Source of the DNA: an uncultured Bacteroidia bacterium
GTDB lineage: Bacteria; Bacteroidota; Bacteroidia; Bacteroidales; UBA932
Assembly: GCA_902798975.1 (NCBI GenBank)
Contig: CADBYT010000004.1
Span: 1-64,000 of the forward strand
Length of the DNA: 64,000 bases
Direction: 5' to 3'
The notes beneath the pieces were generated by a model. The model made no database searches, was not told the DNA's origin, and worked only from the letters and a program-made list of their open reading frames with translations. Position 1 is the stretch's first letter, and the number at the start of each line of letters is the position of its first letter. The position numbers and the translations under genes are program-made. Shown one piece after another: positions 1 to 64,000 of this stretch.

Positions 1-881
1 GGCTTCTCCACGCGCACGATTTCGACCTTGTCGAACTGGTGCAGGCGGTTCAGGCCGCGGACGTCCTTGCCGTAGGAGCCGGCCTCGCGGCGGAAGCACG
101 GCGTATAGGCCGTCAGGCGCTGCGGGATCTCATTCTCCGCCAGGATGACGTCGCGGAAGATGTTGGTCACGGGCACCTCGGCCGTCGGGACCATATAGAA
201 ATCGTCCACCTCGGCGTGGTACATCTGCCCCTCCTTGTCGGGGAGCTGGCCCGTGCCGAAGCCGGAGTCGCGGTTGACCATCACCGGAGGTTCGACCTCC
301 CGGTAGCCGGCCGCGGTGTTCTCGTCCAGGAAGAAGTTGATCAGCGCGCGCTGCAGCTTGGCACCCTTGCCCTTGTAGACCGGGAAGCCGGCGCCGGTGA
401 TCTTGACACCCAGGTCGAAGTCGATGATGTCGTACTTCTTGGCGAGCTCCCAGTGCGGGACCGCACCTTCGGGAAGGATCACTTCGGGGCCGCCCATCTT
501 CACGACCTCGTTGTCCTCGGCGCCCAGGCCGGGCTTGACGAGGCTGCAGGGGGTGTTCGGCATCAGCACGAGCTGTCTTTCCAACTCGGCGGCCGCCTCG
601 TCCATGCGGGCGAGCAGTTCGGCCGAACGGGCCTTGAGGGCGGCAACCTCGGCCTTGGCGGCCTCGGCGGCGTCCTTGAGTCCCTGCTTCATCAGGCCGC
701 CGATCTCGGCTGCCTTCTGCTTCTGCTGCGCGAGCAGCGCATCGCTCTCCGTCTGGAGGCTGCGGCGACGCGCGTCGAGCTCCAGCACCTTGTCCACGAT
801 CGGCTGCGCGTCGAAATTCTTGATTTTCAATTTCTCGATGACGGCATTCGGGTCATCGCGAAGCATCTTGAGCGTCAACAT
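1..881 (-). CDS. serS: Seryl-tRNA synthetase, C-terminal part beyond window
   Basis: Class II aminoacyl-tRNA synthetase that charges tRNA-Ser in the cytoplasm. The visible 293 codons begin MLTLKMLRDDP, continue through the antiparallel coiled-coil tRNA-binding arm (about residues 30-105, rich in A, E and K) and enter the catalytic core with motif 2-like FRREAGSYGKDVRGL near the window edge. The gene runs off the left end, so motif 3 is not visible. The start at 881 gives the conserved N-terminus. It is last in the order rplU-rpmA-serS, which is common in Bacteroidetes, but a hairpin terminator lies between it and rpmA. Confidence 0.95.
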   Translation of the reverse strand, partial: MLTLKMLRDDPNAVIEKLKIKNFDAQPIVDKVLELDARRRSLQTESDALLAQQKQKAAEIGGLMKQGLKDAAEAAKAEVAALKARSAELLARMDEAAAELERQLVLMPNTPCSLVKPGLGAEDNEVVKMGGPEVILPEGAVPHWELAKKYDIIDFDLGVKITGAGFPVYKGKGAKLQRALINFFLDENTAAGYREVEPPVMVNRDSGFGTGQLPDKEGQMYHAEVDDFYMVPTAEVPVTNIFRDVILAENEIPQRLTAYTPCFRREAGSYGKDVRGLNRLHQFDKVEIVRVEK

Positions 882-889
882 AATTTATT

Positions 890-936
890 CCTTAAAAATG
901 AAAGGACCTACACTCGTCTCGGAATGCAGGTCCTTT
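890..936 (-). terminator. Intrinsic terminator after rpmA
   Basis: A 9-bp inverted repeat (AAAGGACCT at 901-909, AGGTCCTTT at 928-936) is followed on the minus strand by a T-rich run (CATTTTTAAG). It lies between rpmA and serS and probably ends or attenuates the ribosomal protein transcript. Confidence 0.7.
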
Positions 937-957
937 GGTTCGACTTCGTCCCCGAGA

Positions 958-1218
958 CTAGTTCTCGAACGGGACCACCGACACATAGGATTTGTTCTCG
1001 CGCTTGCGGGTGAACTTCACCGTGCCGTCCACCAGGGCGTACAGGGTGTGATCCTTGCCCATACCGACGTTGCGATCCGGATTGTGGACCGTGCCGCGCT
1101 GACGGACAATGATATTGCCGGCTTTCACGACCTCGCCGCCGAATTTCTTGAGACCCAGGCGCTTGCTCTGCGACTCACGACCGTTCTTAGAACTGGATTG
1201 ACCTTTCTTGTGTGCCAT
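958..1218 (-). CDS. rpmA: 50S ribosomal protein L27 (bL27)
   Basis: An 86-residue L27 near the peptidyl transferase centre. The N-terminus reads [20 protein letters not shown], followed by [23 protein letters not shown], the classic L27 core. There is no cleavable N-terminal extension of the Firmicutes type, so the basic tail starts directly at MAHKKG. It follows rplU by 5 bp on the same strand, the usual L21-L27 pair. Confidence 0.98.
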
Positions 1219-1223
1219 AACTC

Positions 1224-1535
1224 TTAAGCGATTTCGTTGATTTTGATCTTGGTAAGTTTCTGGCGGTGACCATTGAGCTTCTGGAAGCCCTTGCGGCGGA
1301 TCTTCTTGAAGACCAGCACCTTGTCAGCCTTTGCATCATCCTCGAGGACAGTGGCCTTGACCACGGCACCCTCGACATACGGAGTACCGACCTTGACGGC
1401 CTTCCCGTCGGCGACGAGAAGCACCTTGCCGAACTCCACATCAGCACCCTTGGCATCGGCGAGCCGCTGCACAAAGATTTCGTTGCCAGCTTCCACTTTA
1501 AACTGCTGGCCTGCAATGTCTACGATTGCGTACAT
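1224..1535 (-). CDS. rplU: 50S ribosomal protein L21 (bL21)
   Basis: A 103-residue L21, which binds 23S rRNA. Recognisable segments are [28 protein letters not shown] and the C-terminal [17 protein letters not shown]. It is the first gene of the rplU-rpmA pair. The 110-bp space between rpsU and this start contains a GC-rich hairpin (CTGCC/GGCAG) that could be a leader structure, but no known L21-binding motif was identified. Confidence 0.98.
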
Positions 1536-1645
1536 AAATAAAACTTTATTAAAAGTTTCGGCCGTAAGCGTCTGCCGCGGGGGCAGCTCTTGATACCTGG
1601 CTTAGCGGTCATCAAATATTTCAAATAACGGGTGTACGGGGAGAA

Positions 1646-1837
1646 TTATTCCTCCTCCAGACGCAGGTGCTGTACGTAGATAGCCTTCTGCTTTGCAATG
1701 CGGCGGATCTCCGACGGCTTCTGGAAGTTCTTGCGGGCGCGCATCTCGCGGACGGCACCGGTCTTCTCGAATTTACGCTTGAACTTTTTGAGCGCGCGCT
1801 CGATATTTTCGCCTTCTTTGACGGGAACGATGATCAT
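1646..1837 (-). CDS. rpsU: 30S ribosomal protein S21 (bS21)
   Basis: A 63-residue small-subunit protein. It begins MIIVPVKEGENIERALKKFK and contains the family segment KFEKTGAVREMRARKNF. In Bacteroidia bS21 belongs to the bS21-bS18-bS6 neighbourhood that sequesters the 16S anti-Shine-Dalgarno tail. This gene alone in the window has a strong Shine-Dalgarno (1846-1855), which fixes the start at 1837. It lies 45 bp downstream of sir2 and has its own -7 box (TAACTTTG at 1870-1877, minus). Confidence 0.97.
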   Translation of the reverse strand: MIIVPVKEGENIERALKKFKRKFEKTGAVREMRARKNFQKPSEIRRIAKQKAIYVQHLRLEEE

Positions 1838-1845
1838 TGCTTTTA

Positions 1846-1855
1846 CACCTCCTTT
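1846..1855 (-). promoter_or_regulatory. Strong Shine-Dalgarno of rpsU, probable autoregulatory element
   Basis: On the minus strand AAAGGAGGTG lies 8 nt before the rpsU ATG and is fully complementary to the 16S rRNA 3' end (CACCUCCUUU). Bacteroidetes genes normally lack Shine-Dalgarno sequences because the ribosome hides its anti-SD. A strong SD on rpsU is known in Bacteroidia and is linked to feedback: ribosomes lacking bS21 expose the anti-SD and translate rpsU. The SD is seen here; regulation in this organism is inferred. Confidence 0.85.
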
Positions 1856-1869
1856 TTCTAAATGGGGTG

Positions 1870-1877
1870 CAAAGTTA
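1870..1877 (-). promoter_or_regulatory. -7 promoter box for rpsU
   Basis: TAACTTTG on the minus strand matches the Bacteroidetes primary sigma factor -7 consensus TAnnTTTG. It lies 32 nt upstream of the rpsU ATG, which leaves room for a leader carrying the Shine-Dalgarno. It overlaps the end of the sir2 operon region, so rpsU probably has its own promoter. Confidence 0.6.
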
Positions 1878-1882
1878 GCAAT

Positions 1883-2587
1883 TTATTTTAACATTCCAAC
1901 AAATTCTTGCATTCCTTTGGTTGCCACCGCTTTGATGTGGTGCACGCGCTTGTCGTAGAGCGTCACGTCGGCCGGGTCGATCAGGTAGATGGGCGCCTCC
2001 GGCCTGGCGTAGCGGTACAGCCCCGCGGCGGGATAGACCTGCAGGGAGGTGCCCACGATCAGCACGATGTCGGCCGCGGCCACCAGCTCCACCGCGCGCT
2101 CGATCTTGGGTACGGCTTCGCCGAAAAAGACGATGTGCGGGCGGTACTGCGCGCCGTTGGGCGCCTTGTCGCCGAGGTGCACGGCATCGTAGCCGATGTC
2201 CACGACATATTTCTCGGAGAATCCGTCATAGTCGTTGCAGGTGTTCTCCGGCCGGATCTTGGTGGCCTCGCCGTGCAGGTGCACGACGTGCGTGGAGCCC
2301 GCCCGCTCGTGGAGGTTGTCCACGTTCTGCGTGATCACGTCCACGGTGTAGTCCTTCTCCAGCTCCGCGATCAGGCGGTGCGCCTCGTTCGGCTCCACCT
2401 GGCGCAGCTTCTCGCGCTGCATGTTGTAGAAATCCAGCACCAGGCCCGGGTTCTGCACCCAGCCTTCGGCGGAAGCGACCACCATCGGGTCGTAATTGTC
2501 CCACAGTCCCCCGTTGTCGCGGTAGGTTCCCAGACCGCTCTCGGCGCTCACGCCGGCGCCGGTCAGCACGGCAATTCTCTTTTTCAT
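1883..2587 (-). CDS. cobB: Sir2-family NAD-dependent protein deacylase
   Basis: A 234-residue sirtuin. The NAD-binding segment GAGVSAESGLGTYRD is near the N-terminus, followed by TQNVDNLHERAG and the catalytic histidine in VVHLHGE; GTSLQVYPAAGL closes the Rossmann fold. The usual four zinc cysteines are missing (only one Cys near ENTCNDYD), as in the zinc-less group I recall from Bacteroidetes. It removes acyl groups from lysines using NAD. The start overlaps the upstream ATPase stop by 4 nt, implying coupled translation. The TYRD variant of FRD is unusual but tolerable. Confidence 0.9.
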   Translation of the reverse strand: MKKRIAVLTGAGVSAESGLGTYRDNGGLWDNYDPMVVASAEGWVQNPGLVLDFYNMQREKLRQVEPNEAHRLIAELEKDYTVDVITQNVDNLHERAGSTHVVHLHGEATKIRPENTCNDYDGFSEKYVVDIGYDAVHLGDKAPNGAQYRPHIVFFGEAVPKIERAVELVAAADIVLIVGTSLQVYPAAGLYRYARPEAPIYLIDPADVTLYDKRVHHIKAVATKGMQEFVGMLK

Positions 2588-3741
2588 TCCAGCGGCATGT
2601 TGAAGTAATACTTACGTACCCAGTATTCGAAGAGCGGATCCAGCAGGACGGGATTCTCCTCTTCGTCGAAGAAAACGATCTCCTTCTTGGCCAGGGCGTC
2701 CTTGAGACGGCGCACGTTGGCCGAAGAATTGAGGTCGTAGCGACGGATGATCACGGCGCTGCTGAAGCGCTTGTTGCCGTCCAGGATGGCGCGCAGCAGG
2801 CCCACCTGGAAGGTCGTGAGGTCGTTCATGATGGCCACGAAGCGGGCTTCGTGGATGGAAACCAGGCTGTTCAGCGCCTCCGTGAGCGTCTGCTCCATAA
2901 TATATCCGCGCGAGAGCGCGTCGCAGATGGCGCAGAAGTGGTTGATATACCAGATGTTGCCGCGGAAGAGCCGGCACACGCCGAGCAGCAGGTCGCGGTC
3001 GATGACCTTGCCCGTGGCGAGGAAGCCCCGCACGGAATGTTCGATGATCTCCTTGGTGTCGATGGGCGGGAGGGCGATGCGCTCGGCCTTGCGCCAGAAC
3101 CAGCGCTTGATCCCGAAAATCTCGTGCATTGCGTTCACCTGCGATCCCAGGAAGACGTAGTTGGCGCAGCCGACATATTCCGCCGGGAGGGTCTTGAAGA
3201 GCTTCTCCAGCAGCTGGCAGGCACGGTCGCCGTCTTCCGTCAGCATGATGTTCTGGAATTCGTCGATCACCACGATGCGGCGCACACCCGTCCGGCGGCC
3301 GACGCGGTACGGGAGCAGGTAGGCGGCGCGCAGGTCCCCTTCGTCCGGAGTGCCGTCCCAGCTGAGGGCGTCCCCGAAGGAGCCGTAGCGACTTTCGTCA
3401 AAGCGGAAATGCGTGTCCGCCAGCAGCTCCCGCGCCGCCTGGGAATAGTCCTCCGGGCTATTGCCGGCGGTCAGGAGGGCGCTGGACGCGAGGCGCATCG
3501 CGAAATCGGACAGCGTCCGGACATTCAGCAGGCTGAGATGCACGGGCTCGAAGCGGGTCCCGGCCATCTTCATGTTGTAGAAACCCTGCTGCACAAGCGA
3601 CTTGCGGCCGGTTTTCGGCGGCTCGTAGATCACCACGTTCTCTCCCTGGCTGAGGAGATTGGCGAACGCGCGGACCTCCGGCTCGCGGCCGAAGAAATGC
3701 CTGCCCGTTACCGGCTTGTTGTACGGAAAATTGCTGTCCAT
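2584..3741 (-). CDS. AAA-type ATP-binding protein of unknown role
   Basis: A 385-residue protein resembling the P-loop ATPase group often annotated as ATP-binding protein in Bacteroidales. The N-terminal P-loop region reads YEPPKTGRKSLVQQ, where the usual GxxxxGK(S/T) appears as E-PPKT-G-R-K-S, so the Walker A lysine may be replaced by arginine. Walker B is canonical (RRIVVIDEFQNI, about residue 160). The C-terminal 100 residues look like a winged helix (AIIRRYDLNSSANVRRLKDALAKKEIV). It is coupled to sir2 by a 4-nt overlap. Substrate and pathway are unknown. Confidence 0.75.
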   Translation of the reverse strand: MDSNFPYNKPVTGRHFFGREPEVRAFANLLSQGENVVIYEPPKTGRKSLVQQGFYNMKMAGTRFEPVHLSLLNVRTLSDFAMRLASSALLTAGNSPEDYSQAARELLADTHFRFDESRYGSFGDALSWDGTPDEGDLRAAYLLPYRVGRRTGVRRIVVIDEFQNIMLTEDGDRACQLLEKLFKTLPAEYVGCANYVFLGSQVNAMHEIFGIKRWFWRKAERIALPPIDTKEIIEHSVRGFLATGKVIDRDLLLGVCRLFRGNIWYINHFCAICDALSRGYIMEQTLTEALNSLVSIHEARFVAIMNDLTTFQVGLLRAILDGNKRFSSAVIIRRYDLNSSANVRRLKDALAKKEIVFFDEEENPVLLDPLFEYWVRKYYFNMPLE

Positions 3742-3776
3742 GACACAAAGTTAGAAACAATTTTGTTATAAGCAAA

Positions 3777-3812
3777 ACGACGAACCCCTCCGCTTGGGAG
3801 GGGCCCGTCGTC
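3777..3812 (-). terminator. Intrinsic terminator after dnaK
   Basis: A strong GC hairpin (CCCCTCC at 3785-3791 pairs with GGAGGGG at 3797-3803, extended by ACGACG/CGTCGT) is followed on the minus strand by TTTTGCTT. It sits between the dnaK stop and the ATPase start, so it ends the dnaK transcript. Confidence 0.8.
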
Positions 3813-3832
3813 TATAATGTCACGCGGTCGGC

Positions 3833-5759
3833 TTACTGCTCGTCAGGCGTGTTGCCGTAGTCCGGCTGAGGGCCGGTCGGGCCACCCTGCGGGCCGCCCT
3901 GCGGACCCTGAGGTCCGGCTTGGGGACCGCCCTGTGCGGCTTTGGCCATATCCTCGGACGCGGCGTGCCAAGCAGCCTCGAGGGCGGCGTTGGCGCTGTC
4001 GATCGCCTCGATGTTCTTCTCGTCGACGGCCTTCTTCAGGTCGGCGCAGGCGGCCTCGATGGCGGAACGCTTGTCGGCCGGGATCTTGTCGCCGTACTCC
4101 TTGAGGTTGCGCTCGGTCTGGAAGACCATCGCGTCGCCGTTGTTCAGCTTGTCGGCGCGCTCTTTCTCCGCCTTGTCGGCGGCCTCGTTGGCTTTGGCCT
4201 CGTCACGCATGCGCTGGATCTCGGCGTCGGACAGGCCGCTGGAGGCCTCGATGCGGATGTGCTGCTCCTTGCCGGTGGACTTGTCCTTCGCGGACACGCT
4301 CAGGATACCGTTGGTATCGATGTCGAAGGAGACTTCGATCTGCGGGATGCCGCGCGGGGCCGGGGCGATGCCGTCGAGGTGGAAGATGCCGATCTGCTTG
4401 TTGTCCTTGGCCATGGGGCGCTCGCCCTGCAGGACGCGGATCTCGACGGACCAGGACGCGGATCTCGACGGACGGCTGGTTGTCGGCCGCCGTGGAGAAG
4501 ACCTGCTCCTTGTGGACCGGGATGGTGGTGTTGGACTCGATGAGCTTGGTCATCACGCCGCCGAGGGTCTCGATACCGAGGGACAGCGGGGTCACGTCGA
4601 GCAGCAGGACGTCCTTGACGTCGCCGGCGAGCACACCGCCCTGGATGGCGGCGCCGATGGCGACCACCTCGTCCGGGTTCACGCTCTTGTTCGGCTCCTT
4701 GCCGAAGAACTCCTTGACCAGCTCCTGAACCTTCGGGATACGGGTGGAACCGCCGACGAGGAGGACCTCGTCAATCTCGGAGGCGCGCAGGTGGGCATCC
4801 TCGAGGGCCTTGCGGCAAGGCTCGATGCTGCGGCGGAAGAGGTCGTCGCAGAGGGCCTCGAACTTGGCGCGGGTCAGCGTCTTCACCAGGTGCTTCGGCA
4901 TGCCGTCCACCGCCGTGATGTACGGCAGGTTGATCTCGGCGCTGGCGGCGTTGGAGAGCTCGATCTTGGCCTTCTCGGCCGCCTCCTTGAGGCGCTGGAG
5001 GGCCATCGGGTCCTTCTTCAGGTCGATGCCGCCGTTGTCGGTCGCAAACTCGCGGGCCAGCCATTCGATGATGGCCTGGTCGAAGTCGTCGCCGCCGAGG
5101 TGGGTGTCACCGTTGGTGGACTTGACCTCGAAGACACCGTCACCGAGCTCCAGGATGGAGATATCGAACGTACCGCCGCCCAGGTCATAGACGGCGACCT
5201 TCATGTTCTTGTTCTTCTTGTCGAGGCCGTAGGCCAGGGCAGCGGCCGTCGGCTCGTTGATGATGCGCTTGACATCCAGGCCCGCGATCTTGCCGGCCTC
5301 CTTGGTGGCCTGGCGCTGCGAGTCGGAGAAGTAGGCCGGGACGGTGATGACCGCCTCGGTGACCTCCTGGCGGAGGTAATCTTCGGCCGTCTTCTTCATC
5401 TTCTGGAGGATGATCGCGGAGATCTCCTGCGGAGAATAGAGGCGTCCGCTGATGTCGACGCGCGGGGTGTTGTTCTCGCCGCGGGCCACTTTGTACGGCA
5501 CGCGGGCGATCTCCTTGTCCACCTGTTCATAGGTCTCGCCCATGAAGCGCTTGATGGAGAAGATCGTGTTGTGAGGGTTGGTAATGGCCTGGCGCTTGGC
5601 GGGGTTGCCCACCTTGCGCTCGCCATTCTCCGTGAAAGCGACGACGGACGGCGTGGTGCGCGCGCCTTCGTCGTTGATGATAACGGTCGGCTGGTTGCCT
5701 TCCATCACGGCCACGCAGGAGTTCGTGGTGCCGAGGTCAATTCCGATGATTTTTCCCAT
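3833..5759 (-). CDS. dnaK: Chaperone DnaK (Hsp70), reading frame broken by a 22-bp tandem duplication
   Basis: The N-terminal part begins [20 protein letters not shown] and carries the ATPase motifs [12 protein letters not shown]-like [13 protein letters not shown] and [16 protein letters not shown]. The frame is lost near 4450, giving a nonsense tail that stops at 4203. The rest of the substrate-binding domain and the Gly/Gln/Pro-rich tail continue in another frame from about 4414 to 3833 ([20 protein letters not shown]). An exact 22-bp tandem repeat at 4430-4473 causes the shift; removing one copy gives a continuous 634-residue DnaK, the normal length. The true state (assembly error or mutation) cannot be told from the sequence. 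It is monocistronic with a terminator. Confidence 0.93.
4430..4473. repeat. Exact 22-bp tandem duplication inside dnaK
   Basis: Positions 4430-4451 and 4452-4473 are identical (unit starts CAGGACGCGGATCTCG). Because 22 is not a multiple of three it shifts the dnaK frame within the beta-domain segment that normally reads VLQGERPMA. The restored protein has no gap or extra residue, so one copy is surplus. Confidence 0.97.
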
Positions 5760-5790
5760 AATATTGTACTTTTAAAATTTCACGTCAGTC

Positions 5791-5810
5791 GCCTGCCACT
5801 TCCGGCAGGC
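5791..5810. promoter_or_regulatory. Inverted repeat upstream of dnaK, candidate operator or leader hairpin
   Basis: GCCTGCC-6 nt-GGCAGGC lies 32-51 nt before the dnaK ATG. No CIRCE element (TTAGCACTC-N9-GAGTGCTAA) is present and no TAnnTTTG box was found for dnaK. The site is therefore a candidate heat-shock control element; its role is inferred from position only. Confidence 0.35.
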
Positions 5811-5850
5811 CGTATGGGTATCATCAAAACCTTTGCCAGCACCTTTTTGC

Positions 5851-5863
5851 TGACAAATTGTCA
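5851..5863. promoter_or_regulatory. Palindrome TGACAAATTGTCA between dnaK and the HTH gene
   Basis: A perfect 6+1+6 palindrome overlaps the stop codon of the HTH gene and lies about 95 bp upstream of dnaK. It could be a regulator-binding site for dnaK. No known factor was matched. Confidence 0.3.
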
Positions 5864-6121
5864 AATAATGCCAAGTTCCGTGGCGCGGCGGAGCATGTCG
5901 GAGACGTTTTTGACCTCCATCTTGGCGTAGATGCGCTGGCGGTGGGTATTGACCGTATGGACGGACAGGAAGGTGCGTTCGGCGATCTCGGCGGCCTTGA
6001 GGCCCTCGGCGCTGAGGCGGATGATCTGGATTTCCCGCTGGCTCAGGCCGATGTCGGCGATCTTGCGGGCGCGGACCAGCAGCGACTCCTCCACATAGGC
6101 GGCCACCTTCTCGTTCATCAT
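5861..6121 (-). CDS. LuxR-type helix-turn-helix protein, N-terminus uncertain
   Basis: The C-terminal 65 residues form a GerE/LuxR DNA-binding domain: LSQREIQIIRLSAEGLKAAE, then IAERTFLSVHTVNTHRQRIY and a final helix. The frame stays open upstream to about 6616, but that extension is repeat-derived low-complexity sequence, so the start is placed at the MMNEKV methionines (6121). Most LuxR-type regulators have an N-terminal receiver or sensory domain, and none is visible; the residues DGYASKLEELV just upstream might be the remnant of one cut off by the repeat block. Target genes are unknown. Confidence 0.6.
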   Translation of the reverse strand: MMNEKVAAYVEESLLVRARKIADIGLSQREIQIIRLSAEGLKAAEIAERTFLSVHTVNTHRQRIYAKMEVKNVSDMLRRATELGII

Positions 6122-6170
6122 GCCGGGATTGGCCACCAGCTCCTCCAGCTTCGAGGCATAGCCGTCCGAA

Positions 6171-6375
6171 GGGCTCGCTCCTCGCCCGCGGCGGCCCGGG
6201 GCGGGCAGGACCTGGCAAGGTCCCGGGAGCACTGAAGGCTTATTTCGCTCCTGGAAACCATTATTTCCGCACTCCGGGAGCACTGGAGCCCTTCTCCGCT
6301 CCCGTAAACCTTCTCCCAAAAGTAAAAATGTAAATGTCGGGCAGAAAAAGGCGGGGTTTTCTGGCCGGTCCCCTG
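6171..6375. repeat. Tandem double-hairpin element, copy 1
   Basis: Two hairpins share one geometry: arms 6223-6230/6247-6254 and 6274-6281/6298-6305, each an 8-nt arm around a 16-nt loop, joined by a 19-nt linker, so the unit repeats every 51 nt. Stems use CCGGGAGC with GCTCCTGG or GCTCCCGT. Flanks GGGCTCGCTC and GGTCCCCTG are shared with copy 2 at 38383-38681. Stem sequences differ between copies while pairing is kept. Confidence 0.75.
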
Positions 6376-6453
6376 TTATTTGGGGGGACCTGGCAGGTTT
6401 TGCCGGGGAATCCTGGCCGGTGGCGGGAGATTCGCCAGTCGAGCGTTGGCGTG

Positions 6454-6499
6454 TGGAGGGCGGAGCTGGAATTGGTTTTCCGGCAAACTTGTCCGAAAC
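6454..6499 (+). repeat. Dispersed hairpin element (TTTTTCGG family), copy 1, 3' arm lost
   Basis: The 5' arm GGAGGGCGGAGCTGGAATTG and the loop region with GGCAAACTTGTCCGAAA match the copy at 36622-36690, but the right arm ends early and runs straight into the G-run/C-run element. It appears to be a truncated or invaded copy. Confidence 0.8.
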
Positions 6500-6548
6500 G
6501 AAGTGACGCAGGGGGTCCGGGGGGGGGGGGGGGGACCCCCCCCGGGCA
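6497..6548 (+). repeat. G-run/C-run palindromic repeat, copy 1
   Basis: AAGTGACGCAGGGGGTCC is followed by sixteen G, one A and eight C. The same leader and a shorter G6-AACG-C8 hairpin occur at 29890-29930. The long homopolymer may be misjudged in length in an assembly. Confidence 0.75.
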
Positions 6549-6558
6549 TTTGAACCCA

Positions 6559-6613
6559 CGGCGAATGACGGAGGGAGGGCGGCGAATGACGGAGAGAGGC
6601 CGGCGAATGACGG
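6559..6613 (+). repeat. Three CGGCGAATGACGG units, 21-bp period
   Basis: Identical 13-mers start at 6559, 6580 and 6601. The same 13-mer occurs twice just after the next gene (7364 and 7387), and related sequences lie inside the sigma factor and ftsK genes. The units contain half of the inverted repeat ATTCGCCG/CGGCGAAT. Confidence 0.9.
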
Positions 6614-6623
6614 CAATATTTGC

Positions 6624-6631
6624 TATCTTTG
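6624..6631 (+). promoter_or_regulatory. -7 promoter box for the pseudouridine synthase gene
   Basis: TATCTTTG matches the Bacteroidetes -7 consensus and ends only 4 nt before the ATG at 6636, so the predicted transcript has almost no leader. Confidence 0.55.
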
Positions 6632-6635
6632 TGGT

Positions 6636-7373
6636 ATGGAGTACCGGGAACTGACAAAACAGGAGTTCGAGGATCTGCAGGGGCGGATCCTGTATGAGGA
6701 CAACCATCTGCTGGTGGTGTGCAAGCGCGTGGGCGAGATTACGCAGGGCGACAAGACGGGCGACGAGTGCCTGACGGAAGCCTACAAGGCCTTCATCGCC
6801 CAGCGGGACGGCAAGCCGGGCAAGGTCTTCCTGGGCCTCCCCCACCGCCTGGACCGCCCCGTGAGCGGAATCTGCCTGCTGGCCAAAACCTCCAAGGCCC
6901 TGGAGCGCCTGACGGCCGCCTTCCGCGACGGCAGTGTCCACAAGACCTACTGGGCCCTCTGCTGCGCGAGGCCGGAGCCGCCTGAAGGCCACCTGGAAGG
7001 CTGGCTGAACCGCAACGAACAGCAGAACAAATCCTACATTGTGGCGGACGGCGCGGCCCCCAAGCCCGGACGCTACCCCGAAGCCAAGCTCGCCAGACTC
7101 AACTACCGCTACCTGCGCAGCACCGACCGCTACCACCTCGTGGAGGTGGACCTGCTGACCGGCCGGCACCACCAGATCCGCTGCCAGCTCGCCCACCTGG
7201 GCTGCCCGATCAAGGGGGACCTGAAATACGGTGCGCCGCGCTCCAACCCCGACGGCGGCATCTGCCTCCATGCCCGCCGCATCTGCTTCACGCACCCGGT
7301 CCGCAAAGAGGAGATGACGGTCGAGGCGCCCGTGCCGGCGGGATGGAGATTCGCCGATCGAGTCGGCGAATGA
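6636..7373 (+). CDS. RluA-family pseudouridine synthase
   Basis: A 245-residue enzyme that converts uridine to pseudouridine in rRNA or tRNA. Catalytic motif II reads LPHRLDRPVSGICLLAKTSK (about residues 67-86) with the active-site aspartate in HRLDRPVSG. TGRHHQIRCQLAHLGCPIKGD is the conserved C-terminal motif. There is no N-terminal S4 domain, so the substrate cannot be named from sequence. The last residues (RFADRVGE) and the stop codon come from the ATTCGCCG/CGGCGAAT repeat, so the C-terminus may have been reshaped by repeat insertion. A TATCTTTG box 4 nt upstream supports the start. Confidence 0.93.
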   Translation: MEYRELTKQEFEDLQGRILYEDNHLLVVCKRVGEITQGDKTGDECLTEAYKAFIAQRDGKPGKVFLGLPHRLDRPVSGICLLAKTSKALERLTAAFRDGSVHKTYWALCCARPEPPEGHLEGWLNRNEQQNKSYIVADGAAPKPGRYPEAKLARLNYRYLRSTDRYHLVEVDLLTGRHHQIRCQLAHLGCPIKGDLKYGAPRSNPDGGICLHARRICFTHPVRKEEMTVEAPVPAGWRFADRVGE

Positions 7374-7403
7374 CGGACAGGGCGGTCGGCGAATGACGGA
7401 CAG
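7347..7403 (+). repeat. ATTCGCCG/CGGCGAAT palindrome plus two CGGCGAATGACGG units
   Basis: GATTCGCCGATCGAGTCGGC forms an inverted repeat at the very end of the pseudouridine synthase gene; 13-mers start at 7364 and 7387. The TGA stop of the gene lies inside the first 13-mer. The gene is thus bracketed by the same repeat family. Confidence 0.85.
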
Positions 7404-7415
7404 GCAACCGGCAGC

Positions 7416-8408
7416 CTATTTAGTAAACTTCTGGGAGCGGATCCGCTCCTGATACTGCGAGGGCGTTTCTCCCATATTCACTTTGAAAGCCGCGTTGAAC
7501 GACTGCGTCGTGCGGAAGCCGCACATCTGCGCCACGCTGATCAGGCGCAGGGTGGGATCCTTGCGGATCAGTTCCGCCCCGTAGCGCACGCGGAAATAAT
7601 TCACGAACTGTCGGAAATTGCGTCCGGACAGGATATTGATGGCCCGGGACAGGTAGCCGCGGTTGGTGTAGACCGCGCACGCCAGGTCCTCGAGGTTGAA
7701 TCCCCCGGCGAGGAAGGGCCGCTTCTGCTCCATTATGGATACCACGCGTGCGTACAGGCGCGACATCCGCGCCATCTCCTCCGTCTTCTCCCCCGACTGG
7801 AAAGGCGCCGTCCGGAGATTACCCCGGATCAACTCCTTGATCTCCAGCTCCCGCGCCCGCCGCAGGAAACAGGTCCGGCCGGTGAAAACGCGGATCAGCA
7901 GCAGGACATAGAGCGCCACGGCGAACGGAAGCGGCACCCAGGAGAGCCAGGCCGGCGCGCCCGCACCTGGGAGTACCAGAGCCAGCAGGTACAGCGCCAT
8001 GGAATAGCTGTATCGCGCATGATTCTCGACGCTGTACCAGACCGCCATGTTGCGGAATAGCGGCTGCAGCTGCGCATAACGGACACGGCAGCGCTGCAGC
8101 AGGCACAGCCCGTACACCACCAGCACCAGACCCAGCCACACGCGCACGGACAGGCCGCACAGCACCCCGGCCGTACACACGCCCAGGATCGCGAGGGCGT
8201 AGTTCATCGCGGGTGTCACATACTCGTCCATGATCGGCAGCAGCAGGAGCACCGCGCTGGCCGTGAGCACGCCGCCCGACAGGCTGGCCGGACCGGCAAA
8301 GCTTCCCGTGAGCAGCGAGCCGGCGACAGCCGGCAAAGGAAGACATAAGAAGGAGATTCCGCAGACGCAACGATAAAAAGAGAAGGAAGGTTTTAGTCTT
8401 AGTTTCAT
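7416..8408 (-). CDS. Membrane-anchored AraC-family transcriptional regulator
   Basis: A 330-residue protein. The N-terminal 185 residues hold about six hydrophobic segments, then a charged linker, then an AraC-type DNA-binding domain at about 240-325 (LEDLACAVYTNRGYLSRAIN, LISVAQMCGFRTTQSFNAAF, GETPSQYQERIR). This membrane plus AraC layout is common in Bacteroidales and suggests sensing in the membrane. It is a single gene, with its 3' end abutting the repeat cluster that follows the pseudouridine synthase gene. Ligand and targets cannot be deduced. Confidence 0.85.
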   Translation of the reverse strand: MKLRLKPSFSFYRCVCGISFLCLPLPAVAGSLLTGSFAGPASLSGGVLTASAVLLLLPIMDEYVTPAMNYALAILGVCTAGVLCGLSVRVWLGLVLVVYGLCLLQRCRVRYAQLQPLFRNMAVWYSVENHARYSYSMALYLLALVLPGAGAPAWLSWVPLPFAVALYVLLLIRVFTGRTCFLRRARELEIKELIRGNLRTAPFQSGEKTEEMARMSRLYARVVSIMEQKRPFLAGGFNLEDLACAVYTNRGYLSRAINILSGRNFRQFVNYFRVRYGAELIRKDPTLRLISVAQMCGFRTTQSFNAAFKVNMGETPSQYQERIRSQKFTK

Positions 8409-8431
8409 TTTAGGGAAAATTGGTCTGCGAC

Positions 8432-8475
8432 AAAAATAAACAAGTCCCCCGGACTGTCAGGGGGCAGTCCGGGGG
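8432..8475 (-). terminator. Intrinsic terminator after the leuS-yitT operon
   Basis: A perfect 11-bp stem (CCCCCGGACTG at 8446-8456, CAGTCCGGGGG at 8465-8475) with an 8-nt loop. On the minus strand it is followed by ACTTGTTTATTTTTG. Confidence 0.85.
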
Positions 8476-8507
8476 TATGGAAAAATATTGCGGTTTTCAG
8501 TATGGAA

Positions 8508-9440
8508 TTATTTCTTACTCCGGGATTTAAACTTGTCAAATCCCTGTCCGTACACGCCTGTAACCGAGGTTACGGAGATGAAAGCGTTCGGATCGATGGC
8601 GTTGATGTATTTCAGGAAAACATTTAAATCCGACTTGCGGGTCACGACCATGACCACCTCGGTGTCGTGCTTTGTGTACCAGCCCTTGCCGTTGAAAACA
8701 GTCACGCCGCGGTGCAGGTCGTTGGTGATGGCGTCCGCGATCTCGGCATACTTCGGCGAGAGCACGAAAATCTGCACCGACTGGCGGGAACCTGTCAGGT
8801 AGAGGTCGAGTACCGTGCTGACGATCGTGATCAGGATGAAACCGTACACCACGGTCGTGATCTTGTCCGGCCAGGCCATCAGCGTACCGTCCGCCATGTA
8901 GGAAGGAACCAGCAGCGAGGACAGGATGATGACGGCGTCCAGGATGAGGATCATGCGCCCGGGCGAAACGTTGCGGTATTTGTTGACGATGAGGGCGATG
9001 ATGTCCGTGCCGCCCGTACTGCCGCCCTGCGACATCGACATGCCGATGCCGATGCCGACCATGATGCCGCCCATGATGGTGCACATCAGCTTGCCGTTGT
9101 CCAGGGCCAGCGTCTTGATGAGCTGCTCGGGGAAGATGCCCTGCGCGGCGTTGAGCAGGACGGAAGTCAGCAGAATGGCGTAGATGGACTTGGCGCCGAA
9201 GCTGCGTCCCAGCGTGAAGAGCGCCGCGACGAGCAGGCCCGCGTTGACGACGAAATAGGTGTAACCGATCTTGATGACGCCGTTGGTGGCGTACTGGATG
9301 ATGGAACCCAGACCGGTCACGCCGCCGCCGATCATGTTGTTCGGGATCAGGAAGATGATCCAGCCCATCACGTACATCGTCACGCCGAGGGTGATCAGGG
9401 TATATTCCTTCACCCCAACCCAGAATTGTTTGCTATTCAT
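8508..9440 (-). CDS. YitT family membrane protein (DUF161/DUF2179), paralog 1
   Basis: A 310-residue protein with about five transmembrane helices in the first 200 residues, including the family segment [20 protein letters not shown], and a soluble C-terminal DUF2179 domain (about 220-300: DLHRGVTVFNGKGWYTKHDT). Function of the family is not established. It overlaps the second YitT gene by 8 nt and is last in the operon, before a strong terminator. The two paralogs share gene order and motifs, which points to an old tandem duplication. Confidence 0.9.
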   Translation of the reverse strand: MNSKQFWVGVKEYTLITLGVTMYVMGWIIFLIPNNMIGGGVTGLGSIIQYATNGVIKIGYTYFVVNAGLLVAALFTLGRSFGAKSIYAILLTSVLLNAAQGIFPEQLIKTLALDNGKLMCTIMGGIMVGIGIGMSMSQGGSTGGTDIIALIVNKYRNVSPGRMILILDAVIILSSLLVPSYMADGTLMAWPDKITTVVYGFILITIVSTVLDLYLTGSRQSVQIFVLSPKYAEIADAITNDLHRGVTVFNGKGWYTKHDTEVVMVVTRKSDLNVFLKYINAIDPNAFISVTSVTGVYGQGFDKFKSRSKK

Positions 9441-10352
9441 TATGTTTCTTCTTTTTCAGATGGACGCCCGATTTGATCTGTTCGAAGCCCTCGCCGTAGA
9501 CATTGTGCGTCGGGGAAATGGACATGAAGGCGCGCGGATCGATCTCCTTGATGACCTGGGACAGGCCGGATAGCTGCCGCTGGTTGATGAGGATCAGCAG
9601 GACGTTCTTGTCGGCTTTGGTGTACCAGCCCTGGGCCTTGAGTACGGTCACGCCACGGTCCATATTGTGGATGATATGGTCGGCAATCTTCTCATAGTGC
9701 TCGGAGAAGACCAGCAGCTGGCAGGAGGATCGCTTGCCCCCCACGACGAGGTCGATGACCAGCGAGAAAATGACCACTTCCGTGAGACCGTAGCACATGT
9801 CGGAGAAGTTCTTCTCCGGCAGGCAGAGCAGCAGGGCGCAGATCACCACGTCCGAAAGCAGGAACACGGTGCCGAGCGAGACGGGCCAGTACTTGTTGAT
9901 CATCAGGGCGATGATGTCCGTGCCGCCCGTGCTGCCGCCGTAGCGGAGCACGAGGCCGAGTCCCACCGACTCGAACACGCCGGCCACGACCGGAATCAGC
10001 AGGCGCTCCTCCATGTAGAAGAAGGAGCCGGGAATGGCGTGCAGGACCGGCAGCCCGGCCACGATCTGCATCGCGACGCTGGACATGATGATGCACCAGA
10101 TGGTCTTGAAACCGAAGCCGATGCCCATCGCCATCACGGCCACGACGATGAGGATCGCGTTGATGCCGAAATAGGTGTATTGCGCCGGCACCAGGCCGCC
10201 CGTCGCATACTGGATGATGGTGGAGAGACCCATCAAGCCGCCGGCGGACATGCCGTTCGGGATCATGAAGCACTCCCACGCCATCGCGAAGATGAAGCAG
10301 GCCAGGGTCAGGGTGATGTACTCCCAGACAGTATGGAGAACGGCTTTGCGGG

Positions 10353-10356
<4 letters not shown>
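9433..10356 (-). CDS. YitT family membrane protein (DUF161/DUF2179), paralog 2
   Basis: A 307-residue paralog of the next gene. It has hydrophobic helices over residues 15-200, the signature [20 protein letters not shown], and a C-terminal DUF2179 domain ([20 protein letters not shown]). The C-terminus is basic (HLKKKKHNE). It overlaps the leuS stop by 4 nt and the following yitT by 8 nt, so all three are probably translated together. The transported or sensed molecule is unknown. Confidence 0.9.
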
Positions 10357-13088
<2,732 letters not shown>

Positions 13089-13089
13089 A

Positions 13090-14409
13090 CTATCTTTTCT
13101 TCTTTCTCTCCAATCTGAATTCAACGTACACCGACAAGGCGGTCTTCACTTTCTTGCCGCGCAGGATGCCGGGCTTCCAGTCCGGCGACGCGGCGATCAC
13201 GCGCACGGCCTCGGCGTCCAGCCGGGGATCCACGCCGCGCGCCACCTTCACCTGCCCGACCTTGCCCTTCTCGTCGATCACGAAATCCACGAGCACGCGT
13301 CCCTGCACACCCTCGTCGATGGCGCTCTGCGGGTAGCGCAGGTAGGCGTAGACCCAGCGAGAAAGAAAATCGGCGGGGTCGTTGGAGCGGAAGAAGGTGG
13401 GCTTGACGTCGCAGTCGAAGAAGGACACCACGCCGTCGAAGCTCTCCCCATCTTTCGCGGGCTCGCGGCGAAACTCGGGCTTGATGCCGTTCACCAGGGC
13501 CACGGTGAAGTTGTAGATGTATTCCAGCTCCCGCTCCATGCCGTCGTATTCGAGGATGGAGGCGGTGTCGCGGTCGGTGTTGTATTCGGGGTAGCGGCCG
13601 GTCGTGAAGAACACGGACGGGATCTTTTTGTCATAGAATATCCGGTGGTCGGAAGAGACGGGTTCAAGCGCCACCACCTGCGGCACGACGGGCTGGAGGG
13701 TGGCGTTCACCTGCTCCAGCAGGGTGTTCAGGTCGGGATTGGACGAGGTGAAAGCGTAGAATCCGTTCGTGCCCGTGCCGAGCATGTCGAGGTTGATCAT
13801 GGCGTCGATGCGCTCCGGCTGCGGGAAGGAGCGGTTCAGGAAATACCATGCGCCCGCGCCCGTCTCCAGCGAGGAGCCGAACGCGGCGATAATCACCGAA
13901 CGCTTGAGCAGCACGCTGTTGCGGGAAAGCATGCGGGCGAGCTCGAGGAGCATCGCGAGGCCGGAGGCGTTGCCGTTGGCACCATAGAAGATGCGCTCGC
14001 GGGGCTCGCCGTCCACGCTGTACGTCACCGTGCCCAGGTTGTCCAGGCGGGCGCCGATCACGATATACTGTTCGCGCAGCACCCGGTCGTAGCCCGGGAT
14101 GCAGGCGATGACATTGCGGGAGGTCAGGGTGTCGCCGTTCTCCTGTTTCAGGCCGAACGGGTCGCCGGCGCTGTCGCTCATCAGTTCCAGTCCGTATTCG
14201 GCCAGTTTCTCGGACACATAGGCTGCCGCTTCACGCTCTCCTTCGGAGCCCGCTTTCCGGCCTTCCAGGGCGGCGGAAGCGAGGAAACCGACGTGCTCCT
14301 TCATGGCCGCCACGGCCTCGCTATCCTCCAGCGCGCCGTAGGCCGGGCGGAACTGGGCGGAGGCAATCAGGGGCAGGAAAAGCAGCAGGCCGGTCAGGAT
14401 CCTTCTCAT
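13090..14409 (-). CDS. M28-like pseudopeptidase with C-terminal TonB domain
   Basis: A 439-residue periplasmic protein with a signal peptide ([19 protein letters not shown]). Residues 30-310 have the M28 zinc-peptidase fold, but key sites have changed: the usual GAHxD is GARLDN (His to Arg at 121), GADDNASG is GANGNASG (Gly at 146), and the catalytic EE is SS (179-180, [10 protein letters not shown]). D208 (INLDML) and H255 (SSDHRIF) remain. The enzyme is therefore probably inactive. Residues about 335-435 match a TonB C-terminal domain ([20 protein letters not shown]). The domain pairing suggests a binding or envelope role; no partner can be named. Confidence 0.8.
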
Positions 14410-14411
14410 GG

Positions 14412-15005
14412 CTATTCAACATTGAGGATCCAGGCGTCCTTGGGGCAAAAGGCCTGGGAACGAATCTTTCCCACGGCGTCGCGAATGACGTCGAAGTCGT
14501 CGGTCGGGCACACGCCCACGGCGGTCAGGCCGCTCCGGAACGGGAGCAATTCCGTGGTGAAGCCGACCGCTTCGGCCTTGGAGGCCTGCTTGACCGCGTT
14601 TTCGCGCGTGCTGAACGTTCCGATCATCACGTAGAAACGATATTCAGGACCCGGCTGGGAGAAGGTCGCAGCCTTGCGGGTGTAGATCTTGGTATCGCCC
14701 AGCTTTTCGGGCAGGGTGAGCGGGGCCTTGGGCTGGGTCGGAGGCGTCTGCGGCTCCGTTTCCGGCGGCGTGGCCGGCTCCGTCTTCGGTTCCGTCTTTA
14801 GCTCGTCGGCCGCGGGGAGTTCCGATGCCGGGCGGGTCGTATCGGCTGCCGATTGCTGCGCCAGCGGGTCCTGGGCCAGGATGAACGCACGCTTGGCCTC
14901 GATCTCCCGCGAAGTGGGGCGACCGGCCAGCACGCGGAAGAAATCGCATCCCCCGAGCAGACAGACTGTAATGGCAAATGCCGCGATGATGATTGCTTTT
15001 CTCAT
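14412..15005 (-). CDS. Lipoprotein with C-terminal SPOR-like domain
   Basis: A 197-residue lipoprotein: MRKAIIIAAFAITVCLLGGC has a lipobox (LGGC, Cys20). A Pro/Glu/Thr-rich linker (about 55-95) leads to a C-terminal region, YRFYVMIGTFSTRENAVKQA to the end, that looks like a SPOR peptidoglycan-binding domain. The start at 15005 is chosen over an in-frame ATG at 15026, which would add MYFCKLN ahead of the signal. It heads the operon with the pseudopeptidase (2-nt gap), leuS and the YitT genes. A role in cell envelope or division is inferred from SPOR only. Confidence 0.75.
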   Translation of the reverse strand: MRKAIIIAAFAITVCLLGGCDFFRVLAGRPTSREIEAKRAFILAQDPLAQQSAADTTRPASELPAADELKTEPKTEPATPPETEPQTPPTQPKAPLTLPEKLGDTKIYTRKAATFSQPGPEYRFYVMIGTFSTRENAVKQASKAEAVGFTTELLPFRSGLTAVGVCPTDDFDVIRDAVGKIRSQAFCPKDAWILNVE

Positions 15006-15033
15006 ATTTAACTTACAAAAATACAAAAAGTCT

Positions 15034-15041
15034 TATATTTG
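15034..15041 (+). promoter_or_regulatory. -7 promoter box for the CapA-like gene
   Basis: TATATTTG matches TAnnTTTG and ends 9 nt before the ATG at 15051, giving a very short or absent leader. Confidence 0.55.
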
Positions 15042-15050
15042 CACAATTTT

Positions 15051-16169
15051 ATGAAAGCGACCCGTTTCTTCCTCTCCCTCCTGCTGCTCGCCTGCGCCAC
15101 TTCCCTGTCCGCACAGCGCCCCGAGTATCCCTACTTCTCCAACCAGTATCAAATCCCGTTCCCGAAGGCGATGCTCAACGCACCGGACACCGTGAGCGTG
15201 ATCGTAATCGGAGACGTGATGATGCACGCCAAGCAGCTGGTGCGCGACCACCACCCCTTCATGGAGCGGATTGCGCCGGCGCTGCGCGCGGCGGATTTCG
15301 CGGTCGCCAACATGGAATTCCCGCTGGGCGGAGAACCATACGCCGGCTACCCGGCGTTCTCCACGCCGGACTACTATGCCTGGTATGCGGCCGAAGACTG
15401 CGGGATCGACGTTTTCCTGACGGGCAACAATCACGTGCTCGACCGCGCTTCCCGCGGCCTGCAGCGCACCCTGGACGTGTACGCAAAGATACGCGACTCG
15501 CTCGGCGTCCGCCAGACGGGCGCGGCCCGCAACCAGAAGGAGCTGGAAGAAACCTATCCCCTGATGCTCTCGCGCCACGGGCTCAAGATCGCCCTGGTCA
15601 ACTTCACCTACGGCACCAATACCGGCCCCGACACGGAGTGGCCGAAGGTCAACCGCATGCACAAGGATGAGATCAGCGCCGCCATCCGGAAGGCGCGCGA
15701 GAACGGCGCGGACTTCGTCGTGGCCCTGCCACACTGGGGCACTGAATACCAGCTGAGTCCTGACGCTTCGGAGGTTTCCTGGGCCAAGTGGCTGGTCTCG
15801 GAAGGCGTGGATGCCATCGTGGGCAGCCACCCGCACGTGGTGCAGGACACCACGCACATCAAGGGCGTTCCCGTCATCTATTCGCTCGGCAACGCCATCT
15901 CCAACATGAGCATCATCAATTCCCGGCTGGGGCTCGCCGCCACCCTCCGCTTCGTCCACGACCCGCTCACGGGCGAGAAACGCATGCTGGAGCCGGAGCT
16001 CCGTTTCCTGTGGTGCACGCTGCCGGAGCGGCTCCTGCCCGACAGCTATGCGAGCCTGTTCGTAAAAGAGTGGGCCAATCGCCGGGACGATTGGCTCACT
16101 CCTTCAGATTTCGATAATATGATTTCGACCTGGGAACGTGTCAAGAACACGTGCGGGATCGAAGACTAA
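15051..16169 (+). CDS. CapA family (PGA_cap) metallophosphoesterase-fold protein
   Basis: A 372-residue exported protein (signal MKATRFFLSLLLLACATSLSA). The calcineurin-like fold of the CapA family is shown by VIVIGDVMMH, NMEFPLGG, FLTGNNHVLDRA, PHWGTEYQ and VGSHPHVVQ, which hold the presumed metal ligands. Family members take part in poly-gamma-glutamate capsule synthesis, but many Bacteroidetes members stand alone and their substrate is unknown. No capB or capC lies nearby. It is transcribed alone and converges on the TPR gene. Confidence 0.88.
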   Translation: MKATRFFLSLLLLACATSLSAQRPEYPYFSNQYQIPFPKAMLNAPDTVSVIVIGDVMMHAKQLVRDHHPFMERIAPALRAADFAVANMEFPLGGEPYAGYPAFSTPDYYAWYAAEDCGIDVFLTGNNHVLDRASRGLQRTLDVYAKIRDSLGVRQTGAARNQKELEETYPLMLSRHGLKIALVNFTYGTNTGPDTEWPKVNRMHKDEISAAIRKARENGADFVVALPHWGTEYQLSPDASEVSWAKWLVSEGVDAIVGSHPHVVQDTTHIKGVPVIYSLGNAISNMSIINSRLGLAATLRFVHDPLTGEKRMLEPELRFLWCTLPERLLPDSYASLFVKEWANRRDDWLTPSDFDNMISTWERVKNTCGIED

Positions 16170-16178
16170 GCAGCCGGA

Positions 16179-17498
16179 TTATTTGGCAGCGTAGCCGTTG
16201 TACTTGTCGTACTTGGCCTGGAACTCCTCGCTCTCGCCACGGAAGCGGAAGCAGGCGTTCTTGAGGTACTCGGCGATGTTCACCTTGATATCCTCGTCCT
16301 TGACGATCTCGAAAGCCTTCTCGAACGGCTCGATGCAGCCCTTCAGGGTCTTCTCGAACTCGCCCATCAGCGCCATGTACTTGGCATCGTCCATTTCCTG
16401 GGAAGCCTTGTCCTGGAGGTCGACGGCCATGTCGTAGAGCTGGATGCCCTTGCCGATGTAGCCCCACTCGTAGTTCGGGTTGATCTGCGTGGCCTTGTCA
16501 TAGGCAGCGAGAGCTTCCTCGTTCTGGCCGAGTTTCTTGCGGGCGTTGCCTTCCACATAGAAGAGGGAAGCGTTGTCCGGCTCGTTCTTCTGGGCCTCGG
16601 CGAAGAGGTTGAAGAGCTGGGCGGTGTCCTCGCCGCTGCTGATGTAGTAGTTGATCAGGCCGATCAGCAGGCTCTGGCTCTCCGGGAACTTCTGGGAACC
16701 CTCGGTCAGGTAATTCTTGCTGGCGTTCTTGTCACCGAGACGGTCGGCGATGTCGGCCAGTTTGGCATAGGTCTCACCATCGTTGCCATAATACTTATAG
16801 GAGAGGCAGTCCTGGAAGAACTTCTGGGCGCGGGTGAAATCGAGGTTGTGCCATGCGGTCAGACCGGCGTTGTAGACGGAGTTGGTGTCGAGCTGGCTGA
16901 GCGGCGCGGTGCCGGCAGCCTTGACGGCCTTCTCGAAGAGGATGGAAGCCTTGCCCAGGTTGCCCAGGGAGTAGGCGTTGTAACCCTCGTCGGTGTACTT
17001 CTCGTTGATGTCCTGCAGAGCGGCGGCGATATCCTTGGTCTTGGAACCCTTCGGATCCAGCTCAGCGGCCTTGGCATAAGCCTCGACAGCCTTGTCCAGA
17101 GCATCTTCGACAAGCGGCTTGGTCAGCTCAATTACGCGCAGCGTACCGTTCGCATCGAAGTAGAGGTTGCGGGTGAGATACTCGCGCTTGGTCATGGCCT
17201 CGCCGCCCAGGGTGACCTGGGACTCGGCCATCGGGCGCTCGCCGGCGGCGATCACCTGGTACTCCTGGGCGCTCATGCCCACCCAGGCGTTGCCGATGGA
17301 GGCGTCGTAAGCCTTCACGAGGGTCTCACCATATTTCATCCAGGTGGCCATCTTGGTGTTCTGTTTCGGGCTCTCGGCGGCAGCCTGAGCCTTCTCGAGG
17401 GCAGCCTTGGCGGCATTCAGCTCCTTACTGCCCTGCGCCTTTGCGTCCACTGCAAACATGGTGGCAGCGACTGCGAGGATTGCTAAAAACTTTTTCAT
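16179..17498 (-). CDS. Tetratricopeptide repeat protein, exported
   Basis: A 439-residue protein with a signal peptide (MKKFLAILAVAATMFAVDAKA) and several TPR-like helical pairs, for example AVEAYAKAAELDPKGSK and ARKKLGQNEEALAAYDKATQ. TPRs normally mediate protein contacts, here in the periplasm or at the outer membrane. It sits 38 bp downstream of gyrA on the same strand, an association I recall from other Bacteroidales. The specific partner is unknown. Confidence 0.85.
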   Translation of the reverse strand: MKKFLAILAVAATMFAVDAKAQGSKELNAAKAALEKAQAAAESPKQNTKMATWMKYGETLVKAYDASIGNAWVGMSAQEYQVIAAGERPMAESQVTLGGEAMTKREYLTRNLYFDANGTLRVIELTKPLVEDALDKAVEAYAKAAELDPKGSKTKDIAAALQDINEKYTDEGYNAYSLGNLGKASILFEKAVKAAGTAPLSQLDTNSVYNAGLTAWHNLDFTRAQKFFQDCLSYKYYGNDGETYAKLADIADRLGDKNASKNYLTEGSQKFPESQSLLIGLINYYISSGEDTAQLFNLFAEAQKNEPDNASLFYVEGNARKKLGQNEEALAAYDKATQINPNYEWGYIGKGIQLYDMAVDLQDKASQEMDDAKYMALMGEFEKTLKGCIEPFEKAFEIVKDEDIKVNIAEYLKNACFRFRGESEEFQAKYDKYNGYAAK

Positions 17499-17536
17499 TG
17501 GGTTATTCGTTAATTGTTAAAATTACTTTCCATTCA

Positions 17537-20080
17537 TTATTCGGTCACTTCCGTTTCCGCTTCCGGAGCATCTTCCTGGAGTTCTTCCTCCGCCTTGGCG
17601 ACCGGTGACACCGCAGCGATTGCATCTCCCTCCCGGATGTTGATCAGTCTCACACCTTGGGTGGCCCTGCCGGCTACCCGGATGTCGGATACAGCCATTC
17701 TGATGGTCAGGCCGGACTTCGTGATGATCATCAGATCATTCTCTTCCGTCACGCTCTTGATTGCAACAAGCGGGCCAGTTTTTTCAGTGATGGCAATTGT
17801 CTTGACGCCCTTGGCTCCGCGGGAGGTCAGGCGATACTCGTCCGGATCGGAGCGCTTGCCATAGCCGTTCTCGCTGACTACCAGCACGGTATGGGCTGCA
17901 GCATCCTCTGCCTTCGGGTTCGCGGAGATGGCTCCCACCACCTCGTCGTCATCATCGATATTGATGCCGCGAACGCCCGATCCGCTGCGTCCGATGGCGC
18001 GGACTTCCTCTTCGTTGAAGCGGCAGCAGCGGCCCTTGCGGGCGGCAATCATGATTTCGTGCGCGCCGTCGGTGAGCAGCGCGTCGAGCAGTTCGTCCCC
18101 TTCGCGGATGCCGATGGCGATGATGCCCTTGTTGCGGCTGCGACGGTTGGAATATTCGGTCAGGTTGGTTTTCTTGACAACGCCCCGCTTCGTGATGAGG
18201 ATCACGAAATGGTTGTCCGTGTACTCCGGATTCTCGATGGAGCGCACGTTCAGGTAGGTGCGGATGCGGTCCGCCGGGTCGATGGAGAGCAGGTTCTGCA
18301 CCGCGCGGCCCTTGGAGGTGCGGGTGCCTTCCGGCAGCTCATAGACCTTGAGGCGGTAGCACATGCCCTGGTCGGTGAAGAAGAGCATCGTGGAGTGCAT
18401 GTTGGCCACGTAGATATGCTCGATGAAGTCTTCGTCGCGGGTGGCGCTGGCCTTCTTGCCCACGCCGCCGCGAGCCTGCGTGCGGAACTCCGTCAGGGCG
18501 GTGCGCTTGATGTAGCCGAGGTGGGAAATCGTGATCACGACGTCCTCGTCGGCATAGAAGTCCTCGGGGTTGAATTCATCCTCGGACAGGGTGATCTCCG
18601 TGCGGCGGGCGTCGCCGTAGCGGGCCTTGAGCTCGGCGGTCTCTTCCTTGACGATGCCCAGCTGGAGCTCGGTGCTCGCGAGCACTTCTTTGCAGTGGGC
18701 GATGAATTTCTCGAGCTCGTCGTATTCTGCCTGCAGGCGGTCTTTCTCCAGGCCGGTGAGCTGGCGCAGGCGCATCTCCACGATGGCCGCCGCCTGGACG
18801 TCGTCGAAGCCGAAGGTGGCCATGAGCGTCGCCTTGGCGTCGTCCACGCTGCGGGAAGCCCGGATAATGGCGATGATCTCGTCGATCACGTCGATGGCCT
18901 TCAGGAGGCCTTCGAGGATGTGGGCGCGCTTCTGGGCCTTGTCCAGTTCGAACTTCGTCCGGCGGACCACCACCTCGTGGCGGAAGTCCACGAACGTGGC
19001 CAGCATGTCCTTGAGCGACAGCGTCCGGGGACGGCCGCCGACCAGGGCCACGTTGTTGATGGAGAAGCTGCTCTGCAGCGCCGTATATTTGAAAAGAGTG
19101 TTCAGGACCACGTTCGCGTTCGCCTCTTTCTTGACGACGAACTCGATGCGGATACCCTCGCGGTTGGTCAGTTCCCGAATGTCGGAAATGCCCTCGATCT
19201 TCTTCTCATGCACCATCTCGCTGATGCGGGACAGCATGTCGGCCTTGTTGACCATGTAGGGGACCTCGGTCACCACGATGGTCTCGCGGCCGTTGTCGCC
19301 CTCTTCGATCTCGGTCTTCGCGCGGATGACCACGCGGCCGCGGCCGGTGTTGTACGCGTCGATGATGCCCTGCCGGCCCATGATGATGCCGCCGGTCGGG
19401 AAATCGGGGCCCTGGATGTGCTCCATGAGCTCCTCGGTGGTGATGTCGGGGTTGTCGATGTACGCGCAGATGGCGTCGCAGACCTCGCCGAGGTTGTGCG
19501 GAGCCATGTTGGTGGCCATACCGACGGCGATACCCGCAGAGCCGTTGAGCAGCAGAAGCGGGAGCTTGGTCGGCAGCACGGTCGGCTCCTGGAGGGAGTC
19601 GTCGAAGTTGAGCGTCATATCGACGGTATCCTTGTCCAGGTCGGCCAGGACGTCCTCCGTCATCTTCTCAAGTTTGGCTTCCGTATATCGCATGGCGGCC
19701 ACGGGGTCGCCGTCCATCGAGCCGAAGTTACCCTGGCCGAAGACCAGCGGATAGCGCTGGTTCCACGGCTGCGCCAGACGCGCCATCGCATCATAGACGC
19801 TGGAGTCGCCGTGCGGATGGAACTTACCGAGCACCTCTCCCACGATACGGGCGGACTTCTTGGTCTGGCCGCCGTAGCTCAGGCCCAGGCCGTCCATGCC
19901 GAAAAGCACGCGCCGCTGCACGGGTTTCAGGCCGTCGCGGGCGTCGGGGAGAGCGCGGGACACGATCACGGACATCGAATAATCGATGTAGGCCGTGCGC
20001 ATCTCGTGATCAATCTCGACCGGTTCGATGATTCCTTTCACTTCTTCCTGAATTTCTTCGGGATTCTTTACCTCGTCCAT
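17537..20080 (-). CDS. gyrA: DNA gyrase subunit A
   Basis: An 847-residue type II topoisomerase subunit. The active-site tyrosine is Tyr132 in [10 protein letters not shown]. The quinolone-resistance region [19 protein letters not shown] keeps Ser at the E. coli 83 position (S93) and Asp at the 87 position (D97), so no classic resistance change is present. The C-terminal beta-pinwheel follows, with GyrA-box-like segments such as [13 protein letters not shown], and an acidic tail rich in Glu. It is divergent from the Clp N-domain gene and followed by the TPR gene. Confidence 0.98.
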
Positions 20081-20161
20081 AAAAATACACTATAGTTCTA
20101 AACATGCAAAAATAACTAAAATTTCCGATTAATTTGCTATTTTTGTCCATAATTTGACCCG

Positions 20162-20716
20162 ATGGAAATCAAGTTTTCGAGAGAGCTGCAGACCATCCTC
20201 TGCTACGCCCGCGACGAGGCCATGCGAACCGGCAATTACGGCGTCGGCGCGGACCATGTCGTGCTGGGTTTGCTCCGCCATCGGGACAACGACGCCTGCC
20301 GTATCCTGAGCGCCTGCGGCATGGATTTAGACGCCTTCAAGCGGGCCATCGACGAGCAGGTTTTCGGCGAGCAGTCCGTGCCCTGGCAGGACCAGGGCCA
20401 GGTCCGGCCGACACGCAGCGCGGCCGCCCTCGTGGGCGGTGCCGCCTACGAGGCCCTCAAGCAGGGCGGACAGGAGATATTCCCCGCCCACCTGCTCCTG
20501 TCGCTCGTCCGCCACGAAAAAAGCGTCGCCGCGAAGCTGCTCCGCGACCGGCAGTTCGACTACGACCGGCTGCTCGCCCTGATGCGCGAGCAGCATATCA
20601 TCTTCGAGCACACCGAGACCGTCCTCCCCCGCATGGAAGACCTCCTGGGCCCGCTCGGAGAGCAGCTTACCCGTCTGTATTCCGACGTCCAGTCGGAAAG
20701 CAATTACCTCAGCTGA
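20162..20716 (+). CDS. Stand-alone Clp N-terminal domain protein
   Basis: A 184-residue protein made of two Clp_N repeats: residues about 5-60 (FSRELQTILCYARDEAMRTG then GADHVVLGLLRHRDNDACRI) and 80-145 (AAYEALKQGGQEIFPAHLLL). There is no AAA module, no Walker motif and no protease. Clp_N domains bind adaptors and substrates for ClpA/ClpC; alone it may act as an adaptor or decoy, which is inference. It lies divergent from gyrA, where I recall full clpC in Bacteroides. It is 1 bp from the esterase gene, so they form an operon. A TATTTTTG box lies 20 bp or so upstream. Confidence 0.8.
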   Translation: MEIKFSRELQTILCYARDEAMRTGNYGVGADHVVLGLLRHRDNDACRILSACGMDLDAFKRAIDEQVFGEQSVPWQDQGQVRPTRSAAALVGGAAYEALKQGGQEIFPAHLLLSLVRHEKSVAAKLLRDRQFDYDRLLALMREQHIIFEHTETVLPRMEDLLGPLGEQLTRLYSDVQSESNYLS

Positions 20717-20717
20717 G

Positions 20718-21692
20718 ATGAAACGCCTGATCCTCCCCTTCCTGTTCCTGCTCCTCTGCGGGCCGGGCTTTGCGCAGGTGCGCCATGACGTGCCCGAAGG
20801 CACGTTCGTCCCCGACCCCGACCGGACCCTGTGCTACGCGCAGCGCGACACCTGCGACCTGCTGCTGGATTTCTTCGCCGCAGCGCCGGATTGCGGTCCC
20901 TGCGCCGACTCGCCGCGCAAGCCGCTGATCATCCATGTCTTCGGCGGCGGCTTCCTGATGGGGAAGCGCAACTACCCGGACGACCGCATCTGGTACCGGC
21001 AGCTGGCCGACGCAGGCTACAACGTGGCCGCCATCGACTACCGGCTGGCCTTGAAAGGCAAGACGATCAAAAACAAGCTTTCCCTGCCGCCCATGCTGGA
21101 GGAAGCCCTGCAGGTGGCGGTCGAGGACCTCTTCTCCGCCACCAACTACCTGATTGACAATGCAGAAGCGCTCGGCATCGATCCGGGCCGCATCATCGTC
21201 AGCGGCTCTTCGGCCGGCGCCATGACGGCCCTGCAGGCCGAATGGGAAATCTGCAACGGGAAAGCGCCGGCGAAGGTACTGCCGGGCTGGTTCAACTATG
21301 CGGGCATCATGGCCTTCGCGGGCGCCGTATTTTCAAGCGACGGGCCCATCAATTTCTCGCAGAAGCCCTGCCCCATCCTGCTGTGTTATGGCACCGAAGA
21401 CCACCTCGTTCCCTTCGGGTCCATCAACCTCCTCGGCAATCATTTTGCCGGCAGCGCAGCCCTGGCGAAGAAGCTGAAGGCGGTCGGAGCCAACTTCCAG
21501 ATCTACCGCTACACCGGCTCCGGCCACGAGATTTCCGTCTCGATGCACCGCAACGTCCCCGAGGAACTCCGCTTCCTGGAGGAGAACGTCATCAAGGGTG
21601 TGTACCGTCCGCTGGACGCCACCCTCACCGATGCGGGAATGGAAGATCCCGGGTGGGGAAAAGCCTCCACCCAGGATCTCTATGCGAATTGA
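20718..21692 (+). CDS. Secreted alpha/beta hydrolase (esterase/lipase family)
   Basis: A 324-residue protein with a signal peptide (MKRLILPFLFLLLCGPGFAQ). The oxyanion-hole region is HVFGGGFLMGKRN, the nucleophile elbow is GSSAGA (serine near residue 160), the acid is likely in GTEDHLVPF and the histidine in GSGHEIS. This is the pattern of carboxylesterase/acetyl-xylan-esterase-like hydrolases. The substrate is not determinable. It follows the Clp_N gene by 1 bp and is co-transcribed with it. Confidence 0.85.
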   Translation: MKRLILPFLFLLLCGPGFAQVRHDVPEGTFVPDPDRTLCYAQRDTCDLLLDFFAAAPDCGPCADSPRKPLIIHVFGGGFLMGKRNYPDDRIWYRQLADAGYNVAAIDYRLALKGKTIKNKLSLPPMLEEALQVAVEDLFSATNYLIDNAEALGIDPGRIIVSGSSAGAMTALQAEWEICNGKAPAKVLPGWFNYAGIMAFAGAVFSSDGPINFSQKPCPILLCYGTEDHLVPFGSINLLGNHFAGSAALAKKLKAVGANFQIYRYTGSGHEISVSMHRNVPEELRFLEENVIKGVYRPLDATLTDAGMEDPGWGKASTQDLYAN

Positions 21693-21703
21693 CGGACGCC
21701 TGA

Positions 21704-22573
21704 TTACTGCGTCATCCGCTGCAGGGCGACCGCCGCGAGTTCCGCGACGCGCGCCTTGTAGTTCGTGTTGGCGTCCTTGAGATAGCGGTGCGCGATGGCG
21801 CAGCACACCGTACCGGCGTTGTGGCCAAGCTTTGCGGCCATGCCGGCCAGGGCGGAGCCCTCCATCTCAAAATTGGTGATCTTGTAGCCGCCGAATTCGA
21901 AGCTCTCGAAGTCCTCGAGCATGTTCGGCATGGCGAGGCCCTGGCGCACCACGCGTCCCTGCGGGCCGTAAAAGCCGCTCGCGGAGATGGTCATGCCCTT
22001 CACGGTGCAGTCCGCGAAGCGGTCGATCAGCTTCTGGCTGGCGCGCACGAAGTACGGGTCGGGGAGATGCTTGTCCCAGTGGACATGCTTCTTGAAAGCT
22101 TCTTCAAAATCGAGGAGGGCGATGCTGTCGCGGTTGTCGTACCAGTTCAGCAGGCCGTCGCAGCCGACGGAAATATGCGAGAAGATGAAGGCCCCAAGGG
22201 GGATCTCCGGCTGGATGGCGCCGCAGGTACCGATGCGCAGGATATCCAGCGTGCGGTGCTCGGGCTTGACCTCGCGGGTCTCGAAATCGATGTTGGCGAG
22301 CGCGTCCAGCTCCGTCATCACGATGTCGATGTTGTCCGTGCCGATGCCGGTGGACAGGACGGTGATGCGCTTGTCGTTGAAAATGCCGGTCGCCCAGCAG
22401 AATTCGCGCGACGCGCCCTCCCTTTCGATGGTGTCGAAGAGGTTTTTGACCATTGCCACACGGCCGGGATCGCCGACGAGGATGACGTTGTCCGCCAGGT
22501 CCCCGGGAAGCATGTGGATGTGGAACGCGGAACCGTCTTCGTTGATGATAAGTTCGGATTCAGGTATTCTCAT
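21704..22573 (-). CDS. Nucleoside phosphorylase (uridine phosphorylase-like)
   Basis: A 289-residue PNP/UDP-family enzyme that splits nucleosides with phosphate into base and ribose-1-phosphate. Phosphate and ribose motifs are VILVGDPGRVAMV, VLSTGIGTDNIDI and RIGTCGAIQ, and NFEMEGSALAGMA holds the ribose-binding Met-Glu. Similarity suggests uridine phosphorylase, but base specificity needs testing. It is last in the operon LytTR-DUF4293-phosphorylase with a 17-bp gap. Confidence 0.9.
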   Translation of the reverse strand: MRIPESELIINEDGSAFHIHMLPGDLADNVILVGDPGRVAMVKNLFDTIEREGASREFCWATGIFNDKRITVLSTGIGTDNIDIVMTELDALANIDFETREVKPEHRTLDILRIGTCGAIQPEIPLGAFIFSHISVGCDGLLNWYDNRDSIALLDFEEAFKKHVHWDKHLPDPYFVRASQKLIDRFADCTVKGMTISASGFYGPQGRVVRQGLAMPNMLEDFESFEFGGYKITNFEMEGSALAGMAAKLGHNAGTVCCAIAHRYLKDANTNYKARVAELAAVALQRMTQ

Positions 22574-22590
22574 AACTATGCGGTATTACA

Positions 22591-22992
22591 TTATTTCTTG
22601 CGCTTGGCAGCACGCAGGCGGTCTGCGCTGCGCACCAGAAGCTCGTCCGCGAGGATGCTACGCGCGGCGAGGAAATCCAGGATCGTGGCCACGATCGGGA
22701 AGATGGCGGTCACGTGGAACATGGGATCGTTGTGCGTCTTGATGAAGTCGACGACAAGCCAGATCTGCAGGCCCACCAGGATGATGGCCGACAGCGCGGC
22801 GGTGCGCATCTGGAAGATACGGTGCTTGTACGTGGTCAGCGCCATAACCTGCAGGAAGCTTGTCAGGATGATCAGGACGGCATACGGCCAGTACTCGGTA
22901 TAAGCGATGTCACCTGCCTTGGTGCAGAACAGGAGGGCGACGACGAGTCCCGTCGCCAGGAGAAGATACAGGGTTTGAACTCTTTGCCACAT
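22591..22992 (-). CDS. DUF4293 family membrane protein
   Basis: A 133-residue protein with four hydrophobic segments, beginning MWQRVQTLYLLLATGLVVAL, and a basic tail (RLRAAKRKK). This matches DUF4293, a small Bacteroidetes family of unknown function. It is 3 bp downstream of the LytTR gene, so the two are co-transcribed. Confidence 0.85.
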   Translation of the reverse strand: MWQRVQTLYLLLATGLVVALLFCTKAGDIAYTEYWPYAVLIILTSFLQVMALTTYKHRIFQMRTAALSAIILVGLQIWLVVDFIKTHNDPMFHVTAIFPIVATILDFLAARSILADELLVRSADRLRAAKRKK

Positions 22993-22995
22993 AAA

Positions 22996-23877
22996 CTAAC
23001 GCGAATTGAAGCGGGCCAGGACGGCCTGCTCGTAGGTTTTCGAAATGGGGATGGGCTCGATGGAGTCGATGTCGAAGTCGACCTTGTAGCCCTCTTTCTC
23101 GGACTTCAGGATGGAGATCTTGCGGATGTTGACGATGTACTTGCGGTGGCAGCGGACCAGCTCGCTGTCCGCGAAGCTGTCCTCCACCGTCTTGAGCCGG
23201 CAGCGCAGCATGTACTGCTTCATCTCGCCGGCGCTGTCCATGTACCACGCCTTGATGTAGTTGTCGTCCGACTCGATGAAGTAGAGGTTGTCGGAGCTGA
23301 TGGAGAACTTGAGCACGCCGTTGTTGTCGAACAGGGTGATGCGCTTGTCGGAGTACGGCACCGCCGGCTTGTCGCTGACGACATTGCCGTAGTTCATCAG
23401 GCGGATGGTGTTGTCCCGGTCCTGCAGGGCGAAATGCAGGGCGCAGAAGGCGAAGGGCACGCACAGGCACACGGCCGAATAGACCAGGGCGCCGAGGAAG
23501 ATCTCCCCGTTCCCGCGGCCGTCGCCCTCGATGATGCCCACCTCCGCGCCGCGGCGGGTGAAGACCGTGTAGAGCAGCGCCACCACCACGACCTCCGCCA
23601 CGTTCCAGGCGATGTAGCCCAGCTGGGTGAAATTCGGCAGGTCCCGGCAGCGGTGCATCAGCGCGCGGCTCATGATGACGAGCAGCGCAGAGAGCAGGAT
23701 GAATGCGAGCGTGTAGACGAAGGCTTCGCTCTCACCGAGCGCAAACCAGGCCGAGCTGGAAAAGGGAATGCTGACCAGGATGAAGACCAGGGAGAATAGG
23801 GCGGTATACACCACGGTCATCCAGATCTGCTCCTTTTCGAGCAGATAACGAGGCAACCGGTCATTGAGTGCAAACAT
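22996..23877 (-). CDS. Membrane protein with LytTR DNA-binding domain
   Basis: A 293-residue regulator. Four hydrophobic helices lie in residues 20-150, followed by a C-terminal LytTR domain (about 190-290: LYFIESDDNYIKAWYMDSAG, ELVRCHRKYIVNIRKI). The start at 23877 (MFALNDRL) fits a TATATTTG box at 23901-23908 on the minus strand, better than an upstream TTG at 23904. No receiver domain is present, so any sensing would be through the membrane part. It heads the operon with DUF4293 and the nucleoside phosphorylase. Confidence 0.85.
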   Translation of the reverse strand: MFALNDRLPRYLLEKEQIWMTVVYTALFSLVFILVSIPFSSSAWFALGESEAFVYTLAFILLSALLVIMSRALMHRCRDLPNFTQLGYIAWNVAEVVVVALLYTVFTRRGAEVGIIEGDGRGNGEIFLGALVYSAVCLCVPFAFCALHFALQDRDNTIRLMNYGNVVSDKPAVPYSDKRITLFDNNGVLKFSISSDNLYFIESDDNYIKAWYMDSAGEMKQYMLRCRLKTVEDSFADSELVRCHRKYIVNIRKISILKSEKEGYKVDFDIDSIEPIPISKTYEQAVLARFNSR

Positions 23878-23952
23878 GGTCTTCCAGAGTCCGTTGAAAT
23901 GCAAATATAAGAATTATTTGCTACCTTTGCGCCGGATAAAAAAGGATTCTTT

Positions 23953-25197
23953 ATGGAGAAAAGAGTAGTAGTGACCGGACTGGGTGTCCTCTCCTGCGTC
24001 GGCAACGACGTCAAGACTTTCTGGGACAACCTCATTCACGGCGTGTGCGGCATCGACTATATCACGGAGTACCCCACGGACGGCCTCGCCGTCAAGATCG
24101 GCGGCATGATCCGCAATTTCAACCCCGAGGAGTACGGGATGGACAAACCGTTCATCCGCAAGCAGGACCCGTTCACGGTCTACGGCATGGCGTCCGCCTG
24201 GCAGGCCATGCAGGACGCGGGCCTCGTGGCCGGTGAGAACATCGACCCGGCCCGGCTCGGCACCTATGTCGGCTCCGGCATCGGCGGCTTCACGACCATT
24301 CAGCGGGAACTGTCGAAATTCTTCGAGGATCCCTCCGGACAGTGGGTTTCCCCCAACTTTGTCCCGACGATGATCAGCGACATGGCCGGCGGCCAGATCG
24401 CCATCAAATTCAACGCCCAGGCCTCCTGCATCGACATCGTGACGGCCTGCGCCACTTCCACGCACTCCATCGGCGAGGCCTTCCGCGCCATCCGGCACGG
24501 CTATGCCGACGCCATCATCGCCGGCGGCACGGACCGCTGCACCATTCCGATCGGCATCGCCGGTTTCGCGAATGCCAAGGCGCTCACCCGTTCCACCGAT
24601 CCGCAGTACGCCTCCCTGCCGTTCAACGCGAACCGCAGCGGCTTCGTGATGGCGGACGGTTCCGCCGTCATGATTCTCGAAGAAATGGAGCACGCCAAGG
24701 CCCGCGGCGCCCACATCTACGCTGAGGTCACGGGCTACGGCAGCACCTGCGACGCCTACCACGCCACGGCGCCCCGTCCCGAGGGAACCACCCAGGCCGA
24801 GTGCATCAAGATTGCGCTGGAGCAGTCCGGCTTCGATCCCGCCAAGGACAACGTCTACATCAACGCCCACGGCACGGGTACGCTCCTCAACGACGTGGCC
24901 GAGACCAAGGCCTACAAGCTTGCGATGGGCGATTTCGCCTACAAGTGCCATATCAGCAGCACCAAGTCCATGCACGGCCACATGTTCGGCGCCACCGGCG
25001 CCATCGAGGCCGTGGCCACGGTGCTTGCCCTGCAGGAAGGCATCGTGCCGCCGACCGTCCACCTGGATGCGCCGGATCCGGAGTGCGACCTGGACTACAC
25101 GCCCAACGTCGCCGTCAAGACCGATGTCAACCTCGGCCTCAGCGACTCATTTGGTTTCGGTGGGCATAACGCCTGCCTGGCTTTCAGAAAGATTTAA
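23953..25197 (+). CDS. fabF: Beta-ketoacyl-ACP synthase II-like (FabF)
   Basis: A 414-residue thiolase-fold condensing enzyme that extends acyl-ACP with malonyl-ACP. The Cys-His-His triad is intact: Cys166 in DIVTACATST, His306 in NAHGTGT and His343 in KSMHGH. The usual KSMTGH has His in place of Thr, a mild oddity. No acpP neighbour is present, so this may be a second condensing enzyme rather than the main FAS gene. A TACCTTTG box lies 23 bp upstream. It converges on prfA with a 4-bp overlap of stop codons. Confidence 0.93.
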   Translation: MEKRVVVTGLGVLSCVGNDVKTFWDNLIHGVCGIDYITEYPTDGLAVKIGGMIRNFNPEEYGMDKPFIRKQDPFTVYGMASAWQAMQDAGLVAGENIDPARLGTYVGSGIGGFTTIQRELSKFFEDPSGQWVSPNFVPTMISDMAGGQIAIKFNAQASCIDIVTACATSTHSIGEAFRAIRHGYADAIIAGGTDRCTIPIGIAGFANAKALTRSTDPQYASLPFNANRSGFVMADGSAVMILEEMEHAKARGAHIYAEVTGYGSTCDAYHATAPRPEGTTQAECIKIALEQSGFDPAKDNVYINAHGTGTLLNDVAETKAYKLAMGDFAYKCHISSTKSMHGHMFGATGAIEAVATVLALQEGIVPPTVHLDAPDPECDLDYTPNVAVKTDVNLGLSDSFGFGGHNACLAFRKI

Positions 25198-26285
25198 TCG
25201 CCGGCTTCCTTCAGGCGCTCGGCGTTCTCAGCGATCTGCAGCTGATCGATGCATTCCTGGATATCCCCGTCCATGAAGACGGGCAGATTGTACATACTCC
25301 AGTTGATGCGGTGGTCCGTGACGCGGCCCTGCGGATAATTGTAGGTGCGGATCTTGGCGGAGCGGTCGCCCGTGGACACCATCGTCTTGCGCTTGGCGGC
25401 GATGCCGTCCAGGTACTTCTGGTGCTCCAGATTATAGAGGCGCGTACGCAGTTCCTCGAATGCGCGGTCCTTGTTTTTCAACTGGGAGCGCTCTTCCTGG
25501 CACTGCACCACCAGGCCGGTGGGAATGTGCGTAAGGCGCACGGCGGAGTAGGTCGTGTTGACGCCCTGGCCGCCCGGGCCGGAAGCGCAGAAGAGGTCGA
25601 GCCGGATGTCGTCCCAGCTCAGGTCGACGTCGAATTCGCCGGCCTCCGGGAAGACCGCCACAGAAGCGGCGGAAGTCTGGATGCGGCCCTGGGTCTCCGT
25701 CTGCGGCACGCGCTGGACGCGGTGCACGCCGGATTCATATTTCATCACGCCATAGACGCCGTCGTTGCCGGAAAGCTTGAAGACGATCTGTTTGAAGCCG
25801 CCGGAGGTGCCGGGGGCCTGGTCGGTGACTTCGAGTTTCCAGCCGCGGCGCTCAGCGAAATGCTGGTACATGCGGAAGAGGTCGCCGGCAAAGATGGCCG
25901 CCTCGTCGCCGCCGGTCCCGCCGCGGATTTCGACCATGGCATTCTTGCCGTCGTCGGGGTCGGCCGGGATGAGCAGAAGCTTGATCTGCTGCTCCATCTC
26001 CGGGATTTTGGGCTCGATCTCCGCGATCTCCATGCGGGCCATTTCGCGCAGCTCCTCATCTTTTTCGTTGACAAGGATATCCTTGGCGGAGGCGAGGTCC
26101 TCCACCATCTTCTCATACTGCTTGCCGGTCTTGATGATCGGTTCCAGCTCCTTGTAGTCCTTGTTCAGCTGGACGTATTTCTTCATGTCCGCCATCGCCT
26201 CGGGGCTCGAGAGCTGCTCTTGCAGCGACTTGAACTTACCCTCGAGGGAAAGGACTTTGTCGAGTAGGGAATTGTTATCTGCCAT
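25194..26285 (-). CDS. prfA: Peptide chain release factor 1
   Basis: A 363-residue class I release factor that ends translation at UAA and UAG. The GGQ motif is at 238-240 (ASGPGGQGVNTTYSAVRLTH). The codon-recognition tripeptide is PQT (194-196, RVPQTETQGR), the RF1 form rather than the SPF of RF2. It begins MADNNSLLDK and is 3 bp downstream of the GNAT gene on the same strand. Confidence 0.97.
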   Translation of the reverse strand: MADNNSLLDKVLSLEGKFKSLQEQLSSPEAMADMKKYVQLNKDYKELEPIIKTGKQYEKMVEDLASAKDILVNEKDEELREMARMEIAEIEPKIPEMEQQIKLLLIPADPDDGKNAMVEIRGGTGGDEAAIFAGDLFRMYQHFAERRGWKLEVTDQAPGTSGGFKQIVFKLSGNDGVYGVMKYESGVHRVQRVPQTETQGRIQTSAASVAVFPEAGEFDVDLSWDDIRLDLFCASGPGGQGVNTTYSAVRLTHIPTGLVVQCQEERSQLKNKDRAFEELRTRLYNLEHQKYLDGIAAKRKTMVSTGDRSAKIRTYNYPQGRVTDHRINWSMYNLPVFMDGDIQECIDQLQIAENAERLKEAGD

Positions 26286-26288
26286 GGG

Positions 26289-27407
26289 TCAAATCTTCTT
26301 TAAGTAGCAGCGGCGACGCATGAACGGCTCGCGTTCGTAGCTGTTCCAGAGGTTGATCGCGCTGTTGGTTTCTATTTGCGGGTTGGAGATGGCCCAGCGG
26401 TTGCCCACCTGGATGGCCTTTTCCGCCATTTCTTCGAAATAAACCGAGGACACGCCCTTGTTCTGCCACTCGGGGGCGGCGCCGTTGACCATCAGGTCGG
26501 TGACCTCGAAGTTGTGCATCGCCCGCCAGAGGTGCCACCAGCCGAAGGGGAAAATCCTGCCCTTCGCCTTCTGAAGGGCCTGCGAAATGGTTGGGAAAGC
26601 GATGCCGAACGCGACGACCTCTTCATGCTCGTCGAACAGCACGCAGCTGATCTTGTCCGAGAGGTACGGCATCACGTTCGCGGCCTCTTCGTCGATCTCC
26701 TCATCCGTCAGGGGGATGAAATTCAGGACGGCCGAGGCGAAGCTTTCGTTGTACACCTTGAAGAACTTGCGCACCAGGGCCTTGTCCCGCTTGAGTTTGT
26801 TGATGCTGCCGAAGTGCAGGTTGTAGCGCTCCTGCACCATCTTGGACACGCGGCGGGCCTTCTCGGGAACGCCGTGGTTCGCGACCATCTTGTACTGGAT
26901 CCAGTCGCATTCCTTCTCGTAGCCCAGCTCCTTGACGAAGTCGTTGTAGTACGGGAAGTTATACAGGCAGTTGAAGGGCGGGATATGGTCGTATCCCTCG
27001 ATCAGCATGCCCTGCTTGCCGAAAGTATTGTAGTAAAGCGGGCCGTGGATCTCGTCCATCCCCTGCTCCTTCGCCCAGGCCTCCGCCGTACCGAGCAGCA
27101 GGCGGGCTACTTCGAAATCCTTGATGCAGTCGAACCAGCCGAAGCGGGCGCGCTTCTTGCCATAGAGTTCGTTGTAGCGGGGGTTGATCATGCCGCTGAT
27201 GCGTCCGGCCACCTTGTCGCCGTCGAAGACCAGCCACAACTTGTGGCTGCAGTATTTGAGCGGTGCGACGCGGGTCAGCGAACGAACCTGGTCACTGTGC
27301 AACGCGGGCACGTACTGGGCGCAATCCTTGTACAGCTCGTCCGGGAAACGGACGAACTGCATGAGCTCCCGACGGGTTTTGACTTCACGGATTACATAAT
27401 CGGCCAT
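26289..27407 (-). CDS. GNAT-superfamily acetyltransferase-like protein
   Basis: A 372-residue protein, start chosen at MADYVIREVKTRREL (27407). Features include a FemX/GNAT-like middle (EIHGPLYYNTFGKQGMLIEG) and a second acyltransferase-like half (VTDLMVNGAAPEWQNKGVSS). It is close to Bacteroidetes proteins annotated as GNAT N-acetyltransferases or hypotheticals; the acetyl-CoA pocket is not certain. It is upstream of prfA by 3 bp. The 285 bp upstream hold two copies of the hairpin repeat. Confidence 0.7.
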   Translation of the reverse strand: MADYVIREVKTRRELMQFVRFPDELYKDCAQYVPALHSDQVRSLTRVAPLKYCSHKLWLVFDGDKVAGRISGMINPRYNELYGKKRARFGWFDCIKDFEVARLLLGTAEAWAKEQGMDEIHGPLYYNTFGKQGMLIEGYDHIPPFNCLYNFPYYNDFVKELGYEKECDWIQYKMVANHGVPEKARRVSKMVQERYNLHFGSINKLKRDKALVRKFFKVYNESFASAVLNFIPLTDEEIDEEAANVMPYLSDKISCVLFDEHEEVVAFGIAFPTISQALQKAKGRIFPFGWWHLWRAMHNFEVTDLMVNGAAPEWQNKGVSSVYFEEMAEKAIQVGNRWAISNPQIETNSAINLWNSYEREPFMRRRCYLKKI

Positions 27408-27498
27408 TGCAGCATACAACTACTTATGATAGCTTGCAAAGATAAGCATTTCCCTTGGAAATTAAAACCCGCCGGACGCACTTGCGCGGGAGCGTCGC

Positions 27499-27564
27499 GG
27501 AGGACGGAGCCGGAATTGGTTTTCCGGCAAACCTGCCCGGAAAATAATTCCGGGCCGTCCGCGG
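27499..27564 (+). repeat. Dispersed hairpin element (TTTTTCGG family), copy 2
   Basis: The left arm GGACGGAGCCGGAATTGGTT and the right arm AATAATTCCGGGCCGTCC pair almost fully around a loop near GGCAAACCTGCCC. Arms carry CGGAATT/AATTCCG where other copies have TGGAATT/AATTCCA or GCAAATT/AATTTGC, so pairing is kept. Confidence 0.9.
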
Positions 27565-27591
27565 AGGCAGATAGTGCGGCGCGGGGGCGTT

Positions 27592-27660
27592 GTGGAGGGC
27601 GGAGCGCAAATTGGTTTTTCGGGCAGCCGCACGAAAAATAATTTGCGGCCGCCCGCGGGG
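27592..27660 (+). repeat. Dispersed hairpin element (TTTTTCGG family), copy 3
   Basis: The left arm GGGCGGAGCGCAAATTGG and the right arm AATAATTTGCGGCCGCCC pair around TTTTTCGGGCAGCCGCACG. It lies 28 bp from copy 2 in the same orientation, giving a tandem pair between the GNAT gene and mazG. Confidence 0.9.
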
Positions 27661-27692
27661 GAAAGGCCACGCCGGGCGCGAGGGACTTCCGC

Positions 27693-28484
27693 CTAGAGCC
27701 CCTTCGCCTTCCCCTCGTCCCAGATGGCATCCATCTCGGCAAGGGTCATGTCGGTGAGCTTGCGGCCCTTCTTGAGCGTCTGCTCCTCCAGGTAAGTAAA
27801 ACGCCGGCGGAACTTGGAACAAGTGCCGCTCAGGGCGGCTTCCGGATCTATGTCATAGAGCCGCGCGGCATTGATGACGGCGAAAAGCAGATCACCGAAC
27901 TCCTCCTCCATGTGCCGCTTGTCCTGCTCGTCGCAGGCCTCCCGGGCCTCGCCCAGCTCCTCCCGCACCTTGTCCCAGACATCCTCCCGCTGCTCCCAGT
28001 CAAAACCGCAGCCGCGCGCCTTCTCCTGCATCGAGAGGGCCTTGAGAATGGCCGGCATGGCATCCGGAATGCCGGACAGGACGGTCTTGTTGCCGTCCTT
28101 CTCCTTGGCCTTGACCAGCTCCCAGGTATCGGCGATCTCCTTGGCGGACGTCGGCTTCCCGGCCTCCGGGCCGAAAACGTGCGGATGGCGGAAGACCATC
28201 TTGTCCACGACCTTGTCGAGCGAATCGGCAATGTCGAAAGCACCTTCCTCCTGCGCGATGCGCGCATAGAAAACGAGGTGGTAGAGCAGGTCGCCGATCT
28301 CCTTGGCCGTGCCCGGACGGTCGCCCTTCAGGATGGTGTCGCTGAGTTCGTAAACCTCTTCCTCCGTCATCGGACGGATGGTCTCCATCGTCTGGGCGGC
28401 GTTCCAGGGGCAGCGCTCGCGCAGGGCGTCCATCGTGTCGAGCAACCGGCCGAAGGCTGCGAGTTTTTCTTCTTTGGTATGCAT
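27693..28484 (-). CDS. mazG: Nucleoside triphosphate pyrophosphohydrolase MazG
   Basis: A 263-residue protein with two MazG domains. The first (about 5-100) contains LRERCPWNAAQTMETIRPMT and EEVYELSDTILKG; the second (about 150-250) has EEFGDLLFAVINAARLYDID with the EEFGD metal-binding helix. It hydrolyses NTPs to NMPs and pyrophosphate in housecleaning. The start at 28484 (MHTKEEKLAAFGRLLDTMD) is preferred over an open extension to 28535. It is divergent from the CoA transferase. Confidence 0.93.
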   Translation of the reverse strand: MHTKEEKLAAFGRLLDTMDALRERCPWNAAQTMETIRPMTEEEVYELSDTILKGDRPGTAKEIGDLLYHLVFYARIAQEEGAFDIADSLDKVVDKMVFRHPHVFGPEAGKPTSAKEIADTWELVKAKEKDGNKTVLSGIPDAMPAILKALSMQEKARGCGFDWEQREDVWDKVREELGEAREACDEQDKRHMEEEFGDLLFAVINAARLYDIDPEAALSGTCSKFRRRFTYLEEQTLKKGRKLTDMTLAEMDAIWDEGKAKGL

Positions 28485-28533
28485 GGAAATATTTGCTACA
28501 TTTGCGCTTGCAAAAATAACAATAATCTTCGAC

Positions 28534-29835
28534 ATGAAGCCGATCCAGTACGTTTCCGCCGACGAGGCGGTCAGTCATATCCCCTCCCATTGCCACATTC
28601 ACCTGAGCAGCGTCGCGAGCGTGCCGCACTGCCTGATCCAGGCACTTTGCCGCCGCGCGGACGCGGGGGACGTGAAGGATCTGCACTTCCATCATTTCCA
28701 TACGGAAGGCCCCGCCCCCTACAGCGAACCGCGCTACGAGGGAATCTTCTTCGAACAGGGCTTCTTCGTGGGCCCGAACGTGCGGGCGAACGTCAACGCC
28801 GGCTATGCCGACTACCTGCCGGTGCACCTGGGCGAGAGCCAGAAGCTGTACCGCGAGGGCTTCATCAAGCTGGGCGCCGCGCTGGTGAACGTGTCGCTGC
28901 CGGACGAGCAGGGGCGCGTCAGCCTCGGCACCTCCGTGGACTGCTCCGTCGCGGCCGTCGAGAGCGCGGACCTGGTGATCGGCGTGGTGAACCCCAATGT
29001 TCCCTTTGCCTACGGCGACCTTCTCCCGCTGGACCAATTCGACTATCTCGTGCAGGATGACACGCCGCTGGTGACGGCTGCATTCGCAGAACCCACGCCC
29101 ACCGAAGTGCTCATCGGCAAGAACTGCGCGGCCCTCGTGGAGGACGGCGACTGCATCCAGATGGGCATCGGCGCCTTGCCGAACGCGCTCGCGGCGCAGC
29201 TCGGCGGCCACAAGCACCTGGGCCTGCACACGGAGATGTTCGCCGACGGCCTGCTGCGCCTGATCAAGGCGGGCGTCATCGACGGCGCCAACAAGAAGAT
29301 CGACACCGGCAAGGTCGTCGCCTCCTTCCTGCTCGGATCGCAGGAGGTCTATTCTTTCATCGACCGCAACCCGCAGGTCCTGATGCGGGACATCAAATAC
29401 ACCAACGACCCCTGGGTGATCGCGCAGAATCCGCACATGAAGGCCATCAACTCCGCCACGGAGGTAGACTTCACGGGGCAGATCAGCGCCGACTCCATCG
29501 GCACGCGCATCTTCAGCGGCACCGGCGGCCAGCTCGAGTTCGTCAAGGGCGCCACGATGTCCGAGGGCGGCAAGAGCATTACCGCCTTCGCGTCCCGCAC
29601 GCTGAAAGGGAAGAACAAGATCGTCGCGGAGCTGAATCCGGGCGCCGGCGTCGTCACACCCCGCGCGGACGCCCACTGGATCGTGACGGAATACGGCGCC
29701 GTGGACCTCTACGGCAAGAGCCTGCAGGAGCGCGCCAAGCTGATGATCGGCATCGCGCACCCGGACGACCGGGAAATGCTGGACCGTGCCGCATTCGAGC
29801 GCTTCGGCCCGCACTGGCACAATTTCAGTATCTGA
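28534..29835 (+). CDS. Acetyl-CoA hydrolase/transferase family CoA transferase
   Basis: A 433-residue type I-like CoA transferase. The catalytic glutamate is Glu234 in LGLHTEMFADGLL, and the glycine-rich CoA site is FSGTGGQLEFVKGA (about residue 330). It swaps CoA between acids, such as acetate with succinate or 4-hydroxybutyrate; the pair of substrates is not clear. The start at 28534 (MKPIQYVSADEAV) follows a TACATTTG box at about 28497. With pta-ackA elsewhere in the window it fits acetate or propionate fermentation. Confidence 0.92.
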   Translation: MKPIQYVSADEAVSHIPSHCHIHLSSVASVPHCLIQALCRRADAGDVKDLHFHHFHTEGPAPYSEPRYEGIFFEQGFFVGPNVRANVNAGYADYLPVHLGESQKLYREGFIKLGAALVNVSLPDEQGRVSLGTSVDCSVAAVESADLVIGVVNPNVPFAYGDLLPLDQFDYLVQDDTPLVTAAFAEPTPTEVLIGKNCAALVEDGDCIQMGIGALPNALAAQLGGHKHLGLHTEMFADGLLRLIKAGVIDGANKKIDTGKVVASFLLGSQEVYSFIDRNPQVLMRDIKYTNDPWVIAQNPHMKAINSATEVDFTGQISADSIGTRIFSGTGGQLEFVKGATMSEGGKSITAFASRTLKGKNKIVAELNPGAGVVTPRADAHWIVTEYGAVDLYGKSLQERAKLMIGIAHPDDREMLDRAAFERFGPHWHNFSI

Positions 29836-29858
29836 GTCTTCCCCGGTTTCCGATTCTA

Positions 29859-29960
29859 TATTTGGCCTGATTTTCAACCAACAACCGGAGCGTAGCGACG
29901 CAGGGGGTCCGGGGGGAACGCCCCCCCCGGATATTATATTCGACCTGATTTTCGACCAAA
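29859..29960. repeat. Imperfect direct repeat flanking a G-run/C-run palindrome (copy 2)
   Basis: A segment reading TATATTTGGCCTGATTTTCA recurs as TATATTCGACCTGATTTTCG about 72 bp downstream. Between them lies GAGCGTAGCGACGCAGGGGG followed by a G6-AACG-C8 hairpin, the same element as at 6497-6548. The second copy overlaps the 3' end of the cytidylate-kinase-like gene, so the layout looks like an insertion that duplicated its target. Confidence 0.65.
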
Positions 29961-30548
29961 GTCGACAATCAGGTCGGCGCAGCCGTCCAGGCCGAGCAGG
30001 GAGGAGTCGAGGCAGAGGTCGTAGTTGGAGGCGACGCCCCAGTCACCGAAAGTGTAGAAGTTGTAGTAGTCCCGGCGCGCCTTTTCCTTTTTCAGGATGA
30101 ACTTTTCCGCCTCTTCGGCGGTCATCCCCGTCCGTTCACAAACCCGCTTCACCCGGTCCGCGAGGGGCGCGCAGATGAAGACGTCCAGGCACTCCATGTC
30201 GCGCAGGACGTAGTCCGAGGCGCGGCCCAGGAAGATGGCGCTCCCCTGCTGCGCGATGTCGCGGATGGCCTCGCTCTGGTACTTGAACAGTTCCGTGCCG
30301 TCGATGGCTGAAGGCGCGTAGGAACTGGCGCGGTTCAGCCCGAACAAATTGCCGAAGCGGAACAGCCACCGGCGCTCGTCGCTCCTGCGGAACAGGGCGG
30401 GATTGAATCCGCTCTCCTCCGCCGCCTTCTGCAGCAGCTCGTTGTCATAGACCGGGATGTTCAGGCGCTCTCCGAGGATCTCGGCGACGCCTTTGCCGCC
30501 GGCGCCGAACTGGCGCCCGATGTTGATCAGGATGTGCTTCTGCTCCAT
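29934..30548 (-). CDS. Cytidylate kinase-like family protein
   Basis: A 204-residue P-loop protein of the cytidylate-kinase-like family (PF13189 type). It begins MEQKHILINIGRQFGAGGKG, where GRQFGAGGKG is the family P-loop, and continues IPVYDNELLQKAAEESG and FLGRASDYVLRDMECLDVF. True substrates of the family are uncertain. The start at 30548 avoids overlap with the MATE stop at 30553. The last residues (VDFGRKSGRI) are encoded in sequence partly duplicated downstream. Confidence 0.85.
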   Translation of the reverse strand: MEQKHILINIGRQFGAGGKGVAEILGERLNIPVYDNELLQKAAEESGFNPALFRRSDERRWLFRFGNLFGLNRASSYAPSAIDGTELFKYQSEAIRDIAQQGSAIFLGRASDYVLRDMECLDVFICAPLADRVKRVCERTGMTAEEAEKFILKKEKARRDYYNFYTFGDWGVASNYDLCLDSSLLGLDGCADLIVDFGRKSGRI

Positions 30549-30552
30549 AACG

Positions 30553-31953
30553 TCAGGATTGGATGGTACTGCCAAGGATATCGGGATTCTCGCCGTCCTT
30601 CAGGCGGTCGAACTTGCGGAACAGCCGCACGATCAGGATGGCGGAAATGATGATGTTCAGGGTATCGGAAATCGGGAAACTGATCCAGACGCCCGTCTCC
30701 TGCAGCCAGAGCGGCAGGGTGTAGATCAGCGGCAGCAGGAAGAGCAGCTGCCGGGACAGCGACAGGAAGATGGACTTACGCACCATGCCGAGGCACTGGA
30801 AGAAGTTGCCCGTGACCATGCCGAAACCTACCAGCGCGAAGGCACAGTTCATGATGCGCAATCCCCTGGCGGCCAGCTCAATGAGCTCGGAATCGTTGGT
30901 AAACAGGCTCACCGCCGTGCGCGGAACCAACTCCGACATCAGGAAGCAGAGCGTCGTGACGAGCACTTCCCACTTGGCCGTGAGGATGAAGATCTCCCGG
31001 ACGCGGCTGTACTGCCGCGCGCCGTAGTTGTAGCCGGCGATCGGCTGCAGGCCCTGGTTGAAACCCATGTTGACCATGACGAAGAGCATGGTCAGGCGGT
31101 TCAGGATGCCGTAGGCGCCGATGGCCATGTCGCCGCCGTATTTGCCCAGCTGCTGGTTGATGAAGAGCGCCACCAGGCAGGCGGCCACGTTCATCAGGAA
31201 GGGACCCACGCCGATGGCAAGCGACTGCTTCGCCACGCGCCAGTCCAGCTGGAAGAGCGGACGGGTGAAATGCAGCAGGCGCCGCCTGTCGGACAGGAAG
31301 CGGAGGGTATAGACCAGGGCCGCCAGCTGGCAGAGGATGGTCGCCAGGGCGGCGCCGCGGATGCCCATCCCGAGCACGAAGATGAAGATCGGGTCGAGGA
31401 TGGCGTTGGAGAACACGGTGAACAGGGTCAGGCCCATGGCGATCTTCGGATGTCCCGACGAACGGATCAGCCCGTTGAAACCGTGGTAGAGGTGCGTGAA
31501 GACATTGCCCGCCAGGATGATCGTCATGTAGTCCCGTGCGAAAGGCAGGGTGGTGTCGCTGGCCCCGAAGAAGCGCAGGATCTGATCCAGGAAAGGAAGG
31601 GTCAGCGCCGTGAAGATGACACCGATGATGACGTTGAGCGTCAGCACGTTGGACAGAACCTTCTGGGCGGCTCCGTAGTTGCGCTGGCCCAGCAGGACGG
31701 AGATGAGCGTCATGGCGCCCACGCCGACCAGCGTGCCCATCGCGATGGAAAGGTTCATCAGGGGGAAGGTCACCGCCAGGCCGCTGATCGCGGCCGAGCC
31801 CACACCGGGGATGTGCCCGATGTAGATGCTATCCACCATATTGTACAAAGAAGCCGCCGTCTGGGCGATGATGCCCGGGACGGCGTACTGCTTCAGGAGT
31901 TTACCGATTTTCTCGGTTCCGAGTTCGGTCGGAGCTGCACCTGCGGCTGTCAT
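30553..31953 (-). CDS. MATE family multidrug efflux transporter
   Basis: A 466-residue inner-membrane protein with about 12 hydrophobic helices. Family features include QTAASLYNMVDSIYIGHIPG near the N-terminus and the mirrored second half NRLTMLFVMVNMGFNQGLQP. It exports cationic compounds with Na+ or H+ coupling. It is 3 bp downstream of the FKBP gene and 4 bp before the kinase-like gene, so the three probably share a transcript. The substrate is unknown. Confidence 0.93.
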   Translation of the reverse strand: MTAAGAAPTELGTEKIGKLLKQYAVPGIIAQTAASLYNMVDSIYIGHIPGVGSAAISGLAVTFPLMNLSIAMGTLVGVGAMTLISVLLGQRNYGAAQKVLSNVLTLNVIIGVIFTALTLPFLDQILRFFGASDTTLPFARDYMTIILAGNVFTHLYHGFNGLIRSSGHPKIAMGLTLFTVFSNAILDPIFIFVLGMGIRGAALATILCQLAALVYTLRFLSDRRRLLHFTRPLFQLDWRVAKQSLAIGVGPFLMNVAACLVALFINQQLGKYGGDMAIGAYGILNRLTMLFVMVNMGFNQGLQPIAGYNYGARQYSRVREIFILTAKWEVLVTTLCFLMSELVPRTAVSLFTNDSELIELAARGLRIMNCAFALVGFGMVTGNFFQCLGMVRKSIFLSLSRQLLFLLPLIYTLPLWLQETGVWISFPISDTLNIIISAILIVRLFRKFDRLKDGENPDILGSTIQS

Positions 31954-31956
31954 GCT

Positions 31957-33048
31957 TTACTCGGCAGGTTTGTCTACGATTTCGAAATCGAAGCGCAGCG
32001 GGGAATAACCCGGAATGACGGTACCCGATCCTTTGTTCCCGTAGCCCCAGCCCGAGACGAAGATGGCTGAACCCTTCTCGTGCGGGTGCATCTGGTCGAG
32101 GCCCAGGGAGAAGCCGTTGATCACGCTGGAAGAACTCGAAGCCCCGGGCATGGTCATGGTGATGCTGGTGTAGTCCTTGTCGGAAGAATACCAGCTGATC
32201 TTGCAGGCCCCGTAGGTCCGGGATGCGGAATAGATGCCGTAGTATTTGGCGGTATCCGCGATGCTGGTATCGAACACCTGCCCGTCCAGACGGCGGCCGA
32301 TGTAGTTGATATAGATCGTCGTATCGTTCTTGAACTTCGTTTCGGAAGAAGGCGCGCCGGTGCGGAAATAATAGAATCCCTTCTTGGTCGAGTCCGCCGC
32401 GGTCTTGCCGGGGAACGACTTCGCCAGATAGCGCCCGACGGAATCGATTTGCCATTTCACGGCATCGGAGAAGGCTTCCGTCAGCGTGATATCATAGATC
32501 ACCGGCGTGCCGCCCGGGACTTTTTCAAGATATTCCTCGGCAGTCTTGTAGCGCAGGGATGCATTCGTGCTCGCATCCACACCCATCAGCCAGCCGGGGA
32601 GCACCACCGAGCGGTGTCCTCCAACAGACATCGTGGAGACGGCTTCCTCGAGACCGGCGACCAGGCCGTCGCTACTGCGGTTCCAGACCAGCGGGCCGTA
32701 GTAAGGGTTCTTCGATTGGTTGGCCGTGTAGGTGCCCAGGCGCTTGGCGAGGGCCTCTTCCGTCGTGGTCTGGACGCTGCCGTCCAGCTTGCGTATCGTA
32801 TAGTCGACACGGACATACGGGTAGCTCTCGGCAGAACTGACGCTGGGGCCCGTACCGGGTATATCCTCCAGTATATAGGCGCCCAGTGCCGTGCGGACGG
32901 CATCGGGATGGTTCACATGGATCCACGCATCGAGATAAAGCTGGTTGGCATCGTTCACGCCGGTATTCGGGTCCTTGGCGCAGCCGGCCAGGACAAGCGC
33001 AGCCAAACTCAGGTATAGTATGGTATTCTTCATATTCATCGGGTTCAT
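31957..33048 (-). CDS. FKBP-type peptidyl-prolyl isomerase lipoprotein
   Basis: A 363-residue lipoprotein (lipobox LAGC in LSLAALVLAGCAKDPNTG). Two FKBP-like halves are visible: residues about 70-190 with MSVGGHRSVVLPGWLMGVDA, and 230-360 with IYINYIGRRLDGQVFDTSIAD and PHEKGSAIFVSGWGYG. They would help fold envelope proteins. The start at 33048 forms an ATGA overlap with the upstream DHH gene; ATGs at 33039 and 33033 are alternatives. Several active-site aromatics differ from E. coli FKBPs, so activity is uncertain. Confidence 0.85.
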   Translation of the reverse strand: MNPMNMKNTILYLSLAALVLAGCAKDPNTGVNDANQLYLDAWIHVNHPDAVRTALGAYILEDIPGTGPSVSSAESYPYVRVDYTIRKLDGSVQTTTEEALAKRLGTYTANQSKNPYYGPLVWNRSSDGLVAGLEEAVSTMSVGGHRSVVLPGWLMGVDASTNASLRYKTAEEYLEKVPGGTPVIYDITLTEAFSDAVKWQIDSVGRYLAKSFPGKTAADSTKKGFYYFRTGAPSSETKFKNDTTIYINYIGRRLDGQVFDTSIADTAKYYGIYSASRTYGACKISWYSSDKDYTSITMTMPGASSSSSVINGFSLGLDQMHPHEKGSAIFVSGWGYGNKGSGTVIPGYSPLRFDFEIVDKPAE

Positions 33049-34085
33049 TTCTTCCGCATAAATCGTGCCGCCACGTCCTCGAGGAAAGCCTCCGCCTGCG
33101 CCGGAGCGGCGATATCCTGCGGAAAGTGAAGTTTGCCGCCTGCGGCGCGCTCGTGGCCGCCGCCGTGGAAGACTTCCGCCGCCAGCCGGTTTGCGGATAC
33201 GCCCTCCTTGGAACGGATGGACACGCGGAAATGTCCGTCGTCCTCGCGGAGCAGCAGGCTGAGCCGCACCCGGCCGATGCCGAGCGGGAGGTTCACGAAG
33301 CCCTCGGTCTCCCCTTCCTGCAGGTCGAAGCGCTCCATGAAGGCGCGGTCGAGGACGATGAACGCCACCCCGTCCGGGGTGATGCGCATCCGCTCCTGCA
33401 GGCACGCTCCCATGGCGCGGAGCCGGTTCTCGCGGTAGCTATGGTACAGATGGTCGATCAGGGCATCCCGGTCCACGCCGGCGGCCAGCAGTTCGGAGGC
33501 CATCTGCAAGGTGGACGGGAAGACGGAATTGGCGAAATTGTTGGTGTCCGTGGTCATGCCCGTCATCAGGGACGTGAGCACGTCCAGGGGGAGCCGGTCG
33601 GCCGTCCCCACGCCGGGCAGGGCCAGCAGCACCTGGTAAAGCAGCTCGCTGGCAGAGGAGATTTCGGACTCGCTGAACACGAGGTCGAAGGATGCCCGCT
33701 CCGGGTTCAAATGATGATCGATCAGCACCTTGCGCGCAATCGAATCCAGCAGGGAATCAGCCAGGTCCCCCGCCCGGGAGAATCCGTTCAGGTCCTGGCA
33801 GACCAGCAGGTCGCTGCCGGCGATCCAGGCGCAGGCGGCCTCCGCATCGCGGGCGGCGTCGATGACCCCGTCTGCAGGCAGGGCGAAGGCAAGCGAAGCG
33901 GGCGCGGAATCCGGCAGCAGCAGGCGCGCATCCAGCCCCCGGCACTGCCGGAGATAGGACAGCATACCCGCGCCGCTCCCGACCGCATCCCCGTCGGGAT
34001 GCGTGTGTACAACGACGGAAACGCGTTTCGCTGAAGCGAGAAGCGTCTCCAGACGCTGGATATCTGCCGGATCGAAGGCTTGCAT
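33045..34085 (-). CDS. DHH family phosphoesterase (NrnA-like)
   Basis: A 346-residue protein with DHH and DHHA1 domains. Metal-binding motifs are VVVHTHPDGDAVGSG (about residue 25) and the DHH motif in LIDHHLNPE; the C-terminal DHHA1 part has GGGHERAAGGKL. It resembles bifunctional oligoribonuclease/pAp phosphatase NrnA, which degrades nanoRNA or pAp. The start at 34085 (MQAFDPADIQ) lies 18 nt from a TAAATTTG box. It precedes the FKBP gene with a 4-nt overlap. Confidence 0.9.
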   Translation of the reverse strand: MQAFDPADIQRLETLLASAKRVSVVVHTHPDGDAVGSGAGMLSYLRQCRGLDARLLLPDSAPASLAFALPADGVIDAARDAEAACAWIAGSDLLVCQDLNGFSRAGDLADSLLDSIARKVLIDHHLNPERASFDLVFSESEISSASELLYQVLLALPGVGTADRLPLDVLTSLMTGMTTDTNNFANSVFPSTLQMASELLAAGVDRDALIDHLYHSYRENRLRAMGACLQERMRITPDGVAFIVLDRAFMERFDLQEGETEGFVNLPLGIGRVRLSLLLREDDGHFRVSIRSKEGVSANRLAAEVFHGGGHERAAGGKLHFPQDIAAPAQAEAFLEDVAARFMRKK

Positions 34086-34187
34086 ATCTTCTAAAAAACT
34101 GCGCAAATTTAATAAGAATATTGCATTTGATAAATCATTTTCCTAACTTTGTGGGACTTTGGATATCAAATAAAACTAACCGATACA

Positions 34188-34889
34188 ATGAACAAAGTAG
34201 CAAAGATTATCATCGAGGTCGTCCTGCTGGCGGCTATCTGCGGCTTGGTCTATCTGTTGTACAGCAACATCATGAAGCCGGTCAACTTCAACAAGGAGCG
34301 TGACGTCCGGCAGGCCGTTGCCGTGCAGCGTCTCAAGGACATCCGCACCCTGCAGGTCGCTCACAAGTCCGTCACCGGCAAGTTCAACTCTTCCATAGAC
34401 TCCCTCAAGCAGTTCTATGAGTCCGGCCAGATGGAAATCGTGATGCAGATCGGTTCCATGGACGACTCCCTCGCCGTGATGAACACCGAGGCCATCAAGA
34501 AGGCCAACAAGAAGCTCAAGCCCGAGCAGCTGACCGAGAAGCTCCAGGAGGCGTATGCCGCCGGCCAGAAGGTCGTGTTCTCCACCGTGACCAAGATCCC
34601 GGTGCGCGACACCCTCTTCAACAACCGTCCGGATTTCTGCATCGACTCCCTCAAGTACATCCCGTTCTCCGGCAAGCAGGCCGTTGAAATGGAGTCCGCC
34701 GTCAAGATGGTTTCCGGCGTGCCCGTGCCCCTCTTCGAGGCCCGCATGCCCTGGAAGGCTCTCCTCCATGGCATGGACAAGCAGCTCATCATCAACCTGA
34801 ACGCTGAGAGCCGCGACCTCAACCGCTACGAAGGCCTCCAGGTCGGTTCCATCACCGCCCCGAACAACAACGCAGGTAACTGGGAGTAG
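34188..34889 (+). CDS. Conserved membrane-anchored hypothetical protein
   Basis: A 233-residue protein with one N-terminal transmembrane segment (IIIEVVLLAAICGLVYLLYS) and a soluble part rich in Lys and Asp that is presumably periplasmic. A segment such as RDVRQAVAVQRLKDIRTLQV suggests a helical stalk. It is the first gene of an operon with a DUF3822-like gene and rsmD; I recall the same order in other Bacteroidales. A TAACTTTG box lies about 35 bp upstream. No function is assigned. Confidence 0.75.
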   Translation: MNKVAKIIIEVVLLAAICGLVYLLYSNIMKPVNFNKERDVRQAVAVQRLKDIRTLQVAHKSVTGKFNSSIDSLKQFYESGQMEIVMQIGSMDDSLAVMNTEAIKKANKKLKPEQLTEKLQEAYAAGQKVVFSTVTKIPVRDTLFNNRPDFCIDSLKYIPFSGKQAVEMESAVKMVSGVPVPLFEARMPWKALLHGMDKQLIINLNAESRDLNRYEGLQVGSITAPNNNAGNWE

Positions 34890-35350
34890 TGTTCACCCTC
34901 ATCCCTTCCCATTTCTTTGACCCTGCGACGGCGCATCAGGCGCTGGCCGAAGTGGCGGATTTGAAGGAAGAGGATGTGGTCGAATACATCGACCTTCCGC
35001 AATATGACGCTGTCCTCGTCTTTACCCAAGGCGAGGACAGTGTCGTTGTGGACGGCACCCCGGAGATCTACAAGCTGCTGACGCAGCTGCCCGACTGTCC
35101 GGAATACAACAAGATCCTGTGCAGCCTCTGCGACAAACGGCTGCACCTGGCTATCGCCCAGGGCAAGAACCTGATGCTGGCCAACAGCTTCCCTGTCCAG
35201 GACTTCACCACGGCGGAGTATTACATCTTCCTGTCCCTGAAGTCGCTTCAGCTGAACCCGGAGATCTCCACCATCTGCTGGCGGACTCCGCTGGACGCGG
35301 AAGACGAGATGTCGCTGTACCGTTATTTCAAGGCCGTCGTCACCCTATGA
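34889..35350 (+). CDS. DUF3822-like hypothetical protein
   Basis: A 153-residue protein starting at GTG, 1 nt overlapping the preceding TAG stop. It reads MFTLIPSHFFDPATAHQALA, then continues with alternating acidic and hydrophobic stretches, and it resembles a shortened DUF3822 protein (an actin-like fold family of Bacteroidetes, usually nearer 250 residues). It overlaps rsmD by 4 nt (ATGA), implying coupled translation. Function is unknown. Confidence 0.7.
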   Translation: MFTLIPSHFFDPATAHQALAEVADLKEEDVVEYIDLPQYDAVLVFTQGEDSVVVDGTPEIYKLLTQLPDCPEYNKILCSLCDKRLHLAIAQGKNLMLANSFPVQDFTTAEYYIFLSLKSLQLNPEISTICWRTPLDAEDEMSLYRYFKAVVTL

Positions 35351-35880
35351 GAATCATCGGCGGCCGCCTCAAAGGCAAACCCATCCAGCCCCCCATGGGC
35401 TATGGCGCCAGGCCCACCACGGATTTCGCCCGGGAGGGCCTGTTCAATATCCTCAACAACGAATACGAATTCGAAGACCTGCAGGTGCTCGACCTCTTCG
35501 GCGGCACCGGGGCCGTGTCCTATGAATTCGCGTCGCGCGGCGCGCGGCGCGTGTATTGCGTCGAGATGAACCGCGACCATGCCGCCTTCATCCGCCGCGA
35601 GGCCGCCCGGCTCGAGCTGCCGGCCGTCACGGCCGTCCACGCCAATGTCTTCGATTTCCTCCCCATCTGCCACGAGAAATTCGATCTCATCTTCGCCGAT
35701 CCGCCCTATGCCCTCGAGGGGCTGGACACCCTGCCCGACAAGGTCCTGTCGCGGGACCTGCTCCACCCGGGCTGCTATTTCATCCTGGAGCACGGCGACG
35801 AGCATTCCTTCATCGGCCATCCGTATTTCAAAAAGGAAAAGACCTACGGCCGCGTGCATTTCAGCTTTTTTGAAAAATAA
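35347..35880 (+). CDS. rsmD: 16S rRNA (guanine966-N2)-methyltransferase
   Basis: A 177-residue Rossmann methyltransferase that modifies G966 of 16S rRNA. It opens MRIIGGRLKGKPIQPP, and TDFAREGLFNIL is the family N-terminal signature. The SAM site is VLDLFGGTGAVSYEFASRGA and the catalytic motif is FADPPY (from the usual NPPY/DPPY). The start at 35347 overlaps the previous stop by 4 nt. A terminator follows. Confidence 0.95.
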   Translation: MRIIGGRLKGKPIQPPMGYGARPTTDFAREGLFNILNNEYEFEDLQVLDLFGGTGAVSYEFASRGARRVYCVEMNRDHAAFIRREAARLELPAVTAVHANVFDFLPICHEKFDLIFADPPYALEGLDTLPDKVLSRDLLHPGCYFILEHGDEHSFIGHPYFKKEKTYGRVHFSFFEK

Positions 35881-35883
35881 TCG

Positions 35884-35914
35884 GACCGGGCTGCAACAAC
35901 CCGGTTCTTTTTTC
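35884..35914 (+). terminator. Intrinsic terminator after rsmD
   Basis: ACCGGG and CCCGGT pair around a 9-nt loop and are followed by TCTTTTTT. Confidence 0.8.
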
Positions 35915-35939
35915 GTTATATAGTCAGAAAGCATCGGAA

Positions 35940-36470
35940 ATGACACGTCAGGAGATCACGCAATTCTACCAGAGACACCACGGGCGGCTGTACAATATCG
36001 CCTGGCGTATTCTGAGAGACGCTGACGAAGCCGAGGAAGCGATGCAGGACACGATCCTGAAATACGTATCCGAAGAACGAGATTTCGCTTCGCAGGAACA
36101 AGTGTCCACCTGGCTCGCCCGGACCTGCATCCACGATGCGATCGACCGGCTGCGCAAGCGCAAGCGCCATGAGGCTTTCCTGGAGGACTACGCGCAGGAA
36201 GAGGCAGACGAGGCCGCGTCATTCGCCGGCTCAGAGTCGTCATTCGCCGGCTTGACCGGCGAATCTCCCGCCCTCCCGTCCGTCTCCCGGATCAAGGCCG
36301 CGATGGACGAACTTCCGGAGCCGTACCGCCTGATCCTCAACCTCGTGCTGATCGAGGGACTGGATTACGAGGAGATCGCCGCGCTGACCGGCAAGAAGGA
36401 ACCCACGCTCCGCTCGCTGTACTCCCGCGGCCGAAGCAAACTGATGAAACTATTGAACGACAAGATATGA
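35940..36470 (+). CDS. ECF-type RNA polymerase sigma factor with repeat-derived linker
   Basis: A 176-residue sigma-70 family factor. Region 2 spans about residues 5-70 (LYNIAWRILRDADEAEEAMQ) and region 4 about 125-175 (PYRLILNLVLIEGLDYEEIA, then LTGKKEPTLRSLYSRGR). The linker between them (SFAGSESSFAGLTGESPA, about residues 94-111) is encoded by the ATTCGCCG/CGGCGAAT repeat. It overlaps the next gene by 4 nt and heads a sigma/membrane protein/GIN-domain cassette. Its targets are unknown. Confidence 0.92.
   Translation: MTRQEITQFYQRHHGRLYNIAWRILRDADEAEEAMQDTILKYVSEERDFASQEQVSTWLARTCIHDAIDRLRKRKRHEAFLEDYAQEEADEAASFAGSESSFAGLTGESPALPSVSRIKAAMDELPEPYRLILNLVLIEGLDYEEIAALTGKKEPTLRSLYSRGRSKLMKLLNDKI
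36218..36272 (-). repeat. CGGCGAATGACG repeats inside the sigma factor gene
   Basis: On the minus strand two copies of CCGGCGAATGACG and one ATTCGCCGG half-site match the repeats around 6559-6613 and 7347-7403. The insertion keeps the sigma factor frame and falls in the linker between regions 2 and 4. Confidence 0.8.
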
Positions 36471-37036
36471 CCGAACTCGAGAAATACATTCGCGACAACG
36501 CCGCCGCCTTCGATACGGAATCTCCCGCCGAAGGTCACGAAGCGCGCTTCCTCGCCCGGATGGACGAAGCATCCGCAGCCGACGTGGCACGGCGGTCAAC
36601 GGACCCTGCCGTGCGAGAGCGTCGTGGAGGGCGGAGCTGGAATTGGTTTTTCGGCAAACTTGTCCGAAAAATAATTCCAGGCCGCCCGCTGGGAGCAGGC
36701 AGGTCCCAAAAGACCGCCATCCGTTCCGCTGCCTGGGCACCTGCCCTCGCGCTGGCCTGCGCCCTGCTGCTGGTACTCGTCATCCGCCCCGGCGACCCCT
36801 TCCGCGGCGTCTCCAACGAGCCCGAGGCCATCTACCTGGCCTACATGGACCGCGTGGCCGACCTCTACCAGGCCCTGCCCCTCGAGGACGGCACCCTGCA
36901 GGAAATCACTGAAGAAGCGGATCCCCTCTTCGCCCAGCTGCCCGATAACATCTCCTCCCGGCAGCGCGGCCGCATCCTGAAAAACCATTACGGCGAACTG
37001 CTCGCCGCTGCCAGACAACTTAAAAACAATCAATAA
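36467..37036 (+). CDS. Probable anti-sigma-like single-pass membrane protein with in-frame hairpin repeat
   Basis: A 189-residue protein: an N-terminal cytoplasmic part (MTELEKYIRDNAAAFDTESP), a 30-residue insert (about residues 52-75, WNWFFGKLVRKIIPGR) encoded by the dispersed hairpin element, one transmembrane helix (APALALACALLLVLVI) and a C-terminal helical domain outside the cytoplasm. Its position directly after the sigma factor with an ATGA overlap suggests an anti-sigma factor; no zinc-binding HxxxCxxC motif is seen, so this is inference. It is followed 2 bp later by the GIN-domain gene. Confidence 0.7.
   Translation: MTELEKYIRDNAAAFDTESPAEGHEARFLARMDEASAADVARRSTDPAVRERRGGRSWNWFFGKLVRKIIPGRPLGAGRSQKTAIRSAAWAPALALACALLLVLVIRPGDPFRGVSNEPEAIYLAYMDRVADLYQALPLEDGTLQEITEEADPLFAQLPDNISSRQRGRILKNHYGELLAAARQLKNNQ
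36622..36690 (+). repeat. Dispersed hairpin element (TTTTTCGG family), copy 4, in frame in a gene
   Basis: The left arm GGGCGGAGCTGGAATTGG and the right arm AATAATTCCAGGCCGCCC pair around TTTTTCGG-CAAACTTGT-CCGAAAAA. This is the cleanest copy. It sits inside the membrane protein gene without breaking its frame and is read as WNWFFGKLVRKII. Confidence 0.92.
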
Positions 37037-37038
37037 CG

Positions 37039-37959
37039 ATGAAACGATTCTTCACCCTTCTCGCGACGGCGCTGCTCGCCGTCCTTCCCCTCTCCGCCGC
37101 CCAGACGACGGAACCCGTCAAGAACGAGACCAAGGAATACAAACTCAGCGGCTTCTCCGGCCTGGAGGTGTCCTGGATCTACAAAGTCGAGCTCACCCAG
37201 TCCTCCCGCTACGCCGTCAGTGTGGAAGCGCCTGATTTCCTGATGGAATATGTCCTTGTCGAAGTCCGCAACGGCCGCCTCATCCTCGGTGTGGGCGAAA
37301 TGCCGAACGACGTCCGCCGCCGTGTCGAGAAGAACGGCAACCACTACGATGTCCGCGCGTATGTCAGCATGCCTGAGCTGAGCTCCCTCCAGGCGTCCGG
37401 CGCATCCAGGCTCACGGTCCGGGGCGAGTTCTCCACGCGGAAGCCCTTCGAGCTGAGAGCCAGCGGCGCCTCGCAGGTGCGTGACCTCTCCGTGAAGGCC
37501 CCCTCGGCCGACATCGAGGTCTCCGGCGCTTCGAAGGTGTTTGACCTGAACGGCAAATTCGACAAGTTCTCCCTCCGCGGCAGCGGCAGCGCGAACATCA
37601 CGATGGCCGGCGATGCCAAAACGGTCGATCTGCGGCTCTCCGGCGCCTCAAAACTTTCTCTCAAGGGCAAACTCGGCGACGTGGACCTGCAGGGTTCGGG
37701 CGCTGCCAACACCGAACTCGATGGCAGCATCGAATCCCTTACTGCCGAAGGCTCCGGCTCCACCAAGCTGCTCGCCAACCGGGCTCCCGCCCGACGCGTG
37801 AGGATCAGCCTCTCCGGCGCCTCCAACGCCATGATCGAAGTCCGCGAAGAGCTCAGCGTCAACCTCTCCGGCGCCTCCAAGCTCAACTACCATCCGGGCC
37901 CGGCCCTGCGCATCACGAGCCAGTCCATTTCCCGCGCCTCCACCCTCTCCAGCTTCTAG
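37039..37959 (+). CDS. GIN domain (DUF2807) auto-adhesin-like protein
   Basis: A 306-residue exported protein (signal MKRFFTLLATALLAVLPLSA). Residues 40-300 are DUF2807: repeated strands such as LQASGASRLTVRG, LRASGASQVRDLSV, IEVSGASKVFDLNG and NLSGASKLNYHPG give a beta-helix with SGAS turns. DUF2807 proteins are envelope-located and of unclear function. It is the third gene of the ECF sigma cassette and ends at a strong terminator, so it may be the cassette's main product or a target of it. Confidence 0.9.
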   Translation: MKRFFTLLATALLAVLPLSAAQTTEPVKNETKEYKLSGFSGLEVSWIYKVELTQSSRYAVSVEAPDFLMEYVLVEVRNGRLILGVGEMPNDVRRRVEKNGNHYDVRAYVSMPELSSLQASGASRLTVRGEFSTRKPFELRASGASQVRDLSVKAPSADIEVSGASKVFDLNGKFDKFSLRGSGSANITMAGDAKTVDLRLSGASKLSLKGKLGDVDLQGSGAANTELDGSIESLTAEGSGSTKLLANRAPARRVRISLSGASNAMIEVREELSVNLSGASKLNYHPGPALRITSQSISRASTLSSF

Positions 37960-37997
37960 CCGTTTTTCGCAACGTACAACATATCAATAGTTTATGA

Positions 37998-38033
37998 AAG
38001 TAACCGGGTTCCAAAGCGCCCGGTTACTTTTGT
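37998..38033 (+). terminator. Intrinsic terminator after the GIN-domain gene
   Basis: An 11-bp perfect stem (AAGTAACCGGG at 37998-38008, CCCGGTTACTT at 38019-38029) is followed by TTGTATC. It ends the sigma cassette. Confidence 0.85.
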
Positions 38034-38847
38034 ATCTAATTATCAATCAATAACATACTGAAAACAGCAATCCTGCGGCACGTCCTTTTTCCTTGTGAGC
38101 TATAATCAATTGAATAATGGTAGATTACAGTTTCACATTACCCCATTTTCGTGGGGAGTATAAATCCATAACAACCTAACACACAATTACTTCCAGCTCA
38201 CAGCATTTTTCCATTATTGGGACTGGGACTGGAGCCACCTCCCATTACGGTAGTCGGCGCCTCCCGCCAGGTGTTTGATGTGCCGATCGGGCAGTTGGCA
38301 GAACTGGATGTGCTTGGGGGCACCGCCGCCGGAATATACGCTTTCCGGCGGCTGCCGCAGGACGCTGCGCGAGCTCTTCGGTGGGCTCGCTCGCGCCCGC
38401 GGCTGCCCAGGCGTGAGCGGGGCGGGCAGCTACCACACTGGCCGGCAACGAGCACTCCGCGTCGAGCCCTCAAAAGCTCGAAAGCGGAGATCGCTCGTAA
38501 CCGCCGGGCGCGCGCCAGGCGGTGGTGCCAGGTCCTGCCCACCCTCGACACTTCCCCCCCCCAGGGGCTAAAACACCCCAATTTGCCCCTGGCAACCAGA
38601 TTTTGAAGTCACCAGGGGCGCTGAGGCTTTGTTTTGCCCCTAGCGGACAGAAATAGACCGGTTTTTCTGGCAGGTCCCCTGATTCGCCGGTCAGAGCCGG
38701 TTTGGAGCGAAGCGAAGTCCGCACCAGCGGACCGGCCGGCCCCGGGTATTTGGCCAAAGGTCAAATACGGAAAGGGGTTTATGGCCGCAAGGGGTTACAG
38801 GGGGCGGAGCCCCCTTCATAGATAGGTCCGGGGAGCCCCCCGTCATG
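38034..38847. other. Gene-free region with repeats and an AT-rich patch
   Basis: About 810 bp. The first 170 bp are AT-rich with a small CCCC/GGGG hairpin near 38140-38160. Then 38217-38380 is GC-rich and open on both strands (plus-strand reading includes GASRQVFDVPIGQLAELDV) without a family match; it may be a decayed gene. The tandem double-hairpin element (38383-38681) and further short repeats fill the rest. No RNA gene was recognised. Confidence 0.65.
38383..38681. repeat. Tandem double-hairpin element, copy 2
   Basis: Hairpin arms lie at 38561-38568/38585-38592 and 38612-38619/38636-38643. Loops are 16 nt and the linker is 19 nt, exactly as in copy 1 at 6171-6375. Stems are CCAGGGGC with GCCCCTGG or GCCCCTAG, so the stem sequence has changed on both sides relative to copy 1. 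Shared flanks are GTGGGCTCGC on the left and TTTTCTGGCAGGTCCCCTG on the right. Confidence 0.75.
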
Positions 38848-38884
38848 AAAAAGCCGCTGCACGGATGTCGTGCAGCGGCTTTCT
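38848..38884 (-). terminator. Intrinsic terminator after pta
   Basis: A 14-bp stem (AAAGCCGCTGCACG and CGTGCAGCGGCTTT) with a 5-nt loop; on the minus strand it ends in a T-run. It lies just after the pta stop codon. Confidence 0.85.
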
Positions 38885-38904
38885 TGGGCAATGGACGCAA
38901 AACC

Positions 38905-39915
38905 CTATTTTGCGTCCATCGCCTGGCAGGCGGTGATGGCGATCATCTTGTAGACGTCGTCCACCGAGCAGCCGCGGCTGAGGTCGTTGACCGGCCGGGC
39001 AATACCCTGGAGGATGGGGCCGATGGCGTCGGCCTCACCGAGACGCTGGATAAGCTTGTAGGCGATGTTGCCGACCTCGAGGTTCGGGAACACCAGGACG
39101 TTGGCGTTGCCGGCGATATCGGAGCCGGGGGCCTTCTTCTTGCCCACGGACGGCACCAGGGCGGCGTCAGCCTGGAGCTCGCCGTCGACCTTGAGGGCCG
39201 GATCGAGCTGCTTCGCAAGGGCGGTCGCCTCGACCACCTTGTCCACCACCTCATGCTTGGCGGAGCCCTTCGTGGAGAAGGACAGCATCGCCACGCGCGG
39301 ATCGGCGAAGCCGGCCACGCTCTTGGCGGTCTGCGCCGTGCAGACAGCGATCTGGGCGAGCTGCTGGGCATCCGGCGCCGGGGTCACGGCCACATCGCCG
39401 ATGACCAGCACGCCGTTCTCGCCGTACTGCGGGGTCTTGGTGATCATCAGCATGGCGCCGCTCACGCAGGTGATGCCGGGGGCGCACTTGATGATCTGGA
39501 GGGCCGGACGAAGGGTCTCGCCGGTCGTGGAGAGCGCACCGCTGATCTGGCCGTCGGCGTCGCCGCTCTTGATGATGAGGCAGCCGAAATAGAGGGGATC
39601 CAGCACCGTCTTGGCTGCGATCTCGGGCGTCATACCCTTGTTCTTGCGCAGCTCATAGAGCAGATTCGCATACTCGGCGGTCTTTTCGCTGGTCGCGGGA
39701 TCGATGATCGTAGCCTTGTCGATGTGCTTCAGGCCGAGCTCGGCGGCATAGGCGAGGACTTTCTCGCGATTGCCGATCAGGATGATGTCGGCGAGGCCGT
39801 CGGCAATGGCGCGGTCGGCCGCCGTGATGGTACGCTCCTCGAAGGATTCCGGGAGCACGATGCGCTGCTTGTTGGACTGGGCACGCGCGATAATCTGGTC
39901 AATGAGGGTAGACAT
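38905..39915 (-). CDS. pta: Phosphate acetyltransferase
   Basis: A 336-residue short-form Pta that converts acetyl-CoA and phosphate to acetyl phosphate. It begins MSTLIDQIIARAQSNKQRIV and has IVLPESFEERTITAADRAI and SGDADGQISGAL, characteristic of the PTA_PTB fold. No N-terminal DRTGG or BioD-like extension is present. It is 9 bp downstream of ackA; together they make acetate and ATP. A strong terminator follows. Confidence 0.96.
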   Translation of the reverse strand: MSTLIDQIIARAQSNKQRIVLPESFEERTITAADRAIADGLADIILIGNREKVLAYAAELGLKHIDKATIIDPATSEKTAEYANLLYELRKNKGMTPEIAAKTVLDPLYFGCLIIKSGDADGQISGALSTTGETLRPALQIIKCAPGITCVSGAMLMITKTPQYGENGVLVIGDVAVTPAPDAQQLAQIAVCTAQTAKSVAGFADPRVAMLSFSTKGSAKHEVVDKVVEATALAKQLDPALKVDGELQADAALVPSVGKKKAPGSDIAGNANVLVFPNLEVGNIAYKLIQRLGEADAIGPILQGIARPVNDLSRGCSVDDVYKMIAITACQAMDAK

Positions 39916-39924
39916 AAGACGGTA

Positions 39925-41142
39925 TTAGTTTTCGAGTTCGGTGACAATGTGCATCGTGTCACGGGCGATGACCAACTCTTCGTTGGTCGGGATCAGGGCC
40001 ACCTTGACGGTGGAATCCGGGGCGGAGATGATGGTTTCCTCGCTGCGGGCGCCGTCGTTGGCGTCGATGTCGATCTTGACACCCATGTAGGACAGGTTCT
40101 CGCAGATGTGGCGGCGCAGGCGCGGGTTGTTCTCGCCGATGCCGGCCGTGAAGACGATGAGGTCCACGCCGTTCATCTCGGCGATGTAAGAGCCGACATT
40201 CTTAATGGTATCGTAGGTCAGCTTCTTGAGCACGATCTTGGCGCGGGCGTCGCCGGCCTTGGCCAGGGCGTCCATGTCGCGCAGGTCGGAGCTCTTGCCG
40301 GACAGGCCGAGGAAGCCGCTCTTTTTGTTCATGACCGTCGTCATCTCGTCGGGGGACAGGCCTTCCTTCTTCATGATGTACGGGATGATGTTGGCGTCGA
40401 TGTTGCCGCAGCGGGTGCCCATGATCATGCCCTCGAGCGGGGTAAAGCCCATGGAGGTGTCCACCACCTTGCCGTCCTTGATGGCGGTCACGGAACTGCC
40501 GTTGCCGAGGTGGCAGGTGATGATCTTGGAATGGGCGAGGTCCAGTCCGGCGAGCTTGGCGCCGCGCTGGGAGACATACTGGTGGGAGGTGCCGTGTGCG
40601 CCGTAACGGCGGACGCGGTACTTCTCATAATATTCGTACGGGAGGGCGTACATGTAGGCGTACGGCTCCATCGTCTGGTGGAAAGCGGTATCGAAGGTCA
40701 CGACCTGCGGCACGTCGGGAAGGACGTGCGAAATGGCATGGATACCGAGCAGGTGGGCCGGGTTATGCAGCGGGGCGAAGTCGCAGCAGATCTCAATCTT
40801 CTTCAGCACATCCTCGCTCACGAGGGTGCTCCCGGAGAAGAAATCCGCACCCTGCACGATGCGGTGGCCGACCGCCTCGATGTCGTCGAAGCTGGAGAGC
40901 ACGCCGTGCTCCGGATCCACGAGGGCGTCGAGGACGAGTTTCATGCCGACCTTGTGGTCGGGAATGGGCTGCGTCACCGTGAACGGCTCCTTGCCGGTGG
41001 GCTTGTGGGTCAGGCAGCCGTCGGGGAGGCCGATTTTCTCGACCAGGCCCTTGGCCAGCAGGTCATACACGTCGTCGTTCTTCATGTCCAGCAACTGGTA
41101 CTTGACAGAAGAACTTCCGCAATTGATAACAAGGATAATCAT
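39925..41142 (-). CDS. ackA: Acetate kinase
   Basis: A 405-residue ASKHA-fold kinase that makes acetate and ATP from acetyl phosphate. The signature MIILVINCGSSSVKYQLLD is at the N-terminus, and GYGTH-like HGTSHQYVSQRGAK and LGNGSSVTAIKDGKVVDTSM hold catalytic and phosphate-binding residues. The start at 41142 is chosen for the conserved N-terminus; an in-frame ATG at 41175 would add a tail. It forms an operon with pta. Confidence 0.97.
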   Translation of the reverse strand: MIILVINCGSSSVKYQLLDMKNDDVYDLLAKGLVEKIGLPDGCLTHKPTGKEPFTVTQPIPDHKVGMKLVLDALVDPEHGVLSSFDDIEAVGHRIVQGADFFSGSTLVSEDVLKKIEICCDFAPLHNPAHLLGIHAISHVLPDVPQVVTFDTAFHQTMEPYAYMYALPYEYYEKYRVRRYGAHGTSHQYVSQRGAKLAGLDLAHSKIITCHLGNGSSVTAIKDGKVVDTSMGFTPLEGMIMGTRCGNIDANIIPYIMKKEGLSPDEMTTVMNKKSGFLGLSGKSSDLRDMDALAKAGDARAKIVLKKLTYDTIKNVGSYIAEMNGVDLIVFTAGIGENNPRLRRHICENLSYMGVKIDIDANDGARSEETIISAPDSTVKVALIPTNEELVIARDTMHIVTELEN

Positions 41143-41187
41143 ATTGGTTTCGGTTTCTTTGACTTTAGCATGCAAAATTAAGAAATA

Positions 41188-42279
41188 ATGCGTACTTTGG
41201 CAAAGAATTCGATTGAAATGGTCGTGCAGAGAGACATCGTGGCGATTTCAATCCCTTTTACAGCAGGAGTGGCACTGGCGGCATGTTTGCCGTCCGGGGG
41301 TGATGCGCCCTATTGGGCCGCCGCGGGCAGCAGTCTCGCGGCGACGGCCCTGTTGGTGCCCGACGCCGGGCGGCGCCGGATCGCCACGCTTTTCCCCTTC
41401 CTGTTTCTGTGCCTGGGCATCTTCTGCCACTGCTCCGCCACGCTGTCCGTCCCACTGCGGCCGGCGTCCCGGGCGGGACGGGCGCTCGGAGGACTGCTGC
41501 GCGCCATTGACGGCGCGGAATTCCCCCATGGGAGCACCGCCGCCCTGCTGAAGGCCCTGCTCGCCGGGCAGCGCGACGGACTGGACCGGAAGATCGTCGC
41601 GGCCTTCCGCGCCGCCGGCGCGTCTCACATCCTGGCCCTGTCCGGACTGCACCTGGGCATCCTCTACGGAATCCTGCATGGCGCCCTGGCCTGGATGGGG
41701 CGGAGCCGGGTCGCGACCCTCGTGCGCAGCCTCATCCAGGTGGGATTTGCGGGCGCCTACGTCGTCATGACGGGCGGATCGCCTTCGCTGGTGCGCGCCT
41801 TCCTGTTCATCCTGCTGAACGAATTGTCCCGGCTCCTGCCGGGGCGCCGGCGCCGTCCGCTGAACATCTTCTGCGCCGCGCTGACCATTCAGCTGGCCCT
41901 CCGGCCGGACGTCATCACGAACCTGGGATTCCAGCTTTCGTACCTGGCGATGCTCGGCATCGTGCTCGTCTTCCCGCGGCTCGACGCCTGGTTCCCCGGC
42001 GGGCGTTTCAACCCGCTGCGCCGCATCTGGAGCGCCGTCGCGCTGACATGCTCCTGCCAGCTGTTCACGGCGCCGCTCGTGTGGATGCGCTTCCGCAGTT
42101 TCCCGAAATACTTCCTGATCACCAACCTCGGTGCCCTGCCCCTGACGGAACTCTTCATCCTATCCTCCCTGCCCGTGCTGATCCTGGGCGGAAGTTGCCC
42201 GGAAGGCATAAAAAAACTGGCCGACATACTCGGCCAGTTACTCTTGCAATTTCTCGGGACGGTGGCGTCTATTCCCTGA
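41188..42279 (+). CDS. ComEC/Rec2-type competence domain membrane protein, short form
   Basis: A 363-residue protein with the ComEC channel domain only: LKALLAGQRDGLDRKIVAAF, then ASHILALSGLHLGILYGIL, the family hallmark, and later helices (MTGGSPSLVRAFLFILLNEL). The N-terminal OB-fold is short and the C-terminal metallo-beta-lactamase domain is missing. It would import single-stranded DNA in competent bacteria, but a truncated form may have another role. An ATG at 41218 (MVVQRDIV) is a likely alternative start, since a TACTTTGG box overlaps the first codons. It overlaps the FISUMP gene tail-to-tail by 11 bp. Confidence 0.85.
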   Translation: MRTLAKNSIEMVVQRDIVAISIPFTAGVALAACLPSGGDAPYWAAAGSSLAATALLVPDAGRRRIATLFPFLFLCLGIFCHCSATLSVPLRPASRAGRALGGLLRAIDGAEFPHGSTAALLKALLAGQRDGLDRKIVAAFRAAGASHILALSGLHLGILYGILHGALAWMGRSRVATLVRSLIQVGFAGAYVVMTGGSPSLVRAFLFILLNELSRLLPGRRRRPLNIFCAALTIQLALRPDVITNLGFQLSYLAMLGIVLVFPRLDAWFPGGRFNPLRRIWSAVALTCSCQLFTAPLVWMRFRSFPKYFLITNLGALPLTELFILSSLPVLILGGSCPEGIKKLADILGQLLLQFLGTVASIP

Positions 42280-43261
42280 CGCAGCGCACCGAAGCGGCGA
42301 AATCCGTCTTGGACATGCGGCCGCGGTAGATGATATCCTTTTCCTGATAAATGTAACGGCAGACGCCCAGGCCGTTCTCCTCGTCGGAGGTCCAGAAAAC
42401 GGCGTAGGTGTACGTGCCGTCGAAGATGCCGCCGGCCCGGTAGCCCACGGGCATCGCGGAGAAGAGGAACTCGTCGGAGATCTTCACCTCCCGCCAGTAT
42501 TCCCACATCTTGGTGCCGTTGAAGTAGAGGTCTCCCATCATTTTGCCGGCCAGGCCTTCGATGTCCTCCCCGGCTTCGGCGCCGGACTGCATCGCGGTCC
42601 ACTCGGCATCCGTCGGCAGGCGCCAGCCGAACGGGCAGGCATCCTGCGCCTCTTCCCAGGTGTAGTAGCGGCCGAAGACGTCCGTCATGATCTCACAGTC
42701 GTCGTAAGGACGGCCGGATTCGTCCCAGGCCAGGTTCTGGCGCATCCAGTCAAGGTCGCCGATGGTGGTATAGTAGTATTCCCGGAAGTCGCGAAAATCC
42801 GTAAATGTGCCGGACGTGGCCGGATCGAAATGGGTGATGGATCCGTCGCCGGACAGACCGGGCAACACGATGACGGACTGGGCCGAAGCCACGGAACCCG
42901 TATACTTCGAATCCTTCGGGGCGAACCCGCCGAAGGAAAGCTTGACGGTCTCCAGTGCATCCGGGGCAGTATAGGTGTAGATGTGCTTGCGGATGATGCC
43001 GTCGGCCGTAACCAGGGTGTCGGACACTTTCCGGTAGGCGTCATAGAAATAATACCCGATCGTCTCGCCGGCCGGATTGATGAGGGTCATCATCGTATCG
43101 ACCTGGAAGGACTTGCTCTCTCCGGGCTGCATGTAATGCGGCAGGGAAAGGGCGACGTAGCCGTCCATATACTTGATTTCCGTATCTTCTTTCTTGCAAC
43201 CCGGCAGGACCGCCAGGATGGCGGCCAGCACGGAGGGAAGCAGGATTCTGAGCAACTTCAT
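42269..43261 (-). CDS. FISUMP-domain lipoprotein
   Basis: A 330-residue lipoprotein (lipobox LPGC in LAAILAVLPGCKKEDTE). Residues 150-325 match the Fibrobacter succinogenes major paralogous domain: MRQNLAWDESGRPYDDCEI, YYTWEEAQDACPFGWRLPT and WTSDEENGLGVCRYIYQEKD. These domains are found in surface proteins and resemble C-type lectin or formylglycine-enzyme-like folds. The first 150 residues are not recognised. It is divergent from apbE. Confidence 0.88.
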   Translation of the reverse strand: MKLLRILLPSVLAAILAVLPGCKKEDTEIKYMDGYVALSLPHYMQPGESKSFQVDTMMTLINPAGETIGYYFYDAYRKVSDTLVTADGIIRKHIYTYTAPDALETVKLSFGGFAPKDSKYTGSVASAQSVIVLPGLSGDGSITHFDPATSGTFTDFRDFREYYYTTIGDLDWMRQNLAWDESGRPYDDCEIMTDVFGRYYTWEEAQDACPFGWRLPTDAEWTAMQSGAEAGEDIEGLAGKMMGDLYFNGTKMWEYWREVKISDEFLFSAMPVGYRAGGIFDGTYTYAVFWTSDEENGLGVCRYIYQEKDIIYRGRMSKTDFAASVRCVRE

Positions 43262-43342
43262 ACTTTCTCGACTTTCAATTTGCAAATATGCGCAAAAATG
43301 CGCGAAAAACCGCTAACTTTGTGCAAATACTTTGCCGAAGCG

Positions 43343-44308
43343 ATGAAACACCGCATTATTTTTTCCGTTCTGCTGTTCGCCTGCATCCTTTCCGGATGCC
43401 GGCAGGGCAAATACGTGACGTTCTCGGGCTACGCCCAGGGAGGCACCTACACGGTCAAGGCCGACCTGACCGGCGTCACCGTCCCCGTCCGCACGATCCA
43501 GCAGACCATCGATGCCTTACTGGACACGATTGATTTCAGCCTTTCGGGTTATAATAAGAATTCCCTGCTCTCCCGCTACAACGCCGGAGAGGAGATCGTC
43601 CCCAACCAATGTTTCCACGAAGTGAAGACGCTCGCCGAGCGCTACCGCACCGAGACAGACGGTGCTTTCGACGCCGCCAGCGGTCCGCTGTTCGACATCT
43701 GGGGCTTCGGCTTCACCACGGACAGCCTGCCGGATCCGGAACGCGTCCAGGCCGCCCTGGCCGCCTGCAAGGAGGAGAAGGTGCTGAATTTCAATGCCAT
43801 CGCCCAGGGCTACACTTGCGACTTCGTGGCGGGCTACCTGCATTCCATCGGCGTACACAATATGCTGGTGGACATCGGAGAGATCTTCTGCGAGGGTGTC
43901 AATCCCGCCGGCAAGGGATGGACCATCGGCGTGGACAACCCCGTGGACGGGAACAACACGCCCGGAAAGGACCTGCGCAACATCTGGCAGTCCGACGGAC
44001 GCGCCTGCGGCATCGTCACCTCCGGCAACTACCGGAAATTCTACATCAAGGACGGCAAGAAATACGCCCACACGATCGATCCGCGCACCGGTTATCCGGT
44101 CACGCACGACCTGCTGAGCGCCACCATCGTGGCCCCGAGCGCCACGGAAGCCGACGCCCTGGCGACGGCCTGCATGGTGATCGGGCCTGAGCAGGCCCGC
44201 GCCCTGATCGAATCCCGCCCGGAACTGGAAGGCTACCTCATCACCTCGGAGGGAACCTGGATGTCCGACGGCTTCGCCGCACAGGCTTTGTGGACGGATA
44301 TTCAGTGA
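43343..44308 (+). CDS. apbE: FAD:protein FMN transferase (ApbE)
   Basis: A 321-residue lipoprotein (lipobox LSGC at residues 15-18) that attaches FMN through a phosphoester bond to Thr or Ser in flavoproteins such as RnfG or NqrC. Motifs are GGTYTVKADL-like GYAQGGTYTV near the N-terminus, ALLDTIDFSLSGYN, YAHTIDPRTGYPV (the HTIDPRTGYP signature) and ATEADALATACMVIG. No Nqr or Rnf genes lie nearby. TACTTTG and TAACTTTG boxes lie just upstream. Confidence 0.95.
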   Translation: MKHRIIFSVLLFACILSGCRQGKYVTFSGYAQGGTYTVKADLTGVTVPVRTIQQTIDALLDTIDFSLSGYNKNSLLSRYNAGEEIVPNQCFHEVKTLAERYRTETDGAFDAASGPLFDIWGFGFTTDSLPDPERVQAALAACKEEKVLNFNAIAQGYTCDFVAGYLHSIGVHNMLVDIGEIFCEGVNPAGKGWTIGVDNPVDGNNTPGKDLRNIWQSDGRACGIVTSGNYRKFYIKDGKKYAHTIDPRTGYPVTHDLLSATIVAPSATEADALATACMVIGPEQARALIESRPELEGYLITSEGTWMSDGFAAQALWTDIQ

Positions 44309-44347
44309 AAATGATTATCTTTGTGAATTACTGATTTTTTGCAAGAC

Positions 44348-45028
44348 ATGGATCTGAACGAAACTTCCCATAAACTGGATTACAACACCTCCCGCGAGAA
44401 ACTCACCATGCCGGAGTACGGCCGCAACGTGCTCAAAATGGTGGAGCAGCTCAAGGAAATTCCCGACCGGGAGAAGCGCACCGAGCAGGCGCGCGCCGTC
44501 GTGAAAGTGATGGAACTCCTCAACCCGCAGGTGCACAGCCTGGACAATTTCGAGCACAAGCTCTGGGATCACCTCTATATGATCGCCGGCTTCGACCTGG
44601 ACGTGGATTCCCCCTATCCCTGCCCCGTGGCGGAGACCTTCACCACCGACCCCGTCCCCATTCCCATGAAGGGGACGCGCATCCGGGCGTTCCACTACGG
44701 GCGCAACATCGAGAGCATCATCAACCTGCTCTGCGAGCAGCCGGACGGCGAGGTGAAAACGGAAATGATACGCTCGCTCGCCATCTACATGCGCACCCAG
44801 TACCTGATCTGGAACAAGGACAGCGTGGCCGACGAGACGATCTTCGCCGACATCGAGAAGATGTCCGACTACCGCCTCAAGGTGCCCGAGGGCCTCAGCC
44901 TGAGCAAGATCGCCGGCGACGCCAATTTCTCGCGTCCGGGCATGGGCATCAACGTGGGCCAGCCGGGCAACGGACAGCGCAACCGGCAGCGTAAGAACAA
45001 CTTCAAAAGGTCATACAAGAAGAAATGA
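44348..45028 (+). CDS. DUF4290 family protein
   Basis: A 226-residue cytoplasmic protein of the Bacteroidetes-specific DUF4290 family: LDYNTSREKLTMPEYGRNVL near the N-terminus, then HSLDNFEHKLWDHLYMIAGF. The C-terminus is basic and glycine-rich (GQRNRQRKNNFKRSYKKK), suggesting nucleic-acid contact, which is inference. It overlaps ftsK by 4 nt. A TATCTTTG box lies 24 bp upstream of the ATG at 44348. Confidence 0.9.
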   Translation: MDLNETSHKLDYNTSREKLTMPEYGRNVLKMVEQLKEIPDREKRTEQARAVVKVMELLNPQVHSLDNFEHKLWDHLYMIAGFDLDVDSPYPCPVAETFTTDPVPIPMKGTRIRAFHYGRNIESIINLLCEQPDGEVKTEMIRSLAIYMRTQYLIWNKDSVADETIFADIEKMSDYRLKVPEGLSLSKIAGDANFSRPGMGINVGQPGNGQRNRQRKNNFKRSYKKK

Positions 45029-47505
45029 GAATCTGGCAATCCTGGGACGAAGAAGAGCGGGCCGCAGCCGTGCGGATCGCGGGTCTGTGCGTCGCTGCGC
45101 TGACCCTCTTCATCTTTATTTCCACCTTCTCCTATCTCTTCCACTGGCGGGAGGACATGAGCCTGCTGGGCGACCCAGACGCCATGCAGGCGGGACGCGC
45201 CGTGGGCAATGTGGCCGGCAAACTCGGTTTCAGGACCGGGCACCTGCTGGTGGCGAACCTCTTCGGCCTGGGCAGTTTCGCCCTGCTGATCATCCTGACG
45301 GCCGTTTCCGTGCGCCTGCTGGCGCACCGCTGGCCGTATTCGCTGATCAAGACCACCCTCATCGCGCTCTTCGGCGCCTTCCTCTCCTCGCTCGTGCTCG
45401 CCTTCATCGGCAAGCGCGCCGGGCTGAGTCTCCTGTTCGGAGGCGGCCTGGGCGGACGCTGCGGCGCGGCGGCTGTCGATTGGTCGGAGAACCTCTTCGG
45501 TCTCATCGTGACGGGGCTTTTCCTCGTCATCCTGATGGCCGCCTTTCTCTTCTTCGCCTCCAAGCGCTTCAACCGTTGGTTCGCTTCGATCGGCGTGAAG
45601 AAGCCGAAGCCGGAGAACCCCGATGCGCCTACGGAGAACCCTGAGACCCCTTCGGAGAATCCCGACACCCCTGTCGTCATTCCGGACACCCCTGTCGTCA
45701 TTCCGGACGAAGATCCGGAATCTCCCGGCATAGAGGATATCACCGATACGCTTCCGGACGACATTTTCGGCGGACCGGATTCGCCAATCAAGTCGGCGAA
45801 TGACGGGAAAAAGCCGGCGAATGACGAAGTCAAGTCGGAAAATGACGGAAAGGAGCCGGCCTCCGAGGGCGGTTTCGAAATCGTCGCGGACACCGGCCTC
45901 GAGGCCGAGCAGGTCGTGGACCTCACCCCGATCGATAACCGCCTCGACCCGCCGGACGGCCTGCCGAAATACCAGTTCCCGTCGCTGGACCTGCTGGAGA
46001 GCTATGCCAGCGGCCGCCGGGAAGTGTCCACCGAGGAGCTCACGCGCAACAACAACAAGATCCGCGCAGCCCTCGCCAACTACAAGATCCAGGTCAACGA
46101 CGTCAAGGCCATCGTAGGTCCGACCGTCACCTTATATAAGGTTTACCCGGCTCCGGGCGTCAAGATCGCGGACATCAAGAAACTCCAGGAGGACATCGCC
46201 CTCTCGCTCAACGCCAAAGGCGTGCGCGTCGTGACCCTGTCCGACTCCGTCGGCATCGAGGTGGCCAACGACTTCGCCTCCATCGTGCCGCTCAAGGCCC
46301 TGCTCAACGACGACGCCTTCCGCAACAGCAAGGCGGACCTGCCCGTCGCCATCGGCTACACGATCACCCAGAAGGTGCGCGTATTCGACCTCGCCGACGC
46401 ACCGCACCTGCTCATCGCCGGTGCCACCAAGCAGGGTAAGTCCGTGGGGCTCAACATCATCGTGTCCTCGCTGCTCTACAGCAAACACCCTTCGGAGCTG
46501 AAGTTCGTTTTCATCGATCCGAAGATGGTCGAGTTCTCTGCCTACGGCCAGTTGCTCAAGCACTACCTGGCCGTGCTGCCCGACTCCGCCGACGAGGACG
46601 AGGAGCGCAACAACGCCATCGTCAAGAAGCCCAAGGACGCCGAGAAGGTCCTCCGCTCCCTCTGCACCGAAATGGACGACCGCTACGAGCTGCTGAGCAA
46701 GGCGGGCGTGAACAAGATTACCCTCTACAACGAGAAATACAAGGAACGCAAGCTGCGGCCGGATCACGGCCACAGGTTCCTGCCCTACATCGTGGTCGTG
46801 GTCGACGAGTATGCCGATCTCACCATGACCACGGGCGCCTCCCCGGATGCGCGCGCCGCCAGCCGGAGCATCACCAACTCCATTATCCGCCTGGCCCAGA
46901 AGGGCCGCGCCGCCGGCCTCCACGTAATCCTCGCGACGCAGCGTCCTTCGGTGGACGTCATCTCCGGTATCATCAAGAGCAACTTCCCGATGCGCATCGC
47001 CTTCCGCGTGGCGTCCCGCGTGGACTCCATGACCATCCTCGACGCCCCCGGCGCCGAGAAGCTGATCGGCCGCGGCGACATGCTCTTCTCCGCCGGCATT
47101 GACTCCGAGCGCATCCAGTGCGGCTTCATCGACGGCAAGGAGATTGACGCGATCACCGAATTCATCGGCGAGCAGATCGGCTACGGCCGCTGCTACAACA
47201 CCCCGTACTACCTCCCGTCCCCGGAAGAGCCGGGTGCGGAAGGCGGCGAAGGCGGCATGGTGGACATGTCCAAGGTGGACGAGCGCTTCGAAGAAGCCGC
47301 CAAGATGGTGGTCCTGAGCCAGCGCGGCTCCACCTCCGACTTGCAGCGCAAGCTCGGCATGGGCTATGCCAAGGCCGGCCGCGTCATGGACCAGCTCGAG
47401 GCCGCCGGCATCGTCGGACCGCAGGAGGGCTCCAAGCCCCGCCAGGTCCTCGTCCCCGACCTCAACACGCTCCAGCCCATCCTGGACGCTTTCCTGCACC
47501 GATAA
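45025..47505 (+). CDS. ftsK: DNA translocase FtsK
   Basis: An 826-residue septal DNA motor. The N-terminal 190 residues have four membrane helices, the linker (about 195-310) is rich in Pro, Asp and Glu with repeat-derived units (PDTPVVIPDTPVVIPDED and SANDGKKPANDEVKSENDG), and the motor has Walker A GATKQGKS at 466-473 and Walker B VVVVDEYAD around 590-597. The C-terminal gamma domain (LQRKLGMGYAKAGRVMDQLE) would read orienting DNA sequences. It overlaps the DUF4290 gene by 4 nt. Confidence 0.97.
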   Translation: MRIWQSWDEEERAAAVRIAGLCVAALTLFIFISTFSYLFHWREDMSLLGDPDAMQAGRAVGNVAGKLGFRTGHLLVANLFGLGSFALLIILTAVSVRLLAHRWPYSLIKTTLIALFGAFLSSLVLAFIGKRAGLSLLFGGGLGGRCGAAAVDWSENLFGLIVTGLFLVILMAAFLFFASKRFNRWFASIGVKKPKPENPDAPTENPETPSENPDTPVVIPDTPVVIPDEDPESPGIEDITDTLPDDIFGGPDSPIKSANDGKKPANDEVKSENDGKEPASEGGFEIVADTGLEAEQVVDLTPIDNRLDPPDGLPKYQFPSLDLLESYASGRREVSTEELTRNNNKIRAALANYKIQVNDVKAIVGPTVTLYKVYPAPGVKIADIKKLQEDIALSLNAKGVRVVTLSDSVGIEVANDFASIVPLKALLNDDAFRNSKADLPVAIGYTITQKVRVFDLADAPHLLIAGATKQGKSVGLNIIVSSLLYSKHPSELKFVFIDPKMVEFSAYGQLLKHYLAVLPDSADEDEERNNAIVKKPKDAEKVLRSLCTEMDDRYELLSKAGVNKITLYNEKYKERKLRPDHGHRFLPYIVVVVDEYADLTMTTGASPDARAASRSITNSIIRLAQKGRAAGLHVILATQRPSVDVISGIIKSNFPMRIAFRVASRVDSMTILDAPGAEKLIGRGDMLFSAGIDSERIQCGFIDGKEIDAITEFIGEQIGYGRCYNTPYYLPSPEEPGAEGGEGGMVDMSKVDERFEEAAKMVVLSQRGSTSDLQRKLGMGYAKAGRVMDQLEAAGIVGPQEGSKPRQVLVPDLNTLQPILDAFLHR
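45664..45845 (+). repeat. In-frame repeat cluster in the FtsK linker
   Basis: CCTGTCGTCATTCCGGACA occurs twice in tandem, followed by an inverted repeat GTCATTCCGGA/TCCGGAATC. Then GATTCGCCAATCAAGTCGGC and two more CGGCGAATGACG-like units occur. These match the repeat family of 6559-6613 and 36218-36272. All keep the ftsK frame and fall in the disordered linker. Confidence 0.8.
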
Positions 47506-47534
47506 TTAATAATCACGATAAAAACCATTGCATT

Positions 47535-48626
47535 ATGAACAGACTAGCCACCCTTCTCCTTTCATTGTTTATTTTCCCGCTTGCCGTTCTGGCGGCCGGA
47601 AAGGCTGAGTATATCAGCGAAGTGAAACTCATCGGAGGCAGCTCCGACGAAGTTTCCTCCCTGAAGTCCACCGCCCAGCGACAGGGTTGGACTGTCATAG
47701 AAAGCAACCTCAACGCCGGTGCGGGAGGAGATGTCATCTACCTCTGCTACAAGACCACCACAGGCAGCGACTATATCACGGACCTGTACCTGAGCTCGTC
47801 CGCCAATCCCGTCGCCTCTTCCATCACCGTCAACGGGCGCTCCTACAAACTCTGCCCCAACGAAGGCGGCAGCCATTTCACCGACATCAAAGGCGACCTC
47901 AACAGTCACGCCGGTGGCGATGACATCCATATCTATTATACGAAAGACAGTTTCAGCGACAAACGCGCCGTCACCGAAATCTGGTTCAACGCTTCCTCCA
48001 GCGGCGCCGTAGGCAAGGATAGCAGCGATTCCGCCTATGACCTCAACAAAGGCGCCGGCGGCGACGACATTTTCATGCACTTCTCCACGACCACCGGTTC
48101 TTCCGCCTCAAAAGGGCCGTCGAAAAGCTCGAAAGGAGAATGCATCTCCGAGATAAAACTCATCGGCGGCAATTCCGACGAAGTTTCCTCCCTGAAGTCC
48201 ACCGCCCAGCGACAGGGTTGGACCGTCATTGAAAGCAACCTCAACGCCGGTGCGGGAGGCGATGTCATCTACCTCTGCTACAAGACCACCACGGGCAGCG
48301 ATTATATCACGGACCTGTACCTGAGTTCAGGCGCCAATCCCGTTTCCTCTTCCATTACCGTCAACGGACGCTCCTACAAACTCTGCCCCAACGAAGGCGG
48401 TAGCCATTTCACCGACATCAAAGGCGACCTCAACAGCCACGCCGGCGGCGATGACATCCACATCTATTATACGAAAGACAGTTTCAGCGACAAGCGCGCC
48501 GTCACCGAAATCTGGTTCAACGCTTCCTCCAGCGGCGCCGTAGGCAAGGACAGCAGCGGTTCCGCCTATGACCTCAACAAAGGCGCTGGCGGCGACGACA
48601 TCTTCATGCATTTCTCGACCAAATAA
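47535..48626 (+). CDS. Exported MABP-like beta-prism repeat protein, two near-identical halves
   Basis: A 363-residue exported protein (signal MNRLATLLLSLFIFPLAVLA). It is two copies of about 170 residues each with three blades: DLN/NLN-xxAGGD-x-IYL motifs such as ESNLNAGAGGDVIYLCY, GDLNSHAGGDDIHIYY and YDLNKGAGGDDIFMHF, followed by ITDL or VTEIWF strands. This fits the MABP beta-prism fold, which is tied to membranes and found in some bacterial pore-forming toxins. Here it could bind glycans, peptidoglycan or membranes. It is 3 bp upstream of a lytic transglycosylase gene. Confidence 0.7.
   Translation: MNRLATLLLSLFIFPLAVLAAGKAEYISEVKLIGGSSDEVSSLKSTAQRQGWTVIESNLNAGAGGDVIYLCYKTTTGSDYITDLYLSSSANPVASSITVNGRSYKLCPNEGGSHFTDIKGDLNSHAGGDDIHIYYTKDSFSDKRAVTEIWFNASSSGAVGKDSSDSAYDLNKGAGGDDIFMHFSTTTGSSASKGPSKSSKGECISEIKLIGGNSDEVSSLKSTAQRQGWTVIESNLNAGAGGDVIYLCYKTTTGSDYITDLYLSSGANPVSSSITVNGRSYKLCPNEGGSHFTDIKGDLNSHAGGDDIHIYYTKDSFSDKRAVTEIWFNASSSGAVGKDSSGSAYDLNKGAGGDDIFMHFSTK
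47595..48626 (+). repeat. Recent internal duplication, 531-bp period
   Basis: The DNA of the first half (from about 47607) recurs 531 bp later with only scattered, mostly silent differences; for instance GACGAAGTTTCCTCC occurs at 47646 and 48177. The period is 177 codons, so the duplication is in frame. Near identity at DNA level means a recent event or gene conversion. Confidence 0.92.
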
Positions 48627-48629
48627 TAG

Positions 48630-49505
48630 ATGAAAAGATTTTTGCCCACCCTGATTGCTGTGGCACTGCTGGCGGCCCCCGCCACGGCGTGCGGCCAGGT
48701 TGTATACGTTCCGGAAGATATCCATTTCCAGGCGCCGCAGGTGCCGGAATTCATCGAGTATGCCGGCCAGACCTACCGTTTCGACCGGCCGGACCTCTAC
48801 GAGCGCATGGACCGCGAACTGATCGCCTTCACCTACGGGCATACCAACTCCCTGCTGATGCTCAAGCGCGCGGAAAGGATGTTCTCCATTGTCGTGCCCA
48901 TCCTGAAGAAGAACGGCGTGCCTGAGGACCTGAAATACCTGATGGCCATCGAGTGCAACCTGGACCCCAAGTCCGTCTCCACGGCAGGCGCGGCCGGTCC
49001 CTGGCAGTTCCTCAAGGCCACCGGGCGCTCCTACGGCCTGGAAGTCGCCGACGAGGTGGACGAGCGTTTCCATATCGAGAAATCGACCGAAGCGGCCTGC
49101 AAGTATCTCAAGGAGGCCTATGCGAAATACGGCGACTGGATGACGGTCGCGGCCAGCTACAACGCCGGCCAGGGCGGCATCTCCCAGCGCATCACGAACC
49201 AGCGGCAGAAGAAGGCCATGGACCTGTTCCTTCCCGCCGAGACTTCCCGCTACATGTTCCGCATCCTGACGGCAAAATACTTCTTCGAGCATCCGGAGGC
49301 GTTCGGCTTCCACGTCGAGGATTCGTACACCTATCCGGAAATTAAGGAAACGGTCACCGTCAGCGAGGCCATCCCGAACCTCACGGATTTCGCCGAAGAG
49401 CACGGCACCACCTATTTCTTCCTGAAAGAGGCCAACCTCTGGCTGCGCAGCGACAAACTGACCAACAAGGCAGCCAAGACCTACAAGATCGTCATTCCGA
49501 AGTAG
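48630..49505 (+). CDS. MltD-like lytic transglycosylase
   Basis: A 291-residue SLT-domain enzyme (signal MKRFLPTLIAVALLAAPATA) that cuts peptidoglycan glycan strands. The catalytic glutamate is in LKYLMAIECNLDPKS, followed by AGAAGPWQFLKATGRSYGL and later AASYNAGQGGI, the GLTs motif set. No LysM domain is seen, unlike many MltD proteins. Its gene directly follows the MABP-like gene, so the two are likely co-expressed. Its stop abuts that of the convergent LolA-like gene. Confidence 0.92.
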   Translation: MKRFLPTLIAVALLAAPATACGQVVYVPEDIHFQAPQVPEFIEYAGQTYRFDRPDLYERMDRELIAFTYGHTNSLLMLKRAERMFSIVVPILKKNGVPEDLKYLMAIECNLDPKSVSTAGAAGPWQFLKATGRSYGLEVADEVDERFHIEKSTEAACKYLKEAYAKYGDWMTVAASYNAGQGGISQRITNQRQKKAMDLFLPAETSRYMFRILTAKYFFEHPEAFGFHVEDSYTYPEIKETVTVSEAIPNLTDFAEEHGTTYFFLKEANLWLRSDKLTNKAAKTYKIVIPK

Positions 49506-49943
49506 CTACCGCAGATCCGTGACGACCCAGGAAGCGTCCAGCGACGCGGTGTCGAAGCGGAACGCCGACAGGTCGTCCAGCAGCGGCAGGTATTTCAACC
49601 CGGTGATTTTCAGTTCCGAGAGCGCGTCGCGATAGGCCACGAGCTCCGCCAGGCCGTCCGCCGGCTCGATATAAACTTCCTTCGAAGCGGGATCCACCGT
49701 CCAGCGCGTCGTACCGTCGGAATAGATTTCCATGCCGTTCCCCTTGGCGCAGTAGCAATCGCCCTGGACGACCAGGTCGCCCGAGAGCTTCACGGGCGTG
49801 TCTTCCGTGTACGTGCAGTCGTAGTGCAGGGACACGCGCTCGCTCTGCAGGTGCGCCGCGATCTCCGCCAGTTGCGACTGGGCTGCCGCCGCGAAGGGCA
49901 GCAGCAGGACCAGCAGCAGGGTTATCCATTTGTGTTTCAACAT
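49506..49943 (-). CDS. Short LolA-like periplasmic protein
   Basis: A 145-residue exported protein (signal MLKHKWITLLLVLLLPFAAA). The segment GDLVVQGDCYCAKGNGMEIY, then TTRWTVDPASKEVYIEPAD, resembles the beta-sheet of LolA, the carrier of outer-membrane lipoproteins. It is shorter than typical LolA (about 200 residues), so the match is partial and it may have a related role. It overlaps addA by 7 nt. I recall that lolA follows ftsK in many Bacteroidetes; here it is nearby but inverted. Confidence 0.6.
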   Translation of the reverse strand: MLKHKWITLLLVLLLPFAAAAQSQLAEIAAHLQSERVSLHYDCTYTEDTPVKLSGDLVVQGDCYCAKGNGMEIYSDGTTRWTVDPASKEVYIEPADGLAELVAYRDALSELKITGLKYLPLLDDLSAFRFDTASLDASWVVTDLR

Positions 49944-52726
49944 ACTTGTTCCGTTTTTCCGTCAGGGACATACCAAAGGTATGCTCCCCTCACCGTATAG
50001 CCAAGTTCGTGCCAGAGCCGGGCGTAGCGCGCCACCTGCCCGCGGTAGGATTCGTGCTCACCGCCGAACTTGAAGTCCACCACCGTCACTTCGCGGCCGC
50101 GCAGGATCACGCGGTCGGGACGGAATTCGCGGCCGTATTTGTCATAGAGCGTGCGTTCGTTGAGCACCCGGATCTCCGGCCCGGAGGCCTCCGGGAACCA
50201 TTCCGGATGCGCGGCAATCCCCTCCTCCAGCAGCTTCCGCGCCGCTTCGCCGCCCGCGGCATCCAGCTTGCCGTCGCGCACGGCGTCGCGCACCGCCCGT
50301 TCCAGGTCGGAGGGCCGGAGCACCTCCGAGAGGATGTCGTGCAGCACGATGCCGCGCAGGCGCGGGGATGCGTCCGGCCCGACGCGGCCGTCCTCGCCGA
50401 AAAAGTCGTCCGCCTCCTGCGAGGGCGTCAGCCGCCCGTCCAGCGGGATGGAAGGATAATTTCCCGCGAACGGCAGCGGAGCGGGGGTCGTTTCCTCCTC
50501 GCGTTGCGAGAAATCATAGGGCCGCCCGGTACGGTACGCCTCCTCGCCGCCCAGGAAATGATAAAGGATCTCGGAGAAATTGCCGTACTTCGGCGTTCCC
50601 TTCCCCAGCGATTCGCGGCAGCCCTTGGTCGGGAGATCCGCAATCACGTGCAGGCTCTTGCCCGCCCGCGTCAGCGCCACGTAGAAGACATTGAGGTTGT
50701 CCACCAGTTGCAGCTGCTCCTCACGCTCCACCGCCGGGGCGAAGAGACTCGCGCCGGCGAGGCTGCCCAGTTCGACCGGATAGATGCCGGCTACCTCCGG
50801 GCTGAACGGCGTCCGGGCCGTGTCCAGACGGCACCAGTGAACGTCTGACTTATAGAGTTTGACCTTCTCGGCGAAGGGGAAGATGACGTGCGGGAACTCG
50901 AGGCCCTTGGATTTGTGTATGGTCAGCACGCGGACGGATGAGGCGTTCTCGGGCGAGCCGATGCAGAGATCCTTCTCCTCCCAGTGCTTGAGGTAGTAGC
51001 GGAGGTTGTTGCCGTTGGTCTGCACCCAGCTCTGCAGGTCGTCCATGAAGGCCTGGACAAAAAGCGTCTGCCCCTCGAACGAGGCCGGATCCCATGCCTG
51101 CATGGCGCGCAGCAGCGCTTCGCAGAAGTCCACCAGCGAATGGTATTCCTCCGGGAAGGTCAGGCCCATCGAGTCGGCCAGGAAGCGGCCGATGCCGTCG
51201 TCCGGGTTCTCGTAGCAGCTGAGCAGCGACACCAGGCGGCGCACCACCGGGGAGCTCTTGAGCAGAAGCGAATCGTCGGAGATGACGGGAATGCCGTTGG
51301 CCACCAGTTCCGCGGCGATCGCGGAGCCTTCCTTCCTGCCGCGCACCAGCACAGCGATGTCGTTCCATTCGGCGTGCTGCGCACGCGCCTGCCGGATGGA
51401 GGAAACCACCTCCGCGAGCTGGTCCTCGCAGAAGCTCACCTGCACGCAGCCCTCCTGCGCGTCCTGCTTCATCGGCGTCTGCTTTACGTCGGCGTAGATA
51501 TCCTGCAGGCCCAGCAGCCCGGCGGCATAGGGGAAGAAGCGGTTGTTGAAGCCAATCACGGCGCGCGTGCTGCGCCAGTTGCCCGTCAGGGTCTCGATTT
51601 CCGCCTCCGGGAAGGCCTGCTGCACCTCGCTGCCGAGCAGCTTCCAGTCGGAATCGCGGAAGCGGTAGATGCTCTGCTTGACATCGCCCACGATGAGGTT
51701 GCCGCCCTGACCCGCCTCGCTCTCGCGGAGCAGCGGCAGGAAGTTGTCCCACTGGATGTGGGAGGTGTCCTGGAACTCATCCAGCAGGAAATGCTCGTAG
51801 CGGACGCCCAGTTTCTCATAGACGAAGGGCGTGTCCGAACCGCCGATGATGTCGCGCAGGAGCGTGTTGGACTCGTCCAGGCACATCACGTTCTTCTCGG
51901 CCATCAGCGCGTCGAATTCGCGGTAGAATTCACCCGCCAGGCCCAGCTTGGAGAGCAGCCCGTCCAGGATCCACGCCGTGCAGTAGACGGGATAGGATTC
52001 GTCGAAGAGCGCCGCCAGTTCGGGCACCTTCTTGAACAGGGTCTTCTTGTTCTTCGGGCTGAGCACCTCGCCAGGCACCACGGGATAGCCCAGTTTCTGC
52101 GCCCGTTCCGTGAAGGCGCTGAGAATCGCGCGGCACTCCAGCCGGATCTGCTTCAGGCGCTCCTTGCCGAAGGCTTCGCGTCCGTCGACGCCCAGCTGCT
52201 CGGCGAGTTCGCGGAACTCGTCGTTCTTGAGCAGTTTGCCGATCTCCTGCAGGCCTTCGTCCACCTGGAAGCGGCGCCCCTGCGCCAGCGTATCGGCGAG
52301 CCGGTCGCGCAGCCAGGCCAGCAGCTCCCGGTCCTCTTCGGTCAGCGAATCGAGGATGCGGTCCATCGCCTCGGCGATCAGCGAATCCTTGTCCAGCTCG
52401 ATCTGATAGTCGGCGAACTGCCCGATCTCGCGGGAGAAGGCCTTGAGCGTCTGCTGGAAGAAGCGGTCGATGGTGCTGATGGAGAAGGCGCCGTAGTCGT
52501 GGAGCATCTCGGTGAGCAGGGCCTGCGCCCGGGGATTGCTCTCTGCGAGCCGCGCGAGGTCGCGCAGGATGCGCGCCTTCATCTCGGCCGTGGCTTTGTT
52601 GGTGAAGGTCACCGCCAGGATATGCCGGTACGGATGCGGCTCGCTGCTGGCCAGCAGCAAGTCGATATAGGTCTTGGACAGACGGTAGGTCTTGCCCGAA
52701 CCGGCGCTGGCTTTCAGGATCTTCAT
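49937..52726 (-). CDS. addA: AddA-like helicase-nuclease (UvrD/RecB family)
   Basis: A 929-residue SF1 helicase of double-strand break repair. Motif I is ASAGSGKTYRLS at residues about 6-17, Ia is LAVTFTNKATAEMK, II is LLDEFQDTSHIQW, III is GDVKQSIYRFRDSDW, IV/V is VLTIHKSKGLEFPHV and VI is NVFYVALTRAGKSL. The C-terminal nuclease has VVDFKFGGEHESYRGQVARY (D-x-K, then Q). It works with AddB to process DNA ends. It overlaps addB by 4 nt and the LolA-like gene by 7 nt. Confidence 0.93.
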   Translation of the reverse strand: MKILKASAGSGKTYRLSKTYIDLLLASSEPHPYRHILAVTFTNKATAEMKARILRDLARLAESNPRAQALLTEMLHDYGAFSISTIDRFFQQTLKAFSREIGQFADYQIELDKDSLIAEAMDRILDSLTEEDRELLAWLRDRLADTLAQGRRFQVDEGLQEIGKLLKNDEFRELAEQLGVDGREAFGKERLKQIRLECRAILSAFTERAQKLGYPVVPGEVLSPKNKKTLFKKVPELAALFDESYPVYCTAWILDGLLSKLGLAGEFYREFDALMAEKNVMCLDESNTLLRDIIGGSDTPFVYEKLGVRYEHFLLDEFQDTSHIQWDNFLPLLRESEAGQGGNLIVGDVKQSIYRFRDSDWKLLGSEVQQAFPEAEIETLTGNWRSTRAVIGFNNRFFPYAAGLLGLQDIYADVKQTPMKQDAQEGCVQVSFCEDQLAEVVSSIRQARAQHAEWNDIAVLVRGRKEGSAIAAELVANGIPVISDDSLLLKSSPVVRRLVSLLSCYENPDDGIGRFLADSMGLTFPEEYHSLVDFCEALLRAMQAWDPASFEGQTLFVQAFMDDLQSWVQTNGNNLRYYLKHWEEKDLCIGSPENASSVRVLTIHKSKGLEFPHVIFPFAEKVKLYKSDVHWCRLDTARTPFSPEVAGIYPVELGSLAGASLFAPAVEREEQLQLVDNLNVFYVALTRAGKSLHVIADLPTKGCRESLGKGTPKYGNFSEILYHFLGGEEAYRTGRPYDFSQREEETTPAPLPFAGNYPSIPLDGRLTPSQEADDFFGEDGRVGPDASPRLRGIVLHDILSEVLRPSDLERAVRDAVRDGKLDAAGGEAARKLLEEGIAAHPEWFPEASGPEIRVLNERTLYDKYGREFRPDRVILRGREVTVVDFKFGGEHESYRGQVARYARLWHELGYTVRGAYLWYVPDGKTEQVC

Positions 52727-55548
52727 CGGCCGCAGATATTTTTAAAGTCACACCACTGGCAGGATTTCGCGTCGTCCGTCCGGCGGAAGGGCACGGACGG
52801 GTCAGCGATCTCGGCGAGCAGGCCGTCCAGCCGCTCCGCCATCAGGGAAAGGAAGCGCCCGTTGAGCGCGACGGTCTCGATTTCCCGGACGAAAAGCCGG
52901 GAGGTTTGGTAGATGGAATTCACGATGCGGCAGCCCTGCACCCGGGAATCTCCGGCCACGAAGCGGTCGTAGAGGTAGAGCTGCAGGGCGATCTTGGGCC
53001 GCTTGCCGTTGTCCGGGCCGAAGAGTTTCTCCACCACGGCGTCGGCATTCTCTTCCGTGATCAGGAAATCCTCGTCGGTCACCTTGCCGGTCTTGTAGTC
53101 CACCACGCGCACCTCGCCGGGCACGATGCTGTCCAGGCGGTCGATGAAGCCGATGAAGCGGAAGCCGCCGATCTCGAGGTAGCGGGGCTTTTCCAGGTCG
53201 AGGATGGTGATGCTGTCCTGCCCGGCCGCCGCGAGTTGCTCCAGGTCGCGCTCGATCGTTTTACGGACATAGCTGCAGACCAGGTCCTCGAAGAGGATGT
53301 TGCGTCCGCTCAGCTCGAAGCTGTGCAGGGCTTCCAGCATGTAGTGCCGCACCGTTTCGCGGACACGGCCGTCCTTCAGCAGCGCCTCCAGATAGGCGCG
53401 GGACACCTGCTGGTCCGGGGTCTCGTACAGCGCCTGCATCGTCTTGTGGAAGACGTTGCCGATGTCGTTGGCTTCCAGCGCCTCCGCCACTTCCTCCTGC
53501 TCCTTAAGCCCACGGACGCTGTGGTAGTAGAAGCGCGCCGGGCAGTCCAGGTAGCTCTGCAGGGCCGAGGCCGACAGGTACTTCTCGCGCAGGATGCGGA
53601 GGTCTTCCTCCGTCTTGGGAATCTGGCTTTCGTCGTCCGGGGTGCTGATCTCCGCCTGCATCACGTAGCGGGTGAGCGGCGCATGGAAATGCAACTCCAG
53701 TTGCTTGATGTAGCGGCTCTCCTCGCCACCCTTCACGCCTTCCGTGCGGGAGTCGAAGAGCAGCCAGACCTGCCTCGCGCGGCGTATCATCCGGTAGAAA
53801 TAATAGGCCCAGACGGCGTCCTGGTATTCGTAGGTCGGCAGCCCGAAGCCCCGGCGCAGCTCGGCCGGCACGAACGAAGCCGCCACGCTGCGGCGTGGGA
53901 AGATGCCCTCGTTGCAGCTCAGCAGGACGAGATTGTCGAAGTCCAGGGCGCGCGTCTCCAGCGGCCCCATGATCTGCAGGCCCTTCAGCGGCTCGCCGTG
54001 GAACGGGTCGGTCGCGCCGGCCAGGAGCTTCGCCAGCAGGCGGAAATAGGTGGCAGGCAGGACCGGCAGTTCGCGGTCGTGCAGGCGCCCGACGGCGAGG
54101 TAGTATTCGCGGACGAAGTCCAGCTCCAGAGCCATGCCGGGCTGCTCGCGCAGCGCCGTGCCGAGGAAGCTGAGCAGCGCGAGCTGGTAGTCCTCCAGGG
54201 CGCGGACCTGGGCGGCGGAGCGTTCGCCGGGCGCCTTCGCGACCGGCTGAAAGATGTGGTCGAAGAGCGGCAGCCCGGACAGCTCCTCCCGGGAAATGTA
54301 ATAGCGCGCCTGCTTGCGCACCGCGGCCATGCGCGCCTCTTCTTCCTCCCCCGCCAGGGTCTTGAAAATGCTGTTGGAGAAGAGGGACCAGACCTGCTTG
54401 TGGTAGAAGTACCACTGCCCGTCCTTCTCGCGCAGGTGCATCTGCAGCGCGGCCACGTCGTCCATCAGGGCGCTCAGGGCACTGCCCGACATCGGGTAGC
54501 CCATCGTCACGTTGATGTCCCGGATGTGCTCCGGGACGGAATTCAGCACGCTCATCAGCAGGCTCTCGTCGGGCAGGACGACGGCCGTCTCGATGCCGCC
54601 GGCACCGAGCTGCTCCAGGATGGCCGGAATCTGCTTGGCCTGGCCCACGGCCGAAGGCACGCTAAGCACGTGGACTTGCGGGTCCGGCAGCGGCTCCGGG
54701 TCGGGGTCGAAGGCCTGCGGGAACTCGAGCACGTTGTCGCGCAGGAAGAAGGAAGACTTGTTGTGCGGATCGCTGATCCAGCCCTTTCCGTAGTCCCAGC
54801 AAAACTCCGCCAGATGCGCGTCGCGCAGGCGCCGCATCAGGCGTTTCTCGCACGCGTTGAGCGCGTTGAGTCCCACGAAAACGAATTTCCGGACCTGTCC
54901 GAAACGCTCCTGCAGCAGGTCCGTCGCGGGCGTGTCCGCGAGGCGCTCGGCCAGGGTGCGGTACACCTGCCCGGGGCAGGACATGCCCAGTTCTCCCAGG
55001 CGCTCATTGAAATTCCGGTAGAGCGGCAGGAGGATGTCCCAGATGCGCCGGAAAGCCTCTTTGTATTTGCCTCCGGTCTTGAAATGCGAGAGGAAATGGC
55101 GGATGGCATCCACCTGCCCTTCCTCAAGGTAGTCGAAATCGTCCTGGAGCGCGCGGAAGTCCGCGATGTTCCGGAAGAGCTGCTCCGGATCGATGAGGTA
55201 TTTGTCCACGTCGCCGAAGTCCGACAGCAGCACCCCGCCCCAGAAGATGAAGTCGTCCAGTTCCTCGGCCTTCGCGCCCTGCGCCTCATAGAGCGGCTTG
55301 TAGCAGGCGTACAGCTCCAGCAACAGGTGGACCTGGTCGGTCTTGTGCGCCCCGGCGAGGGTGTAGAAGAAGTCGTCCATCGTGTAGACGGCGGGCGCGC
55401 ACAGGGGCCGGCCGGACCGGGCGGCGCAGGCTCCCAGATACTTCTGGAAAAAGAGCAGCGCACGCCGGTTCGGGAAGATGAAGCACAGGTCTTCAACTCC
55501 TCCTGCGGCATCGTAATGCCGCGCCACCTGGTCGAGAAACGGGGTCAT
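52723..55548 (-). CDS. addB: AddB-like helicase/nuclease subunit
   Basis: A 941-residue partner of AddA. The C-terminal PD-(D/E)XK nuclease has VRVVDYKTGKVTDEDF. An iron-sulphur cluster is suggested by Cys in YLDCPARFYYHSVRGL and by CQWCDFKNICGR at the end. The N-terminal helicase-like part has no clear Walker A. The start at 55548 (MTPFLDQVARHY) lies 5 nt from a TATATTTG box (55554-55561). The open frame extends to 55614 but that part overlaps the duplicated alr start region and is not native. Confidence 0.9.
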   Translation of the reverse strand: MTPFLDQVARHYDAAGGVEDLCFIFPNRRALLFFQKYLGACAARSGRPLCAPAVYTMDDFFYTLAGAHKTDQVHLLLELYACYKPLYEAQGAKAEELDDFIFWGGVLLSDFGDVDKYLIDPEQLFRNIADFRALQDDFDYLEEGQVDAIRHFLSHFKTGGKYKEAFRRIWDILLPLYRNFNERLGELGMSCPGQVYRTLAERLADTPATDLLQERFGQVRKFVFVGLNALNACEKRLMRRLRDAHLAEFCWDYGKGWISDPHNKSSFFLRDNVLEFPQAFDPDPEPLPDPQVHVLSVPSAVGQAKQIPAILEQLGAGGIETAVVLPDESLLMSVLNSVPEHIRDINVTMGYPMSGSALSALMDDVAALQMHLREKDGQWYFYHKQVWSLFSNSIFKTLAGEEEEARMAAVRKQARYYISREELSGLPLFDHIFQPVAKAPGERSAAQVRALEDYQLALLSFLGTALREQPGMALELDFVREYYLAVGRLHDRELPVLPATYFRLLAKLLAGATDPFHGEPLKGLQIMGPLETRALDFDNLVLLSCNEGIFPRRSVAASFVPAELRRGFGLPTYEYQDAVWAYYFYRMIRRARQVWLLFDSRTEGVKGGEESRYIKQLELHFHAPLTRYVMQAEISTPDDESQIPKTEEDLRILREKYLSASALQSYLDCPARFYYHSVRGLKEQEEVAEALEANDIGNVFHKTMQALYETPDQQVSRAYLEALLKDGRVRETVRHYMLEALHSFELSGRNILFEDLVCSYVRKTIERDLEQLAAAGQDSITILDLEKPRYLEIGGFRFIGFIDRLDSIVPGEVRVVDYKTGKVTDEDFLITEENADAVVEKLFGPDNGKRPKIALQLYLYDRFVAGDSRVQGCRIVNSIYQTSRLFVREIETVALNGRFLSLMAERLDGLLAEIADPSVPFRRTDDAKSCQWCDFKNICGR

Positions 55549-55576
55549 ACATACAAATATACTGATAAAAATCTTT

Positions 55577-55633
55577 ATCTTTGCATGATATGTCCCGCGA
55601 GAATGACTTTTCACGTTTGGAGTTGCGCCTGCC
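55577..55633 (+). repeat. Inverted duplicate of the alr promoter and start, mini-frame to 55736
   Basis: The sequence from TATCTTTGCATGATATGTCC through the codons for MSRENDFSRLELRLP repeats the start of alr (59352-59410, opposite strand) over about 56 bp with two silent differences. An ATG at 55590 then opens a 48-codon frame that ends at 55736 inside the AT-rich islet. It is probably a truncated gene start with a working promoter. The two copies face each other across 3.8 kb. Confidence 0.85.
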
Positions 55634-55684
55634 CGTCCCGAAGATCATGAAGGGTGAACAATCCGATTGCTGCCAGCGTGGTTC

Positions 55685-56329
55685 TCATCGTTTTTTACAC
55701 ATCAGTTCTGCCAATTTCTCCTCCGGGTATTCTTGATATCTTTCGATGTATTTTTGCATGAATTCATTCACCCTATAATCAGGCTGTAATCCATTGTTTA
55801 GGAAGTCTATTCCTTTCTCTTTTTGGCCGACAACCATATAAAGCAGAGGCAGCATATAAAATTGATAATCCCGTCCTATCAGCAATTCCCTTTTCTCGAA
55901 AGCTTCTATCAGGCGTTCGACATTCTCAAACTCCGTGTAAAAAGGATATGCATAAAGCCTTATTTCTTTGAAGATTTCATCCATTTTCCCATCGAGGTTT
56001 GTGTTGTCTTTGAAGAACCAGTCCTTAAACTTGTACTCGGGCTCCAAATAACCTAACTGGGCCATAAAAATGGGAATAGGGAGGATAGCTTTCCCTTCAC
56101 GATGATCGGTTAGTTGGACATACAGGCGTTCTATTATGATATGCCGAATACCAACAGCAACGTCAATCCCACGACCGGAGGAATATGTATATTGCCCAAA
56201 ATTTAGCAAGTCATGGAACACATCATCATGGCTTGATTCACGAAAGTAACAGTAGCCTTTTTTTTTGAAACCTTCATCTAGACACCGGATTTTCAGTGCC
56301 GAATTAATCTCGTCCTTTAATGTGCTCAT
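55685..56329 (-). CDS. Probable immunity protein of an orphan toxin module
   Basis: A 214-residue protein of markedly lower GC than its neighbours. It begins MSTLKDEINSALKIRCLDEG and is largely helical and acidic, without signal peptide or membrane segment; DUF4304-like features (FKKKGYCYFRESSHDDV) are suggestive. It overlaps the toxin-like gene by 4 nt (ATGA), which is the usual order toxin then immunity. The immunity role is inferred from context and composition. Confidence 0.55.
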   Translation of the reverse strand: MSTLKDEINSALKIRCLDEGFKKKGYCYFRESSHDDVFHDLLNFGQYTYSSGRGIDVAVGIRHIIIERLYVQLTDHREGKAILPIPIFMAQLGYLEPEYKFKDWFFKDNTNLDGKMDEIFKEIRLYAYPFYTEFENVERLIEAFEKRELLIGRDYQFYMLPLLYMVVGQKEKGIDFLNNGLQPDYRVNEFMQKYIERYQEYPEEKLAELMCKKR

Positions 56330-56754
56330 AAGCTAGAATCGAATAATAATGAATGAGTAATCATTGTTGGTGTACCGTTTGGCCAAACAGATAACGCATT
56401 GGAGCCCACCGGTGTTATTGGAATTCTCGGTTGAAGGCTCTTCTGCAAAGCAAGATAATCACTAATCCTCATTCCGGGAGTCATTTCCGGTAACGGAGAA
56501 GCCATCTGGGGATATACAATTCGTTGATTGTGAGTATATCCGGCATAGGGGCCATTCTTCACTTCAATCAAAACCTTTTCTCCGTCAAAATCCGCGACCA
56601 TATCAACTCGAACTTTCGTATCACCCACCTTAATTGTTACTTGCTTTCGGGAAACCATTCCGCCTTGATCAGTTACCTTTTTTCTCCCATCTGTTCCCCG
56701 ATTCTTCCTTTCTCGGCGAAATCCATTTGACTGTGGTCGGCGGGAAGAGTACAT
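56326..56754 (-). CDS. Probable PD-(D/E)XK nuclease toxin fragment
   Basis: A 142-residue AT-rich frame. After a basic leader comes a nuclease-like core: VRVDMVADFDGEKVLIEVKN with the D and E-x-K of restriction-endonuclease folds, then YTHNQRIVYPQM with the downstream Gln. Such domains end polymorphic toxins (Rhs, CDI, T6SS). The long delivery part is missing, so this is an orphan C-terminal module. The start could be 56754 or the later ATG at 56658. A second 64-residue frame (TTG start at 56863) overlaps it and is unassigned. Confidence 0.55.
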   Translation of the reverse strand: MYSSRRPQSNGFRRERKNRGTDGRKKVTDQGGMVSRKQVTIKVGDTKVRVDMVADFDGEKVLIEVKNGPYAGYTHNQRIVYPQMASPLPEMTPGMRISDYLALQKSLQPRIPITPVGSNALSVWPNGTPTMITHSLLFDSSL

Positions 56755-56901
56755 CGTCCGTCTTTAGATAGAAAAAGAGCGCCACGCCTTCCCAGGTTTG
56801 ACGCTCTCCATAGTTTGCATAAAGTTTTGCTGACGTCGTCAGCGTATCAATTGTCTGCCGCAAAGATAATCACTTTCTCTTGAAAACCAAGAATATTTCG
56901 A
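56755..56901. other. AT-rich upstream region of the toxin module
   Basis: The 147 bp between the toxin frame and the C1B peptidase gene hold a TATCTTTG-type box on the minus strand near 56862 and an overlapping unassigned small frame. Composition changes sharply around 56880, marking the right edge of the islet. Confidence 0.5.
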
Positions 56902-58272
56902 CTATTCCTCTCCGAGGAACATCGGGTCCCAGGCGGGAAGCAGGATGGGCTTCTGCTCGAGCATCTTCAGCACGTCGGCCGGGACGAACTGCTTCTCCAC
57001 CACGAGGCGGAACATGTATTCGTCGAACCACTCGTCGGTCATGATGATGTTGCCCTGATAGCCGGACGAGGCGCCCCAGCTGTTCTCCACCATCCACTTC
57101 TGCGGCTTGCCGTCCTTCAGGTCCACGGCGATGAGGGTCATCGCGTGGGAGGAGCCGCTCGCGTGCGTCATGACGCGCTGGCGCTTGTCCATCGAAAGAT
57201 CGACGCCCAGCAGGGATTCGTAGTCGAAGTTGTTGAGGTCGGCCACGCCCCGGGTGCGGTCGAGGAACTTGTTCACGTCGCAGGAGAAATACATCGCCTT
57301 GTTCGCCTTGATGGAGGCGATGGCCATTTCCTTGATGCGCTCGATGGGAAGGTTGACATAGAGCCAGTTCTGCCCGTCGTAGAGGTGGCGGTCGTACTGG
57401 ATCTCGTAGACCTTGCCGTATTCGCGGACCGGGTCGTTCATCAGCATCACATAGTTGTGCTCGAGGTCATAGCCGAGCAGTTCCTGATAGAACGCCTGCG
57501 GCGTATAGCTTTTGCCCTTCCATTCGAATTCGGTCGGAGGCACGCCCAGGCAGAGCGCCAGCACGTGGTAGACGTCCTTGAGCATCTTCGTCTTCTCCTT
57601 CTCCAGGAAGGCCGGGAGGTCCTTGACCTTGACGCCGGTGGGCGTCTGACGCAGCTTCAAGCCGTCGCGGCGCAGCAGGGTCTTCAGCTGGGTGGCCATG
57701 GCGGAAGTGTTGTTGGCCGAGAGGCTCTCGGGCATCACGTTCGCGGGCACCACGCCGTATTTCATCACGAGGTTGGCCACACCGGTGAAGGTGCCTCCGT
57801 CGCTGATAGGGTTGCTGAACAGCCAGTCCACCTCGCGGTCGTCGAAGGGCTTGTCGCGGGTGTCGATGACCGCCTGCAGGAAAAGATTCGCCTTCTCCAG
57901 CTGGTCGTAGAAGAAGTTGTAGTTCTGCGAGAAGCGGAAATCTCCCAGGTCGTGCTTGTCCGCCGCGGCGGCGCGCAACACGTTCAGGCCCGTGAACAGC
58001 CAGCACCGGCCGGAGGATTTCTGGTCGGTGATGCCCCAGGTCTTGACGCGGTCGGAGAACTCCGTGTCAATCATCGCGGCATTTTCCGCATTCGCGGACA
58101 GGACCGTGATGGCCGTGGTGTTCAGCGCGTTGCGGATGGCCTTGTCGGCGACGGTGCCTTCGTACCCCTTGCTGATCTCGGCGAGCATCTCCGGGGTGAT
58201 GGAACCTTTCGGCTGGGCGGCAGCGGCGATGCCGAACAGGGCCGCCGCAAGGAGAATAAGAGTCTTCTTCAT
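56902..58272 (-). CDS. C1B family cysteine aminopeptidase (bleomycin hydrolase-like)
   Basis: A 456-residue papain-fold peptidase with a signal peptide (MKKTLILLAAALFGIAAAA), so it acts outside the cytoplasm. The catalytic Cys90 is in SSGRCWLFTGLN, the histidine in GSSHAMTLIAV and the asparagine in VENSWGASSGYQG. The related C1B enzymes form hexamers and trim peptides. It lies 12 bp upstream of the alr stop side on the same strand, downstream of alr in transcription order. Confidence 0.93.
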   Translation of the reverse strand: MKKTLILLAAALFGIAAAAQPKGSITPEMLAEISKGYEGTVADKAIRNALNTTAITVLSANAENAAMIDTEFSDRVKTWGITDQKSSGRCWLFTGLNVLRAAAADKHDLGDFRFSQNYNFFYDQLEKANLFLQAVIDTRDKPFDDREVDWLFSNPISDGGTFTGVANLVMKYGVVPANVMPESLSANNTSAMATQLKTLLRRDGLKLRQTPTGVKVKDLPAFLEKEKTKMLKDVYHVLALCLGVPPTEFEWKGKSYTPQAFYQELLGYDLEHNYVMLMNDPVREYGKVYEIQYDRHLYDGQNWLYVNLPIERIKEMAIASIKANKAMYFSCDVNKFLDRTRGVADLNNFDYESLLGVDLSMDKRQRVMTHASGSSHAMTLIAVDLKDGKPQKWMVENSWGASSGYQGNIIMTDEWFDEYMFRLVVEKQFVPADVLKMLEQKPILLPAWDPMFLGEE

Positions 58273-58284
58273 ATTGATTATTAG

Positions 58285-59397
58285 TTATTTGCGGATGATG
58301 ATGCGCTCGATGCGGCGCGGCACCGAAGTCAGGATCTCGTAGGGGATGGTCCCGAGGATGCCAGCCAGCTCCTCGACGGTCGGATCCTCGCCGAAGATGG
58401 TCACGGTGTCGCCGGGCTGTACGGGGATGCCCGTGACGTCAATCATGCACATGTCCATGCAGATGTTGCCGATGGTGGGGGCGCGGTGGCCGTTCACGCT
58501 GAACGTCACGGCGCCGCAGCCGAAATGGCGGTCCATGCCGTCGGCATAGCCCACCGGGATGGTGGCGATGACGGTGCCGGTCGGCGCCACATGGCCGTGG
58601 CGGCCGTACCCGATGGTGCCGTCTTCCGGTCCGAGGGTCTTGACCTGCAGGACCTTGACTTTCAGCGAAGCCACCGGCTGAAGGCGCACCCCGGGCAGGG
58701 AGCTGATCCCGTAGATGCCGATGCCGAGGCGTACCATGTCGTGCTGATGCTGCGGGAAACGCTCGATGCCGGCAGAGTTGAGGATGTGCCACATCGGCTT
58801 GTAGCCGAGGGCGTCCGTGATGGTCTGCGCGTTCTGCTCGAACATGGCGATCTGGCCCCGGGTGAATTCATCCTCGGCCGGGTCTTCCGCGGCGGCCAGG
58901 TGTGAATAGACGGAGACCACGCGGATCTCGTCGTGCGTCTGCAGGAAGTCCAGCAGCGCGGGCAGTTCGCCGGTCATGAAGCCGAGCCGGTGCATGCCGG
59001 TGTCCAGCTTGATGTGGATGGGGAACTGCTTGAGGCCGCGGCTGCGCAGTTCGGTGCAGAGGGCCTCCAGGGTATAGAGATTGGGAATGCCCGGCTCCAG
59101 GTGATTCTCGATGATCTCGGGGAAGAAGTCCGTGCCGGCCGTGAGGACGAGGATGGGCAGGGAGATACCGTTGCGGCGCAGCTCCATGCCCTCGACGGGC
59201 AGGGCCACCGCCAGGTAGTCGGCGCCTTCCTGCTGCATCATGGAGGCAAACTCCACCGCGCCGTGGCCGTAGGCGTTGGCCTTCACGAGCACAAGCAGCT
59301 TCGTAGAGGGCTTCAGCAGGCCGCGGAAATAGCGGTAGTTGCTCCTGCAGGCGGGCAGGCGCAGCTCCAGACGTGAAAAGTCATTCTCGCGGGACAT
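58285..59397 (-). CDS. alr: Alanine racemase
   Basis: A 370-residue PLP enzyme that makes D-alanine for peptidoglycan. PLP-Lys39 is in LVLVKANAYGHGA, the substrate-side motif is RLGIGIYGISSLP, and the second base tyrosine is in TIPVGYADGMDRHF. It is not fused to MurF. The start at 59397 (MSRENDFSRLELRLP) follows a TATCTTTG box 6 nt upstream (59404-59411). The first 56 bp are duplicated in inverted orientation at 55577-55633. It is followed by the C1B peptidase gene. Confidence 0.96.
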   Translation of the reverse strand: MSRENDFSRLELRLPACRSNYRYFRGLLKPSTKLLVLVKANAYGHGAVEFASMMQQEGADYLAVALPVEGMELRRNGISLPILVLTAGTDFFPEIIENHLEPGIPNLYTLEALCTELRSRGLKQFPIHIKLDTGMHRLGFMTGELPALLDFLQTHDEIRVVSVYSHLAAAEDPAEDEFTRGQIAMFEQNAQTITDALGYKPMWHILNSAGIERFPQHQHDMVRLGIGIYGISSLPGVRLQPVASLKVKVLQVKTLGPEDGTIGYGRHGHVAPTGTVIATIPVGYADGMDRHFGCGAVTFSVNGHRAPTIGNICMDMCMIDVTGIPVQPGDTVTIFGEDPTVEELAGILGTIPYEILTSVPRRIERIIIRK

Positions 59398-59403
59398 ATC
59401 ATG

Positions 59404-59411
59404 CAAAGATA
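59404..59411 (-). promoter_or_regulatory. -7 promoter box for alr
   Basis: TATCTTTG on the minus strand ends 6 nt before the alr ATG. An identical box lies in the inverted duplicate at 55577. Confidence 0.6.
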
Positions 59412-59423
59412 CGAAAAATAACA

Positions 59424-59458
59424 ACAAAAACGTCGGCCTTGCAGGTCGACGTTTTTGT
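59424..59458 (-). terminator. Intrinsic terminator between rpmH and alr
   Basis: A 12-bp perfect stem (ACAAAAACGTCG and CGACGTTTTTGT) with an 11-nt loop. It lies downstream of rpmH and carries U-rich arms on both strands. Confidence 0.85.
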
Positions 59459-59474
59459 TCCGGAGAGGCGCTTT

Positions 59475-59627
59475 CTACCAGCGGTCCTCGGAGGAAACGG
59501 TGAGCTTCTTGCGGCCATGGGCGCGGCGGGACGCGAGGACCCGGCGGCCGTTCGGCGTGCTCATACGCTCGCGGAAGCCGTGCTTGTTGACACGCTTGCG
59601 GTTGGAGGGTTGAAAAGTCCTTTTCAT
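59475..59627 (-). CDS. rpmH: 50S ribosomal protein L34 (bL34)
   Basis: A 50-residue very basic protein: [20 protein letters not shown], then [20 protein letters not shown] and a short tail [10 protein letters not shown]. This matches L34 throughout; the gene is short and easily missed. No dnaA or rnpA is adjacent, unlike in many bacteria. A strong terminator follows, and rsmG lies 19 bp upstream. Confidence 0.97.
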
Positions 59628-59646
59628 ATCTTCTATTTTTTAGTTT

Positions 59647-60267
59647 TCAGATTTTGGGAGGGCAAAGGTAATCTTTTCCGATTTCAATTACAAATTTTTC
59701 TGCAAAATATTCATCTTTCAGCCATTCATCGATGCGCCATGTCCGGATTTTTCCGGGCTCGACCCGGCATTTCCGGGTCAGCTCGGAGATCTCCGCATTC
59801 ACGTCCCCGCCCTTGAGATAGAGGATGCTGCGGCGGAATTTCCCCTTCACCCAGGGGTAGAAACTGTCCAGCGAGGTGACGGCGCGCGACACCACCCAGT
59901 CGAAGCTCTCCCGGAGGCTCTCGGCGCGGGCGTTGACGCAGCGCACGTTCTGCAGGCCGAGGCCGTCGGCGACCGCCTGGGCGACCTTGATCTTCTTGGC
60001 GATGGAGTCGCAGAGGGTGAAGTGCGCGGCCGGGAATTCGGTTGCCAGCGGAATACCCGGAAAGCCGCCACCCGTACCCAGGTCCAGAATCGAGGCGCCG
60101 TCGAAAGCGCCCGGATAAAAACGGTTGACATACTCTGCGATCGCCAGCGAATGGAGGATGTGGTGCTCATAAAGCGCGTCGATGTCCTTGCGGGACACGA
60201 CGTTGATCCGCTCGTTCCATTCGCGGTAGAGCGTCATCATCGCTTCGTATTGTTCTTTCGTTCTCAC
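59647..60267 (-). CDS. rsmG: 16S rRNA (guanine527-N7)-methyltransferase
   Basis: A 206-residue methyltransferase (GidB) that modifies G527 of 16S rRNA. SAM-binding motif I is SILDLGTGGGFPGIPLATEF, and the N-terminal LYREWNERINVVSRKDIDAL is the family start. Loss of RsmG gives low-level streptomycin resistance in several bacteria. It precedes rpmH on the same strand. Confidence 0.96.
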   Translation of the reverse strand: MRTKEQYEAMMTLYREWNERINVVSRKDIDALYEHHILHSLAIAEYVNRFYPGAFDGASILDLGTGGGFPGIPLATEFPAAHFTLCDSIAKKIKVAQAVADGLGLQNVRCVNARAESLRESFDWVVSRAVTSLDSFYPWVKGKFRRSILYLKGGDVNAEISELTRKCRVEPGKIRTWRIDEWLKDEYFAEKFVIEIGKDYLCPPKI

Positions 60268-60308
60268 CGCCGCAAAGATACAATTGTTTTTTAGTATATT
60301 TGTAGTCT

Positions 60309-61238
60309 ATGATGCACTTGATCTTACAAACCAATCCCATCTCCGCCGAGAAAATTGCCGAACGGGCGGATTCCACCCGCGTGGCATGGAGCCGCTTCAA
60401 GGAAATGCTGAACGCCGACCCGGGCACTGCACTGCAGCAGCTGGGCCGCGACACCCTGACCTTCGGCCTGAAAGTCATCCTGGCGCTAGTCCTCTACTTC
60501 ATCGGCGCCTGGATCATCAAACGCATCAAGCATGCGCTGGAGCGCTGCTTCAAGCGCAAGAACACCGACCGGGCCATGGCCTCGTTCGTTTCCAGCTTCG
60601 TCTCCATCACCCTGACGTTCCTGTTGATCGTCATCCTCGTAGGCACGCTCGGCATCAACACCACCTCGCTCGCCGCCCTGCTGGCTGCAGGCGGCATGGC
60701 CCTCGGCATGGCGCTGAGCGGCACGGTGCAGAATTTCGCCGGCGGGCTGATGCTGATGATCTTCAAGCCTTTCAAGGCCGGCGACTACATCGAGGCCCAG
60801 GGCTATGCCGGCATCGTGACGGACGTCAACATCGTGGGCACGCACCTGACCACCATCGACAACCGCCGGGTGGTCCTGCCCAACGGCGCGCTCTCCAACG
60901 GCAACATCGTCAACTACAGCAGCTTCCCGCTGCGCCGCATCGACCTCCCGGTGAGCCTGGAATACGGCACGGACGCCGCCGCCTGCAAGGAGAAGCTCCT
61001 CGCCATCGTCCGCGAAGACGAGCGCATCCTGGACGCGGAGACGCCCGGCGCGGCCGACCCCTTCGTGGCCGTGCAGAAACTCTCCGAGAGCTCCGTCCAA
61101 TTCATCGTCCGCGCCTGGGTGAAGGGCAGCGATTTCTGGCCCGCCCAGTTCGACCTCAACGAACGCATCTACACCGAACTGCCGCAGGCAGGCTTCCGCT
61201 TCCCGTTCCCGCAGCTGGACGTGCACGTGCATAACTGA
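60309..61238 (+). CDS. Small-conductance mechanosensitive channel (MscS)
   Basis: A 309-residue channel with three membrane helices (LKVILALVLYFIGAWIIKRI and following). TM3 is small-residue rich (LAALLAAGGMALGMALSGTV), the family pore signature, followed by LMLMIFKPFKAGDYIEAQGY. The C-terminal vestibule domain follows (VVLPNGALSNGNIVNYSSFP). It relieves osmotic pressure. It is 5 bp upstream of the kinase-like gene, so all three genes to 63003 may be one operon. Confidence 0.95.
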   Translation: MMHLILQTNPISAEKIAERADSTRVAWSRFKEMLNADPGTALQQLGRDTLTFGLKVILALVLYFIGAWIIKRIKHALERCFKRKNTDRAMASFVSSFVSITLTFLLIVILVGTLGINTTSLAALLAAGGMALGMALSGTVQNFAGGLMLMIFKPFKAGDYIEAQGYAGIVTDVNIVGTHLTTIDNRRVVLPNGALSNGNIVNYSSFPLRRIDLPVSLEYGTDAAACKEKLLAIVREDERILDAETPGAADPFVAVQKLSESSVQFIVRAWVKGSDFWPAQFDLNERIYTELPQAGFRFPFPQLDVHVHN

Positions 61239-61243
61239 GTCCC

Positions 61244-62272
61244 ATGCTTTCCTTAGACCAACTCTATCGCGACTGGTCCGGCTCGGAGCCGGATGCGTCG
61301 GAGATCCTGCCCCTGTCGGGCAGCGCCCGCAAGTATTACCGCATGACCGGAGCAGGCGGCACCGTGATCGGCTGCGTCGGCACCAATCCGGCGGAGAACC
61401 GCGCCTTCCTCACGCTCGCCGCGAAGTTCCGGGGGTGCGGATTGCACGCCCCGGAAGTGTACGCCGTGTCGCCGGACAGCATGGTTTACATCCAGGAGGA
61501 CCTGGGCGACAACCAGCTGTTCGAGCTGCTGAAGCCCGCTCTCAAGGACGGCGCTTTCTCGGTGGAGCAGCACGCCTGGCTGCGCGACACGATCACGCTC
61601 CTGCCCGCCGTGCAGTTCAAGGTGGGCGAAGGGCTGGACTGGAGCATCTGCTTCCCCGACCGGGAATTCAACGCCCGGATGGTGGACTTCGACCTCAATT
61701 ATTTCAAATACGATTTCCTCAAGCTCACGGGGCTGGAATTCAACGAGATCCGTCTCCAGGACGATTTCGACCGGCTGCGCGCCGACGCGCTTGCGTTCGA
61801 TGGCGACACCTTCATGTACCGCGACTTCCAGGCGCGCAACATCATGATCAAGGACGGCGAACCCTGTTTCGTCGACTTCCAGGGCGGCCGCCGCGGACCG
61901 GTGCAATACGACCTCGCATCCTTCCTCTGGAACGCCGGGACGCATTTCTCCGCCGCACTGCGGCGCGAACTGGAAGGGGTCTATCTCCGTGCGCTGGAAG
62001 CCTTCCGTCCCGTGGACGAACAGGAATTCTACCGGCAGTACCGCCTGCTCACGCTCGTGCGCCTGCTGCAGGAAACGGGCGCCTACGGATTCCGGGGCCT
62101 GGTGGAGCGCAAGCAGCTCTTCCTCGACTGCATCCCGACGGTGCTCGGCTGCTTCCGGGAACTGACGGCCGAGCCCCTCGCGCGCTATCCCTACCTGACG
62201 GAAGTCCTGCAGCGGCTCGCAACGCAGTGGGACGGCCGGACCATCCTGCCCGGCGTGGAGGTGGCCTTATGA
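61244..62272 (+). CDS. amgK: AmgK-like sugar kinase (APH superfamily)
   Basis: A 342-residue aminoglycoside-phosphotransferase-fold kinase. The catalytic loop is FMYRDFQARNIMIKDG (Asp in YRDF; the usual His is Tyr) and the metal aspartate is in CFVDFQGGRRGPVQYDLASF. The next gene is a MurU-like nucleotidyltransferase overlapping by 4 nt, the pairing of the AmgK-MurU cell-wall recycling route, in which MurNAc is phosphorylated and made into UDP-MurNAc. Substrate assignment rests on this context. Confidence 0.8.
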   Translation: MLSLDQLYRDWSGSEPDASEILPLSGSARKYYRMTGAGGTVIGCVGTNPAENRAFLTLAAKFRGCGLHAPEVYAVSPDSMVYIQEDLGDNQLFELLKPALKDGAFSVEQHAWLRDTITLLPAVQFKVGEGLDWSICFPDREFNARMVDFDLNYFKYDFLKLTGLEFNEIRLQDDFDRLRADALAFDGDTFMYRDFQARNIMIKDGEPCFVDFQGGRRGPVQYDLASFLWNAGTHFSAALRRELEGVYLRALEAFRPVDEQEFYRQYRLLTLVRLLQETGAYGFRGLVERKQLFLDCIPTVLGCFRELTAEPLARYPYLTEVLQRLATQWDGRTILPGVEVAL

Positions 62273-63003
62273 AAGCGCTGATCTTCGCCGCCGGACTCGG
62301 GACCCGGCTCCGCCCGCTGACGGACCGGATGCCCAAGGCGCTCGTCCCCGTGGCGGGTGTGCCGATGCTGCAGCGCGTGCTGTTCAAGCTGCGCGACGCG
62401 GGCATCGATTCGTTCGTGGTCAACGTGCATCATTTCGCGGAGCAGATCGAAGATTTCCTGACGGAAAACGGGAACTTCGGCGTGCCGGTGGCCATTTCGC
62501 GCGAGGAGCGCGAGCCGCTCGAGACCGGCGGCGGCATCAAGCACGCCGCGCCGCTGCTCGCTTCGCCGGAAGGTCGCTTCCTGGTGCACAACGTCGACAT
62601 CCTCAGCGACCTGGACATCCGCTGGCTGCTGGCGCAGGACGCGCCGGAGAACCTCGCCACCCTGCTGCTCGTCGACGCGCCGGCCGACCGCTACCTGCTC
62701 TTCGACGAAGACATGCGGCTCGCGGGCTGGACCAACGTCCGCACGGGCGAGGTCAAGAGCCCCTATCTGCCGGATTTCGACCCGTCGCGCTATCGCCGCT
62801 ATTCTTTCTGCGGCATCCACATCGTCTCCGAAGCCGTCTTCGGGATGATGGCCTCCTGGCCGGAGAAATTCTCCATCATCGACTTCTATCTGCAAGCGTG
62901 TGCCGCCGGCACGATCCGCGGCGTGGTGGCACCGGACCTGCAGCTCATCGACATCGGCAGTCCGGAGAAATTGGCGGAGGCCCAGGCTTGCCCGTTTTTG
63001 TAA
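62269..63003 (+). CDS. murU: MurU-like nucleotidyltransferase
   Basis: A 244-residue NTP transferase. The N-terminal signature MKALIFAAGLGTRLRPLTDR, then MPKALVPVAGVPMLQR, is the pyrophosphorylase motif, HNVDILSDLDIRWLL holds the metal aspartate, and IDIGSPEKLAEAQ is the C-terminal family end. It is translationally coupled to the AmgK-like kinase (ATGA overlap). Together they would make UDP-MurNAc from recycled MurNAc. Other NDP-sugar products cannot be excluded. Confidence 0.85.
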   Translation: MKALIFAAGLGTRLRPLTDRMPKALVPVAGVPMLQRVLFKLRDAGIDSFVVNVHHFAEQIEDFLTENGNFGVPVAISREEREPLETGGGIKHAAPLLASPEGRFLVHNVDILSDLDIRWLLAQDAPENLATLLLVDAPADRYLLFDEDMRLAGWTNVRTGEVKSPYLPDFDPSRYRRYSFCGIHIVSEAVFGMMASWPEKFSIIDFYLQACAAGTIRGVVAPDLQLIDIGSPEKLAEAQACPFL

Positions 63004-63028
63004 TCGGGTGATTGTCGCATTTTTTCCA

Positions 63029-63036
63029 TATCTTTG
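63029..63036 (+). promoter_or_regulatory. -7 promoter box for the porin gene
   Basis: TATCTTTG lies 6 nt before the GTG start at 63043, another case of a very short predicted leader. Confidence 0.5.
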
Positions 63037-63042
63037 TGGATT

Positions 63043-64000
63043 GTGAGTTTTTTGGCGCGCATAGTGTTTCCTGTCGCGGTGACGGCTTTTGCCGCCAGCG
63101 GGATTTTCCACCCGGCAGCGGAGTCTTCCAGACGGGCGGACGCAAATTATTTTTCGGACAGGTTTGCCGAAAAACCAATTTGCGCTCCGCTATCCGCTGT
63201 CGGTGAGACATCGTCGCCCGTGCAGGACACGGTTATTTATCCCGTGGGGGGATACAAGCTGCGCCGGACGCTGTCGCTGGAGGAGATCGTCGTGCGCGAC
63301 ACCTCGGCCGCCAACGAGCCGCTGGACACCGTGGCCGTGACCGCCGACACCCTGCCGCCGCGCCTGAGCCCGCGCGATTCGCTGAAAGCCCTGCTGGACA
63401 CCGCCCTCTGGGACCAGCTCGACTCCATCTACCTCGCCGATTCCGTCGCCCGCGCCAAGGCGGCCTTCGAGGCCTGGTACGCCGGGCTCTCCCGTCAGGA
63501 GCGCAAGCGCTACGACCTGGAAGAGCGGATCAAACTGAAGCTGGCGCGCACCGATTCCCTCAACAAGATCAAGGAGGAAAGGAAGAACGTCCGGGACAGC
63601 ATCCTGGAGACGACGCCGCGCATCCTGGAGACCTACGCCCTGCCGGATTCGCTCTACTACAAGCGCCTGGTGTCCTGGACGTTGGATCCCGATTTCGGCA
63701 AGGTGAACGCCTTCATCCCGGACACGTCGTACAATTATCATTTCCACGACTATCCCTTCCGGCGCAAGGACGTCAACGCCACCTGGCTGGGCGTGGCCGG
63801 CTCGCCGGTCCAGTACTACAACTGGTTCCTGCGGCGCAGCGACGAGGGCGTGGAATTCTATGACGCGGAGGAGCCCTGGAGCTACTCGCACCGCAACCTG
63901 CCGCACTTCAACACGAAAGTCCCGTACACGGAACTCGCCTACTTCGGCACCCTGTTCGCCAAGGAAGCCAAGATCTCGGACAACCTCCATCTCTTCACGA
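63043..64000 (+). CDS. Putative porin (Porin_10 family), 3' end beyond window
   Basis: The visible 319 codons encode a large outer-membrane protein. From about residue 210 the sequence carries family segments: NATWLGVAGSPVQYYNWFLR, then PWSYSHRNLPHFN and PYTELAYFGTLFA. The start is GTG at 63043; a downstream GTG at 63064 is possible. Residues about 32-51 (ANYFSDRFAEKPICAPLS) are encoded by a copy of the dispersed hairpin element, inserted close to the export signal. The gene runs off the right end. Confidence 0.85.
   Translation, partial: MSFLARIVFPVAVTAFAASGIFHPAAESSRRADANYFSDRFAEKPICAPLSAVGETSSPVQDTVIYPVGGYKLRRTLSLEEIVVRDTSAANEPLDTVAVTADTLPPRLSPRDSLKALLDTALWDQLDSIYLADSVARAKAAFEAWYAGLSRQERKRYDLEERIKLKLARTDSLNKIKEERKNVRDSILETTPRILETYALPDSLYYKRLVSWTLDPDFGKVNAFIPDTSYNYHFHDYPFRRKDVNATWLGVAGSPVQYYNWFLRRSDEGVEFYDAEEPWSYSHRNLPHFNTKVPYTELAYFGTLFAKEAKISDNLHLFT
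63132..63195 (-). repeat. Dispersed hairpin element (TTTTTCGG family), copy 5, in frame in the porin gene
   Basis: Reverse orientation. On the minus strand the left arm AGCGGAGCGCAAATTGG and the right arm AATAATTTGCGTCCGCCC pair around TTTTTCGG-CAAACCTGT-CCGAAAAA. It keeps the porin frame and supplies about 20 residues near the N-terminus. Confidence 0.9.

Follow-up and report, generated by a model that had tools for sequence, protein, structure and literature searches.

Hairpin pairs of near-constant spacing in an uncultured Bacteroidales bacterium: atypical REP-like doublets with a probable link to RAYT-type transposases

REPINs in Pseudomonas fluorescens are doublets of REP sequences that occur with RAYTs; the pairs are mostly inverted (93%) and lie at a distance of 71 or 110 bp (PMC3116915). 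TnpA-REP of Escherichia coli needs a GTAG motif (PMC8266576). Published atypical RAYT classes also occur without GT[AG]G, and for subclass 2.6 RAYTs of Bacteroidetes 'atypical secondary structures' were found by hand (PMC6006769). Within the open PMC papers covered, no description of hairpin pairs with a fixed 51-nt period in Bacteroidales was found. The elements reported here are very probably non-autonomous, atypical REP doublets (REPIN/BIME-like) of RAYT-type HUH transposases.

The window analysed is a stretch of 64,000 nucleotides from an uncultured Bacteroidia bacterium (Bacteroidales; UBA932; contig CADBYT010000004.1, positions 1 to 64,000). Two loci, S1 and S2, each hold two hairpins of an 8-16-8 layout (arm, loop, arm) joined by a 19-nt linker, with a period of 51 nt. 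Sequence and script agree on this, and the four hairpins of the preliminary description, with 8-nt arms, 16-nt loops, the 19-nt linker and the 51-nt repeat, were recovered in coordinates and geometry. Watson-Crick pairing involves 7 of 8 positions in three stems and 8 of 8 in one (script). Two compensated pair changes, at stem positions 3 and 6, distinguish the S1 and S2 stems, as had been claimed for a change of GGGAGC versus AGGGGC on both sides. Under a lenient rule, which asked for 7 or more of 8 pairs and for a second hairpin 49-53 nt further on, the window gave two tandem pairs; 20 dinucleotide shuffles gave none or one each, with one pair in five of the 20. A single hairpin pair is weak evidence because lenient pairs turn up in these shuffles; a single sighting is suggestive, and the reality of the window's pairs is settled by further copies of the family. 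The features of both loci are given below with their source.

6171..6216, + strand: end of module A, contains GGGCTCGCTC (DNA search, repeat comparison)
6223..6254, + strand: S1 doublet, hairpin a, arms 6223-6230 / 6247-6254, 16-nt loop (sequence, script, alignment)
6255..6273, + strand: S1 doublet, 19-nt linker (sequence, alignment)
6274..6305, + strand: S1 doublet, hairpin b, arms 6274-6281 / 6298-6305 (sequence, script, alignment)
6338..6421, + strand: S6 unit, hairpin-rich, contains GGTCCCCTG (DNA search, covariance model R1)
38383..38411, + strand: part of a module A copy (DNA search)
38418..38544, + strand: module B, long imperfect palindrome, repeated in the genome (DNA search, fold)
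38561..38592, + strand: S2 doublet, hairpin a (sequence, script, alignment)
38593..38611, + strand: S2 doublet, 19-nt linker (sequence, alignment)
38612..38643, + strand: S2 doublet, hairpin b (sequence, script, alignment)
38644..38681, + strand: incomplete S6-type unit that follows the S2 doublet, 84% identical to 6338-6375 over 38 nt

DNA searches from both loci revealed a patchwork of dispersed units, each locus being a mosaic. The sequences GGGCTCGCTC and GGTCCCCTG, formerly regarded as shared flanks, are present at both loci, but both belong to other repeat units. The distance of GGGCTCGCTC from the hairpin pair differs between the loci (52 versus 178 nt) because both sequences sit in units that recur without the pair. 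An extent of 200-300 bp had been proposed; the conserved element measures about 91 nt, and the longer span joins unrelated repeat units. Module A (window 38330-38412 and other contigs) is a second dispersed palindromic unit, which ends in GGGCTCGCTC..GCCCGCGGC and is joined to different partners in different copies. Copies of module B match in their aligned parts at 94% (C22), 93% (C5), 91% (C7), 89% (C13) and 85% (C14), and its DNA fold yielded a z of -3.5. A blastn comparison of modules A and B with the fetched RAYT loci gave no match at 1e-3. A short ATTCGCCGGTC..GCCGGCGAATGACGG hairpin repeat occurs at 6559-6613 and 38679-38700 of the window and in many places of the genome (many matches of 19-20 nt).

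Both window doublets lie outside the neighbouring genes; three of the four neighbours were run, all with Pfam support. The S2 copy sits between gene ends, those of an ORF (37039-37959, +) and of a phosphate acetyltransferase gene (38905-39915, -). Window positions 5861-6154 (-) encode 97 C-terminal residues of a LuxR-type regulator; its gene is interrupted at the start of the S1 mosaic. The LuxR-type frame of the relative G005 comprises 545 aa, of which only residues 449-545 match the window (6154-5864); the rest of the gene was not found in the window. Insertion with deletion, or a contig misjoin at the repeat, may explain the break. An ORF at 4203-5759 (-) presumably starts as DnaK, judged by its appearance; its last part is unlike DnaK, possibly due to an assembly frameshift. 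A promoter and terminator scan of 5800-6700 yielded nothing at the S1 doublet.

The assembly of origin (G000) comprises 2.09 Mb in 39 contigs and is 71% complete. Nine doublets excised from it in register gave an ungapped alignment over 91 columns, from which the covariance model R1 was built. A search of the genome and its relatives with such a model had been suggested in the preliminary description. In the own genome, R1 detected 18 separate places at E<=0.01, the nine model members included, counted after hand merging of both-strand and overlapping matches. Under stricter filters it matched 15 of 36 genomes of the same genus and none of the 24 genomes that represent other families of the order. 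The 91-nt geometry is kept in 15 of the 18 own places, the others being C5:13872 (94 nt), C5:63968 and C12:43221. The stems fall into S1 (GGGAGC), S2 (AGGGGC) and a third type, GGGCAC, present at C9 and C5. In 15 own rows both hairpins of a pair have stems of one type, with differences of one or two letters at most (by eye).

As in REPs and REPINs, a short palindrome is repeated and dispersed within one genome and organized in doublets. The GT[AG]G foot of those families was found in 0 of 100 foot windows (25 doublets, both strands), and CGTC in six. Because the S1/S2 family occurs without this foot, its members are classified not as canonical REPs but as REP-like doublets of an atypical kind that belong to a divergent RAYT group. 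The likeness to Pseudomonas REPINs comprises the palindrome pair as unit, dispersal that is presumably intergenic, a family-fixed spacing and a nearby RAYT (here for sister repeats), as well as clusters and insertions beside older copies (PMC3116915). In contrast to the REPIN distances of 71 or 110 bp, the spacing here is 51-52 nt across unlike stem families, the foot is missing and copies are few (18 places). REPIN pairs are inverted in 93% of cases (PMC3116915), whereas the stems here are self-complementary, and tandem and nested folds fit equally. The BIME mosaics of E. coli share with the present loci the mosaic of hairpin units and a single-strand HUH transposase; however, E. coli REPs need GTAG and a bulge (PMC8266576).

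Covariation was evaluated in A4, a set of 25 chosen doublets of exactly 91 nt, 15 from the own genome and ten from relatives; matches of other length (e.g. in G004, G011, G027, G036 and on the 3' side of L204) and numerous weaker matches are excluded. Double changes affect 10 of 16 pairs versus 6.1 in shuffles (2 of 500 as high), doubly changed cells number 49 versus 14.7 (0 of 500), and the covariation score is 0.344 versus 0.153 (0 of 500), with 0.064-0.151 for slid partners. Paired cells amount to 89.3% versus 78.7% in shuffles and drop to 31-51% with slid partners. Further pair types are not raised (20 versus 18.1; 91 of 500 shuffles). In the nine own copies alone, 14 doubly changed cells contrast with 5.3 in shuffles (0 of 500), and four pairs have double changes versus 2.5 (78 of 500). 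The preliminary description would have been contradicted by a larger set of copies without an excess of compensatory changes; in A4 the excess is present in pairs, cells and score. The covariation supports the folded form, though not as independent proof: each cell stands for a sequence rather than an event, and the model that collected the set already contains the stems. For pairing between loops, the count matches the null (221 versus 220.9), and loops do not covary with each other. In A4 rows such as L031, L046 and L048, loop sequences are seen in both orientations with respect to stem and linker (by eye), which resembles an inversion of loops. A single nested hairpin was considered as an alternative to two small hairpins; with 353 versus 357 of 400 cells and self-complementary stems, both forms fit equally and are not separable. 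RNA folding of the doublets exceeds that of shuffles on both strands (z -3.3 to -6.8).

RAYT-like genes are present in the own genome. PF01797 gave two weak matches, each in an ORF of about 290 aa with hairpins nearby. At L062, GATGCGACCCC hairpins stand on either side of the gene; at L061, a tandem hairpin pair follows it. The profile A1, built from these two ORFs, revealed five RAYT-like genes in the own genome, 22-64% identical among themselves. At 1e-6 it matched 32 of the 37 genomes that belong to the genus, the own one among them, with up to 12 matches in one genome, and 0 of 24 others. In 93 aligned RAYT-like proteins the HUH/Y1 site characteristic of RAYTs is conserved (His 99%, His 99%, Tyr 100%); the median length is 297 aa, the HUH-Tyr distance 57, and about 180 residues follow the Tyr. 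NCBIfam REP_Tyr_transpos was the top match in seven of nine RAYTs tested, four at E<=1e-5 and three weak, and two had no NCBIfam match; the best score of the nine, 40.4 bits, lies below the curated cut-off of 80 bits for NF047646. Pfam Y1_Tnp matched two of seven RAYTs tested, both just under the cut-off, and was absent from L203 and L206. A sequence search of the PDB (A5 query) reached E 0.98 at best, which is chance.

The predicted structure of the L203 protein (pLDDT 76) has 4er8, a REP-associated tyrosine transposase bound to a REP hairpin, as best PDB fold match (E 1.2e-3, prob 1.00; TM 0.55 on the target, rmsd 3.0). Ranks 2-16 are held by IS608, ISDra2 and Sulfolobus transposases, with TnpA of IS608 and ISDra2 next after 4er8; no match in this search reached E<=0.001. 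A Y1 fold is indicated for the RAYT-like proteins, at the modest E and pLDDT of this model. RAYTs are common across the phylum, NF047646 being found in 111 of 148 genomes at 1e-8. TnpA-Y1 subclass 2.6 (RAYT group 5) resembles the present system in its occurrence in Bacteroidetes, its NH[LIV]H motif, and a RAYT flanked by non-GT[AG]G structures with copies elsewhere in the genome (PMC6006769). However, subclass 2.6 proteins have 179 aa and a median HuH-Y distance of 82 (PMC6006769), versus medians of 297 aa and 57 here.

Hairpin pairs were sought de novo as two similar-stem hairpins, 30-80 nt apart, within 450 bp of the RAYT gene at 93 loci. These comprise the five own genes, 29 returned by the A1 profile search and 59 picked from its list; more A1 matches exist beyond them, and L148 held no RAYT and was dropped. 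Pairs of any spacing were detected at 39 of the 93 loci. The best flank pair was 49-54 nt apart at 29 loci, or at 24 of 88 without L143-L147, which had been picked because R1 matches lay near and all of which count among the 29. No such pair was found in shuffled flanks (single letter shuffles; 0/93) or inside the gene (0/93), and at 500-950 bp from the gene six of 93 loci had any pair and one had a pair at 49-54 nt. The spacing is 50-54 nt in 39 of 51 flanks with a pair, 51 nt in 18 flanks and 52 nt in 14, and ten loci carry a 49-54-nt pair on both sides. Stems are dissimilar between RAYTs, and loop lengths range from 4 to 24 nt; the spacing hardly varies. Three or more tandem hairpins at 51-52 nt lie beside the RAYT genes of L199, L194 and L154.

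Ten of the 93 loci have other spacings only. Those of 73-75 nt (L176, L190, L201) and 62 nt (L187) belong to one clade, while 64 nt (L189) and 74 nt (L158) occur elsewhere in the RAYT tree, which was read by eye and without support values. At 54 loci no hairpin pair was found; these have degraded copies, lone hairpins (as L062) or no hairpins at all. Of 70 RAYT loci outside the genus, one had a pair at 49-54 nt and no 51-nt peak appeared (spacing range 30-120 nt); RAYTs of 266-327 aa are present at 20 of these loci, the ends of some ORFs (94-136 aa) are uncertain, and the L246 frame spans 584 aa. TIRtrons are similar in that RAYT-like genes are flanked by non-GTAG repeats, some with dispersed families; their TIRs, however, are long terminal inverted repeats (PMC3733652), whereas short hairpins are paired here at a fixed period.

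In relatives, RAYTs of one clade have sister doublets of S1 and S2 on either side. R1 scored 49 and 28 bits on the flanks of L143 (= L203, MAG RGIG5001, roe deer rumen). A genome scan with A3 yielded ten related RAYT loci, of which four (L203, L204, L205, L206) have R1 doublets on both sides (49.1 to 20.6 bits, better strand); the other six gave no R1 match above 12 bits. The RAYTs of L203-L205 are 91-100% identical and that of L206 57%; the four flanked loci represent about two independent cases because L203-L205 are close kin. The sister doublets have S2-like stems in L203-L205, L203 carrying GGGGGC stems and an S2-like linker, and S1-like loops in L206. The L206 doublet, with the loops ACCAGAGGCCAATTTT and ACCAGGGGCCGTTTTT on stem GTGAGC, is close to the S1 copy C1:43281 (loop ACCAGAGGCGATTTCT, stem GGGAGC). 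No RAYT with exact S1 or S2 stems at its flanks was found, nor was an L203-clade RAYT in the own assembly, where a second profile returned only the same five genes. These five are 22-27% identical to the L143/L203 RAYT and have other hairpins beside them. The absence of an S1/S2 RAYT is weak evidence because the assembly is 71% complete; the missing transposase may lie in the unassembled part or may have been lost.

The orphan state of S1/S2 has a precedent in S3. This family (GGGGAAGGTC, loop 15, spacing 75) is present in the own genome at C10, C26 and, in part, where contig C13 ends; the S3 copies seen, two of which sit at contig ends, have no neighbour among the five own RAYTs. In a relative, the RAYT L176 is adjoined by an S3-like pair with the same stem, loop length and spacing. 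The S6 unit leads to a RAYT of the own genome: 6338-6420 is 82% identical to sequence that begins directly after the stop codon of the RAYT-like gene L094:1480-2367 (G000:C24:17310-18197). Because of this position of the S6 copy, the GGTCCCCTG part of the former 'flank' is itself a RAYT-adjoining repeat. R1 scores 19.5 bits on the copy adjoining L094; the pair detector does not list S6, which is outside the 29.

The data establish the repeat family, its geometry, the covariation, the association of doublets with RAYT-like genes and the catalytic residues of the latter; each repeat family apparently has a single-strand DNA-cutting transposase of its own. Cutting, mobility and a reading of the spacing by the protein are inferred. 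In the proposed mechanism, a RAYT-type HUH/Y1 transposase for single-strand DNA would act in trans on the hairpin pair of 51-nt period as its substrate. The hairpins would fold when the strand is single, as in replication. The cognate transposase would bind the stem of its own family, gauge the distance to the second hairpin, cut and rejoin. Doublets would spread in this way into gaps between genes and beside older doublets, leading to mosaics, and stem and transposase would change together, which would be the covariation seen. The first of two suggestions made earlier, a 'mobile structured repeat', has gained the RAYT association and a name, RAYT-associated REP-like doublet, while movement is presumed. 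The second, a 'small RNA', is not supported: Rfam at the gathering threshold gave 0 matches, the copies sit in mosaics, and stems vary by RAYT gene. Because different RAYT genes have different stems beside them, and the close RAYTs L203-L205 have theirs in common, single-stranded DNA rather than RNA is pointed to as the probable folded form.

A role as RNA elements kept for the host, either transcription terminators or mRNA 3'-end stabilisers, is improbable. Such roles have been proposed for REPs (PMC3733652), folding exceeds shuffles on both strands, and the S2 copy sits between gene ends; however, no U run directly follows either doublet, and similar-stem pairs at this spacing beside transposase genes are far above the controls. 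The terminator scan of 5800-6700 predicted two sites versus 1.0 in shuffles, neither of them the doublet and one falling in the S6 unit. Still less probable is an origin from a conventional insertion sequence without relation to RAYTs, of which the elements would be a MITE-like remnant. The elements are small, non-coding and dispersed and have inverted-repeat character, yet sister doublets lie on both sides of RAYT genes in four of ten loci, and the own five RAYTs diverge widely, unlike IS copies. In the sequence and profile comparisons made here, the elements did not turn out to be one end of a known insertion sequence, an outcome that would have counted against the preliminary description, although the partner enzyme belongs to the IS200/IS605-related HUH superfamily. 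That ordinary GC-rich palindromes were fixed in their spacing by a few duplications, as structure without function, is hardly credible: the chance pairs in window shuffles are set against several own stem families, many unlike stems in the genus, the narrow spacing of the flank pairs, and the stem covariation.

The proposed assignment to RAYT-type transposases brings together, in one genus, many divergent RAYT-like enzymes, private stems and a near-constant spacing in nearly a third of the examined loci, with the S1/S2 family and its sisters lacking the GTAG tag. The coevolution of enzyme and hairpin target can be traced clade by clade, and a reading of the spacing by the protein is directly testable. 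Tentatively, the genus might run many parallel private transposase-hairpin pairs, in which the enzyme reads two hairpins with a built-in ruler and the stem serves as a changeable key. The ruler, in this equally speculative reading, would be set to about 51-52 nt, nearly five turns of DNA, in most clades and to 73-75 nt (62 once) in another. If true, the genus would hold single-strand DNA cutters that act on two sites, are orthogonal to each other and have diversified in nature.
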